Made by a program: the position numbers and the translations under genes. A model generated the notes under the pieces. It worked only from the letters and a program-made list of their open reading frames with translations. It searched no databases and had not been told where the DNA came from. A stretch of 64,000 nt of DNA from the NCBI RefSeq assembly GCF_026151205.1, contig NC_087078.1:14401118-14465117 (forward strand), read 5' to 3'. This DNA is from Bolinopsis microptera (taxonomy: Eukaryota > Ctenophora > Tentaculata > Lobata > Bolinopsidae). Shown piece after piece: positions 1 to 64,000 of the stretch; within the stretch, counting starts at the first letter, position 1, and each line of letters opens with the position of its first letter.

Positions 1-1115
1 CTGCAGCAGGGCCATCAACTGAAATGACCACCCTTACGCTTTACTGCGGACAACCATGGCTACATAGTTACGCTGTAGAACTTCTAGAAAAGTGTTTACT
101 TACCAAGAATTAGAGCAACTGACTGGTCAGCTTGTTTGATACTTCTTGAGAGTTGGTTTTGCTCTTCAGATACCACAACTGAGCTTTGTCTTAAATGTTC
201 TTCGTACACAGTAAACAGCTGCATACAGGAGTATTTTGGTAAGGTTGAGAAAATTTGAATGAAGGCAGGGTGTATTGTTGTGTTTTACGGAAAGCAAAGT
301 TAGTTTTAACTATAACTTATAAGATGCTTTTTGCTTAAGCACTCGGAATGTTTATGATTAGTGCTCGTTTGATTATTGTCGTACATATAACAGAAGGTTT
401 CACATAAAAATCAAGGCTGAAAAGGTTTGGCCTTATGAGGCATGATTGTCATGCTTAAAGTGTAGATATTTTAGGAAACTTTTCTATGAATGTGTTCTGA
501 TAAATGGAAATTTTTAGGCTACAGAATCGAAATCGGTTTGCAATAGAATTTCACGTTATTATTACTGACCCTAAGTCAACCTTAAATGTTAGGGGTAAAA
601 TACATCTGGTATATCAATAATTAAAAAATATGACTAAAATAAATTGTTTAACTAATTGACCTCATCCCGTTATTTAACTAAAAATGATTCACCTCTATCA
701 AATGTCGGGGGTTAAGCTGTCTGAGAGCAGCATGATCGGAGGCCAAGATTCCAAAGCTCGCACTGTGCTGTAGTAAAGGCTGCAATTTTGTAACTGTCCT
801 CTTGATAGGTTCCTGGATTAGGAGGTGGTCATAGGTAAAACTCAAATATAGTACATTATAGTAGCAGGATGCTAATAGAACATACATCATAGTAGCCTAG
901 CAGGTAATAAATAGAGAATAAGTTATAATAGCAGGATTAAAATATAACACATAATATAGTAGAAGAGTGTAAATGTCAATCTGCTCGATTGTTTAGATTA
1001 AGACGGTTGACTCGGAAACTTTTGTGAATTCTAATCTGAGAAAGCTTTCTACAAGTTTACAAAGTAGGATCCTTGAAAAAACTTTCCGAGAGGGCCAGGG
1101 GTGGTGGGCATGCTA
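1..1115. other. No gene seen
   Basis: AT-rich sequence with only short open frames that resemble no family I recognise and have no splice-site structure. It ends at the tail of the LINE next to it. I see no RNA gene or tandem repeat here. Confidence 0.5.
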
Positions 1116-4100
1116 GGATACAAGGATACAAGGATACAAGGATACAAAAGTGATAATTATTTTATTGAATTCACAATAGTTATAATTCTGAAATAATTTA
1201 AGGTTACACAATTCTAGTTATTTACAAATGTGTAGGGATAAAATAGAAATGTTTTATAATACTATTTTTGAGGTCCTGTAGCATTATGCATTGGCCAGTA
1301 TTTGAGTGGAAATCTGGGCTCTTATAGTAGGCTGTAAAATTTTCGTTCACAGAGAGAATTGAATGGATTGCTCTTGCTGTGGCAGTAAATTTTGTAGGGT
1401 CTAGTGTTTTATCGGATAGCAAACCGGCTAGGTCAGTAATATTTTTGGGATGGAAGTTAAATTTTTCTCTAACTGAGGAGTAGAGTAAACAGTCAGTTAG
1501 AACATGAATTTCGTCCTCAATAGGCTTAAGCCCCTTGCTGAAAAAGCAAAAAGTGCACCATCGATGTTCTCTTGGTACTAGGGGGGTTTCGTAACGGCCC
1601 CTCTCAATGTAAAGATTGTGGCAGCTAATACGAAACCTTGTTAAGCTTTTCCGAGCATCGGGGATCTTAACCACTCCTAAGTATGTTTCTGGTTCAAAAT
1701 CATGTTTAATTTGATTGTAGAATTCTAATTTAGGTGAGGATGCCTTGGCAGATTTCCAGGTATCCACAAATTCTTCCCTCATGTTGTGACTGATTTGGGT
1801 AGAGCTTGGATTTTGAAGAGGATGAGTGGGGGAAGTTATATTTGGTGAGAAGATTAGAGATGTTGGTGTACCAAGGAAGGCCCAGCATAATCTGCTCGTG
1901 AAATGCAGCGGAGAGGAGTTCATTTTCAGTGCTTTCAAGACGACTATAGAAATCTATTGCAAGTTTGCAGGCTTCAAAGAAGAGGGGGTGGCGCCCACTT
2001 TCGCCCCAGCAGCCTATATTTGATGCTTTTGAATGGACAGACAAGGACCACTTGATAAACTTAAGGTGGAATCTTTCATAGTGGTCTTGTGAGATGTACC
2101 TGAGAGTATGCTGGGGGTTGGCTTTGCTATCTGTTTTGGAGAGGTATCTCATGGTTTTTGAGTGAGGACATAAGATTTGGCAGCCATAGAGCAGTATCGG
2201 TTTTATTAGAGAGTCAAATAGAATGTTTAGGGAACGGTGAGAGAGGGCATCTTTGACGATATTGCCTTTGAGGCCATAGAGAGCACGGAGAGCCTTGGCC
2301 CTCAGTTCAGTATTTGCTGCTGTAAAAGATCCATTTCTGTGGAATATAATGCCAAGATAGCAGTATTTTTCGGTGTGTTGGATGGGCTGGCCTCCCAAAA
2401 TGAATGTTTCATAGGATTGTTTTCTTTTAGGAGGGCAGAATATGAGAATCTTGGTTTTTTTAATGTTTACTTCAAGGCCCATAGAGTTACAGAAGTCGAA
2501 TAGGATGTTTATATTGTCTTGCAAGGCCTTGGGACTTAGGGCAAGTAGGACAAGATCGTCAGCCCAGAGCAGATGTGATATTAGGACGTCAGCTAGAATA
2601 GGATAATCACCAACAGATTTCAGGAGAGATGACAAGTCGTTGATATAGATTTTAAAAAGGTCCGGTGATAGGGGGTGTCCCTGCTCTGTTCCTTTTCCAA
2701 TGTCAATATTAGGGGACAAGAGTTTGGAGATTTTTATATGAGCTATTGAGTTTCTATACATATCACTTAGGCAATTGAAGAAGTTTCCAGTTATTCCAAG
2801 GCATGTGATTTTGTGCAGAAGGAGGTCCCTACATACAGTGTCAAAGGCCTTTCTTAGATCAACAAAGCATGCATAGAGGCGAGCTTTCTTAACCTTGGTA
2901 TATTTGTCAATGACTGTCTTAAGGGTAAAAACGTGGTCATTTGTTTGAGCACCCTTCGAGAACCCTAGTTGTTCTTTTGGGTCAGGGCAGTAGAGCTTTT
3001 TGAAGTGCAGGAGACGCTCAAGTAAGATGCTAGAAAATAGTTTACCCATACAGCTACCAACAGCTATTGCTCTGTAGTTGTCCGGGCTGAAAGGGTTGCC
3101 AGACTTGTAAATAGGAGTAATGATGCTGGTGTGCCATGGATAGTAACCAGAGACCAGTGAGTGGTTGAAGTTTTTGAGGATGGCTTTGAGACAAAGCGGA
3201 GTTACGCTCTGAAGCATCTCGTTGGATATCAAGTCGTTTGAGCAACTTTTACCTTTTTTGAGATTTTTGATGGCAGAGGTCACTTCAGATTCTGACATGA
3301 GCTTATTTAGGATATCCAGATCTGGTGGTTCAGGGTAATGTTTGTGATTGTGGTGAGTGAGATCTGGCTCCTGGTCTGGTTTTTTATAAAGGGATGCAAA
3401 GAAGTCATGGAAGCTAGCTAAATCAAATTTGTCAAGTAAGGGGCTAGTGTCATGTTCTTGTTTAAGCCGTTTAAATTTTTTCCAGTCGAGTATGTGACCT
3501 TCTTCTATAGCTTCATTTAACTTCTTAAGGAAAGCTACTTTCTTACTGTTTACAAAATTGCTATGCTTGTTGCGTTGCTTAAAGTATTCTCGTCTGAGGA
3601 TACTGTTACAGTGCTTACTACCAAGCCGGTTTGCTAGCCTATTTAGGTTCCGCCGCGAGGAGTTGACTTGTGGGTCGAACCATTTCTTACGGGCAGAATT
3701 TTTGGGAGGCTTTTTCACTTTTAAGGCTATATCAGCAGCACTGTGGAGACATTTTATGACTGCATCGTTCAGTTCGTGATTGCCCTCCAGAGTACTGCTA
3801 AATTCATTTGTCACAATGCTTTCCAGATTGTTGATAATTTCGGGCGAGGTAAGGGCTTTTTTAAATAGTGAATGGGAGGTGTTGCTATCCCACTTATAGC
3901 CACAAGGAAAGTTAGAAAAGTCTGGGAGCTGGAAGTTTGCGACAAATGGTTCAAATGTAGTGAGTTTCAAGACTAATGGACAATGATCAGAGTATGATGT
4001 AAACTCTTTTACTTGGAGAGAGTTTACATGATCTCTTGCCCATGAGGTGATTACAAAATAGTCAACCACACTGCTTCCATTGTATTTGTGACAGGTCATT

Positions 4101-4640
4101 TTTCCAGTGGTGTCCCCAAGGGTACGACCATTAAGAATTTTGAGTTGGTTATTGATAACCATGTCAAGAAAGTGTTGGCAGTGGGGTTCAGATATTGTAA
4201 GGTCAGAATTATTTCTTGGTTCTTCTATGTCGTGCTCGAGTCCAATGTCGTTATAGATGTCATGGATGGCAGGTGCATTACAGGAAAGGATATAGTCTGG
4301 GAGTTTTCCAGTTCTTGCATTTGCATCGCCACACATAATAACTTCTCCCTTTTGACGTAGTCTGATACAGATAGAGTCAAGAGCAGAGAAGGTATTAGCA
4401 GTATAATCTGGATTCTTCTTGACATAGGACGAGTATGCAGGGCTAATATAATAACATACCAAAAATAGGTCAAAATCAAGTTTAAAAAAGTTCTTGTCCA
4501 GTTTAGCAACAATAATGTCATGCTATGAGTTACCCCACCCTGCCCAACAAGAGTAACAGCAAAAATTCTTGGTATGTAAGCGGCCACTTTATTTCCCATC
4601 CCCATGTTTTTAACATTATAATTTTTTGTCCACTAGTTAT
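1116..4640 (-). mobile_element. Decayed LINE (CR1/L2-like non-LTR retrotransposon)
   Basis: A minus-strand non-LTR retrotransposon. The 3' end is clear: after the last stop comes a short AT-rich UTR (1146-1221), then about four copies of the octamer TTGTATCC (1116-1146 on the plus strand as GGATACAA units). A short octamer tail instead of poly-A is typical of the CR1/L2/Rex group. The body encodes the C-terminal part of an AP endonuclease, a full reverse transcriptase and a C-terminal extension. Frameshifts near 4520 and near 1790 break the coding region. The 5' end could not be placed: endonuclease similarity fades above about 4600, where a stop appears in frame. Clade assignment is inferred from the tail and the motifs only. 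Confidence 0.85.
1222..4605 (-). pseudogene. LINE endonuclease/reverse transcriptase, frameshifted
   Basis: The main open frame runs 4462 to 1730 (910 codons), flanked by pieces in other frames upstream (4605 to about 4520) and downstream (about 1790 to 1222). In order: endonuclease residues GDANAR and SDHCPL; RT blocks KSCSNDLISNEML, AFDTVCRDLL and GTEQGHPLSPDLF; then the catalytic LLWADDLVLL, with W in place of the usual Y or F before ADD; then a C-terminal region containing RFRISCHNL and an H/C-rich WCTFC...DEIHVLTDC segment in the last frame. The protein would nick DNA and copy the element's RNA at the target. With at least two frame breaks and an incomplete endonuclease this copy should be inactive. 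Read-through or frameshifting between frames is unlikely given the missing 5' part. Confidence 0.85.
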
Positions 4641-6736
4641 GGCATACTATGGAATCATAATTGTGATGTTAGCTTTGTATTGCGAAAGCGTTGTTGAATA
4701 TCATATAGCTACTGGCATGTACAGCAAACAGATTGTTAAATTCTGTCTCCATTATGTATTACGCAAGATCGTTTATGCTCATGCCATTGAATGTACATTG
4801 CCTTTTAAAGTCCATTGCCCCTTTCAGCCTTGAGGACGTTTTAGGATCTAAGAAATGTCAAACAGTATATATACAATAAATTAAATCAAGTGATGCAATT
4901 GGCAGAGCACAATCGTAAATCCTGAGCAATAGATACCATCTATCCCTCGTAGCTCTTCTCCTCAGGTATGAGGACGTTTTAAGCATAGATGCTTAATATT
5001 ATAAGGATTATATGTAATGAGGGCAGTGATTACAGTGGTTTTAAGCTTGAATAAAAGTCAGGCTTGAATGCCCGAGGTCGATTTGCATCTTTTATATACA
5101 ATGAGACCCTGATTTACAATTTAAATGTAACCTGATTTACTCTAAACCCCTTTCCCCAAAATTTTTGGAAAATGTCTACATTTTAATTTGATATCCTCAT
5201 GCTCCTTTGAAATATTGCTTATAAATGGGTCCTGATGTATGGCGAGCTTATCGGGCGTGAAAGCAATATAACAATATACATATTTATAAAGCTACAACAA
5301 AGTACAATGGACCAGTTAAGAGGTATTAAAAATTGTGTACCTTACTTTTGTCATTACATGATGGATCTTTGTTTACAACCACAATGTCACCTCCCCCTGT
5401 TTTACTCTGGTCGGCACCCATTATTATCTAGACTAAAAATATAATAATTACAAATTATAATTATAAATAGATCTGATTGATTCTTTTTGAATTACAAGTG
5501 TTGTGTTTAGTAGAGAAGCTGTTTAATTAGATTCTATATACAAATTCTTACAAGGAACCTGAGCTGGCCCTGATGAATTTCTTGAGAAAGATCTTAAGAA
5601 CTGTGTCCAGAGCCTTGCATACCCACTAAGTGTTTGTGTGACCTGTAATTCTCAACCGAATCCATACCCCTGATTGGAAGCTGAAACTTGTGGTACAAGT
5701 GCACTGAAGGATGATAAGTCTTCGATTGTATTGAAAACTACAGTTCCATCTCATATAAAATATAAAATTATTTGCAGTACCTCTGGCCTTTCTTAAGGCT
5801 GATCTTCTGAACAAAGTGCTTCTTTGTGAAATGTGTTCTTAGATTTTTTTAAAAACTTTTTTTTTTTTATATCCTGTCATCACTCCTGGAGTAATGGATA
5901 TTATATGTTTATTTCACTAAAGACCACTAAAGACCACCTTAGTGGTCTTTTTAAAGTAAAAAAAGTAAAGTGAAGTAACATTTATGACATCAAATCATCA
6001 CACATGTCTACAAAATATCATTGCACTAAGCTATGTGGAAAAATATGTAATAAATATTCCCCCAACAAAAATGTATCAAAACATTATCCTATTTTAAAAA
6101 CCTAATCAAACTTCCCAGTGGAATACAGATTTATAAAACGCTTTTTTGCCACTTAAGGATGAATCAAAAGATAAGATGTTTCTCTTTATTACTGACATAA
6201 CTGGCTCCCTCAATTTCTATTAAAACTTCATTAGAAACATTCCAAAAAAAGCAATTATTTATAATACTTTTAGAAATCAGATCTTTCTTAAATCTTTCTA
6301 ATTTAATTTTAAAGCCTAAAACTGTCACAGAGTTTTTGACGTTCGGAGGGAATTTGTTCCAAAATGGAATTAATACAAATTTTTAAAAATACAAATTTAA
6401 ATTTTGATCTTTATTACAGATTAAACATTCACCTACCCATGTGCTTTCGCGCCACTGTGGGCGCGCTTGTTTTACAAGCAAGCGCAAGGGCTCTGGATAG
6501 AGCAAAATTAAACATATCATAGATATCATAGATAGCAATAAAAGCCGCGCGTCAGCTAATTGCCTCCACTTGGATTAATAATAATTTCAATCACAAATAG
6601 ACAAAACCCCTTAAAGGATGGCAGCTCAAAAGGCTCAATGCACCATCGGTAAGCTCAAAGACTCGAGTGCCAATGATATATGGCTATTGGCTTTTCCAAA
6701 CCCCTTTTCGCCGCGATTGGCCCAGTATGGTCCTAA
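4641..6736. other. Gene-free AT-rich interval
   Basis: Only short chance frames. A small inverted repeat lies at 5919-5950 (AAAGACCACT paired with AGTGGTCTTT around a 12-base loop). From about 6430 the base composition shifts to GC-rich patches (for example TTTCGCGCCACTGTGGGCGCGC at 6442-6463) that resemble the pieces at 9500-9680, so this end already belongs to the nest of inverted-repeat elements. Confidence 0.5.
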
Positions 6737-6928
6737 TTTGTATCACGTTGTGACCCCCACGGTTGTTTCGCCCCTTTATCGTCCTGACGATACAGGGGGA
6801 GCCGTATGACCCGCCGCGCACGGGTGCGCGGCTCCCCTGTATCGTTGAAACTCTTAACTCTATATCGTTGAAACTTTATATTATAGTGAAGCGACAGTGG
6901 GAGTCACCACGTGCATGATACAAGGAAA
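6737..6928. mobile_element. Palindromic MITE, copy A
   Basis: The left arm (6738-6803) contains TTGTATCACGTTGTGACCCC. The right arm (6820-6928) contains its inverted partner, GGGAGTCACCACGTGCATGATACAAGG in pieces. They meet at a GC-rich palindrome at 6811-6833 (CGCCGCGCAC...GTGCGCGGC). A shorter relative lies at 9380-9471 with the same centre and right arm. The two copies and the inverted symmetry indicate a non-autonomous foldback or TIR element. No coding capacity and no clear target-site duplication were found, so the superfamily is unassigned. Confidence 0.6.
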
Positions 6929-7407
6929 AAATATTTTTGGATAATCTTGATTTTAATTCAACTTCTTATCTACGATGCATGATTTGTTTTTGGTTCCAAA
7001 ATAAAAATATAAATAAATTCAGTTTTTAATATTTTGAAAGATTGAAACAACTTTTAAAATGATTATTAAACAGACAATTTGCAAAAGCCCAAATGTCATG
7101 TTTTTAATTTTTAGTTAAGGCGCAGTTTATATCTCCGCCAAAAGCATCACATTTTAGCATTAATGCGTGTAGTTTTCTCAACTATTTTCACAGTCGCGCC
7201 TTCCTGAAGTTACATTAAACAGCCTCTTTTGCTTCCTAACATACCAGTTTATAGGAAGCAAAATATTATATATAAGTAAAGTACAGGTGGTTTAATTTAA
7301 ACAAACGGCTTGATATGAGCTTGCGCACGACATTAATAATTAAGTGATTTGCACGCGTGGCGCATTTCAATCGTCAAGCATGGCTGATGGCTAGCACATA
7401 ACATTCA

Positions 7408-7790
7408 ATTATTCTGTCTTATTTTGTTCCATTTTAAACTGTACGATTAATTGCGAGTGTGTTTTATACACATTTGAGTTCACAGTTGTGAACTTTATTT
7501 TCAGTATTTTATGTGACAGAGATTAGTTTAACTAATATTTGCTTCTCCTAAATCAGCTTATTTTTTAACATTTGATCAATTATTCTGTCTTATTTTGTTC
7601 CATTTTAAACTGTACGATCAGTTGTGAGTGTGTTTTATATACATTTGAGTTCATAGTTGTGAACTTTATTTCCAGTATTTTATGTGACAGAGATTAGTTT
7701 AACTAATATTTGCTTCTCCTAAATCAGCTTATTTTTTAACATTTGATCAATTATTCTGTCTTATTTTGTTCTCTTAAATTTGATCCTTCG
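7408..7790. repeat. Direct ~168-bp repeat, inverted copies at 8690-8945
   Basis: Two full copies and one partial copy of a unit starting ATTATTCTGTCTTATTTTGT recur at about 168-bp spacing (7410, 7578, 7749). The same sequence appears reverse-complemented twice at 8690-8945 (TGATCGTACAGTTTAAAATG...). These are the sub-terminal arms of the 7119-9125 element and could fold its interior into a long hairpin. Confidence 0.8.
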
Positions 7791-8049
7791 AACAGCTGTT
7801 GAGCAATGAAACGCAAACATAATCTTAGCAAAATGAATATATTTCTTTTATCTTCAGCATTTAATCAGTCACATAATCTGAGAATATCAATGGTTAGTAT
7901 GAAAATGTCAAAAATTCTCATCAAAAATGTAGTAAAGTCTCAAAAAATTAATTTAGCATCTCGTCAAAATGGAATAGTTTAAAATCAGAACAAAATTAAT
8001 GGCATATATTATAATAATGTGGAGTCTGCAGTAGTTCATTAAATCAAAA

Positions 8050-8690
8050 AAACGCATAGCAAGGACTAGGAATAGCTTAACTCTAACAACTAGATCAAAC
8101 ATCTCGTGACAACTATTGTAGTTTTAATACTGTCATAACAAGGACTAGGAATAGCTCAACTCTAATAACTAGATCAAACATCTAGTCTCGTGACAATTAT
8201 TACAGTTTTAATACTGTCATAGCAAGGACTAGGAATAGCTCAACTCTAATAACTAGATCAAACATCTCGTGACATTTATTACAGTTTTAATACTGTCATA
8301 TCAAGGACTAGGAATAGCTCAACTCTAACAACTAGATCAAACATCTCGTGACAACTATTGTAGTTTTAATACTGTCATAGCAATAACTAGGAATAGCTCA
8401 ACTCTAATAACTAGATCAAACATCTCGTGACAATTATTACAGTTTTAATACTGTCATATCAAGGACTAGGAATAGCTCAACTCTAATAACTAGATCAAAG
8501 TTCAAACATCTCGTGACAACTATTGTAGTTTTAATACTGTCATAACAAGGACTAGGAATAGCTCAACTCTAATAACTAGATCAAACATCTCGTGACAATT
8601 ATTACAGTTTTAATACTGTCGTAGCAAGGACTAGGAATAGCTCAACTCTAATAACTAGATCAAACATCTCGTGACAATCATTATAATTTT
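8050..8690. repeat. Minisatellite, ~81-bp unit, 8 copies
   Basis: A unit containing AGCAAGGACTAGGAATAGCT recurs near 8056, 8136, 8218, 8300, 8379, 8459, 8542 and 8622. Copies differ by a few substitutions and small indels (one has GTTCAAA inserted). The array forms the centre of the 7119-9125 transposon, a common arrangement in non-autonomous elements with tandem cores. Confidence 0.85.
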
Positions 8691-9219
8691 CATACACAAC
8701 TGATCGTACAGTTTAAAATGGAACAAAATAAGACAGAATAATTGATAAAATGTTAAATAATAAGCTGATTTAAGAGAAGAAAATATTAGTCAACTGAAAT
8801 TCTAATCTGATAAAGTGCACTGCAACTGTAAACTCAAATGAATTAAACAAATTCACAACTGATCGTACAGTTTAAAATGGAACAAAATAAGACAGAATAA
8901 TTGATCAAATGTTTAAAAAATAAGCTGTTTAAAGATAAAGGAATCATATCAGACGAGTAGTTAAATGCGGGGCGAAGGTCTCAATTGAAGGAATAAATTG
9001 CTGCAGGGCGCGGCATAGCAACCATCCAATGCGCAACCATCCAATGCGAAAATTTAAAATCACATTTGGATATAATGCGCGTGAGTGCTTACAAATTTGC
9101 TTTTGGCGGAGATATAAACTGCGCCTTTTAGTTAAAGCCTAGCCTAGATTTTGTTTTACTTAATATTGTAGCTACGAGAAGCATGATTGGATGCGCGGCG
9201 CGGCCAAAAAGTTCCATGA

Positions 9220-9785
9220 CAGGTGATACTCGTAAAATATTCGTTTTGAATATTACCGGACCGTCTCGGACCGTCGACGAGTCCAACTCGCGCGTCCTGG
9301 TAGGTTATAAACCTATAACCAAGAAGTGCATCGCGCTACAATTGTTAATAAAATCTGTTATTGTTGTAGGTTTATTTTGTCATACGTTGTATGACCCGCC
9401 GCGCACGAAGTGCGCGGCTCCCCCTGTAGCGCTATAGTGAAGCGACCGTGGGGGTCACCACGTGATACAAGGTTTATTAGTTCACATACAACATAGCCAT
9501 GTGACTACGCGTACTGCGTGACGCTTAATTGACGATGTCAATTCATGGCAGCTCGGCGCGGCACAGTAGCGCATTTCGCCGATCTAGACGATCTCTCGCT
9601 GTGAGTAGCCTCATTGAGTGCGCGGCGCGGCACAGTAACGCATCGCGCTACAACGTGACGCGTGCTACTGCAAGCGAGAGGGCTCTGGTTAGTTTATAAG
9701 CTACCAGGACGCGCGCCGAGTTGGACTCGTCGACTAGATCCTGGAACAAATTTGGAACAAATATTTTACGAGTATCACCCGTTAA
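9220..9785. mobile_element. TIR element with ~100-bp inverted ends
   Basis: The left end (9220-9320) starts GGTGATACTCGTAAAATATT. The right end (9686-9785) finishes with the reverse complement AATATTTTACGAGTATCACC. The arms stay complementary for about 100 bp, through the SalI-like GTCGAC and the CAGGACGCGCG segment, with a few indels. A second GC-palindromic copy related to 6737-6928 sits inside (9380-9471). A lone right end of the same family lies at 10137-10235. No transposase frame and no convincing target-site duplication were found. Confidence 0.65.
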
Positions 9786-10005
9786 TGTTATTGTAGCCAG
9801 TTTGCAGCTATTTTAAATGTTTACCATCATTATACAAATAAGTTATAACATATATAACATGTATAATACTTTTTGACATTCAAAAATAATAGCAAATTAA
9901 AACCATTATTATTTTATTTCTTCATTTATTTCTTCATAATATAAAAAGCATTGTAGCGTAAATAGCTTTTATTTTTTAATTTACAATAATCACTTTAAAA
10001 ATGTA

Positions 10006-10078
10006 CAAATAGTTTGACCACAAATAGTTTTACCACAAATAGTTTGTCCACAAATAGTTTGACCACAAATAGTTTGAC
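10006..10078. repeat. 15-bp tandem repeat, ~5 copies
   Basis: AAATAGTTTGACCAC recurs about five times with single-base changes. It lies between elements of the inverted-repeat nest and has no visible coding meaning. Confidence 0.85.
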
Positions 10079-10136
10079 GAAATGTCGCATACACAATATA
10101 TATATTGAATATAAAAATTGAATATCGGCGCACAAA

Positions 10137-10235
10137 TTTTAGGTTTATAACCTATACCAGGACGCGCGCCGAGTTAGACTCGTCGACGGTCCTAATATAT
10201 GGAACAAATATTTTACGAGTATCACCCGTTAACGC
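10137..10235. mobile_element. Solo terminus of the 9220-9785 element family
   Basis: It matches the right end at 9686-9785 in the same orientation: CCAGGACGCGCGCCGAGTTA, then the GTCGACGGTCC segment, then TATTTTACGAGTATCACCCG. No partner end was found beyond it, so it is either a broken copy or the product of recombination between copies. Confidence 0.65.
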
Positions 10236-10371
10236 ACAATTAGTGTCCGATTAAAATTGAGCGCTGTTCAGTTATTTTTAAACTTCGCCTACCACTGTTT
10301 AATGTTTTTAATGGATATTGTGTTGGGTCCAGTCGTCGTTAATTCATTGTTACATCGAAAGGGTTGTAATA

Positions 10372-10700
10372 CTAATAACCAGTGGCGTAACGAAAGGCCC
10401 TGCTGACCCCGCTGTGCAGGGGGGCGCCGTCTTAGGGGGGCGCCAAATCGTTGTTTGAATGTGGGACAATTTCGAAAACTTAACTAAAGTACTAGCAAAA
10501 CTGCGCGTTTTGCTCTAGATACACACTTTTTTAGAGATTTTACCGGCGTATTCTTTAAAATCACCTAATTTGTTCAATTTTAGGGAGGGGCACCAAAAAG
10601 GGAGGGGGCGCCAACAGGGGGGCGCTTTTTTTTCAGCAGTACAGGGGGGCGCCAACAGGCAACGTTACGCCACAGGCAACGTTACGCCACTGCTAATAAC
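10372..10700. mobile_element. hAT-type MITE, 313 bp, 8-bp TSD
   Basis: The element (10380-10692) begins CAGTGGCGTAACG and ends CGTTACGCCACTG, a perfect 13-bp TIR. It is flanked by CTAATAAC on both sides (10372-10379 and 10693-10700). An 8-bp duplication and CAG-type ends are characteristic of hAT transposons. The interior is GC-rich with repeated GGGGGGCGCC motifs. The last 20 bp are partly duplicated (CAGGCAACGTTACGCCA twice). It has no coding capacity. Confidence 0.85.
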
Positions 10701-11200
10701 ACCTTCGCTTCTGAGTGCTGATACAATATAGTGTCTAATATATAGTGCCCCACTGTTATTTGTTTTGAAACTCCTCGCCAGCTAGTCTGAGGTGACTTGC
10801 AGTCTATGCTGATAATACCTCTGCAAATTATCAGCTCTCAGTGTCCACGAGTTTTAGTGGATATAATTCCCGGAAGGTATTAAAAAATTCTTGGCAGCGG
10901 TCAGCCTGTCATTCCGCCATATTATATCTTCGATCAAAAATTGTGTTTATGAACGTAACGAACAGGTAAAATATTTAGTGCTAAAATAGGGTATTGAAAC
11001 ATTCTAAATTCCGCATTCAATTTCTGTTTTATCTGTACATGGACGTTTTTAATTTCCCGCTGCCTTTGAATGTGAGTCTGATTTATACTAGATAGATTAT
11101 GTTTGTCTCTGTTGGCCTTCTGTAAACTTCTTTTATTTCGTCCATCATACAGATGCTTAAGATTTCACGCTCAAATTAATTATCCTCACGAGATACCTCA
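10693..11200. other. Downstream flank of the TSPO gene, no gene seen
   Basis: No frame of interest. This should contain the 3' UTR of the minus-strand TSPO gene, whose stop codon is at 11201-11203. Confidence 0.5.
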
Positions 11201-14096
11201 TCAGTCTTCTTTCTTGTTCAACGTCCACAGGTAATAACTGAACACACTCAAGGCCGAGAACCAAAGTGCTGAGGGAAGCATGAGAATTCCAGCGAAATCG
11301 TAAAGCTTTATGAACAATCCCAGAACTATGAATGCACTTACTGCTGCTAAACAAGCTATCAGGAAAGTCTGAAATTGATGTATTTATGTAACTATCTTAT
11401 ACATTTTATAAATAAAATCCGACGAATTGATTCGGAAAATATAATTTTAGTAACTTTAAAAAAGAAATGAACTAAATAAAAAGTAATGTCAATCACAAGT
11501 ATTTACTTAAATCACAAATTATGTCACGGTTGCTCAAGTATGTTGTTGCGGTGATTGAAATGTGGCCAATGTGAGGTTTTGATCGATTTACAAATTGATC
11601 GTATTTATTTGTGCAGTAATGCTTTATTTGCTATCTTAAAGTATAAATAGTTACTATTCTGTTTGTTCACATCTAATACAGTACACACTAATATTTTACT
11701 AACCACCATCAGCTCGTTGTACCCAAACAAGAAAATCGGCCACATTAAACAAAGCGCCTTGTAATTCGCTACAATAGCTACTGTTAATTGATTATTAAAG
11801 ACTTTGTAGTTTGATGCTATGATGACAGCCAACGCAGCTCCACCCTCTACTAAAGTGATGAAAACATATCCAGTTGCTGCTATAGGATAGCTTGTGCCAG
11901 TTGGTAGGAGAGTGGGTTTCATCATTTTGTCGTATCTAAGATATTAAAGATTGTGAACTTTAAGCTTAGTGTCTACCAATGAGCTGATTGCTGCTTCCAA
12001 GTGGCTTTTCATCCTCGACTAGTAGTTATAATAATGCATGTTCCTTTTGGCGAGACTTTTCTTAAAATTTATACAGTGATTGTCAACCAAGAGAGAATTT
12101 TTCCCAAAATTTGCTGTGTGTTAGTTTCCCCAAATATTATTTGGATCAGGTATATAAATAGATTTGGACATTACTGATACGTTTTTCACTGCAATGGAAA
12201 TATTATTATATGTATAGCTGACTCACCATAATCAAGTTTTCGAAATGAAATAGCACAGCTGGCCAAATAAAGTAGAATGCTTTGAAGAACAGAAAGACAG
12301 CTGCAGTTGATACACTCTTGAATAATTCATATCGAGACACTTGAAGTCCAGCAAAGACGGCAACCCCATCTAACATGCCTGTAACCACATATGCTGCAGC
12401 AATGTATCCAAAAGAGGAACCAGGTGTCCAAGATGGTTTCTTATATTTGTCGTAACTGGTTGATATATGGTGAATAAAAAATCAGTACAACCCACATTTA
12501 AAAAGCTTCCCCCTACTTTCCTTAATTCTGAGCACTTCTTTTTCCAGATTCATTTTCCTTAATCCTTAATGCAATGGTACCTTAATCCTGATCAAAGTTT
12601 TTCTTAAATTTAGGGCCAGCTTTTCATTTGTGGTATGTAATCTGTCTGAAGCTGTGTGCTATTTATACCCATTGTTTGATCCCTATCATATTTTGTGATT
12701 TACTGCCTAGAATTCTTGCGGATTTTAGTGATATGTTAGTGATATTACGATTGTTGTTGAAGTTTGATGTGTTTGATTGATGATAATATAGCCACACCAG
12801 GTGCTTACCAATAGAATCTGCACAAAGTAGAGAAGAGATAGTATGTATGCAAAAAATGCTGTTTTGTAAAGGGTCAGAGCTAAGAACAAGGGGGTCCAAG
12901 TGGCAGCATTGAAGACTTCCTGTTTTGAAGCAAATAATGAGAGCCCCATTCCCTCAATAACGCTAACTCCTGTATTGACTACTGCAAGGAATACAAAGGA
13001 CCACTCTGGAACCCACTCTGGCTGTTTAAGAGCTTTGTATCTAAAATTTTGGCCATATTAGTTTTCAAATTAAATTTAGGTCAAACTGAGATACTGCATC
13101 CATTAGATTTAGGTTTATACACACTGCACTGTACGCTAGTTTAATCAGTATTATATCACATATGGATAATGGATAATGCATAATGGATAATGCATAATGC
13201 ATAATGGATAATGGATAATGGATAAGGTAAAACATTATTTTATATTTTAGACACTGTTATATTGTGTGCTGTTAAACGAGGCAGAAAAATGAAGTGATCG
13301 ATTGTTATATTTATCTTTTGACACCTACCACAAATGGCTGCACTATGAAGAAGTAAGAAAATGGCCATGCATAGAAGAAGGTAAGGAAAACAGCAAAGGC
13401 AAAGAGCATTGAGCATTTCCATCTTTCATTTGGAGTACTCTTCGATACGATCATTATTGCTGCTGCACCATGAGCAAGACTAAAGCCAAACCAAATACTC
13501 ATCAAGAGTTCAGCCATATCATCTGGCAACCATTCTGGTTTTTTCATTGCCTCATATCTGGAGAAATAGATGGTTTTAAAATTTTCAGCCTCTCAGAGAT
13601 TAAAGCTATGTCCCAAGGTCCAAAATTTTTGCAGCTGGTTAACATGCAGGCTAGCTTTACAGCTTTTCAGCACAAAAGAATGAAACCCATAATTTGGATG
13701 CAGCACACAGCTTCAGACCATTATAATAAATTACAATTAAATGCATTAAAAATTTGTCTATTGAAATATGAATTTATTTGAAGAGTACGTGAAGATAAAA
13801 TCTAAAAGTTGGGATGCAATGTCATTGAAAAGGAACTGTTGACCCTGAAAATAATTATCAATAAATCATGTTTATACTTATAAAACCAATGTCATTGCAT
13901 CCCCTTCCAATTTCCATTTAATTATGCAAATTCAATGTTCATGCTAAAACTAGCAGAGAGAGACAAATTAAGCTAAACTTTCAACTCACGTGTCTTTGCT
14001 GGTATCAAGCCAAGTAAACAGTGTAATGGTAATTAGAGTTGGGATAAACAGACAAATCACCCACCATAGCCATCTTCCTCCATGACAGTTATACAT
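11201..14096 (-). CDS. TSPO: Translocator protein (TSPO/TspO family) with four alternative TM2-TM3 exons
   Basis: TSPO is a five-helix outer mitochondrial membrane protein that binds porphyrins and cholesterol. Exon 1 (14096-13990) starts MYNCHGGRWLWW and encodes TM1. Four homologous exons follow: 13557-13329, 13040-12809, 12455-12227 and 11935-11704. Each encodes TM2-TM3 (KPEWLP, QPEWVP, KPSWTP, KPTLLP, then WP-type TM3). The last exon (11368-11201) encodes TM4-TM5 (LPSALWF...YYLWTLN), ending at TGA. Exon 1 ends in phase 2; every middle exon enters in phase 2 and leaves in phase 0; the last exon enters in phase 0. Exon 1 plus one middle exon plus the last gives 167 or 168 residues, the usual TSPO length. 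Joining two middle exons shifts frame. An in-frame TAA lies two codons before the ATG. The family call rests on recalled similarity to TSPO. Confidence 0.82.
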
Positions 14097-14823
14097 ATTT
14101 TATCTTTTTCCCCCTAGAATTATATAATATGCCACTTATTCTAAGCATATAATAAAAAAATTACTTGTTGAATTTGTTCACGAAAAAAAAGTTGCAGACT
14201 ATTGCACACTAGCTTTAAAAGGTAAACAATATTTAATACAATTTTACTTCACTAACAAGAAACATTTACATTTTAAAATCAAAACTGCATACACACCATA
14301 CAAATTGTGACCGACAACAAAATGCAGACTACACACAACACTGACCTACAAACACTCTTGTACCAGGAAAGGAGACTGTATTACGTCATGTGTTGAACAC
14401 AGCTACAGTTATTATCCTATTGTTTTCAGTTATAAGCCAAGTGACATGTTCTCACTTCACGTTCCTCAATACAGTAGAAAATAAATGTTATTCGAGGCTC
14501 AAAATCTGTCGAAATAAAGTAAACTTTTCCTCGAGAAACAATTATAACTGCTACCTTGGCGCACATATTTATTCAAGTAATTATATATTATTACGTTTCC
14601 AATTTAAATTGATGTCAATTAATTTGCTCATTTAAGCATTTAATTGAAGTGTACAGTATTGGTTTCAGGGGATAAAGTATTCTCCTTTTTGATTAGATAT
14701 CAACAATTTATCTGGGATTTGAAATAGTAATAGTCTCAAACACAATTTATTATTATCATCATGGACACTCTTTAATAATGACATTCAAATAAATAAATCC
14801 CTAATTCCAAGGAGAAAGTCAGT
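14097..14823. other. Intergenic, divergent TSPO/DCTD promoter region
   Basis: The two genes are transcribed away from each other, so both promoters should lie in these ~730 bp. I see no clear TATA box or other element. A frame at 14390-14635 looks like a signal peptide plus cysteines but has no ATG. Confidence 0.4.
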
Positions 14824-15390
14824 ATGAAACGAAGTAACTACCTAGACTGGGATACCTACTTTATGTCAGTTGCATTCCTCACATCCCAAAGGAGTAAAGA
14901 CCCAGTAACCCAAGTGGGAGCATGTATTGTAAATCCAGAGAAAAAAATCGTTGGCGTCGGATACAATGGAATGCCAACAGGATGCAACGATGATCAGTTA
15001 CCTTGGGGTCGTGAAGGAGAGACAATGTGCGAAACTAAATATGCATTTGTGTGTCATGCTGAAATGAATGCAGTTTTAAACAAGAACTCTGCTGATGTGA
15101 AGGGCTGCACAATTTATGTGTCCCTGTTTCCTTGCAATGAATGCACTAAAATCATCATTCAAGGTGGCATAAGTAAAATAGTATATTTTTCTAAGAAGAA
15201 CAGTGATTCTCCTAGTCATAAAGCTTCAGTAAGAATGCTTGAACTTGCTGGAGTTAGTTTTCGGCAGTTTATTCCAAAAGAAGATAAGTTTGTCATTGAT
15301 TTCAACGTTTATCCTGATGTCAAGTATGAGGCAATTGAGACAGAGGAAAAAGAGAACAGTGCAGGGACCTCAAGTACAGATGGCTGTTAA
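14824..15390 (+). CDS. DCTD: Deoxycytidylate (dCMP) deaminase
   Basis: Converts dCMP to dUMP in the cytosol, supplying thymidylate synthase. It is a single exon of 188 residues (human enzyme 178). The zinc-dependent deaminase motifs are intact: CHAEMNA (zinc-binding H and catalytic E, about residues 79-85) and PCNEC (zinc cysteines, about residues 103-107). Other family hallmarks are RSKDP..QVGACIV near residue 25 and GYNGMP near residue 48. The C-terminus has a short acidic, serine-rich tail. The ATG follows CAG by one base (14820-14822), but the pyrimidine tract before it is weak. The next gene starts 0.7 kb downstream on the same strand. Confidence 0.95.
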
Positions 15391-16097
15391 ATTTTTAATA
15401 TATAATCTCATTGTTATAAAAAGACTCAATATAAATTAATGACTATTTTAATAGATTTAGATATTCTTAATTTTTGAAGCTTGTAACCAGTAAATACAAA
15501 ACTTTATTTAAATATTTATAACTTAAATAAATAGCAAATTATTGTCTGCTACTGTATTAGACATACCAAATTGTATATTTTATCTTATAATTAAATTAGG
15601 TATATTTAATATTTGTTTGTATTCGATTCACCAATTTGATGGCACATTTCTTATTTTAAAAATTGTTTATGCATTTTTAATTATTATTATGTTATGCTTT
15701 TCTTAAATAAATAAAATATTTATTCCTTTGTAAGAACAGTTATTTATTAACTGTTAAATCATATTTTTTATTTTTGGTGACTCATGTTTTAAATTGTTCA
15801 GGTTCAACCATGTTTGACTATCTTTCTATGGCCTACAAACTCAAATATTAGCCTATTTTATTACTTAAACTGAAGTTTGCAATCTTTACTCGTTTATAGT
15901 CGTATTCAGTCTCTATTTTGGTATGTTACAACTTATTCTCAATGTGCTTACAGATTTGGAGCACCGATAATATAACGAATTGTCTAAAATTTCAATTTGT
16001 ATCATATTGTGTTATAATCATAAGTTGTAGTTATAAGTTTAAATTTATTGAATACTTATACTTTGTAAATTTAACTGATTGTCGCTACAGGAGGGTC
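15391..16097. other. Intergenic, DCTD 3' UTR and MLST8 upstream
   Basis: Very AT-rich, with several AATAAA signals (for example near 15529 and 15707), so the DCTD transcript probably ends here. No further gene seen. Confidence 0.5.
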
Positions 16098-17259
16098 ATG
16101 GTACAGATGGATTTGATTCTTGCAACAGCAGGATTTGATTACATGATCAGATTGTGGTCCCCTCATAATGCTACTTGCTTCAAGAAACTCGGTCATAGAG
16201 ACAGTCAGGTTTTTAATTTTGCTGCTTTTTTTCTAAATTTCATATGAATTATAACCTTGCATTATCGTTACGACTTTCAAATTATCACTGATCAGAAATA
16301 ATTATTATTAACGTTATAAGAATATAAGAATCTATACCAAAGGTTTCTCCCTAGAAGTAATCCCAATAAGTATCAAATAATCACACGTCTATTTCAAGGT
16401 GAACAAACTCGACATTTCAACTGATGGTAAACACTTGGTCGCTGCTGGACACCAGCAGATAAGAGTCTATGATCTGGCCTCCCCCTCTCCCTACCCCTCA
16501 ATGACCTACGATAAACTCAACAAAAACGTGACCTCTGTAGGATTCCAGAGCCTGAAACAGTGGATCTACACTGGCGGAGAGGATGGTTTAGTTTGTATCT
16601 GGGACATAAGAACGGCTGTGTGCCAGAGAAAGTTAAAACTGCCCTCTGCTGTAAACTCTGTAACTTTGCATCCTGATCAAACTGTGCTGTTTGTAGGCCA
16701 GGAGAACACATCCTGTTCCTACTGGGATCTCAGGCAAAACAAGGAGGTTGTGATACACAAAAACATGACCAAAGAGGGTAGCATTCAGAGTGTGTCTGTC
16801 AACAACATCGCCAGTCAGCTTTGTGCTATTGACAACAAGGGTTTGTTGCGGTTGTGGGACATTAAGGATATGAGCCAGCCCAAATGTGTCACTTCCGAAC
16901 AGTGTCACCTGACAAGAGGGCTAAAGTGCACTTTCTCCCCCGACTGTGAAACAATCGCCACCACAAGTTCCGATACCACAGCTCGACTTTGGAACATCAC
17001 AGAAGATGGGATCGTGTTGGACAAAACATTCTCGACTCCTGATCAAAAGTGGGTTTGGGACGCGGTATTTTCTACGGACTCACAGTTCCTGTTCACTGCC
17101 TCTTCAGACGGGACAGTGAGATTGTGGGACTCCCAAGTTGCTGGTACTCCTAAACAGGAGTACGCAGCTCATCAGAAGGCGGTTGTGTCCATTGCGTTCT
17201 GGGATAGGGAAGCGGCAAACTTCTACTCTAAGGAGAATAGCACGGAGTCTGAGAGCTGA
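16098..17259 (+). CDS. MLST8: MLST8/LST8, WD40 subunit of TOR complexes
   Basis: LST8 binds the TOR kinase domain in TORC1 and TORC2. Two exons, 16098-16208 and 16399-17259, join in phase 0 across ...HRDSQ|VNKLDIS, giving 323 residues (human 326). The protein is a seven-blade WD40 propeller from end to end: ILATAGFDYMIRLW, IRVYDL, YTGGEDGLVCIWD, VGQENTSCSYWD, LLRLWD, TTSSDTTARLWN and TASSDGTVRLWD. The order and spacing match mLST8, including HQKAVVSIAF near the end. An ATG at codon 4 could also serve as start. The first ATG lies 7 bases after the acceptor-like GTCGCTACAG. No odd feature was noted. Confidence 0.93.
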
Positions 17260-18030
17260 GGGATTGTTTGGGTGTTATGAGTTGTGCCAACTTTTATTTG
17301 TGATTCTTTTCGAACATTGGTTGTGACGAAATGTTTGCGGCGGCCGGCGACATTTAAGATTAAAACTTTTAAAATTAAAAAATAAATTAATAATTTGTAC
17401 TACTGTGCAGCTGAGACCTTTTTTATATATTATGGTTTTAATAATGTACATTTTTGCACTCGATATCAGTCTTTGGCGTGAATATTTGACCAGTATTCTT
17501 TCGTGCATGACAGGGTTCATTTTGAAGTTTTTGAGCTTACATTTTCATTGTGGAAAACAAGTGTTGGGACTGTAAAACCGATGACTTTTGGAAGTGTTGA
17601 CTTCTCTTTTTGATGCTCTTTGATTAAATTTTATTCATGCTGTACCCAAAATATTTTGATTGTATAAATTTACGTTGTGTTTGTTGTTGATAATTTTTCC
17701 TATTATTCATTATTTCTGAAACCGTTTTGTACTGTATAATTATTCACATTATGCACATAAAAAGTTAATTGTTCTGTTGTTCCTAGAATTAATTGGATTA
17801 GAGACTTCTTATCATGCTAAGAAAACAATTTTTAGGACAGCAATGTGATTTTTATCATCTACAATATTTAGTACAATTACCGTTTGAAATTAGATATACC
17901 AACAATGTAAATTCTTCAAAATTCTCAAGAAAGTCCTTTTTATACGTCATCTAGGTTATGAAAATATGTGGTGCATACATGTTTTCAACTTAACAAAGCG
18001 ATATAGAAGAGAAAATGCTGTGAACTGAAA
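17260..18030. other. Intergenic between MLST8 and ZGRF1
   Basis: Contains the MLST8 3' UTR. No coding or RNA gene recognised. Confidence 0.5.
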
Positions 18031-21000
18031 ATGAAAACATACAAAGTACTTTATACTCACCAGAAAACAAAGAAGTCCAAAGTGTGGCAGGTAGTTTTAT
18101 GTTATAAACATCTGATAGTTTCTAAAGTAAAAAAAGAAGACCACTCAATCTCAATTGGATTGGTTATGTATAAAGTCTATACTTCAAAAACAAGTTTCAC
18201 AAATTCAGCTATTGCCCGCTCCAGTTGAATCACTATGAAATGTTTTGAAACGTTTATTGATAAAGCATGCAACAATTACTTACGAGTGTAATATTTTGAT
18301 TACTGTTATTAAATATTCCTGACATGTTTTCTCACACGATAAGTACATTGCAGGATGGTGTGCTGAAAGAAGTAAACAACACAAAACTCTCTCTTATCGC
18401 TGATAACGGTCGTCACGTGGAATCTGTCTTTACTAAATCGGAGAATATTATCGTTGGAGATGAGATTGAGAGCGATGGACATCTTATACTCATTGATGTA
18501 AGCATCTTAAATTACTCACTTCATTTATCAGCATCTTTACATAAGGGGGAACTAGAAATCTTTAATCTCTGTAAGAAATACCTCTGGTACTCTTTTTTTC
18601 GAATCTGAGTTGTAGTGATGTTACTGTTAAAAGCGATTCTTCTAGAGATTAACGTGACCTTATGTAACTTTTGTCTTTTGGGGTTCTATAATATTCTCAG
18701 ATATCTTCTTGTCACGAACCTGATTACTATAGGCATGATTATATATGGTCTTATTGGTACGAGAATTAGCGTAGGAAATTGGAAGGAATTCATATATCAG
18801 TCAAAGAGCCTTTCAGGTTAAACATCATACTTCAAATCCATAACTGTATTTGATTTAAGAAAGCATACAATATAAATATTATATACATTCCTATACCTCA
18901 TATATTGAAAATGAATATAAATTCAATATACATGTTACAGTAGCATAATATACCATGTTCGGCATGTACCTGTAACCTGATCGGGGTTGAGATTAGGGGC
19001 CGGCAGGATGAGAATATTCTAAGGGTTACAGCTTCGTGTCGGTTATTTTAGTGCCACATCATAATTGTGGCATGATAACGTTAAACTTGATTATATTATA
19101 CCTTATAATCTTACATAATGTATTTTTTACGTTCGTTTTGTATAAGGAAAAACGATTTATTCTAAACAGTGCTCATGTACATTGAGCAAGAGCGGTCGCG
19201 TGCAATGAATAAGTTATAGGCAAGAATAATCGCACGCTATAAATTTAGCTTGTTCAACATCTATTTAAAATTACTAGCACGAAATCGTTCATGAATAAAT
19301 TATACAATTTGAAATTAAAATTTGTGAACGCTATCGTTCAAATACCTTCAAACATTACATTTTAAGGATATTGCCAAAGAAAACAGTGAGCCCAGCACAA
19401 TTACAACTACAAGATCCAATAAAGAAGCCGGGATTCGTCACCGAGCTCCCCCAATACGTCCAAAGTTTGTTTCCAAAAAGTTCACCCCTCCCGCTATGAG
19501 ACGATATCCTGTTGTTGTTAACGAGGATTCTAACACACAGAGCAGACAGGAACAACATAGTGAGAATAACAACTTATTATTGGGGAAGTTTCAGTCGAGA
19601 AAGGTTTGTTTAAAACTTCCGATTGTAATCTAGGTTTAAACTGTCTTTATTATTTTATCAGTCTCCGTTTGACAGTAGAATAACGTGTAGCAAGCTTTCA
19701 TTACATGGTTCTAAGAGATATTTTCCATGTAATTCTTTCATTTTCACCAGGTGGTACGAAACAGACCTAGTTTAGTGACGTCACTTTCTCGAACATTCCA
19801 ATCAACATCAGAAAGTTCCAATGGTAGAGCGCCCTTCGATCAGTCCTCATCATCCTCACAGATCAGTAGTTATATTACACCGAACATATCCTCAGAACGT
19901 TCTGAAAAAGGTTTGGAACTAAGAGAGATTGACAGTGATCTGAGTGTACTATTAGAAATGCCTGGTTCACAAAGAGGAACTGTCACATTATCTAAACAAT
20001 GTTTCCGTGAGGTTCCCAACATTCCTTACATTCCTTCAACTCCTGCATTCACAGAACAACGATCGATTGAAAGTATCTTCAAAGTTTTAAACGGTGCATC
20101 TAGTGGCTTGTCTCCAATGAACAACAAATCTACTTCTAAACCGGATGTAACATTTGAGAAGATTCCAGAAGAGCATCGTGAACAAAAAGTTTCAGAAAAA
20201 CTCCCAGAAATCCCTTCAACTTGTAACTTCGACGCATTCGACGACTCTATTTTCAGTCCGTCTCCTCCAAAAGGATCCTCTGGACTTTCTAAAATTTCTC
20301 AGGATAACAACCAAAGTTTTTCTTCTTCACTCGAAGGGTTTATCGATAACAAAATTGAAGAAATTGCAAGAACTGTCCCAGAAAAACACAACCAAAAGAT
20401 AAAACCCACTGACCACGATGCTCTGAAAGTTAATTCTGGTAATAAAAATGAAGATATGGCGGCCGTCAGTTGTTATGAAACCGTTGATTATTTCGATATA
20501 TTTGGCGACGATGACGGAAAAGCGGAAACTTTTGGTCCAACAGTGCTACAACTTTCAACCCAAGAAGGTTCAAAAGTAGGGAAGAATACAACGCAGGAAG
20601 AAACTGTTAGTACAGAAAACAGAAACATCGAGGAAGATCAGATTACGAATAACGGGATGAACAGTACTTTTGATGATTCTTTTGATGTTGATATTCCTTC
20701 TTGTAGCATGTGGGATATTGGAGAGGAACTTGCAGAAGAAGTTGTAGGTGGAGAGGTTGTAAGGGAAGAGGTTGTGAGGGAGGAGGTTGATAATGAGGAG
20801 GCTGAGCTAGAAAGACAGTCCAAACGGAGAAAACTGGGGAATGTGTTTAGAAATCCAAGGTAATTTTTGGAAATACCTCTTCATGTTATTATTTTTCCAA
20901 ACCATATCCTAAAAAGACCACTTACTTTTTCGCCGCTCTAAGTTCACGAAGATTAACAAAGCAACTATCTTACATGTTCAAACCTCAGGACAGTCACGGC

Positions 21001-24000
21001 TGCTGTTGAAAAACCGGCCCAGAGAAGATTCACAGTTCCATTTGCTGGTGGTGGCCAGTTCCTGGACAAAGAATCCAACTGCCAATTGATCAAACATGAA
21101 GTAAGTACGATAGTACCGTGGCAAAGTTGACATTTTTGTCTGCTTTGCGTAGGCCGCAAGACCAATTTATCGCGCCAACTTGTCCTTTATGTAGTAAAAT
21201 CTCGTGTTTTCTACGCGCATTTATAGAATTCACTACATGCACTGTTCTTGATTTGAGATGACTGTTTGAGTGCCCACGAATCACGATGCATCTCTATTGA
21301 TTTGATGATTGCTGACTTCTCAATTCATAGAACGGTTTACACTTTACATGCTGCATATCTGACTGTCCACTCAAATGTATGGGGGGGGGGGGGGGGGGTG
21401 AAACCCCCTCCCAATCACCAATGTAGCCTCTCTAGTGGTTATTACGATGTTGATTTGAACAGTTGATGATAATTTATTGTGTAAGTAACAACCGACTATT
21501 CAAATACCAAAATGCTGTAAATAATTACAATTAAACTATTTCAGTTGAAGTTTGGTAAAGAGCCTCAAAAACGACATCACCTAATTCCTGAATCGTTTTC
21601 TTCACCGAGTCATTACAAAACCACAATGCTAGATGTTATTTATGGTATGCGCCTTTGATAATTAGTTGGAATTCAAATCATGTAGGGTTTACTTAAGAAA
21701 TCTATGTTTAAATAGCGAACTTAACCAACCAGTTATTTCATGTGCGAATTGGCACAATTACCATATATAGAACTTGATTTTATGTTTTTTTAAATGTATC
21801 TTTCAAGTCCAAAATGTTGAAATGTTGAGAGCCATACCATATCATTTCAGAGCATCTTAACGTGAGTTTAGCAAAGGTATGTGAGAGATACTCCCGGCTA
21901 ACAGAACAGACGAACACAGACACAAATACTCCAGCAGTGAAGTGTCCTCATGGTGCTGCTAAAATATGCACTGTTTCTAAGGATGGTCCTAACAAGGGGC
22001 GTCAGTTTTATACTTGCAAAATGAGTAAGTACAATGAGTAAGTACAATGAGTAAGTACAATGAGTAAGTACAATGAGTAAGTACAATGAGTGAGTACCAT
22101 GAGTAAGTACAATGAGTAAGTACAATGAGTAAGTACAATGAGTAAGTACAATTAGTAAGTACAATGAGTAAGTACAATTAGTAAGTACCGTTTTGTTGCA
22201 GCGTATCAAGATTTTTTTGTAAAATGTTGAATCAACTCTAGCAGGGAAGGTGAGCATATGTTCTGAGCTTATTTTCTGAAATTTGGTAAAATGGCTTTAT
22301 TAAGTTTCTGTTAATTGATAATACCGTTTGTTTCAGAGTCGTGCGATCTATTTAAGTGGGCAGAATCTACTGTTGTTCCAACAAATCCTCAAGAACGATT
22401 CACATACTATACTCGTCAGGGTTTGAGGTAAGATAACGTAACCAACTTACTTGATACTTATGTTACTACTAATACAACCGAAATCACCATGGTTACAATC
22501 TATCAGATAAATTCGAGATATGCGAAATATTCCAGCATAACCTCAAATCAAACGTCCTCCTCAGCTTGTACAAAGGATGCCGAATAAAGCGGAAACAAAA
22601 TAGCAATCTGTACATGCTGCAACTTAGTACTCAGGATAAACATGTCAACTATAATAAGGACGATATTTGGATCATTGACTCCGGTAAGACATAGCAAACT
22701 CATTGAAATAATTTTCCAACCAAATTTTAATAAAATTCTGATGATATTCCTGTGTACACCGGACGTATTGGTTTGTCAAAGTACAAAATAAGTGTTAAAC
22801 TTAACTCTTCCCACTTTCAGCTAGTCCTCAGCCGAGTATAATGAAGAGCACATTCTACGGGCCAACTAGCAGTGGTCAGGTGGAACTGAGACTGCTAAAC
22901 TGCCATGTACCCCGTTGTGGAGCGGCCACTGTCGACGCTTTGCAGGCTCTGCGGGCTGTGGCTGAGTTGGAGATAGTTTCGGCACTAGATAAGATAAACA
23001 CTTTGCCGTTATTACCTTCTCTAGTATCTAGACGGTGAGTTTGATTTTGTAGATCGTGGAGCATCGTGTTTCATGGATTTGAAGTTGTAGGATAAAAATA
23101 AATAAATTAGCTAATTTGCAGTTAAGTATATTGGGTTGAATCTAGCTTTAAAGTTGTTTTCATTAACCCTTCACTTAATCCTTTTAGGCCAGATAACAGC
23201 AACAAATTATGTCGAGATATTGTTCTATCAGAGGACACAGAGGAGATATGTATATCCATGTGTAGAGAATACCATCTGAATGAAAAGCAAGAGGAAGCTG
23301 TCTTGGCCCTGATTAACTCACTAAAACACGGTATGTGACTTGTGAGTGACAGTAGCACCAAATATAACATTACCTTATTTTGTCTGTTGTTCTGATCATT
23401 TGACAATATCCTGATGTAGGATGTTTTTTCCTCTCTCGAATGATCTCGACATAATAATTTCTGTCAGTAAACCATTCAGAATGTATTCAGAGTGTATTCA
23501 GAGTATAACAATTATATCTCGTCTGCAGGACCCCCTATACTGTGTGTTCACGGAGTATTTGGTTCTGGTAAGAGCTATCTGTTAGCCGTGATAGTGTTGA
23601 TCTTGGTTAGAGTTCTGAGTGGACCTCAACATAGACTTCTTATCACTTCTACTACTAATGTGGCGGTGGATAATATCCTTATCAAGTCAGTGTGCAGAAT
23701 TAGTTATTTGTTTACAATTTTATGGATCGCTGTTTTTATTCTTCTAAGTTGTGATTTAGCCTTGAGTCTGCTCTGAAGGCTTCGATGAATGTATAGTAAT
23801 AAATTTCTACTAAATGCTCGCGTTTGGAAGCTTCTCCAATGTATTTCTTAAATTTTTCCATAATGCTAGCGTTATTAAGAAATATCAATATAATATCAAT
23901 AAAATTGAAATCAAACAGATTGTTAGAACTAGGGTTCGAACACTTTGTAAGGGTGGGAAGTGTGAAGAGAATACACAAGAAGATAGCACCCTACGTTCTG

Positions 24001-26407
24001 CAGCACCAGGACTGTGAAACCAGCAATTTCTTGAAACAGGTAATTGTTTATCTGATACAACTCATAGCTAGATTAATTAACATTTGAGTTTTTTTTGTTA
24101 ATTATCTTGGTCCGATTAGCTTGAGCTGCTTCGCATGGGAATCATCTGTACAATCTAAATACATAGATATAGAGAGGATTATATATTTTTTAAAATGTGA
24201 TATACTGTATCCCCAGGATCAGAGCAAGTCAACACTGAGCAGATACCAGGTAGTAGGAACTACCTGTGCATCGTCTCCCTCCGTCTCCCAACATGACATC
24301 GTCCTCTTTGACGAGGTTTCGCAGGTCTGTCGGCGTTTAAAGCTATAATCCCTCATCTTGAAAAACTGAATAGTTTGATTACACTTTACAGACAAGAATT
24401 TATTGAAAGACGTCTCAGCCACATAGTTGGAGCAATTAAATTACTCTCTCGTCTAAGTAATTAATTGCACATTAATTTACTAATTACTAATTAACTAATT
24501 AAATTTAAACAACCAGGTGACAGAACCCTCGTCTCTCTTACCACTGATACACTCGTCCTGCAAACGTCTTCTTCTGGTCAGTCACTATCACTATCATCAG
24601 TATTCTTCCCTTGGCCTTGATAGCCTGCTTAGCGCACTCTTAACGTAATATATTGTTGCGATTTATTGAGACTGTGAGACAACTTCTATCTCAAAAGTAG
24701 GTATTCAAATCCAAAACCCTCGGTTATTCAGGTAGGTGATCCTCAACAATTACCCCCAACGGTAGAAACCCAGCATGTTGATGGAGGGGGAGCTCAGGGG
24801 TTTGGAACAAACACTGTTTGATAGGATGATCAAGCTAGGATACCCTACTGTAGTACTGAAGTTAGTGTTTACCTTGTAGAGAGGGGGTGTAATATAATAT
24901 CCACTATCCATTTTCGAATGCATACTTCGGTATATTACGTTTTTGACTTTTTGTGCTGAATCTAAAATTACATAATGTTTCAGCACTCAGTACCGCTGCC
25001 CTCCGGAGATTTCCTCCATCTCCAGCACCCTCTTCTACTCTGGAGAACTACAAGACGGTAACCCACCCACCTCTGAAGAGACTCTACTACCTGTTCCCCC
25101 TCTCACTTTCATTAGTATTCCGGGGTCTGAGTCCGGGTATGGTGAGAGTTACTCTAACAGTGCAGAGGTTAGTGTCTAAGTGAGTGTTTAAGTGAGTGTT
25201 TAAGTGAGTGTTTAAGTGAGTGTTTAAGTGAGTGTTTAAGTGAGTGTTTAAGTGAGTGTTTAAGTGAGTGTTTAAGTGAGTGTTTAAGTGAGTGTTTAAG
25301 TGAGTGTTTAAGTGAGTGTTTAAGTGAGTGTTTAAGTGAGTGTTTAAGTGAGTGTTTAAGTGAGTGTTTAAGTGAGTGTTTAAGTGAGTGTTTAAGTGAG
25401 TGTTTAAGTGAGTGTTTAAGTGAGTGTTTAAGTGAGTGTTTAAGTGAGTGTTTAAGTGAGTGTTTAAGTGAGTGTTTAAGTGAGTGTTTAAGTGGTTGAT
25501 CCCGAGAATAGCTGGGAAACAAAATCATCGTTCCTGGAGTTAATTACACAAATTAATTCTAGTACAGTAAAGATATTTATGTAATAAGGAGTTTTGTGCA
25601 GGTGAAAGCTATTTCTGAGTTGTTAGAAGTGTTGGTTAACAAGATTAAAGTCCCCAAAGACGATATAGCCATCATAACACTGTATCGTGGTCAGGAATCC
25701 TTGCTCAAGAATGAGCTGCCTGGTTCAAAGTCTCTTAAGGTATGCGATTAATTCACATAATTTGCATATTAGCTTTCGGCGTCGTTCACTTCCGGACACA
25801 CTAATGTCTACTATACGAGTTACATAATTATAATTTATGTTCCTTTTGCTTTGTTTGAGATCTTATTTAATATCTACTCTAGAGTTAAGATATTATATCT
25901 ACTCTTCCAAACTATCCGCAGATATCCACGGTAGATGCAGTTCAGGGTGCAGAGAAAAGTGTGATTATCCTGTCTTGTGTAAGAACTTCAAGAATTGGGT
26001 TTGCTGATTGTCCGAAGAGAGTGAACGTGGCTCTCACTAGAGCCAGACATCATCTTATCATATTGGGTTAGGATAGGATATTTGTAATACTTGATGACTT
26101 ACGGTTGTCATACTTCGTCAATTTGAAACCATTTAACACAGTAACTATATCTCAAATCTAAATTATTTATGTAATTCCAATTTAAAAGGAGATATTGTGT
26201 GCTATAAATAATTATATAATATTTCAGGTAATTTATTTTAAAAGCACCCCAAAAGCATTTTCATTAACCAAGTATTAACACCCCGCGTCGCTCCCAGGAA
26301 ATATTAAGATGTTGAGTACGAACCAGTTGTGGGGGAAAATAATCCAGACATGTGCTGATAGAGGGGTGGTACTGACACAGTCAGATATACTGGCAAAACT
26401 CCAGTAG
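18031..26407 (+). CDS. ZGRF1: ZGRF1, GRF zinc-finger SF1B DNA helicase
   Basis: ZGRF1 is a 5'-3' helicase for recombinational and crosslink repair. Twenty exons: 18031-18090, 18354-18497, 19367-19603, 19751-20859, 20989-21100, 21545-21644, 21851-22024, 22337-22427, 22565-22683, 22821-23034, 23188-23330, 23529-23685, 23919-24039, 24217-24324, 24517-24576, 24732-24860, 24984-25167, 25602-25739, 25922-26066, 26298-26407. Phases agree throughout. Domains: DUF2439 ([15 protein letters not shown], residues 1-70); a long acidic disordered region in exon 4; GRF finger ([11 protein letters not shown]...CDLFKW, about 610-660); helicase from about 790 with LNEKQEEAV, Walker [41 protein letters not shown] and NVALTRAR. 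Expected length is about 1217 residues. One extra base in the G run 24786-24790 shifts frame between [10 protein letters not shown] and GLEQTLFDR. Human ZGRF1 is longer, so the middle region is shorter here. Confidence 0.93.
21381..21398 (+). repeat. Poly-G tract, 18 G
   Basis: An uninterrupted G run in a ZGRF1 intron. Similar runs occur at 44852-44864, 47304-47320, 48328-48345 (as C) and 61666-61677, where some are ends of a mobile element. Confidence 0.9.
22021..22192 (+). repeat. 13-bp minisatellite made of the 5' splice site
   Basis: The unit ATGAGTAAGTACA is repeated about 13 times. It starts on the last four bases of ZGRF1 exon 7 (...TGCAAAATGA|GTAAGT), so every copy carries a GTAAGT donor. 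The 13-base period is not a multiple of three, so use of a downstream copy would change the frame. A few copies are TTAG or GTGAGTACC variants. Confidence 0.9.
25168..25494 (+). repeat. 12-bp minisatellite at a 5' splice site
   Basis: About 27 nearly perfect copies of GTTTAAGTGAGT begin directly after the donor of ZGRF1 exon 17 (GCAGAG|GTTAGT at 25167/25168). Each unit contains GTGAGT, a consensus donor. The first few bases (GTTAGTGTCTAA) look like a diverged founder unit. Reading through from the exon gives a stop within the first unit (GTC TAA). Confidence 0.92.
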
Positions 26408-26848
26408 TAAGTGCCAGTAAGTAACTAACTCCCCGTACCAGTGCTGATCAGTACCTTTGAATAGAAATTACATCGAGTGAAAGAAACGATATTTCTCAAT
26501 TTTTCACATCAATTTTTTCCAATATGTTTGTAATTTTGTTGCAATTTTTAGTTTATTTTCAATGCAAGTTAACATCAACTTGTTAAGTGTTAGTTTTACT
26601 TTCTCAGTTATCAGATTTTATAATGTTTATAACTTTTCTTGGATTAGATTGAATGTTAATTTTTCAATATAAATTTGTATATTTTGCTATTTTTGTGAGG
26701 TTGCCATGTTTCGTATGTGTTAAAATAGCTGATCTATGACTTTATTGATTATTATTTTCTATTAATATATTAAACCCACAAAGTTAAAAAACTAACCTCC
26801 AATATGTACCAACATAACAACCTTGCCAGTTTAGGATTATGAATTCAG
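26408..26848. other. Intergenic between ZGRF1 and ZNHIT1
   Basis: AT-rich, no gene. It must hold the 3' UTR of ZGRF1 and the start of the ZNHIT1 transcript. Confidence 0.5.
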
Positions 26849-27435
26849 ATGGGTGAAAAGAGAACACATCGTACGGGAACACGTACCGTGCTTGACACTG
26901 CACAGCGGAAACTGCGTCTTAAGCGCTTTATTGAGTCCCTTGATAAAGACAACTTTCAAGAGGATATTAATATCAGCACAGCTAGACTTCCCGCTTTTGA
27001 AGAGAAACCTGTTACTAAAAAGAGGAAGAAGACAACGAAAAGGAGATTCCCAAAATCATTTCAGGTAAAAGTTTACATATACAGCTGAATATTATATACT
27101 ATATTGAACCATTGAATAATGTATCATTTCAGCATAAATTCCTTACAAATATGATATATTTGGTTCATAAATGTAAGCCTTGAATAATTTAATGGGAGGG
27201 TCATTCCACACTCATCATTCTTGTCTCTCAGGCGTTACTAGAAGACCCAGTGAACAGTTCGGACGTCTCACAGTACAACTCCGCCCAAGTTCCCGTTTCC
27301 CGAATTCCCGCCAGAAACTTCTGCTCGGTATGTGGGTACCGGGCCTGTTACAAGTGCATAGTATGCGGGACTAAATATTGCTGCTTAAAATGTGGACAAA
27401 CTCATTCTGAGACCAGATGTCTAAAGTGGGCTTGA
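26849..27435 (+). CDS. ZNHIT1: ZNHIT1, zinc-finger HIT subunit of SRCAP complex
   Basis: A subunit of the SRCAP/SWR1 chromatin remodeller that exchanges H2A.Z. Two exons, 26849-27064 and 27232-27435, join in phase 0 (...FPKSFQ|ALLEDP), giving 139 residues (human 154). The basic N-terminal half contains TVLDTAQRK and NFQED, then a lysine-rich stretch (TKKRKKTTKRR). The C-terminus is a zf-HIT domain: CSVCGYRACYKCIVCGTKYC, then C, H and C ending in ETRCLKW, as in the human protein. The ATG immediately follows GAATTCAG, an acceptor-like sequence. Confidence 0.94.
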
Positions 27436-28140
27436 AGTTGAGTGTTTGCCACTAATTATAAGTGATAAAATGTATCATTATTGTGAAGTTTTAGTGAGTG
27501 TGCAGCTCCTGTTTTACTTTGGTTGTCGTTCAGAATAATCATATGAACCCTACGAGAAGCGTTGGAAACCTTAAGCACAGACAGAAAGCTCTTGGAACGG
27601 CTGCTGGACAGTTGTGCCCCTTCTCACCCAATCTAGATCAAGTTACCATTTAAGGGGGCGCAACCGTCGGTAGGCCTTTGGAACAAAGACAGCGACCAGG
27701 TCGAGAGTTCAAACGAGTGGGACGGAAAGAGTTGTGACATCGCAGATTGGATTATATACTGCAAATGCAATCTGCAATTTACTGCCATCATTAATGATTA
27801 ACCTGAACTGCCCTATTTGCATTCTCATGACTAATAAGTAAATATGCATAAATTAGCATAAATTAGCTAATTAATTGTAACATAAAGGCAGATAGTACAA
27901 TTGTGATATATCCATGCTTTTCAGTACAAGTTAGAACGAAGTCTTCATGTTATGACTAATGTGTTCATTTACTCATCATGTATTGCTTCATTTTTAGTTT
28001 ACTGTGAGAAGAGATTATGATACTTGTTTTACTCCAAAGTTTGGCCGGATTGTTAATTTGGGTTTAAAAAAAAAAAGTTTTTCAAGTACGTCAATCTTGT
28101 TAAATTAATCTCGATCTTTAACAGTAACCAGCACATCAGA
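27436..28140. other. Intergenic; possible degraded tRNA-like patch
   Basis: No open gene. Around 27655-27725 a GC-richer patch has a B-box-like GAGAGTTCAAACG but no convincing A box or cloverleaf, so I do not call a SINE. Confidence 0.4.
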
Positions 28141-28159
28141 ATGATGTCCCGTCTTGCTA

Positions 28160-28199
28160 ACAATATCCCTGCTTTGCGTAAACTGAGCAGGGATATTGT
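28160..28199 (+). other. Perfect 14-bp hairpin just upstream of or inside SEPHS2 5' end
   Basis: ACAATATCCCTGCT (28160-28173) pairs perfectly with AGCAGGGATATTGT (28186-28199) around a 12-base loop. If translation starts at 28141 the hairpin is coding. If the start is 28222 it lies in the leader, or in an outron removed by splicing at 28220. Confidence 0.8.
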
Positions 28200-28221
28200 A
28201 GCCGCCCCCTTGTTTTCCAGC

Positions 28222-29677
28222 ATGGCAGAAAGGCCCCCGTTCAGGCCAGAGGACCATGGTCTTGACAAAGAGTTCCGGCTCACCGACTTTACTAAGATGA
28301 AAGGATGAGGCTGCAAGGTATTCCTTTTAAGATTTGTTACTGTGCTCGTTTGTGTATTTCTGCAGAATAGTACTGAACTCGCTGATTATTGATGAAGTTA
28401 GTCATTTGCTCAATTAGTCGCGATTGATTGTGTTCTCTAATTCTCCATAACTACATAGTATGGATTTATGTTACATCATCCTTAGATCGTGCTCCCTACT
28501 GAGTGTCAGAATATCACAAACTGAGTTCGAAATACTTAAACCTTGTAACTCCAACAATTCCAGATAAAAACTAAAGTCTGAGTAATCACTTAATCAGCTA
28601 ACATAACATCTCTCTCCTCCCATGTTTAAAACCACCGCCTCCCTCCCCCAGGTACCGCAGGCAGAGCTGCTCCTCTACCTGCAATCACTTGCACCCTCCT
28701 CTCCTCTCCTCTCCGGCGACAACTCCTCCATCGGTATTGGTCTGGACTCCTGTGTCCTGCCTACTCGGCACCCTGGTATCTCTCTCGTTGAGACCACTGA
28801 CTTTTTCTACCCGCTCATAAACGATCCATATCAAATGGGAAAGGTGGCGTGTGCCAATGTGTTGAGTGATTTGTATGCGATGGGTGTGACGGAGGTTGAT
28901 AACATGTTACTGTTGTTGGGGATAGCTAAAGAGTTGTCAAATGAACAACGAAAGGTTGTTATTCCCATGATTTTGGAGGGTTTTAGAGATCTTGCTAAGG
29001 AAGCTGGAGTGAGTATTAACGGTGGTCAAACTGTTGTAAACCCCTGGATGATTATTGGTGGTGTTGCTACTTCTGTGTGCACTAAGGACGAGATTATCAT
29101 GCCAAATCAAGCTGTTGCTGGTGATAAGATTGTACTGACGAAACCACTTGGAACTCAAGTTGCTGTTAATCTGCACCAGTGGATGAATCTGGGAACTCCA
29201 TCTTGGAACATAGCCAAGGATCTTATTTCAGAGGAGGATGTGATAAAAGGATTTGAAGACGCAACAATCTCCATGACAACACTAAACTTAGCAGCTGCAC
29301 GACTCATGCACAAGTATGGTGCTCACGCCGCAACTGATGTCACAGGATTCGGCATCCTCGGACACTCCAGAAACCTGGCAGAGTTCCAAACTGCTGATGT
29401 CGACTTCTCCATCCACACTCTTCCCATATTCGCTCGCTTCACGGAGGTTTGCAAACAGCTGATCGAAAAGGGTGGTAGGAACTTCAAGCTGTTACAAGGC
29501 CTGTCCTCCGAGACTTCGGGTGGTCTGTTGGTGTGTCTGAGTGGTGAGTCTGCGGAGAAGTTTGTAGAGGAGGTGAAGAGTGATGGTGGTAAGGCTTGGA
29601 TTGTGGGGGATGTTGTGCCAGGTACTAAAACATCACGTATTTCTGAGAATCCTAATATCATTGAGGTGACTTACTAA
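28222..29677 (+). CDS. SEPHS2: Selenophosphate synthetase 2, selenocysteine form
   Basis: Makes selenophosphate from selenide and ATP, the Se donor for selenocysteine, and is itself a selenoprotein. Two exons: 28222-28317 (or from 28141) and 28652-29677, joined in phase 0. Exon 1 ends FTKMKG-TGA-GCK, with the in-frame TGA at 28306-28308. This is exactly where vertebrate SEPHS2 has Sec (MKGUGCK) and SEPHS1 has Thr. Exon 2 carries family hallmarks: GIGLDSCVLPTRH, TTDFFYP, GKVACANVLSDLYAMG, GGQTVVNPW, LTKPLGTQVAVN, HAATDVTGFGILGH and ETSGGLLVCL. The ATG at 28222 is one base after CCTTGTTTTCCAG and gives an N-terminus of the usual length. An upstream in-frame ATG at 28141 would add 27 residues. 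A SECIS element follows at 29905-29974. Confidence 0.95.
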
Positions 29678-29904
29678 TTTAAGTGATTTTTGATAAATAT
29701 TCCTCATTTTTGTTGAGCAGATAATTAAATTCAGATGAATTTCATCATAAACTATTGGTTATGACAAATTAATTTATTGGGAGGTATTTATTTTAAAATC
29801 ATCACTTTTTACCTTTCATTTTTGTGTTTATTTAAATTTTACATTTTTAATTTCTTTCTAGAATAATTTGTCACTGATGGTGAGCAGACTGTTTGTGACA
29901 TTGA

Positions 29905-29974
29905 TTGGTAATCTTAATGACGATTCAGGAGAAAATCCTCAATCGGATCTCTTTTATTTGATGACAATTACCAA
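29905..29974 (+). promoter_or_regulatory. SECIS element of SEPHS2
   Basis: About 230 bases after the stop. Helix I: TTGGTAAT (29905-29912) with ATTACCAA (29967-29974). The core quartet is ATGA (29917-29920) facing GAT (29946-29948), giving the T-T, G-A and A-G non-Watson-Crick pairs. Helix II: CGATT-c-AGGA with TCCT-c-AATCG. The apical loop is GAAAA. The 11 bases between ATGA and the loop AAA match the known spacing. The 3' internal loop is longer than usual (about 18 bases), the one weak point. Confidence 0.85.
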
Positions 29975-30351
29975 ACTTCTTGAATTGAATTGTGTGTTTT
30001 TCTCGTCTCTGAAACTTTTAAATATTTTGATGATATTGTTTCTTGCTCTGGAACTAAATTTTCCAATCAATTGAACTTATCTTATGACTGACAGAGCCAA
30101 AGTTCAAGTTTTTCATGTCCCCTGATTTTAATTATATAATCGGAACCGAAAGATAATATCTGGCTAAATAACAATTTGGGACAGAAAATTCTAAGGTGTC
30201 AAACAACGATCACTATTTTATCTAAAATTAACCAATCAGTGACCCTCCATTACAACTATTCTATAAATATTTATTACGATTTCAACTTTATTCGCTGAAA
30301 TCCTAACATTGGTATATTATTCTAACGTACTTAATATCTTTAGTTCAATGA
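29975..30351. other. Intergenic between SEPHS2 and MON1
   Basis: No gene. The SEPHS2 3' UTR probably ends here. Confidence 0.45.
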
Positions 30352-33300
30352 ATGGGTGATGAAGCTGTCACGTTACTGAGCAGTGCTGCTAACGGAATAA
30401 TACCAACACCCACCGCCGCCCTCAAAGAAGCGGTGATTGAACCTCAGCCATCATCGTCAACCTCTAACATCAATGAAGAGGTGACAGAGAGCCAACCAAC
30501 AATCTCAGTCCAAGATGAGGAGATAGAACCTCAGCCAAGAACCCGGCTATGCGCTGAATCCAAACCTAATGACCCGTTTCTTACACGGCCTCGAAGCAAC
30601 GCATCAGACTATGTCAAAAACCCGCGGAGTCCTTCATCAAGTATTGATCTGGGCAGAAGTGAGGACGGCGAAAAAGATCCTCTACAGAATGGGGTCCCAG
30701 CGAAATTGAACCTGGAGGTTACTGGCAACCTTACAAAATCCAGCTCTTTAAACGGCAGTTCAACGTCTGTGGACGACGTAAAGGTGGTCGTTGAGGACAA
30801 TGATGACGTGATCATGGAATCCCCCTCAGTACACCAAAAGGAGTTCTCCCCTGAGGTCTCCTCCGAGTTGTCATCCGAGTTTACAGCCGAGACTGGAGTT
30901 CCAAAAGAGGAATATGTCCTTTCTGGGACTGGATCTGGTGGTTCTGTTGGTGGATCTGGAGGTTCTGTGGGCTCTGAACCGGAGCCTGGTGCGTCTCTGG
31001 AACCGGTGGTGAGGACTAGTTCAGGGTGCGATCTTCTACTTGTTACCCCAGGTAATACACTCTTTGAGGTGAATTATGTGTTATTACCTGATTGTTTTAT
31101 GTCTATTGTTATAGTACAACAAGTAACTTGTTGTGTTCAAATTTAGAGTGCAACTTGAGGGATTATTTTCATGCAAGTAAAATGATATGGATTGTGAATA
31201 TTTTAATTATAGACAAAAAACTTTTATCCCGACGGTCACTATAACTACCCATTGAACAGATGTCAAGAAAGCACGCAAATGTGTTTGCCACATTGAAATT
31301 GCAATTTAGCCTCATTAGACTCAGTTTACGGACACAGCTGCCATTCTGTTTAACTAGTGTCAAATAACTCTTTACTCTTTAGTTAGTTTATACATGCATG
31401 CTAGCATGTACTTCGAGGTTTTTATTGCACAGGATTGTGGTGCACCATATGGGTGTATAGCTCAGTGGTAGAGCAATCGACTGCAGATCGATAGGTCCAT
31501 GGTTCAACTCCGTGTGCGCCCTCTACTTTTGATTTTATGTATTTGCTACAATAAGGTCTTATTTGTTATATTTATGAATGGGATGAGGCTAGCAAGCTAG
31601 TGAGGTGCCGATTACCTTTTATTGTGCAGTACGGCTACCGGCTACGACCCTTTTAGGCTACGGTACAGATTTCACTGAAGCACAGTCCGGACGCTACTTC
31701 AAGCATTATATACACTCGTTTTATTCCGAAGCTGTAATGAGAGCTTTTAATATTCACATCATGGTTGGATAAGCGACGGCTGCCTTTCAACACCGAGATA
31801 TTGACCCAGCCCGGATTCGAACTCGCTTCCTCAGGGCTAGTAGACAGGCGGAATAATGGATTAACCAACTGAGCATCTGAGTCAGTGTTAGACACCTCAT
31901 GGTTTTATACATCTTGCTTTTATTGCACAGGATTGGGTGCACCATATGGGTGTATAGCTCAGTGGTAGAGCAATCGACTGCAGATCGATAGGTCCATGGT
32001 TCAACTCCGTGTGCGCCCTCTACTTTCAATTTTATATATTTGCTACAGTCGTCAGTCATCTTTGTCACGCCATACTTGCTGTTAAAAACACTGGTCAAAT
32101 AGACACATATTACACTGCCTTAAGTAAAAACCGTCCTTATCAGCAAAATATCTAGAAGACAATAATTGGAAATTCGATATGTTATCTGATGTAATCCCCT
32201 ATTTAAACTTATCAGGTGACACAGTGAGTGACGACGAAGGAAGTGAGACTGTGTCTGAAGCTCCACACCCACCTGATGACTCTACTGATGAATCTGAGGA
32301 TTTTGGTGCACAGGTATTACAACTATTACCAATAGCAGCATAAAATTTGTAGTACGACTTCTATTTCATATCAATTTCAACTTAGGAAAGGTATTCGATG
32401 CTTATACAACGGTCATTGGTCACCTTAAATGACTCTTAAAGTCTGATTGCCAAACTAAACCTCAATATTTACAGGAATACCCTGCGGAATGGTACACGGA
32501 CCAAAAACACGTGTTCATATTCAGCGAGGCAGGGAAACCAATCTACAGCAGGCACGGCAAAGAAGAGAACATAGTGGGGCTGTACGGGGTGATGCAAGCT
32601 CTGCTCAGCTGTGTCCAGGACAACTCTGATGATCTCAGCTGTATCAGGACCTCAAATCGTTTGTTTGTATTCCGGTGTCATCCCCCGCTCATCATGGTTG
32701 CTATCGCCCATTTGAACGAGAGTGAGGAGCAGCTGTGTCGACAGTTGAAATACGTTCACCATCAGGCTGTCTTTTTTCTGACTCAGTCCCATATGGCAAG
32801 GCTGTTTAAGAACAGACACAACTATGATCTGAGGCGTCAGCTTACCGGACTTCCCAAGTTCTTCAACGGGATCATTCAGTTCGTTGAGGAAGAACACAGC
32901 TTTTTGTTAGAATCAATCCGGTGTCTCCCCATGCCACAATCATTGCGGAATGAAGTGACCGCCATCCTTCTCAGTAACCGATGTCCGGAGCTCGTTTTTG
33001 CGATTGTGATCTACGAACGACAGATAATCTCCATCGTCCGGCCCAAACAATACGCGGTTACACCACAAGATCTGCACCTCTTGATGAACTACGTGCAGAC
33101 AGGCAGCACTCGAGGTCATGGTGAGAAATGGGCACCTTGCTGCCTCCCCGACTTTAACGATGGAGGCTACCTTTACATTCACGACTCCTACATCTCTGAA
33201 ACTACGAACGTGAGCCTGGTTCTTATAACAAACGAACGGGAGCAACACATAACCATGATAGAGTGTAAGCAGAGGATTGTAGATCAGATGGTCGCTCAGA

Positions 33301-33704
33301 AGACAATGGAAAAGTTGGAGGCTGTGCTAGTCAGTCCGTTCGTCTGCTCGGACACCAAGATACCCCACCTCCATCACTTTATCTACAAGAGTCGGAGCTC
33401 CCAACAGCTGGTGAGTCCCGAGTACACGGCTCCGTACAATTCGGACGAGGACCGGAGACTTTTACATGCTAAATACTGTCAGGTCCATGACAAGCTTCAT
33501 CACAGTGATCACAAAATATCGATTTACTACGACATTGACGCCCGGGAGTCCGTTGTTGGGTACCTGATGTCTAATTCGGAGATTTATTGCACGTTTTCGC
33601 CGTTTGTGACGAGGCCTGTTGCGTTGAATAACATTGATAAATTATTAAAGTGGATCCGCCGAGAAGAGAACAGATTCTTCATTCTTGGTTCTGGGGTTTA
33701 CTGA
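30352..33704 (+). CDS. MON1: MON1, vacuolar fusion protein (Rab7 GEF subunit)
   Basis: MON1 with CCZ1 is the GEF that activates Rab7 on endosomes and autophagosomes. Three exons: 30352-31051, 32216-32313 and 32475-33704, phases 1 then 0, giving 675 residues (human MON1A about 650). The first 265 residues are disordered, rich in S, E and P, with a GSGGSVGGSGGS run. The conserved part begins EYPAEWYTDQKHVFIFSEAGKP (longin fold 1), followed by SRHGKEENIVGLYGVMQAL, FRCHPPLIMVAIA, RQLKYVHHQ, VSLVLITNE and FIYKSRSSQQ, with IRREENRFFIL at the end. The 1.2-kb first intron holds two tRNA-Cys genes and a SINE. The ATG is 8 bases after TAATATCTTTAG. Confidence 0.93.
31451..31522 (+). tRNA. tRNA-Cys (GCA), copy 1
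   Basis: Full cloverleaf: acceptor GGGTGTA against TGCGCCC, A box TAGCTCAGTGGTAGAG, anticodon loop CTGCAGA with anticodon GCA on an ATCGA/TCGAT stem, T arm with GGTTCAACTCC, and discriminator T, as in Cys tRNAs. No intron. It lies in MON1 intron 1, same strand. Confidence 0.95.
31650..31895 (-). mobile_element. tRNA-derived SINE
   Basis: Read on the minus strand it starts near 31880 with an A-box-like TGCTCAGTTGGTTAATCCA and, about 45 bases on, a B-box GAGTTCGAATCCGGGCTG. This is the head of a tRNA-derived SINE. A ~150-bp tRNA-unrelated body follows down to about 31650. It separates the two tRNA-Cys copies. The 3' end and any duplication of the target site were not resolved. A degenerate tRNA gene with a long variable arm is a less likely reading. 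Confidence 0.6.
31948..32019 (+). tRNA. tRNA-Cys (GCA), copy 2
   Basis: Sequence identical to the copy at 31451-31522. The flanks match too: TTTTATTGCACAGGATTG before, and TCTACTTT then ATTTTATxTATTTGCTACA after. It is therefore a recent ~140-bp duplication with about 500-bp spacing. Confidence 0.95.
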
Positions 33705-34448
33705 ATTGGTAATCTTAATTTTTGATCACTAATAAACTACTTTTTTGAGATTAAAAGAAACCGCCGGCCATCTAGTTACTAAATACTAAATTATTGGTTA
33801 ATTTTGCGCATTAGGATGATTTCACTTATGACTAATTTGTCTCCAGCATGATTATAACTTGAACACGTCTTGATCATCCAATTTATGTTCCACCTGAAAG
33901 TAAAACGACATGGTGGCAGGCCCAAAATCAATTTCATGTCAAGATCCACATCATTGAGGGGGTACTAATATCGGTACAGCGATCACACAGAGATCACACA
34001 ATCGCCTCAACTCATAACTATTACAGGTTGTTCATTCTGAACCACCTTGTATACATCGTACGCGTTAGCTCCAATGCGGGTCATTGGTTTATGTCTTGCT
34101 CGTTTTCCTGCATTTATCGCATTCCATCCGCAAATAATCGTGATACCTTTTACATTGATCGTTATTTTGTCGTGTTAAAGTTTGATTTCGATGACATCTT
34201 GTTAAGTTAATGTGTAAGATTGGAAATGTATAATCTTAAATGTTTTATTTTTACGTCCCTTTGTTTTGCATCTGTCATCACTTCAGATCTCTTTTATTTC
34301 ATGGTTTAAAAGCTAAGCAATGATCTTTAACTGATGAAGCTTACAAACTCCGTTCTAACGGTTGCATTGTTATGTTAACATTTCAACGCCAATTAATAAA
34401 CAAACTACAATCAATTAATGTATTAATAAACCCTACTCTCACCCAGCA
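33705..34448. other. Intergenic between MON1 and BTB gene
   Basis: No gene recognised; a frame at 34028-34210 lacks support. Confidence 0.45.
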
Positions 34449-35758
34449 ATGCCCCACGAAGAATGGTTGCAGTCTCTAACTTCATCAGTCCCTCGCTTTT
34501 TCAACGTCCTATCAGGACGGTGTACCTTGGTGTTATCGGAGCAAATCCTCGAGTGTAGTAAAACTATTCTCAGTGCTCAAAGTCCAGTCTTGGAGGAGTA
34601 CTTTATGAGCAGTGAGAGAGACATAAATGCGCTTATTGTTGAGAGAAGAAAGAGGTACCTAGCCGGGGAGGAAGTGGACGGGGTTGATGAAGATTATCAC
34701 GTTCCTGATGATGATAATGATGATGATGAGAATGATGAAACTTCAGTTTTGGTTTTAACAGATTATTACGGATACGACGATATTCTCAGTGATTTTTTCA
34801 GATCATTTTACACCGGGGAAATCTCTGTGAACTCTGAAACTTATCGTGTAACCCTTAAACTTGCCTGCAAATATGAGGTTTCTTGGGTCATATCAGAGTG
34901 CTGTGAGTTTCTGGAGCGCTTTTTGAACGAGAAAAACTTTATTGATCATTTCAAATTTTTGATGGCGTTAAAAGAAGATAGAATCACGGAGACAACCATT
35001 GCGAAACTTCGATCGCTTGATTACTGCAAGCTGATCGACCACAATAATATAGCCCCTGGATGGTTAAACATAGACATTGATCTGTTAGTTGTGCTATTAG
35101 ATCATCTGCAGCCTCCTTCAGAAATGTATGTTGCACAATTAGCCTTTTCGTGGCTAGAGCACGATCTGCAGCATCGCAAGAGAAAGTTTGAAACCATCAT
35201 ATCAAATCTCGCTTGGTCAATCTTCCACAATCTTTCATCAACGATGTCATATTGAAATTTTCAGACGTTCATAAAGTTGATTCTACAAATCTTTATCGAA
35301 TGGTGTTAGGAACTCAAACATATTTCTTTTCTCGTCAAATGGGCGGAGCTCCAAGACGTAAAACTCTAGAAAAATTCCCTAAAGTCTATGAATCAAGAGA
35401 GAGTTACGTGAACTTTGAGGACTTAGAATTCCGAGTACCAATACGGGACTTGCAAGAAAGGGATTTTTCCACGAATTCCATTCGACTAGTTTGCGAGGAG
35501 AGTTGTAACCCCTACCGTCTTGCTTTCTCTAGACGATGTTGTTTTGTGTATATCACAAACGATACCCTGATCGCTAAGTATCCGATGTCAAAAATACTTA
35601 TTCCCGTAGAGAGTTCTGTTGATTCGAATGATATCGCTGGGACCAACTTCATATCGAAGGAAATTGAGATTATCAGAGATGTTTTATCTTCCTTAACAGA
35701 TGATAGGGATGTTCATTTTATAAGTTTTGTGGCAGTTTTCCTCTCAGAAGATAATTAA
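34449..35758 (+). CDS. BTB/BACK domain protein, intronless, one frameshift
   Basis: BTB-BACK proteins usually act as substrate adaptors for Cullin-3 ubiquitin ligases. Here a diverged BTB domain (CTLVLSEQILECSKTILSAQS to FFRSFYTGEI, interrupted by an acidic loop DDDNDDDEND) is followed by a BACK domain (FLERFLNEKNFIDHF, AFSWLEHDLQHRKRKFETII). The first frame stops at 35255, while the second (VNLPQSFINDVILKF) continues to 35758. One base appears to be missing, most simply in the AAA at 35204-35206. Restoring the count gives 436 residues. The C-terminal ~170 residues match no kelch repeat and I do not recognise them. Whether the break is a sequence error, a polymorphism or a dying gene cannot be told here. 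The ATG is 2 bases after CCCTACTCTCACCCAG. Confidence 0.75.
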
Positions 35759-36045
35759 TTTCAATGAAATAGCTTCAGGCCGGTGTATTTTTATATTCTT
35801 TTAAATTTTTAACACTTTTAATTCGGTGCAATTTCATCCTCCTTTTAATCAGTGTTAACCACTTACCTCATCATTCTTGTTTGTTATTCATGTTTTTTAT
35901 TACTGAAATGATATGCAGAACCAAACTGCCAATTTTCGTTGATGAACATTGCACGGACATGGACAGGAAATATTGATAAAATCTTTGAATATAAACGATT
36001 ATTGATGTAGCTCATAACTTTCGTTCATTATTTAACCCTGTAGAT

Positions 36046-39000
36046 ATGGACGTTCCAGATGATATAGAAGAAGTTAACCTGGTCCGAACCAAAGAGGACG
36101 CAGTAAACTGGCTGGTGGAAATGACCGGTTGCTCAGTGGGACATGCTCAGATTGCTCTGACACGGTCTGGTGGTGACATATCTGACGCTCTTGATGTACT
36201 TCCTAGCATTCAAAACGTAGGTTTTAGGCTCCTTGGTGTTCTTTTCCTGTTATCACCATGACGTGTCGAACTAGATAGTTCAATAATTCCTAGTTCAGCA
36301 CTAATTCAGAAACAAGTGACGTATGATTAACTTATAGGAACCTCCGCCGACTACAGATCAAGAGGTAAGACGACTCATCGATGCAGCGGATGCCAGAACA
36401 TCATATTCAATTGAAGAGACGGAAACTACTCCGGGACAAGAAACCATTGAAATATCTGACGATGAATCTGGTGAGAAGATGATTGATAACGCTACTGAAA
36501 ATGATGGTGGTGGTATAGAGGGTTCAGCCGGCAGAATCTCCAAGAAACTTGATGTTTCAGTTGAACGAGCCAGGGCAGCTTTAAGACTGGCTGGAAATGA
36601 CGAGCAAACGGCAGTTGATATTATTGAAAGGCAACTCAAAAAGGTAAGAGCTATATTTTGACAGAAACATTAGGTGACCATAATGATTTTCATAAGATGT
36701 TGGTTAACAAGTCTTTTGGGCTGAATTTTTAAGTTTTTAGCTAAATTCCTTCCTTTTGTAGTCGACCCTTCTCCATGATGATTTTACAAATACGAAACTT
36801 TTTGCAGAGAAAAAGGCCTGCAGAACCGTCCGTTGCAGATATAAAGATCACCGATCACTCTCCGCCGCCTGAGGTTACTCGCGGACCATGGGTAGGTGTG
36901 ATTTTAATTATTGGTGCAGTTTTTAGGTGGGATAGGTTCTTTTCTTTTCTATGTCAATTTGAAGAAATTTGGTATATCTGGTGCGACCAACTTACCGTGT
37001 ATGTATAAGGAGTGAATGTGTAAATAAGTGTAACCTTTTTGTAAATAAACGTTTTAACATTTATTGTTTATTTATTTAATTGTTAATTTCAGGAACTAAC
37101 TCTGTTATCATGGAATGTGGATGGTTTGTGTGAGAGAGGTATTTCAGAGAGGTTCAGTGCTGTTATTTCAGAGATAAAAACTATTAATCCACATGTTGTG
37201 AGTTACAATCGTTTACTTTTACATTCCGGTCCAATTTCATAGGGTTTTGTCAAGTTAGCTCACTCTAGACATACCATGAGCTATAAATAGCTCATACAAT
37301 CAAGGCGTGGTATAATTTGCCTTGTTCATTAATTAGGATACTGACATTATGTTAGTTCATACTGTTTGTGTTACGGGCCTGTACAGTTGGTTAATAAAGT
37401 TATATTAATTAATTCTTCATCCCTTTTGGTGATGCTACAAGAGGTGGTAACTGAGCAAGTTGAGCGTCTCAGATCCTCACTAGGACGATCCTACGACCTG
37501 ACCTTTGGAGATAGATCTTCACCCTACTTCAACGCTCTACTTATCACCAGGTTTCCTAGTCAGTTTCAGTAATTTACTCACTTATTTGTTAGATCTGCTT
37601 ATTGTTTTCATTATTTGTAAACTGTGTTTATTAAAATGGTAGCTGGGCTGGATTTATCAAAGGTTGGATCCGGATCTAGGCTCATATTTTTATCAGAGTG
37701 CAGGGAGTGAAAGTAGCTTGGTTGTCATTCCTGCGACCTGATTGGTCAATGGCTGCCATTCCTGCGAGCTGATTGGTCAATGGTTGTCAACCGTTGAAAT
37801 CTGCCAGAACTGACGTAGTCTAGTCTTCAAATTCATACGAAAAGTTTAGTTAGCCAAATTAATACATACATTTTTTAATCTGTACGTTATAGGTATAACC
37901 ACACAATTTATCAGCATAAGATATCCTCATGTATAATTTCCTCTTATAACATATCCACATAATTTAATATGCACTTTCTGTGTTATCTTATATAATATAG
38001 GACATACGCGCAATTTTAAAAAGCATCAAAAATTCAGTCAATGCGAAACATTATAGATTAAGATCATCTCAATGTTTCATCTCAGAAGTCAAAACTGATA
38101 ACTGTTCGTAATTAGCGCAAGAATGAGAACTTCTGGGGATAACGAAGGACTATCTCTGTTTGATAAGAGTTGTACCGCTCATCCCTTCTTAGGGTGATTT
38201 AACTTGCCGTTTCCGATGTAATGGTTTCTTAGAAACTGTAACAACGACACTGAGAAAACCCCACATCTTATTTATATATGTATGATAAGGAAGAGAGTTT
38301 TCGACACTCAGTTACATGTTCTCTTGAGGGATTAAATTTTCGACACTTGTTCAGTAAATTGTTCCCCATTTTCCGAACATAAATTGTCCAGTTCTTCAAA
38401 GAACCTGTACTTCTCAATGGTCTCCCCAAGTGCTTAGTCACCGTATCGTCGTAGAGAAGAGGATTGATGATTGAATTGATCGGGAGGATGATAATGGAGA
38501 TGAGAGCATACCAACTTGTAGCATCAACTACTTCAAGAGAGTGAAGTCCACATATGACTATGAAAGGGATCCAACAAAAGAAATCGGTCGCGATGATAAT
38601 AGCTATCTTTCGGTTCGTCCTAGCGTTTCTTTTTTGGATTTGCTTGTTGCCTTGAGTGATTTTACGGGACGATCTGCTTGACAAGAATCCTATTGCTACG
38701 TAACTTATCGAAATGAGTATAAAGCAAACGAAATTCAATGCAAGTATGCCCCAGACAAAGTCCCGTTGAGGGTCAGTGGGTTGGACGAAGTATTTGAAGA
38801 GGCAAACTCCGTCATTCCCGTAGAACCCTAGCCTAACTTTTCCTGCTGTGTAATCTTCAACTGTGCCCGTATCATGAGAAAACATTTCATCAACCATTTT
38901 ATTTGCCATCTTCCAGCTCAGCCTTCCGTCCTTCATCCTTCCGTAATATCCTTCAACAGCATTCATTGCTGCTGGTTTACTGGTTAGCCCGATAAATAAT

Positions 39001-42000
39001 TTCAGCTGCTCAGGGTATTTAAACCCATTTACAAAGAAATCCTGGAAGCTGTCAGCTATGGGAATCACTGCTACAGCTACTGATGCTGCTGTTATCAGTG
39101 CAATTCCTGCTGCAATTTGAAGCGACCTTATTGTTGTAACCTCTCCGGGGATCCTCATGGAAGTAATGATTCCGTAGATCCTCATGAAACTAAGTGCTAC
39201 CATGGAGAAAAGGGAAAGTTGAGAACCAACCGTACTGATTACACCTAACGCAGAACAGCCAATACTTGTCAACCACTTATTTTGTTCCTGGCAAAAGGTC
39301 TTCCCATAGATGATGCCATCGTATACGGACACTGACAAGAGATAGGAACCAATCAAAAAGTCTCCTGCAGCTATTGAGGACACGAGGCACTTATTTAGAA
39401 GAGCCGTCCAAGTTCTACAATCCGTGATTGTGCGAAAGTTGTTGAAGAGGGTGAGAGTGTTGGCTAGTATTGCCGAACCTCCAATTACTATAGAAAATCC
39501 TTTTAATGCAACGTTTTCTAGAATGAATTTTGAACATCCTGAGTTGCATTCGTCAGATAAATCCAGACAGTCAAATTTCCCGTCACATACTTTCGAGTGG
39601 GGTATGTAGACTCGAGAGTTGTTGTTGCTACATTGAAAATGGTTTATACACATTTCTTCGTCAGAACCATCCCCACAATCATCCACGAGGTTGCAAACGT
39701 CCTTATAGTCAATGCATCGAATTTTATTGGAGCAGACGAAATATTTGTTAGTGAAGCCCCCATTTGCTCTTGTGAGAAATGTTAGGTATTCATTGTTCAC
39801 AAAGGTTCCAATTCTTTGAGGGTGTTGACTCGGACATGATTTATATCTCGGAACAGTTTTAAGGGGGCACTGGGACGCCCGGCACTTTTCTGCACAGCTC
39901 ATGTACACATAGTTTTCTCCATACATATGGCCGCAGTCTTGTACTTTATCGGGTAATGTAACGTATGTTTTCGTTTCGCCTAGTATTTCGTCGTTTGTGA
40001 AAGCGAAAAGCTTTTGTTCACATTTAATGTTGGTAAGATGACTTAGACTAACCAATCCATCAAGACATAGTGATGCTACCATTTGTCGACCGTTCTTTTT
40101 GGTGAGAGATTTCGTTTCTATCTTGTCTTTAAAAGATCTCGTACTTGAGCACACTTTGTTCTCGTTCCCACAAGTTTCGCGTCCATCACAGAGTTGGTTC
40201 AGTTCAGCATACCCAGGACTCTGGAGCTGACACAAGTACACATTTTCACAGCTGCTATTTTCCGATAACAATCGTTTGGTTTTCCCCTCTCCACAAGTTG
40301 GCCAAGTTTCAGTTTCGTCTTGTTCATCAATGCAGTCTCTTATCCCGTCATTCAGCCAAGATAGGGGTATTGGCAATTCTTTGGTTGTTCTTCCAAACCT
40401 ACGCTTACACGTTTTTTGGGTCATCAAATCACAAATGATGTTCGTTTCGTCGCTTTTGTCCCCACAATCAGGGTTTTGATCACACATTTTGTGTTTCTGC
40501 ACAGAACAAATGGTTGACGCTTGAACACATTCCATCTCAAATAAATCGTCACAAAGTCTGGTTTCAACACCGTTTTCACATGCTGAGCTAACGAAGGTGG
40601 ATACAGTTGAAGGGTACCCATTTATCTCACAATACCCTCCAATCCTCGTGGGATCTGAGCAGTTTGTTTGTTCCATAAAGTTGAGACAGTAAGGATGGCT
40701 GACACCATTATCATCGTACGTCATAGCGCTACACCTGGTATGGTTGAAAATGGGAACTTCCTTTTCATTGTCGATATATTGACGACGGACACATGAGTAT
40801 TCAGTGTATTCTGTCACCTCACAGTTTTGTTCGTCTCCTCCAGATTGACAAAATGGGACGCCATCGCATATCTCCGCCGGATGTACGTATTGATCTGATC
40901 CAAACATACTCTGACAAGTTAGCCCGTATTTAAATCCATTACACTCAGCCTCATCAGTACAGTCCCCCTCGATATCATAAATGTCGCACACATTATCACA
41001 GTTTCTAGTATCCGCAGAGCAGTACGAGTCAACTAACGGAATTGGATTTTCACATTTTTCTCTAATTGCAGGGGGTAAGTATGAGAAACTTGTACGCGGT
41101 AAAGAAAAAGTTTGAGTTATCACGATCTCGCTGCTGACAAACGTATGTAGTTTCCACAAAGAATCTGATCGTTTGTCATCCTTCCCTGTGCTTCTGTTCC
41201 GCAAACCGCGTAAAAATGGGGATCATTGGGGCAAACTGTGCTCAATTCCAAACCATCTCCTTCGACCGAGTAGATTTCTTGAGATGCAGCGCACTTGTAA
41301 AATTCTTTGTCATCTTTATAACAAACGTTCTTTAAGAAACCGCTTCTTTCTTTGATGCTGCACGTATCTGAAACAGGTGTTAGCATCATGAATATACTCA
41401 TTATTCAAATCTTGAATATACTCATTACTCAGATCATGAATATACTCATTACTCAGATCATGTTCAAAACTGACTCTCCTCTGATTAGCTTGGCCAATTT
41501 TGGGAGCCGACAGTTTATATTCTAATTCAAGACCCTATACTATAGCAATATAGGTACTAGTTACGTTTTCTAAAATAGTTCAAATAATTGTAAACGATAT
41601 GAAACTAATTAACTCACATTCGCCTGAGGTAAGTATCACCGGGAACAGAAGTGTTTGAGCAAGCAAGAAAAGATAGCTCATCAATAAATTGAGTTACTCT
41701 ATAATCATTTGTCATTCATTGATGGTTTCCTTATAAACAGATAGATAATTTAGAATCAGACATTTTCAATGTTATTACAATTGGTAGAACTCCCCTTCAG
41801 CCCCTGTTCATACGTGTTAAGTCTGCGTTGTCAGACTTATTTTGAGAGTATGTTCCATAACTTCATGTAGTTTGTTGAAACACTTAATATACACTCTTTT
41901 ATAAAAGGTTTAAATAGTAGAAGTGAAGGTTACATCAATATGTCTTTAACAAAACTTCATCACTAGAGAAGGGAGCTGGTTCAAGGACACAAAACAGGTC

Positions 42001-45000
42001 TGTCGGTCACGCAGTAGGTTGATACGAGAGCTCCCAGTCACAGCTAACTTAGACCCTGAGTTAATAGACAGGGCGCAGATATTTATAACGGGATAGTGCC
42101 ATAATTACTCAACCCACGGTTGATTACCCTAAAGTCTCACAAAGTCTTATAACGTCTAGCAAGATCTCAGAACGTCTTACAAAGTCTTACAACGTCTTAC
42201 AAAGTCTTACAACGTCTTACAAAGTCTTACAACGTCTTACAAGGTCTCGTAACGTCTTAGAAGTTATTATGTAAACACCTAACAAGTTATTATGGAATCA
42301 CCTGGTTTTGTTTACCGGTTTACAGCTGGCGCAGTGAACTACTATATTATGCTGGCTGATATCACGCCGTGGAATATTCTAGAAGGTTGTAGAATATTCT
42401 ATGATGAGTAACAGACCTAAGTAAGATACCTAACATACGCATGTGCCAAACGCTGAGAGGTGAACAATGTGATACAATAAAAACTAACTAATTGGCAAAC
42501 TATATGAAAAATTGCTATGAAAATATTTTTCGAACGAAACTTAATTCGACAGCGTATAATTTGACTGAAGAACCACCAATAATGTCTACTAAATGAGTTA
42601 ATCTTTGAATACTGATGAAGAAACATATGAACAGGATTCTATTGTTTCCTCATAGGAAGATGGTTAAACTCAATGTAATATTGGAAGCACTTCTTCTGAT
42701 ACATGATAATAAGCCTGAAGTAGAATTTGACTAACGTAAGATCCGTAGACACTAGACAGTACAATTTAATTAAACGTTAAACAATCTTTCAGTATTTTTA
42801 TGAAGATCAATTGCGAACATTTGGATAAAACAATTCTCTACCGGTTAATATAATAATACCGGTTAATATAACGAACAATCAAAAGGTTTTCTCTTGTCAC
42901 GAGTTAAACTATTCTGTTTTATATATGTACAATACAAGTCGGTAAAACTTCTCAACAAAAGGAAAACAGTAAAACACAGCCATGGCATAGCCCAGTACAG
43001 GAAGGTAAAGGATTGTCCTACTTGACCGAGAACGAACATGTAAATGGAGAGAGCCGAGAGGGGGAGACTGGAGAGGGAGAGAGTGAGCAATTCTCGAAAA
43101 TGGAAGCGACTATGAGAGTGCAGAACTACAATTTGAACTAACAATCAGAACTGCAAGTGGACATATACTGGGATCCTGTGGTACTTAGAACAGGACAAGG
43201 CCTGGGCCCTGGTGGGCCCTCGAAGTTCGAACTAGACATTACGTTTGAGTGACCGGACATAACGTGATAGTTAACAAAATTAACTTTAATTTACGGTAGT
43301 AAGTGTTCATACATCAGTGAACAGAAAATGCATAACATACATGCATAACATATATGCAGCAAATATACATGTAGTGTTAAAGAGTGCCCTCATCAAACTT
43401 AGCATCTAGTGAACAAGCTTGAACTCTCACTTCAACTCTATTTATAAATTACTATACAATCGTCTAATCGTAAACAGCCGACAAATTTCGTATATCTCAT
43501 TGAATGAAGAGCACCTGGAGCCGCGCGTATTTTATGGGATTGAACTGATCCGCAGTCTACACGCTATCTTTCATTGTTATTTTTTATAGTGGAATTTTTT
43601 TAAGTTGAACGAACTTTTGGCGTAATAACCTGAGAAAGATTTATATAATACTTGTTCTGGAAATAACGGCGGATGACACCATGACATGGCGGTGTCATGA
43701 AGCAGCTCAGTAAACCGCGCTAAACTAGGCCCTCTGTCTGTCTTTGCCATTGTATGTGCCATTGTGTGATTGTGTGACATACCCTGGACATCCTCGACAT
43801 AACCGCCATACCAAGTTATGATTATTAAGTGTGGCTTTCATGGTGGGACAATAGCTACCAAGCTAAATAGTAGGTTTAACCTGGAATCTCGCTCAACAGG
43901 AATTATTACTTGTCTTCAGGCTCTGGAACCTGGGTGACACAGATCTGCATTCTGCAATATAAAGAAGCATAAGCCAGCTTACCATGTGCAGCCTGGGAAA
44001 ATATTATCTCAGCCATTAACATTAAGATGGAGAAAAGCTCAATAGCTGAGAAGACTTCAGCTTTAATGCCAGAAAGAATGGCTGCAAGTCTTCTTTTCTG
44101 TCCGCGCCTTATTTGAGTTTCTTAACTAAACCCAAAATTTTAGGAAAGTTGGTAGCCTGAAGATACTCGATAAAACTGTTAAAAAGTTTCCTTCTACCAT
44201 AATGGGGAGACATTTCGTTCAGGTTTACTTCTCAAAATGTTGTTTTAGTTTCATTATTGTCCTTTCGAAATAAATCCCAAATATGAATAATAATTGTAGC
44301 GAAATAATACTTAATTTAACTTTTCCAGGTGGTCTGTGAGTTACACAACAAAAAGTTTGAATTTGTAACTTCTCACTTAGAAAGCATGAAAGATCACTCC
44401 AAGGAGAGGACCAGTCAAATGGATAAGGCAAGTTTCTATAATTGATATTTTCAAATCTTTTCTTTTTCAAAAAATCGATTACAATTCGTAACGTCAGCCT
44501 GTTGAGTCCTACAAAAAATCAGCGTTAGAAATTAGAATAAAATGAAAAATTGATATTAAATAGAAAATTGTCTTGTAATTGTATCCTTACATTTAAAAAC
44601 TGTTACGTCCTGTTCTCTTATCGATCGCTTAACAAAAGAATATTCAAAAAGTTGTCACTTAGTCTAGGCTAGGGAGTAGCTAAGGATCCATTGGATCTAT
44701 GCGATCTCCTCGGTCGACTCAGCCGAATGATAGGAAACTTGATTGAGGGTTAAATGAGGATGGGTACCTGTTAAAAGTTAGAAGAAACTTCCTAGGATAC
44801 CCCTTCAGTATACTGTAAACATAGTACTATTACTATTACTATTACTATATCGGGGGGGGGGGGGTGCCACGTCCGTCTATGTCCGCTTGTCTCATAGAAT
44901 CCAAAAAGGACTGGACAGGACAGGAAAAGACAGGACATAGGCGGACATAGGTGGACATAGGCGGACTTAGGCGGACATAGGTGGACAAAAGTGGACATTA

Positions 45001-48000
45001 GCGGCAATAGCGGACAAAAGTTTTGTTAAATTTTGTTAAATTTTGTTAAATTTTGTTAAATTTTGTTAAATTTTGTTAAATTTTGTTAAATTTTGTTAAA
45101 TTTTGTTAAATTTTTTTATATTTCGTTAATTTTTTTAAATATTTCGTTAAATTTTGTTAAATTTTGTTGAAATTTGCTAGTGAGGCAGGGTGATACTTTT
45201 TCAAAAAAGTCACATTTTATGTGGTTCACCCTATAGATCCTGTTTTAAAGGTATTTTGAGGTACGAAGCCCGCCTAAACTTTTTCCAAAGCCTTATCCAA
45301 TCCCATCTAAATTTCTGTTCTTTAGTGTGGGGATTTGCCTCAAAATGTCACATTGAATCTCTGTTCACCAAGCAAAAGCAGGGAATTAGAGCTGTTATGT
45401 CAGGATATGTAAATTATAGATATAAAGACGGCAATCCCCCGGAGCACACAAAAAGTGCGTTTAGATTGCATAATATCCTAACAGTCCATAGCGTCATTGT
45501 AAAAAACGCTCTTATTCTACTACACAAAGTAAGGAACATGCCAAGCCTTCTCCCTAAATCCATCAAAGAACTTTTCCCTCACGATATTCCCACCTATAAT
45601 TCCACATACGAACATAACCTTTCTTGGTTCACAACTTACAACGGCCCAACATTTAAAAATACTCTTTTTTTCAAAGGACCCATGCTCTCTATTACAAAAC
45701 AAAGTAAGGATATAACTATTCCAAGTTCTACCTTTTCAATTGAAATCTTTAAAAATTCAGCTAAGCGCGAACTCCTCAAGCTGCAAAGCTCAGGAGACGA
45801 TGAAAATTGGCAAAATTTCTTACTTTATAGTATACCTGGGCTAAGAAAGTCTCAAAGAGAAGGGCGCTCGCAAATAGACTACAGCACCGAGTTAGTAAGC
45901 GACAACGCGTAAAGAAAGATCACTCGCGACAAATGACTATGATCTTTTATCAACAACATATCATTTTAATTTCACTGCCATTATGCAATGCCGAATTTAC
46001 ATCTGCCGCGCAAAACTTTTTATCGATTATTATTAAATAGTAATTAGCATGTTTACAAATTGCGACTTCAACCAGTTTTGTAGACCGTTAGTTATATAGT
46101 ACTTTTAGTAGGGCATTTATTTTAATATATTTTATTTTACATTATTATATTTTAGTGTGACTATAATTTCATTTATCATGTAATTACCATTGATTAATAA
46201 ATTGCGGCACACGCCAACCTCCACCGTGGGGTTTCAAAACAAAACAATGTCAAGGACTGTTGTACTTGGATACAAGATCTAGAAATACATGAGCTACATC
46301 GGTATCACGTGGTCTACAAACACATGGGGCGGTTCTGCGCTTGACAGGGCTGTTGGCAAGCAGCCACTGTCTGGACTCTGGAACAGTGATAATCACCGTC
46401 TATAGCTGAGTCACTGTCTAGAGTCCAGTATGGAGTTACGTGACCTTAATATCCCGTATCAGTCGGTTGAGCCAGAGAGGCGTGACGAATGAATAAGCTT
46501 GAAATTTGTGATAAAATAATCTTTTTCCTCACCGGTTGCTCCTACTGAGCTCAGAGCTGACTAAACAAGCAGCGAAATGTTTACCTACATACTTTGTCTA
46601 GCATGGTTCTGAATTAATAGATTATTAGCACTGAGGAGGGAGGAAGGAGGTAGACAACACAAGAGAAAAAAAGAAAACGTTTTAAAGCAAGTCTGAGGTT
46701 GACTGCAATGCTCATTAGAAAAGCACCATTTTGTCGTTGGTCTCGGCACCTGCTTTGCAGTGGTGCACGCCGCCGCCGAACTGCTTTGACTCCTTTCTTT
46801 GTGAACAATCGGTAAAGGTCCCTTAAAAAGCTACACTTAGGACTAAACATAAACCACACCTGCACTGAGCATATTGTCAAAATATGCTAAGCAAGAGCTC
46901 CTGAGTCAAGAGTTCCTGAGCCAAGTACCTCCTGCAGAATCTCGTGGGTATGAATTAGAACGGCACGACATGAATAATAAAATCAAAACGAATATTTCAA
47001 GAATTCACTGTCCATACTCCATAGTTTTCCTAATGACATAATCATAATGGCTTTCGTCACAATAAAACAGGAACCCTCTGCTTGCAATGCTCTTTAGCAA
47101 AGCATTGTTGTGTCGTTGGTTTTGCCACCTGGTCGTTGGTCTGGGCAGCTGTACCTTTCTTTGTGATACAAATAATAAACTTACTTAAACAGGTCTCTTC
47201 TCATTCGGTTGAGCCAGAGAGGCGTGACGAATGAACAAGCACAATGCTGGTAGAAGAGGGAATAAGTTGCGAAGTTCAGGATCAAGTCAAGGGTGTAGGA
47301 AGCGGGGGGGGGGGGGGGGGCATCAAAAAACAAATTTTCGGCTTATAAATGAACAGGGTAGCATGAAATGTGAACAAAAGTAGTTTCCAGAAAAACATTG
47401 AAAAGATTTAGAAAATTTTCGGTCCGAGTCATTCTCGATACGTACCTCCCGTATCGAGAGCTCCCGATTCCGAGCTTGTGTTGAAAAGGGGAGGCCTGCC
47501 TTCCGAGATCGCATTACCAGGAAGAAGCCTTGAGTCCAAAATTGTGTATCGAGGGGTAGGTGCGGACTTCGATAATCGAAGGATATAACTCGGACCGACA
47601 TTTTTTTGGAAGTCAAAATTTTTTCAAAGTTTTTCTGGAAACTAATTTTGTTCACGTTTCATGCTACTATACCCCGATCATTATTAGCCGAAAATATTTT
47701 TTCGATTTTCGAAGTCCGCACAAAATTTTTCTGAAAACCACTTTTCTCCACATTCCATGCTACCCTGTTCATTATTAGCCGAAAATATTTGTTCGGTTTT
47801 TTGAAGTCCGCACCTACCCCTCGATACAAAATTTTAGACTCGAGGCTTCCCCCTGGCATGCCTCCCCTTTGCAGTGCGAGCTCGGAAGCGGGAGCCCTGC
47901 CTTCAGAGGTACGTATCGAGAATGACTCGGACCGAAAATTTTCTAAGTCAAAATCTTTTCAAGGTTTTTCTGGAAACTTCTTTTGTTCACGATTCATGCT

Positions 48001-51000
48001 ACCCTGATCATTATTAGCCGAAAATATTTTTTCGATTTTCGAAGTCCGGACCTACCCTTCGATGTACGATTTTTGGACTCGAGGGTTCCCTCTGATCTTG
48101 TAATGCGATCCCGGAAGGCAGGCCTCCCCTTTGCAGTGCGAGCTCGGAAGCGAGAGCCCTGCCTTCAGAGGTACGTATCGAGAATGACTCGGAACGACTT
48201 TAATTTGTTCATGATCATTATGAGCCGAAAATATTGTGTCCAAATCTTGTGCGAAAAATTCTCATAATATTTGTCCGTTAATGTCCAAAAAGGACAGGAC
48301 ATAGGCGGACATTGGCGGACATGTCAACCCCCCCCCCCCCCCCCCTATATCAGTATCGTTCCTGATAAAACTGGTTGTGCAAATCATTAGATGAAACATC
48401 AGATGAGATATTTAATCTTCAAAAATCAAATTCTGCTGATAATCAACATTCCATAATCAATTATCAAAAGTATAGATATTATGCTTCGAATGCATATCAA
48501 TTTATTTAGGTCAACCGCTAAAATATCCCAATTTTTAGCGGTTGAAACATCATAAACCCAGCTTTAAATATCATAAACCCAGCTTTAATACCCACTACAA
48601 CATTACCTGAAGTAAAACACCCAGCATGACCCACCAGAGCTGCTCCATCAGCACACGTGACATCAGCACACGTGACATCCGCACACGTGACAGCAAACAC
48701 CTCCAGCTCTGACACGTGGATACAGCCCGGGTAGGAGTAACCAGCGTCAGGGTGATTCACCGTCAGTTTCAGCTGGTCACCACATATCAGGCTGATACAA
48801 GTCACTGTGTAGTCAAGTTGGTTGTCAGTCATTTTCAGTGTGCTGCAGAGGGTCTCCACCCTTGAGTCCATCCTAGTCTTACTGTTTAAGATAGTTAATT
48901 TGGTATCCTGCATTCTCCATACCAGGTGACGGGTTGCTTCATCAGCTACATGAGTCAAACGAACCTTTTTAACACAGTAAATTTGGGTGAAGTTGACTTT
49001 GAACCAGATGGTGTTGTCGTGGAGGCAGTTTGTTTGGGAACTGGTGGAAATGTTGCCATCAATTGCGAGAGATGCGGTGTTTGCTCCCTCTGTGGTAGAT
49101 TGTTCAGCTCCACTGAGGGCAATTGGGATCTCCGCTGAAAATATTGAACTTAGACTTTTTCAAACTATAATAGAACCTCCAGCATTTCATTTTGCATTTA
49201 ACTCGAATTGGTGCGCATATGAAAGCATGTCAATTGTCAGAGGAAGCATTTGACCTCCTCCAAATTCAATCTAAGCTGTGTCTCACCTGACTGACCTACA
49301 GCACCACTGTTGAAATTTGCGAAACACACGATCAAAAGAATCGACATATGAGGCGGTATGAGCGACAACTAACTCATCATTATTATCTTGTCACTAGAAG
49401 TGCAGATGGCAGATGTTAGATAATGTAACTGTAGTCGGGAGAGGGACCACGTAATGATAATTACATAATTTAAATATAATTTCATAGAAATTGCTAGGTT
49501 GTTACCTGTTGAAGTCAAGAGAGGGACCTTATTATTATTTGTAAATTAAAAGTTCTATATACATTGGGATAGTTAAAAACAAAGCCCAAGTCTAATCTTT
49601 CCTTAAAACCTTAAAACAAATAACTTAATGTCAAACTTCACTGTAATTTCTGCCAATATCTCTTGTTAGAAGCTAAATTACGGAGATAGTAGAGATGGAC
49701 CGTGTAATTAAAATATAGTAATTACGTAACAAAAATATAATTTCATGGAAATAGATAGGTTACGAATGTCTGTTACCAGAAATTCGTACCAAAAGCGTTG
49801 AAGCGACTGAATGCCAAATTAATGAAGCGTTGCGGGTTCTTAATATTATGCAAGTCACCAAGTGTACAACTACAATGATGTTATAAACTTCGATATTTAA
49901 CCAATCTTTTTAGCACTCTGCTCTGTTATTCAGGTGAAGAAAAATGTTATGCTAGACTTTAGATTTTGGGTGCCACACTACCTTACTACATGAAGTTAGT
50001 TCGTAATTGAACTGTGCCATGTGAAATTTTATCTTGTTTAGGAACTCTTTCTCGTTGAAATTGAGATAATGTTTCTTATTTTAATCATGCACAAATATTT
50101 GTCGCCTCAGACAGTAAAAAGCCGACGGTAGAAGTTCTATACAGGGGATTATTAATGTAATATTAAAAACTGTTCTGATTCTAATCTCCTTTAAATCTGA
50201 AGTAGGTTTACTGTATATTATTATATTAAAATACTAGAAAACCCGTGATCACAGGGAGGAAGCTAACTGGTATTCTTTGATAATGATAGTCTCTTTTTAT
50301 CACATCTAAAAATATAACCACAACCGAAGATATAGCCCATTAAAATGTCACTCGCACTTAACACAACGATATTATAACAACAAAACCGATAATAATCTCG
50401 TGCCAATGTCCATTGCACGTGCGCATTTCTATCCGCGTTGCTATGCAACTTAAAATTTGCACATGGGCGGTCGTACGTACGTACAGACAGAAACTTTATA
50501 ATTATAAGTTAGATGCCTCTAAAAATAGGCAATAATTCACTCGGCTTATTAAATTAAGCATATTGGGCTCAGTCTAAGACTTGATATAATTATTGAATTA
50601 CTGAGGCACGTTTTATATTTGTTATCTAATGAGCATTTCGATATGTTATCAATCGATCTAACCATTGAGATGTACATAAATGGCACAGTGCAATTCTAAA
50701 CCGGTAAAAACTACTGCAGGTATTGGAGTTCATCACGAGAGAAAGTACGCCAAGAATATCAATATTCGGGGGTGACATGAACATCAGAGACTTTGAAATG
50801 AACAGAATAAAGAATGTGCAGAACTTTGACGTAAGTTTGATTAGATATCAAAGCTGGAGCGATAGGCAATTTGTTAACGATCTCTAATCAAGTTTAAAGA
50901 CTGAATTAAACCGAAGCTCTATACTCTATAATAGGCCCTATAATAGTTCAGGGGTATATCACAGCATGATCGATTAAACACAGCTGTTCATAAAGAATCG

Positions 51001-54000
51001 TGTATTTAAAATTCAATAACCGGCATAATTATTACTAATTTCCTGAGAAATGTGTAACTATGGCCTGGTTACTGGTTACCAAAGTTACACCGCACAGGAC
51101 CTTTGGGAAGTAACGGGTAGAGACAACACTACGCGGTACACGTGGGACACATCAGCTAACTGCAATACTGGAGCTCCCTACAAGAGCAAACTCAGATTTG
51201 ATAGGATATATCTCAGGTTGGTCATATTCCGAGTCAGTGATTGTTCAGAATGAGAAATACGGGATTATGAGACTAAAGACGGCAATCATGGTAGTGCATA
51301 GTGCATAGTACATAGTGCATAGTGCATAATACATAGTGCATACAGAGGAAACACTAGGATTAAGTTTTATCTGTTCCTTTTGGGCAGGGCTCCGAATACT
51401 CTCGGCTCTGGGGTACACTTTCTGTGTGTTTGATTTGTTAATTACTCCATGTTGCCATCAGCCAGAAAGATAATTTAGATTATGTCAGGAACGTGTTTGG
51501 GGTGCCACTGGATACAAACGATATAATACGTTCTCAATCCTAAGTTTAAACTTAATAGAAGCTGATATGTGGACACTAGACAATAACCAAACTTTGAACA
51601 ACATCAGTTTCACTTAATTTTTGCCTTTTAAAATAAGTAATATTTTAAATAATTATTGATAAGTGACGTTGATATATACAGCATCTGTGAGGCCTGTATC
51701 ATAATATAATAATAGTGTACGCGAGACAATGCGAGACAATGTACAGACTAGAAAACTGTAATATATGACTATTTAGTCAATTTTACTTTACAAATCATCA
51801 CCACCTGCGCAATAGTATGAAGAATTTGTAATACATCCTACTGAGATGAGTGATGACTTGCTTAAAATGGCCACGTAAATAGAGATTATCGATAATTTTC
51901 CGTGTCAACCTTTGTTCAGTAACGGGATCATTAATCTGTACTTTATCCGAGGCAGTACATGGAGAAATAATAGTAGAACCATGTTACTGCAATAAACGAC
52001 TTCAGTTTAAATTGTACACCACCGTATTGTGCAATGTGCAATATAATATAACGAGTAATTTCAAGTATCTATACAGAGATTCCAGGCCTGTTAACTTATT
52101 TTCAGTGTATTCTTCAGTTTTACCAGTATGACTAATAATATAAATTGAATATTCATTTTTTTTGGAATTGGTAATTTCTTTTTAAAATGAAAGTAGGCAT
52201 TACATAGATAGAAATAGAAAGACAATCGCTTGACTTTTGTAATTAATGATGCTAATAGTCAACTAAAATATTTTTAAATATATATACAAAATGAAACCCA
52301 TCTCTTTTTGATTCACCGTGTTTCAAAAATTTGTTGGCTTAAAGATGCATTTAAATTAACTAATTATTGTTCCTGGTATCATATTCAACTCATAGCTCAA
52401 CTCATTGCTCATGTTCCTCCTCGTGATAGAATTTGAAATGTCGAATAAATCGTTCCGTAACTGTAGCCCCGACGAAGTCCTCTGAAATATTGTTAGGTTA
52501 GTTACCAAATATGAGGTTGAACTTTAAATAAACTTTGCATAAGATTAAATTGGTAGAGAGTAAATTGATCATGCCATGTGACAACTTACCTAAGATATCC
52601 CATCCAGAGCGGAGACTGTCTACCATATCCTGCGTCAGCGGTTTGTTCAGAAAGGGACTTGTGAATAGAATATCCCATCTGCTCAACTCATTATCACACC
52701 CGACATCTATCTCTGTAACGTTTCCGGATCTCTCCTCAAGGAGGAAGTCACTCCATTTCAAATACCTTGTTCGGCCATATGTCAATTCAACTTCGGAGCA
52801 GATTCCTCCGTCCTTCATTTCTTTTATCTCCACTCCCGTCAGTTCTTTGCTGAACACATTTATTTTAAACATTTCTCCTCCGAATGCATTAATATCAGCA
52901 AAGCCTCCTCCAAAACTATCAAATTCGTTTCCAAGGACCATGTAGCCATCAATTGGTAGTTTTTTGCCCGATGCGGTTTCTTTAGTGCCTATTAATTCAC
53001 CCTCGTAGTAGAACCTGAATGCCCTAGAAGACAGGGACCACGAAACACAGAGATGTCTCCATTCCCCTAGAGGTGCAGTTATTTTACTCCTCATGTCCAA
53101 TCCTGCGTTGAAGATAAAGGTGTATCCTGTATCTTCTATCAATATGTCCTGATGAGGACTGGCTGATGAGCCGTATGCAAACCAATATTTGCCTGTTGAA
53201 GAACGCAACTTCTTTACCCATCCACAGATGGAGAACGATTCTTGTAGGGGCTCCATAGCGGGTTTAAAGACCACATAATCGTTAGCTGTTTCACCGAACT
53301 TTAAACCAGTGGTAGAACTGTCAGGTACTTTGGTGCAGGTTGCTGGGCTTGGTAGAATAAGTCCTACCAGAAGGAGTGGTACGGCTACTGAAAATATCAT
53401 CTGCATGCTCCTTAGCTACGAATGTAGTATGTACGAGGTTAACAGTACTCTTGATCATTTTAATTTATAAATAAATGTGCAGAATTAGCAGTTATAAACA
53501 ACAATTACACCGTGCAATATGATATTATTGTACAAAGTTTATCTATTTTGACCGAGTAAATTTAGGAAGTTAGGACTCAATTCAGGTCGATTTCTTACAA
53601 TAGCACGATATTGTACACGAAGGAGGGTTTTAATAAGTTATGACTACAGTTAAACCGAACAGCTAAGCGTCCGTTTCTAGGTGACAAGAGAATAGTGACC
53701 GGAATGACGACTCAGTTTTATTATAAAGAATAGCCGAGTGACCGAGAGTCGCGTGAGAATTATTTTGCCACGTGAACTTCTAATTAGGAAATGTCACATG
53801 ACCTAGCTGAGTTGTGCAGATTATGGAGGTGTACGGGAGCGGTGTTATCACACATTGCACGACCAGGATGTCCCATATTACGGAATCAAGTCAATCACAG
53901 ATTTTACAGTAGTGTCCGTTAAAAATAAAATGCAAAACTATGACTTTTGGCTCGGAAGTCAGACTTTTCGAGTTGTCATTTAATTGCGCTTAGATTCAAT

Positions 54001-54480
54001 TATCATAACTTATCCGAATATTTCTGCATTGTCAAATTGCTTCATGCTTCCAGCATGATGGTTTCAGATGATAAGAAAATAATTTCCGTTACCGTAATTT
54101 ACCGTTATTAATACAATTCGTGATAAGGTGCATTTGAGGCCTAAAATAACGTTTACTACCCTAAAAATTTTACGAGACTGTCGTTTTGATAACATCTTAG
54201 CAAAGAACATTTATTTCACCCTAAATTATGAATTGCAACAGCAGGATTAATCTCACGGCATATTTTACCACTGAGCCTAACACAATTACAAGAATGTACA
54301 AGGACGCCATCTCTCTGATTTTTAATAAAATCTCTGATTTTTAATAAAACTTGTGGTCTCAGGAAATCAGCGGAGTGCAGACCAACTTCTTTCTCTCTGG
54401 TTGGAAAGACCATGCTGCAAAGCTGCGACATGTTCCCCAGTGACCACTGGGGACTTCTAGCACGATTCACTGTCACGTGA
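36046..54480 (+). CDS. TDP2: TDP2, tyrosyl-DNA phosphodiesterase 2
   Basis: TDP2 removes topoisomerase II peptides from 5' DNA ends. Ten exons: 36046-36216, 36338-36643, 36808-36891, 37093-37197, 37429-37550, 44144-44222, 44329-44427, 50720-50830, 51098-51216, 54363-54480. All phases fit, giving 437 residues (human 362). Two UBA-like segments come first (residues 10-57 and about 125-160), then the exonuclease-endonuclease-phosphatase domain. All catalytic residues are present: LSWNVDG (Asn), LQEVV (Glu), FPSTIMGRH, TSHLES, FGGDMNIRD (Asp), LRFDRIYL and PSDHWGLL (His). Intron 4 ends in TG rather than AG; intron 7 starts with GC. Introns 5, 7 and 9 are large and carry opposite-strand genes and transposons. 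The ATG is 2 bases after TTTAACCCTGTAG. Confidence 0.93.
37551..38267. other. TDP2 intron 5, proximal part
   Basis: A tandem TTCCTGCGACCTGATTGGTC-like unit occurs twice near 37728-37790. Otherwise no feature. It should include the 3' UTR of the minus-strand receptor gene. Confidence 0.5.
38268..41681 (-). CDS. LDLR-A repeat 7TM receptor (rhodopsin-like GPCR)
   Basis: A class A GPCR with a large cysteine-rich ectodomain. Exons: 41681-41618 (signal peptide MSYLFLLAQTLLFPVILTSG), 41367-41143 and 41059-38268, phases 1 and 1, about 1026 residues. The ectodomain has several LDL-receptor class A repeats; the best two sit just before TM1 (CIDYKDVCNLVDDCGDGSDE and VCDGKFDCLDLSDEC), others are looser (CDQNPDCGDKSDE). 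TM1 begins near GFSIVIGGSAILANTLTLF. The DRY-equivalent is SFMRIYG, and TM7 has INSIINPLLYDD. Leucine-rich repeats, present in LGR/RXFP and GRL101 receptors, are not visible. The second intron's acceptor (TTAGAG) is weak and was chosen by phase. It lies wholly in TDP2 intron 5 on the opposite strand. Ligand unknown. Confidence 0.85.
41385..41470. repeat. ~26-bp tandem repeat, 3 copies
   Basis: ATGAATATACTCATTACTCA followed by GATC recurs three times with small changes, in the first intron of the receptor gene. Confidence 0.85.
41682..44143. other. TDP2 intron 5, distal part
   Basis: Upstream of the receptor gene. A 10-bp tandem repeat (TCTTACAAAG/TCTTACAACG) covers about 42125-42250. A minus-strand frame at 43144-42863 encodes two hydrophobic stretches (about 93 residues, LPLSALSIYMFVLGQ and PWLCFTVFLLLRSF), but no flanking exons were found, so it is not called a gene. 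Confidence 0.5.
45019..45175 (+). repeat. 10-bp minisatellite TTTTGTTAAA
   Basis: About 15 units, nearly perfect at the left and degenerate at the right, ending just before the LINE fragment. Confidence 0.92.
45190..45912 (+). pseudogene. Jockey-like reverse transcriptase, C-terminal fragment
   Basis: A 240-codon open frame matching the thumb and C-terminal region of jockey/CR1-type LINE polymerases: LNFFQSLIQSHLNFCSLVWG, then LFTKQKQGIRAV, then LHNILTVHSVIVKNALILLHK. The catalytic palm and the endonuclease are absent, so this is a 5'-truncated copy, the normal product of abortive LINE insertion. The frame is intact, so it may be younger than the element at 1116-4640. No poly-A or repeat tail was clear. 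It lies within the poly-G bounded element. Confidence 0.8.
46463..47240. repeat. Direct duplication pair
   Basis: TCGGTTGAGCCAGAGAGGCG (continuing TGACGAATGAA) occurs at 46463-46494 and again at 47206-47236. A second pair at about 46708-46805 and 47088-47165 shares GCAATGCTC-TTAG-AAAGCA, TGTCGTTGGT and CCTTTCTTTGTGA. This looks like an old segmental duplication inside the 44845-48351 element. Confidence 0.65.
47338..48240. repeat. Complex inverted and direct repeats
   Basis: A block containing CATTATTAGCCGAAAATATT, then GATTTTCGAAGTCCG and CAGAGGTACGTATCGAGAAT, occurs in direct orientation around 47660-47930 and 47990-48200, with a partial copy near 47765. It is inverted at 47338-47590. The block also contains GGAGGCCTGCCTTCCGAGAT in one orientation and CGGAAGGCAGGCCTCCCCTT in the other. 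Confidence 0.8.
48607..49347 (-). CDS. Secreted F5/8C-type (fucolectin-like) lectin, partial
   Basis: Exon 1 (49347-49287) encodes a signal peptide (MSILLIVCFANFNSGAVGQS). Exon 2 (49134-48607) enters in phase 1 and carries a galactose-binding-like fold of the F5/8 type C/fucolectin type: ALSGAEQSTTEG..ASLAIDGN, TNCLHDNTIWFKVNF, CVKKVRLTHV, and the typical closing strand HVSELEVFAV. After it comes a cysteine-containing repeat, VTCAD three times (coded by a 15-bp repeat near 48650-48690), then CFTSG at a donor (GTAATG) in phase 1. Later exons were not found, so the 3' end is open. Such lectins bind fucose or other sugars in body fluid or on surfaces. It is nested in TDP2 intron 7, opposite strand. 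No close match is recalled. Confidence 0.65.
49348..50719. other. TDP2 intron 7, distal part
   Basis: AT-rich. A sequence like TACGTAATTAAAATATAATT...TTTCATGGAAAT recurs (about 49450-49500 and 49705-49760), probably remnants of a repeat. No gene. Confidence 0.45.
51295..51345. repeat. 7-bp tandem repeat GTGCATA
   Basis: About seven imperfect copies (GTGCATA/GTACATA/ATACATA) in TDP2 intron 9. Confidence 0.85.
51346..52401. other. TDP2 intron 9, proximal part
   Basis: No gene found; presumably holds the 3' UTR of the pentraxin gene at its right edge. Confidence 0.45.
52402..53406 (-). CDS. Secreted pentraxin-domain protein
   Basis: Two exons, 53406-52590 and 52481-52402, joined in phase 1, 298 residues. 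A signal peptide comes first (MQMIFSVAVPLLLVGLILPS). The pentraxin/LamG-like jelly-roll follows, with SICGWVKK, the pentraxin signature HLCVSWSLS (H-x-C-x-S-W-x-S, about residue 120), and VLGNEFDSFGGGFA, which resembles the calcium-binding loop region of pentraxins. The C-terminal ~75 residues (after ICSEVELTYG) are family-atypical and end in an acidic EEEHEQ. Pentraxins bind ligands such as phosphocholine and microbial surfaces with calcium. Here the role is inferred from the fold only. It is nested in TDP2 intron 9 on the opposite strand. Confidence 0.85.
53407..54362. other. TDP2 intron 9, distal part / pentraxin upstream region
   Basis: Holds the promoter of the minus-strand pentraxin gene. 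No other feature seen. Confidence 0.45.
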
Positions 54481-54967
54481 TAATGAGGGATGACGTCATG
54501 TGATAGTAAGTGATGGCGTCACGTAAACGTATCATTCCAGTCAACATTGCGGCTTGTTGATCTTGGAGTTGGGTATCTTATTATTTTTAGTTCAACATAG
54601 TTATTGGTAAATTGTTGTTTTTGATATAATTAAGCAAACCCTTTACATTTATCAGAAATATCAAATACCCATTTTTGGATGAAGTTTTTAAAATTTTTCC
54701 GTGAATTTTGCGATATTTTGTAACGGAACAATGTGCTACGTAATTCAAAATACTATTGATTAAATTTATCGATATTTTTACAATTTTTTACAACCCTGGA
54801 ATCTCTTTGGACCCTTAAAAAAAGCCTCAAATGGCGCTATAAAAATAAAATGACACAATTTTCCCCTTTTTTGTTTATGTTTCTTTTTCTTTTAACGTTT
54901 TACCCACGATTAGCAATGTGATAACTCTGGTAACACTGCTGTACCAGCCGGTATATTGATATTAGAA
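54481..54967. other. Intergenic between TDP2 and RBM17
   Basis: AT-rich, no gene. Confidence 0.5.
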
Positions 54968-57900
54968 ATGTCTCTGTACGGTGGGATCGATGTGGAAATA
55001 GCCAAATCCGAGACAAGTTAGTCGAAATTTGTTCCTTTTAAAAATAACCGCTCCTGTTCATATTGCGACAGTCTTTTATTAAAACTCTCTTTATTATATG
55101 TACAGACATTTTAAATACATTTAATAAGTTTTAAATTCATCTCAACGATTCCCATTCAGATCTCGGGAAGGCTAATTTCAACTTCATGAACGCGCAACTG
55201 ATGAGAAAAGCTCTCCCCAAACTTACGAAATCCTCTGCTTCCGCAGCTGCCATCAAAGAGGTCGTCAAGGAGGTATGTACTATTTCAATAAATTAGTTAT
55301 GGTTTGTTATCGCTAAGATTCCGAAATTTTGAGAAAACCTTCGTTTCCAAGAAGCCGTTTTATAGATTCTACAAAAACATATCCTATATTTAATTACCAC
55401 GAATATTCTTTTTAGACGTCCAGTGCTACGACAATCCATCCGGACGAGATATTTGTAGAGACGGACGCCTCCAAGAAGGAAATAGCACAGGAGTACGACC
55501 CTGTCAAACCTAATGACTACAGCGTGGTTAATGCCCTCATTCAGAAGAGGAAAAGAGAGAAGAAATATGAAGAGGAGGTTAGATATTCGATCTTTTTTTA
55601 TCAATAAACTTTCAAATTGTTACACAAATCTAACATAATTTTATTTCAAAGAAAATATCGCCGAATGACCTTACATGCCTTGACAATGCAAGTGACCGAG
55701 TGTAAACAAAATTAGGGACACTGAAACACCAGTTGACCAGTAAACTGGTCATAGCAATTACATCGGGCCCTATAATTTACAAGACTGCATGAACTGGACT
55801 ATCGTTTACGCCAATTTAACATGTACAAACACTGTGGACTTTTAAGAAATGCTCCTAATTTTAAGGAATCGCAATTTATAACTTTGTGAGTCCTAACCAG
55901 TAACCACACACATTAGAACAAGAGAGCCAAGCCACTCGTTTCTGCGTACGATGACACTGATAAACTGGGTATAGAGGATGACATGGACTTCTACGAGGAT
56001 CCTAATGTGAAGAAGAAAGAAGCCCGGGCACCGGGAGGTGGATTTAGTGGAGGTGCGTTTTATTATTATTTAAACAAAATATATGTTTAACAAAATAAGT
56101 ATTATTATTATTTTAAATCTAACATAATTGTAATGACTGATTACGAGGATTATTGATCGTTTCAGCAGAGTGAATTTATAATAATAGTATTCGTTCAAAC
56201 TAGACAAATTCCTGTTATCCAATTTGAATTTGAATTAAAACACAGATAAAGACAACGATTATGATGGACCCAGCACTACAGCTAAAGGTGGGCGATGATA
56301 GCTCCACCTGCTTCACTCATCGAGAAGGATAAGACCACCCTGAACGCCCTCCACCCCGAGGTAGTCATTTACTTTACATATCGTTCACCACTGCTGTTTT
56401 CGTGGTCGTTGTAGTTTTTGTTTTTGTTCTTGCTGATTCGCGTGACTCTACAAACCCGTCCCATTGTCCAAATATATACATTACATTACTTCGGGATCCC
56501 CTAAAATCCGGATTCTAGGATTGAAAGAACAGAAGGTCTGGGGCATGCAATGGTTACTGTTACTGTTACTGTTACTGTTACTGTTACTGTTACTGTTACT
56601 GTTACTGTTACTGTTACTGTTGCTGTTACTGTTACTGTTACCCTTTGAACTTAATTTAAAATGACGACCCTCAACTTGCATTATTTAGTAATATTTTAAA
56701 TGACCCCACAATTTACATATAACTAGTGGACTGGTTAGTGGTTTATCAGTTTATGTACATGTGTTACGGAGCATGGGTAGCTAATACATGATCGTGCTTG
56801 ATGTGGACGAGATCTGTCTAGACTAATGGTCCTTATATCCCCACTTATAGCCCACTATCTGTACTGCCTCATTTGTCGTATTTTACAGCACGTGTTTCAT
56901 CTAGTTAGCTGGAATGTCAGAGATATTGAGACGAAAATGTATCAACTTTAGCATTGTATGTTACTGCAAATTCCTGTTCGACGTACGTCAACCATCCACA
57001 AACGCATGAATACGAGGCAGCAGAAAGAAAGCCTGAGACAAAACTGATACAATATAACTTATCTTATTTTACAACTTATCTTACTTTTTAGCTTAGAGTT
57101 TAAAACAGTTTCCATCAGATTGATCCCAAGAAGTTGTTGCAAGAGACGCATAACGAAAATGCTGGAGTCACGGTAAACCGTGTGATGAGTATGAAGAATG
57201 TTAGCTCTATAGCCAGTAATATAATGAGCAAATATGGGTGGAAGGAGGGTCAAGGTTAGTTTGCAAAACCATTACAAACATCGTCTGAATTTAATTTACG
57301 AGTGTTAGAACTGTTCACCCTCGATTTTGCTGCGAAAATGCGGTAGGTTTAGTTGAATTTAAATACTGTAATGTGGCACCTTCCATAATCTATCCCTCTG
57401 TTGCAGTTAAAGTTCCGCTATCGAATTCAAATAAAAGTTTATTTACAATTTAATCCCTCATGGCCACATGTTTAATTGCAATCCGAATCTTTTGGTCACT
57501 TTGATCTTAATAAACCGGTTATTTTTTCTCGGGAACTGAAAATTAGATCTTAACTTTGAAAGTTTACCGAAATCAACGATTAAGCACTTCATAATATCAT
57601 TTTTGATTCAACATGGACCGACTACATTACTACAAGTTTCTGAGCTGCTCCTCAGGTTTGGGTAAGGAGGAGCAGGGTATGGCCTCGGCTCTCCAAGTGG
57701 AGAAGACAGGTAGACAAAGGGGTGTTATTGTGAATGAGTCTGAGGAGCGAGCCAAGGCTAGGATTGAAGTTTCTAAACAGGAAGAAGGTTTGTAAGCACC
57801 CAACTCTCTATTTTGAAATTTGATTTCTCCCATTTAAATCTTGCTTTGTATTGGAACACGTCTGTCGTCTACAAAAATTTGAACTTTTGAAAGCTGTGTT

Positions 57901-58642
57901 TTTTTCAAGAATTTACAATGGATAAATAACTCTAGCTACTTAATTTGTATCCGTAGAGCGGAAAGCAAAGGCTGCAGAAGTAAAGAAGTCCTTGAAGCAA
58001 CCCAGCAAAGTTATTTTGCTGAAAAATATGGTAAATTTCTGAATTTTGGTGAATATTAGTTTTAAAGATTTATGTTTATGCGATCATCATAATATTTAAT
58101 ATAAAACTAAAGTTTGTGGCTTGTGCTAAATTTAATCAATTTCTCCGTAATTTCAGGTGGGACCTGGGGAAGTTGATGATGATTTGGAGGGGGAAACTCG
58201 TGAGGAATGTTCAAAATACGGAGAAGTTATCCAGGTAGTGATATACGAGATTCCTAGTGGGGTGGCTGTTGAAGAGGCTGTCAGGATATTTGTTCAGTTT
58301 AACCGAGTTGAGTCAGCTGTTAAAGGTAACCAGTGGCCTGAGGCTGAATTTGATATTTCTGCCCTATTTTCTCACCAGAAAGCTATACATGGCTTAATGC
58401 TTGTCTCGTGTCAGAATGGGATTTAGTATTCCACTCATATTGATTAATTCTTTTAAATTCGACTGAATTATAGTGCTCTCATGTGAAATGTCTAATTTCT
58501 GACTGAAAATTAAAGTTTCACTATTTCAGCTGTCGTTGATCTACATAACAGATTCTTTGGTGGTCGAACAGTGAAATGTACGTTCTACCCAGTGGAAAAG
58601 TTCGAGGCTTTAGACCTGGCACCTCAAGCCGATGAATTGTGA
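54968..58642 (+). CDS. RBM17: RBM17/SPF45 splicing factor
   Basis: SPF45 is a spliceosomal protein that helps choose 3' splice sites through its UHM domain. Ten exons: 54968-55016, 55160-55272, 55416-55577, 55917-56052, 56246-56360, 57119-57254, 57656-57787, 57957-58030, 58157-58325, 58530-58642. Regions in order: MSLYGG N-terminus; EYDPVKPNDY near residue 85; IAPPASLIEKDK; G-patch (ASNIMSKYGWKEGQGLGKEEQG); and a C-terminal RRM/UHM (KVILLKNMVGPGEVDDDLEG to RFFGGRTVKCTFY). The predicted length is 399 residues (human 401), but only if one base is added in exon 5. The frame breaks at GGG 56290-56292, between STTAK and MIAPPASL. A 14-base GT...AG splice (56288-56301) would also restore the frame but is far too short for an intron. 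The ATG is 2 bases after TTGATATTAG. Confidence 0.94.
56551..56641 (+). repeat. Microsatellite (TTACTG)n
   Basis: About 15 copies of TTACTG with one TTGCTG variant, in RBM17 intron 5. Confidence 0.95.
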
Positions 58643-59160
58643 TAGTTTTACCATTTCGAACGCTACCAGCGAACTTTCTCAGAGCATTCCCTAAACCTGG
58701 CGCAGCAGAAATTTCCAGAGTTTTGACTCCAGATCCCATATAATATATATAATATATTACTTATAAGTCATGACTGTTCATACTTCATATTATCTACCTC
58801 TCTGCTTTTGCGACGATATGATGAAATTTTCTGTTATTATCAGCTGACCAGTCGAACTCGATTTAATGGCTGTGCGTTGGTTATGACGTGGTTATGACGT
58901 CATGACGTTGGTTATGGCGTTCAATGCTTTAAGGACCACTTTTTAATTTTTGGATAATTTATTTATTTATACTGCTTTATTTAATTGTTGAAACTATTAT
59001 ATACGTACTTAGAGATTTCATGAATCATGTCATATTCCAGATTTATCTAATTATGTCGACTAAAACGTTCAAATAAAATCCTGTATGCTGAATTTGCCAA
59101 CTTCGCATTTTAGTGTACTTATCTATACAGTTTACACAACGTTTAATCACTGATAACTTA
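58643..59160. other. RBM17 downstream region
   Basis: Contains GGTTATGACGT repeated three times near 58876-58915. Otherwise featureless; should include the RBM17 3' UTR. Confidence 0.5.
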
Positions 59161-59164
59161 AAAT

Positions 59165-59372
59165 TAGAATAATTAATTAGTTAGAATAATTAATTAGTTA
59201 GAATTATTAATTAGTTAGAATAATTAATTAGCTAGAATAATTAATTAGTTAGAATAATTAATTAGTTAGAATAATTAATTAGTTAGAATAATTAATTAGT
59301 TAGAATAATTAATTAGTTAGAATAATTAATTAGTTAGAATAATTAATTAGTTAGAATAATTAATTAGTTACC
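59165..59372. repeat. 17-bp minisatellite AATTAATTAGTTAGAAT
   Basis: About 12 copies of a 17-bp unit with one GCTAG variant. The unit contains the palindrome AATTAATT. Confidence 0.92.
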
Positions 59373-59428
59373 TCTAGCTCTATCTACTCAGTCACAACAC
59401 TTAACGATTTCCCTCTGTTATAGGCATC

Positions 59429-59503
59429 ATGTCAGTGGAAATAGTCCTGTCCATTCTCTCCCTTCCTATCGCAGTTATACTTATGTTTCTTGTCATATGG
59501 AAC
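59429..59503 (+). CDS. Possible first exon of an unknown membrane protein
   Basis: An ATG five bases after CCCTCTGTTATAG opens 25 codons (MSVEIVLSILSLPIAVILMF then LVIWN) ending at a perfect donor AAC|GTAAGT in phase 0. It would encode an N-terminal membrane anchor. No following exon could be recognised in the rest of the window, so this is a partial, low-confidence gene. I do not recognise the family. Confidence 0.35.
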
Positions 59504-60430
59504 GTAAGTATTTTAGGTTTTTTCCCAGGTATTTTCAGGTATTTCAGATTAATGTCTGGTAGCTACTTTTATTTTACATTGGGTGGGCGGGGCTGCAATG
59601 ACTGTTTATGACCGTTAGATATATTACAACTCAAAGTTATAATTCAAACAAGGATCTGTTGATATTCAAATAAAAGTTTTTAACATATAATGCATCGGAT
59701 ATTTTTTTAAATAGTCCTCAAATAAATTTTCAATGAATCATGAAATAAACTGCACAAAAAGATCAATTCGTAAATTGAAAATTTAACACTCAAATAAATA
59801 AATTGAAAATAAATACAGCTGGGCAATCAAAATTAAGAACGATGAAAAAAAAATCTGATAAATACTGTAGGGCCACTTCTTTGGAGTTGCTGAACTATGT
59901 ACATTGTAACTTGCCTAATAGTACATGCATTGTCCGGCATCCTGCATCAAGGCTTGAACTTTCTTCGTCTGAGGTGAGGTTGAGTATATTAAAGTAAAGT
60001 AAATTAAGTACAGATTTGTTTACATTCATTTTGAGAGAAGCACAGGTAGGTTTCCTACAGTCAGAAAAACATCATGAATAGATTATGGCATAATAATCCA
60101 TATCCTTGCCCATTAATATCAACAAAAAATAATCTAAATTGATGATTAGTAAGTAACTTAATAATTAATTCTATAAATAGTAACGTACCGTTTCATCTCG
60201 GCCCTCATACTGACACACAGCCTTATGAACCTTGATCATCTGGTATCTTATTCGTGGAGACTCTGTTGCTTTACAGCTCACTGATTCCGGATCCGGTGTT
60301 TTACCGGTTCTTCTGTGTTAATGAATTGATCGTTAATTTAATTGCTTTTTTTCGAAATACATTGTGCATAAAAACATAAGTAAATATAATCGTTATCGAT
60401 GTATTGGGGAGCCAGCCAAGAGAATATCCC
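59504..60430. other. No gene recognised
   Basis: AT-rich. It could be intron of the putative gene starting at 59429. A frame at 59803-59997 has no support. Confidence 0.4.
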
Positions 60431-60434
60431 CAAA

Positions 60435-60528
60435 TAACATATAATAATAGATATTATTAAATAAAATTACATATAATAATAGATATTATTAAATAAAATA
60501 ACATATAATAATAGATATTATGTAAAAA
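60435..60528. repeat. 31-bp tandem repeat, 3 copies
   Basis: ACATATAATAATAGATATTA followed by TTAAATAAAAT is repeated three times with one-base differences. Confidence 0.9.
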
Positions 60529-60546
60529 TGTAGGATGAATTAGAGT

Positions 60547-60976
60547 TTAAAGTTCAACGTACGGGCAAATAATTTTCTTGGAAAGTTCACAGAACTTCTT
60601 GTATCCGTCTCTGTAGTAGAGGACCTTCTTGGACTTGCAGACAATATCGGCCAGACTTGCCAAGTCTACAGCAGTGTTGGAGTCGGTTGACTCCACGCTG
60701 GATGATGAGAAAGTTGTTATATTGTAGAAGATTTGAGGTTGGGGAGGGTCAAAAATTGCGGGGTTAATACTCCATTTTGTGAAGTAGAAATGTTGTTACT
60801 GATTTTGCAAAACATGAGCTAATAATACTGAAACAAACAAATTGGGGTTTAGTTCAAAAACAGATATAGATCTGATGTTTCAGTCAAAAGGTCTATACAA
60901 TTAAAATTAAGTCGACGACTCACCCGACTGCCAGGCAAATGAAGATAGCTAGGGTCACAGTTACAAAGTTCTTCAT
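60547..60976 (-). CDS. Small secreted cysteine-containing peptide
   Basis: Two exons, 60976-60924 and 60697-60547, joined in phase 2 with good splice sites (GTGAGT donor, ATCATCCAG acceptor), 67 residues. It has a signal peptide (MKNFVTVTLAIFICLAVG), a short acidic stretch (VESTDSN) and then a basic C-terminal part with three cysteines: IVCKSKKVLYYRDGYKKFC, then IICPYVEL. Three cysteines in the mature part is unusual; an intermolecular disulfide or a free thiol would be needed. I know no matching family. A secreted defence, signalling or venom-type peptide are all possible and none is shown. It is too short per exon to be found as a long frame. Confidence 0.6.
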
Positions 60977-61951
60977 ATCTTCTTTACTTCAGCCTAACCT
61001 TCAAAGGATACTCATCAAAACGTAACAAAATTTTGGGTAAAATTTTAATGTAGACTTTAATAAGTTTATGTTGCCAGTGAAGATTATACCAGCCAAATAC
61101 AAGCTATATTTTGAGAGCTATTTTCTCTCTGACGAGTCAAAACAGGATGAAATATCTAAACACAGGTAGGGTTCTCAGATAACTGATAACCATAGCAAAG
61201 TTGCACCGAAAGGTATTCAACACTCAACAGGTAAACGCTGAACTACCGTATTGGCCTCAGCAGTAAAATATCTTTAGAATGATAACATCTACAACATAGA
61301 ATGGCAAAATGAAATAGTAAAATGGGATTATTACATACAATTTCTGAACAGTGAGAAATACAAGGGGCGACGGCCCGTTTACATTAGTGCGGCATAAATA
61401 GCTTGTAAACGTCTGCAAGAAGCAGCGACTAAAGGAAAGCAACCTTAATTTCATATTATATTTTTTATCACCGGAGTCATCAAAGTCGGTCAAATTGAAA
61501 CATTTTCTCGATTAGATGCGATAAATATTTTCTGTTGCCTAAATACCGATTAGGGCGATGCTGAAATAAGGTTGATCTGAGAATCCTCTGTTCCAGGTGT
61601 TCATCAATTTTGCAATACCTGATCCTTAGCTTTGTTAGTCGCGTCGTCACGACATTAAAGCCAGAGGGGGGGGGGGGTAAAATTCGTTTTTCCAGTTTTC
61701 ACATATTTGATAAGAGCTGCTGGAGACGAACAAGAAGGAAAAAACTGGATCAAAATCTAACCTTGCATTTTTGAGATATCGCGCGCCAAATATTGAGTTT
61801 TACATGTAATTACATGTAAAACTTTAACTTAAACTGCAAAAAACTGTAAAAACTGCAACAACCTAAGGAACACTTGTGCCAAGTTTCAGCTTCTGGGTGT
61901 GGCCAGTCTTCTCAACTTAGGCCTTAAATGAAACATCACAAATGCACATTA
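60977..61951. other. No gene recognised
   Basis: Includes a 12-G tract at 61666-61677 and TACATGTAATTACATGTA, a perfect palindrome, at 61801-61818. No coding support. Confidence 0.45.
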
Positions 61952-62722
61952 TACAGGGTGGGCCAAAAGTCAGTACCCATACGTTGGCCTTAATAGCTCC
62001 GCCGTGTTTTATATTTGAGAGCTGTTGCTTTGCAGATTGCATACTGTACTTACTGGTTCGAGGATTCCGTCGTCAAAATTTGAAAATTCGAATATTTTAG
62101 ACCACGCCCATTCAATATTAAAACACCTATATTGTTTTCTCTGAACATGCTGAACGCCTAATTTTTTCAGAGACGGTAGATTATCAAATGTTACATATGA
62201 TCTGAAAACATGAGGCAAAACGGATTAGAAATGACGAAGTTATCAAGCATTTTCTGTATCTCGTTAACAAAATTGACTGGGTGATTATGTGACACCGTGA
62301 CACGACACCTTAATTGGGCACTCTTAACAATTCCCATAATGTTTAACGGGGTAGTTAACGGGGTCACCTTATCACGTGATTAGGTAATCCAATCACCTGA
62401 TCACACGTAATGAATAAACTCGTTATGCTTCATATCTCGGTCATCTGAGAAGCTACAGTTTTAATTCTTTCAGGACAAACGTAATTCGAATGGCCAAACA
62501 CAATTTAATAACATTAAGCTTGATCCAACTATCCAAACTATCAAATAAATGTGAAAATGAACCTCCATTTGAAAAAAATGAACGCGAATATTTTTCGAGT
62601 TGACAAATTCCTCGAACCAGTGGTGGTACTAAGTCATATCAGAAGGAAGTATTTAAATTGGGCACTCAGTGACTGAGCTATAAAGGCCAACGTATGGGTA
62701 CTGACTTTTGGCCCACCCTGTA
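61952..62722. mobile_element. Tc1/mariner-type non-autonomous element, TA-flanked
   Basis: The element (61954-62720, 767 bp) has ~46-bp TIRs with one mismatch: CAGGGTGGGCCAAAAGTCAG then TACCCATACGTTGGCC at the left, and its reverse complement at the right. A TA dinucleotide flanks both ends. Such TA duplications fit the Tc1/mariner superfamily. The longest interior frame (62218-62009, minus) shows no DDE transposase motif, so it is non-autonomous. Confidence 0.8.
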
Positions 62723-63493
62723 ATATACTTAGCATATTATGTACTAATGTACTTAGCATTATTTTTTAAATTTAAGATATCTTATTAATTTAACAACACT
62801 AAAACGGGGGCTATTAAGCAAAAGTTGCCAAGAAACGAGATGAAAAGTGTTGTATGCAGCACTATGTGACTGATTTATTGTCACAGAAACTAGCGACTAC
62901 CTTAAGAACGACAAATTTAGTCTATCATATATTTAGTCAAAATGTTGACTAATATTGTTGTAAACCAAATTTGTTTAGACTCAATTTTTCGGTGACTAAT
63001 TTGAAAGCAGACCAAAATTTCAGTAGAGCATATATGACATGAATATTATTGAGCTTACCTTGTTTATAATTAATATAATGATATCACCATTCCTACTGCT
63101 GAACTACTTTGACTATTACACATAAGTTATAATCTACTGCTTTTATGCTTTCACATTATCTTACTTCCTTTTCCCATCAGACAAAATCTGCATCTAGAAA
63201 AATCATTTAATCAACATGCTTGACGTAAAACTTTAAAGTATGACTTTATGTGCGAAATCGGGGGAAAATAACTAGCTAAATAATGGAAAAATCAAATAAA
63301 TGGAAAATGGTCTCGAAAAGTCAAAAAATGTGACTAAAATGGTTGTAGACTAAAAATTTGCAAAATTTGTGACTAAGATTGTGGTAACCTAAATTTTTGT
63401 AACAAAATTTATTGTGAACCAAATCTATTGGCCTAAAAGTATATTTAAAAGTGCAGTCCATCTGTTTGCACCACAATTTATGCCATTGTCGGT
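62723..63493. other. No gene recognised
   Basis: AT-rich with loosely repeated phrases around TTGTGACTAA/TGTGACTAAAAT/AATTTTTGTAAC (62935-63420), suggesting a decayed repeat. Confidence 0.4.
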
Positions 63494-63583
63494 CAGTCAT
63501 CTGATACTACAAAATCCGTCTTTCCAAGTATCATAAAGCCAGATGGTGATACTTGCGAGACGGAATTTGTAGTGTTATGACTG
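63494..63583 (+). other. Long imperfect hairpin (microRNA-like or foldback)
   Basis: The 5' arm (63494-63533, from CAGTCATCTGATACTACAAA) pairs with the 3' arm (63547-63583, ending TTTGTAGTGTTATGACTG) over about 35 bp, with a few mismatches and bulges. The loop is 13 bases (63534-63546). Size and shape fit a metazoan microRNA precursor, but a small foldback MITE would look the same. Confidence 0.5.
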
Positions 63584-64000
63584 CGGTGCCTTGCACAAAT
63601 TTACAGTCACATGGCACTGTTATTTTGGGTCTTTATGATCTAATGGTGTGACGATTCTTAGCAATATACTATTGTATGAGTTCAATCAGAAATGAGAAAA
63701 TGGCCCATTATAAATCAGCACTTATTTTGTGATACCGTTGCGAGATCATAACCATCGATCTCAGCGAATAGCAACTAACTAGATACTGATAGAAAAATTT
63801 GCTCTTGCAAAAAAAACAGCTGCTTTGCTATATCATCGAGATATTAGTAACTTGATCAGAAGATAAAATGATCTTATATAAAACTATAGTCTGACTAATT
63901 AACTATTGGAGACAATCTCACTTACAGTTATTTCACAATTAAGAATACTTATTAATGATGATATGTCTATAAAAAACTGCATATTACAGATAAGTAGCGC
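63584..64000. other. No gene recognised
   Basis: AT-rich sequence to the window end; nothing identified. Confidence 0.4.

Follow-up and report, generated by a model that had tools for sequence, protein, structure and literature searches.

A divergent TspO/MBR-family gene of Bolinopsis microptera with four tandem TM2-TM3 exons and a predicted docking/selector arrangement in its introns

A TSPO-type gene occupies 2.9 kb of the minus strand (14096-11201) in the 64-kb stretch of Bolinopsis microptera DNA analyzed here (the window). It consists of a first exon, four homologous exons, designated cassettes a to d, and a last exon (Table 1). The introns were named I1 (between exon 1 and a), I2, I3, and I4 (between successive cassettes), and I5 (between d and the last exon), and are 432, 288, 353, 291, and 335 nt in length, respectively. 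AG acceptors and GT donors border all four cassettes, and in cassette d, a further potential donor located 3 nt upstream likewise leaves the frame open. An initial annotation of this DNA described four tandem homologous exons of 229, 232, 229, and 232 nt, spaced by approximately 290-350 bp, with exon 1 ending in phase 2 and the last exon starting in phase 0. This layout was borne out: the similarity of the cassettes in BLASTP was above chance, both phases were found, and the spacing agreed, with only I1 being longer. The same annotation named separate promoters and 3' exons for each copy as a condition that would refute its reading; tblastn searches of the 64 kb with exon 1, exon 3, and each cassette detected neither a fifth cassette nor another copy of exon 1 or exon 3, and the best other match in the window had an E-value of 0.054.

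A deoxycytidylate-deaminase-like single-exon frame (PF00383; 14824-15387, plus strand) begins approximately 0.7 kb ahead of the TSPO start codon and is divergently oriented. The window also contains a 963-aa frame uninterrupted by introns, with LDL-receptor class A (LDLa) domains and a rhodopsin-family 7TM domain (38334-41222, minus strand), and a pair of tRNA-Cys (gca) genes separated by about 500 bases (31451-31523 and 31948-32020, plus strand), and further codes for a MON1-like protein and a pentraxin-domain protein.

Table 1. Exons and predicted pairing elements of the TSPO-family gene, in window positions (fractions are the shuffles that paired as well)
Feature	Position	Strand	Remarks
Exon 1 (start codon, TM1)	13990..14096	-	107 nt; phase 2 at its end; GTGAGT donor; only copy found in window
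Predicted docking site, intron 1	13676..13719 (core 13719-13696)	-	44 nt; core 24 nt
Weak selector candidate of a, not significant	13603..13611	-	29/300, 141/1000, 577/2000
Cassette a (TM2-TM3)	13329..13557	-	229 nt
Predicted selector of b	13078..13103	-	37 nt before acceptor; 0/300, 0/1000, 5/2000
Cassette b (TM2-TM3)	12809..13040	-	232 nt
Predicted selector of c	12644..12660	-	about 187 nt before acceptor; 0/300, 0/1000, 0/2000
Cassette c (TM2-TM3)	12227..12455	-	229 nt
Predicted selector of d	11970..12001	-	34 nt before acceptor; 2/300, 0/1000, 12/2000
Cassette d (TM2-TM3)	11704..11935	-	232 nt (229 nt with alternative donor)
Last exon, exon 3 (TM4-TM5, stop)	11201..11368	-	168 nt; starts in phase 0; only copy found in window

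The full-length isoforms a, b, c, and d scored 40.1, 22.9, 35.4, and 32.3 bits, respectively, against PF03073, the curated cut-off of which (24 bits) was reached by a, c, and d, while b was narrowly below it. Exon 1 joined to exon 3 without a cassette scored 10.7 bits, and each cassette therefore contributes 12 to 29 bits. When the cassettes were searched alone, a (E 6.5e-4) and c (E 0.013) gave weak matches to this profile, and b and d gave none. Every isoform has five hydrophobic clusters, two of which are within the cassette (Kyte-Doolittle threshold 1.4), in agreement with the five transmembrane helices of the TspO/MBR family. When isoform c was compared with the sequences of solved structures, the four TspO chains returned had E-values of 8 to 9.6 and ranked under an unrelated photosystem protein at E 0.4. 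Since TSPO chains were reached at these values only, the gene is, as judged from its sequence, a very divergent member of the TspO/MBR family. The term "normal TSPO", which the initial annotation applied to the length of 167 or 168 residues, overstates the resemblance of a gene this divergent, one isoform of which falls short of the Pfam cut-off.

Translation of all cassette combinations confirmed that the frame is open when exactly one cassette is included, with products of 167 (a), 168 (b), 167 (c), and 168 (d) aa. Premature stops were present in each of the 11 ordered combinations of two to four cassettes and, as previously claimed, in the skip form omitting all four. The stop is the fifth codon of the second cassette in a+b and b+c, which the initial annotation had stated correctly, and likewise in a+c; in a+d, b+d, and c+d, it follows only after 46 codons of the second cassette. 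The duplicated unit is an asymmetric exon that is entered in phase 2 and left in phase 0, and the frame is therefore kept with one copy only. In the accessible text of PMC6071210, it is argued that nonsense-mediated decay (NMD) is unable to control clusters with more than three exons, as their summed lengths can reach a multiple of three. This argument does not fully hold for the TSPO cluster because the four-cassette form, which has the right length, still stops at the fifth codon of b.

The cassettes are old and have been retained. BLASTP E-values were 8e-15 for c/d, 5e-8 for a/b, 2e-7 for b/c, and 9e-5 for both a/c and a/d, and no match between b and d was obtained; the closest pairs, c/d and a/b, suggest the order of duplication. 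Protein identity was 22-35% in the five of six pairs measured. The third codon position was the least alike in all six pairs (0.23-0.36 vs 0.45-0.62 for the second position), and pS was 0.74-0.83 with pN of 0.41-0.57, indicating synonymous saturation with the frames still open. When neutral change was simulated (5000 runs), the share of runs in which a frame of cassette length remained open was 4.6% with 0.5 random base draws per site, 1.4% with 1.0, and 0.8% with 1.5; for comparison, 3320 of the 63772 76-codon windows on the minus strand of the 64-kb window were open.

These values bear on the idea of a decaying array, in which a single cassette is in use and the remaining three are left over from tandem duplication. 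The weak PF03073 match of b fits this idea; however, four cassettes that are open and spliceable despite synonymous saturation, as against the 0.8-4.6% of the neutral simulation, do not, and neither do the selectors that precede b, c, and d (see below), and we regard decay as very improbable. We assign a still smaller probability to overlapping shorter transcripts in which a cassette forms an alternative first or last exon and is served by a promoter or polyadenylation site of its own. In-frame ATG codons lie close to the starts of cassettes a and d, and AATAAA/ATTAAA motifs are present in introns 1, 2, and 5; however, these motifs are common in AT-rich introns, the products would not have TM1 or TM4-TM5, and tblastn within the 64 kb revealed no TM1-like or TM4-5-like exon between the cassettes.

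Two further explanations for exclusive use were rejected. Steric exclusion between cassettes requires shorter introns, and those present, of 288-353 nt, were judged too long. Incompatibility involving the minor spliceosome was dismissed since donors and acceptors look U2-type by inspection.

The first and last introns were scanned in 18-nt windows for a site that pairs with all of I2, I3, and I4. A single place in intron 1 paired with the inter-cassette introns at -23.5, -21.6, and -22.8 kcal/mol; the null was -12.9 +- 0.8, and none of 30 shuffles were as good, the null having been scanned at a coarser step. The alternative arrangement, in which I5 carries the docking site for selectors in I2-I4, was rejected (-10.8 vs a shuffle mean of -11.1; 19/30 shuffles as good). 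The 24-nt core of the intron 1 site paired with I2 at -29.1 (0/300 shuffles as good), I3 at -34.6 (0/300), and I4 at -25.2 (2/300), and with the 44-nt site, none of 1000 shuffles were as good for any of these introns. Among 1437 windows over the whole gene ranked by their third-strongest intron pairing, the best six were overlapping windows of this site. In nulls of the whole procedure at an equal step, -25.2 was reached by none of 250 shuffled sets (best -20.3) and none of 250 random-segment sets (best -23.2), nor was it reached by any of 3000 GC-matched 24-mers. The match in I2-I4 exists in the complementary orientation only. The selector of c is complementary to the docking site over 17 consecutive Watson-Crick pairs, and the selectors of b, c, and d all pair inside 13719-13676 with a common core, such that they would compete for the same docking bases. 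In the co-folding of 104-105-nt pieces, the energy gain was 21.2 (b), 24.6 (c), and 15.0 (d) kcal/mol. We consider this predicted pairing to represent a docking/selector anatomy like that of Dscam exon 6 within a TSPO-family gene.

I5, preceding the last exon, did not pair with the site (24-nt core: -14.8, 191/300 shuffles as good; 44-nt site: 347/1000). The upstream part of intron 1 gave -17.3 (88/300), and exons 1, a, b, d, and 3 were unremarkable against the core (90 to 197 of 300), while exon c itself reached -25.0 (9/300). With the short core, 11 of 600 random segments of the window paired better than I4. In co-folding, the five controls gained 2.1 to 9.9 kcal/mol and cassette a gained 9.2, one control equaling a; the controls partly paired with the core, with a probability of 0.09-0.59 vs 0.65-0.90 for the selector pieces. 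The distance between selector and acceptor is markedly greater for c than for b and d, and cassette a had no significant selector in any shuffle test (Table 1).

Other sources of the pairing were considered. A dispersed repeat was rejected since the docking (111 nt) and c-selector (131 nt) regions match only their own place in the genome; this search, which omits very common words, covered these two regions. Intron paralogy was also rejected: local alignments among I2-I5 did not surpass those of shuffled sequences in five of the six pairs, for which 37 to 210 of 300 shuffles scored as well; for the sixth pair, I3/I4, 16/300 did. The persistence of the predicted pairings, although the cassettes are at synonymous saturation and the introns are mostly unalignable, points to long-term selection on a switch.

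Mutually exclusive splicing may also operate without an RNA switch, with splice-site strength and regulators choosing the cassette and NMD clearing wrong joins. The premature stops in all 11 combinations and the skip form are as expected under this explanation, and so is the lack of a significant selector for cassette a. However, it leaves unexplained why a single site in intron 1 should be complementary to I2, I3, and I4 alike but not to I5, and we consider it unlikely.

We instead consider it probable, from sequence evidence, that this is a divergent TspO/MBR gene in which the TM2-TM3 exon was tandemly duplicated to four and is spliced in a mutually exclusive manner, with the choice made by docking and selector sites. 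The initial annotation proposed four mutually exclusive TM2-TM3 exons in one TSPO-family gene; this is the best reading of the locus and is supported independently of the frame by the docking/selector pairing, while we infer the use of all four. The docking site of intron 1 would pair with the selector ahead of b, c, or d, and with only one of these at any moment. The duplex formed in the pre-mRNA would loop out the cassettes in between and bring the exon-1 donor near the chosen acceptor, such that the exon just after the paired selector is favored. Cassette a would probably be the default, used when no selector pairs, or would rely on a weak selector; a default role is reasonable because a is the nearest to the docking site and the exon-1 donor. 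Messages with at least two cassettes or none contain premature stops, and NMD would remove them as a back-up. The products would be four proteins with common TM1, TM4, and TM5 that differ in TM2-TM3. Isoform-specific ligand pockets, as suggested earlier, are plausible because TM2 and TM3 sit in the swapped part. The fuller proposal, that a TSPO-family gene is under a Dscam-exon-6-type switch that swaps TM2-TM3 and provides four isoforms, the nearest cassette by default and three by competing intron pairing, appears to us reasonably likely.

As described in the accessible parts of PMC8042237 and PMC6071210, the docking site of Dscam exon 6 is in the intron that separates the first variable exon from the constitutive exon ahead of it, and selectors precede the variable exons. 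The TSPO-family gene shares with insect Dscam1 exon 6 this docking-site position, selectors upstream of the variable exons, and competition for the same bases. In contrast, it belongs to the TSPO family, has four exons rather than 48 and a first cassette without a significant selector, and its pairing is predicted. In Dscam exons 4 and 9, 14-3-3zeta, Mhc, and MRP1, homologous exons are likewise arranged in tandem and a single intronic site is complementary to several of the introns; however, their docking site is downstream of the cluster, according to the same portion of PMC6071210, whereas the scan of the last intron of the TSPO gene yielded none. Similar pairings are said, in the available text of PMC8042237, to occur in vertebrate genes, and the docking/selector mechanism is therefore not confined to arthropods.

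The TSPO family is expanded in this genome. An exon-by-exon search of the genome with PF03073 gave 27 exon matches, which we grouped into about 14 other loci, some of them tandem, spread over C1, C2, C3, C7, C8, C9, and C11. This search missed the four-cassette locus itself, and similarly divergent copies elsewhere could therefore escape it. Conventional TSPO genes occur as tandem complete sets, e.g., three on C3. Those inspected on C3, C1, and C8 share with the four-cassette gene a phase 2 intron just before the position of the loop-1 tyrosine and a phase 0 intron before TM4. However, their TM2 and TM3 are each encoded by an exon of their own, and at the 9 of 13 loci examined, no internal cassette array was seen. 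Genome-wide searches with isoforms a and c, cassette b, and exon 3 revealed no further complete copy of the four-cassette gene. Exon-3-like exons were found at two C7 loci (E 0.18 and 0.25 genome-wide; 5e-6 against a small local database) and one C11 locus (E 0.11 genome-wide). The two C7 loci (C7:19627000-19636900 and C7:19829000-19838900) are similar, in opposite orientation, and approximately 200 kb apart; each has a divergent TSPO-like last exon, and they share blocks of about 90-99% DNA identity. A TSPO locus in C1:5591000-5600900 (positions 9841-1889 of that stretch, minus strand) has one TM1, one TM2, one TM3, and two TM4-TM5 exons (4760-4599 and 2050-1889), with no other TM2 or TM3 match there at E <=0.5; this TM4-TM5 pair may possibly represent alternative last exons.

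The initial annotation knew of no TSPO with such a cassette, and a search of the non-subscription literature, based on titles and the beginnings of abstracts, likewise found no report of TSPO with mutually exclusive or tandem exons or docking sites. A search for "PBR-S" found no paper, and "TSPO" is absent from the main text of a survey of human tandem-exon events (PMC9741552). The four-cassette gene would present a known mechanism in a family for which our search returned no earlier description. Both the physiological role of TSPO and its ligand are disputed. With TM1, TM4, and TM5 constant and four alternatives for TM2-TM3, the gene represents a natural domain-swap experiment on the function of the exchanged helices. 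Moreover, the compactness of the cluster (2.9 kb, four exons, and one docking site) makes exon choice by competing RNA pairings testable in a single minigene.
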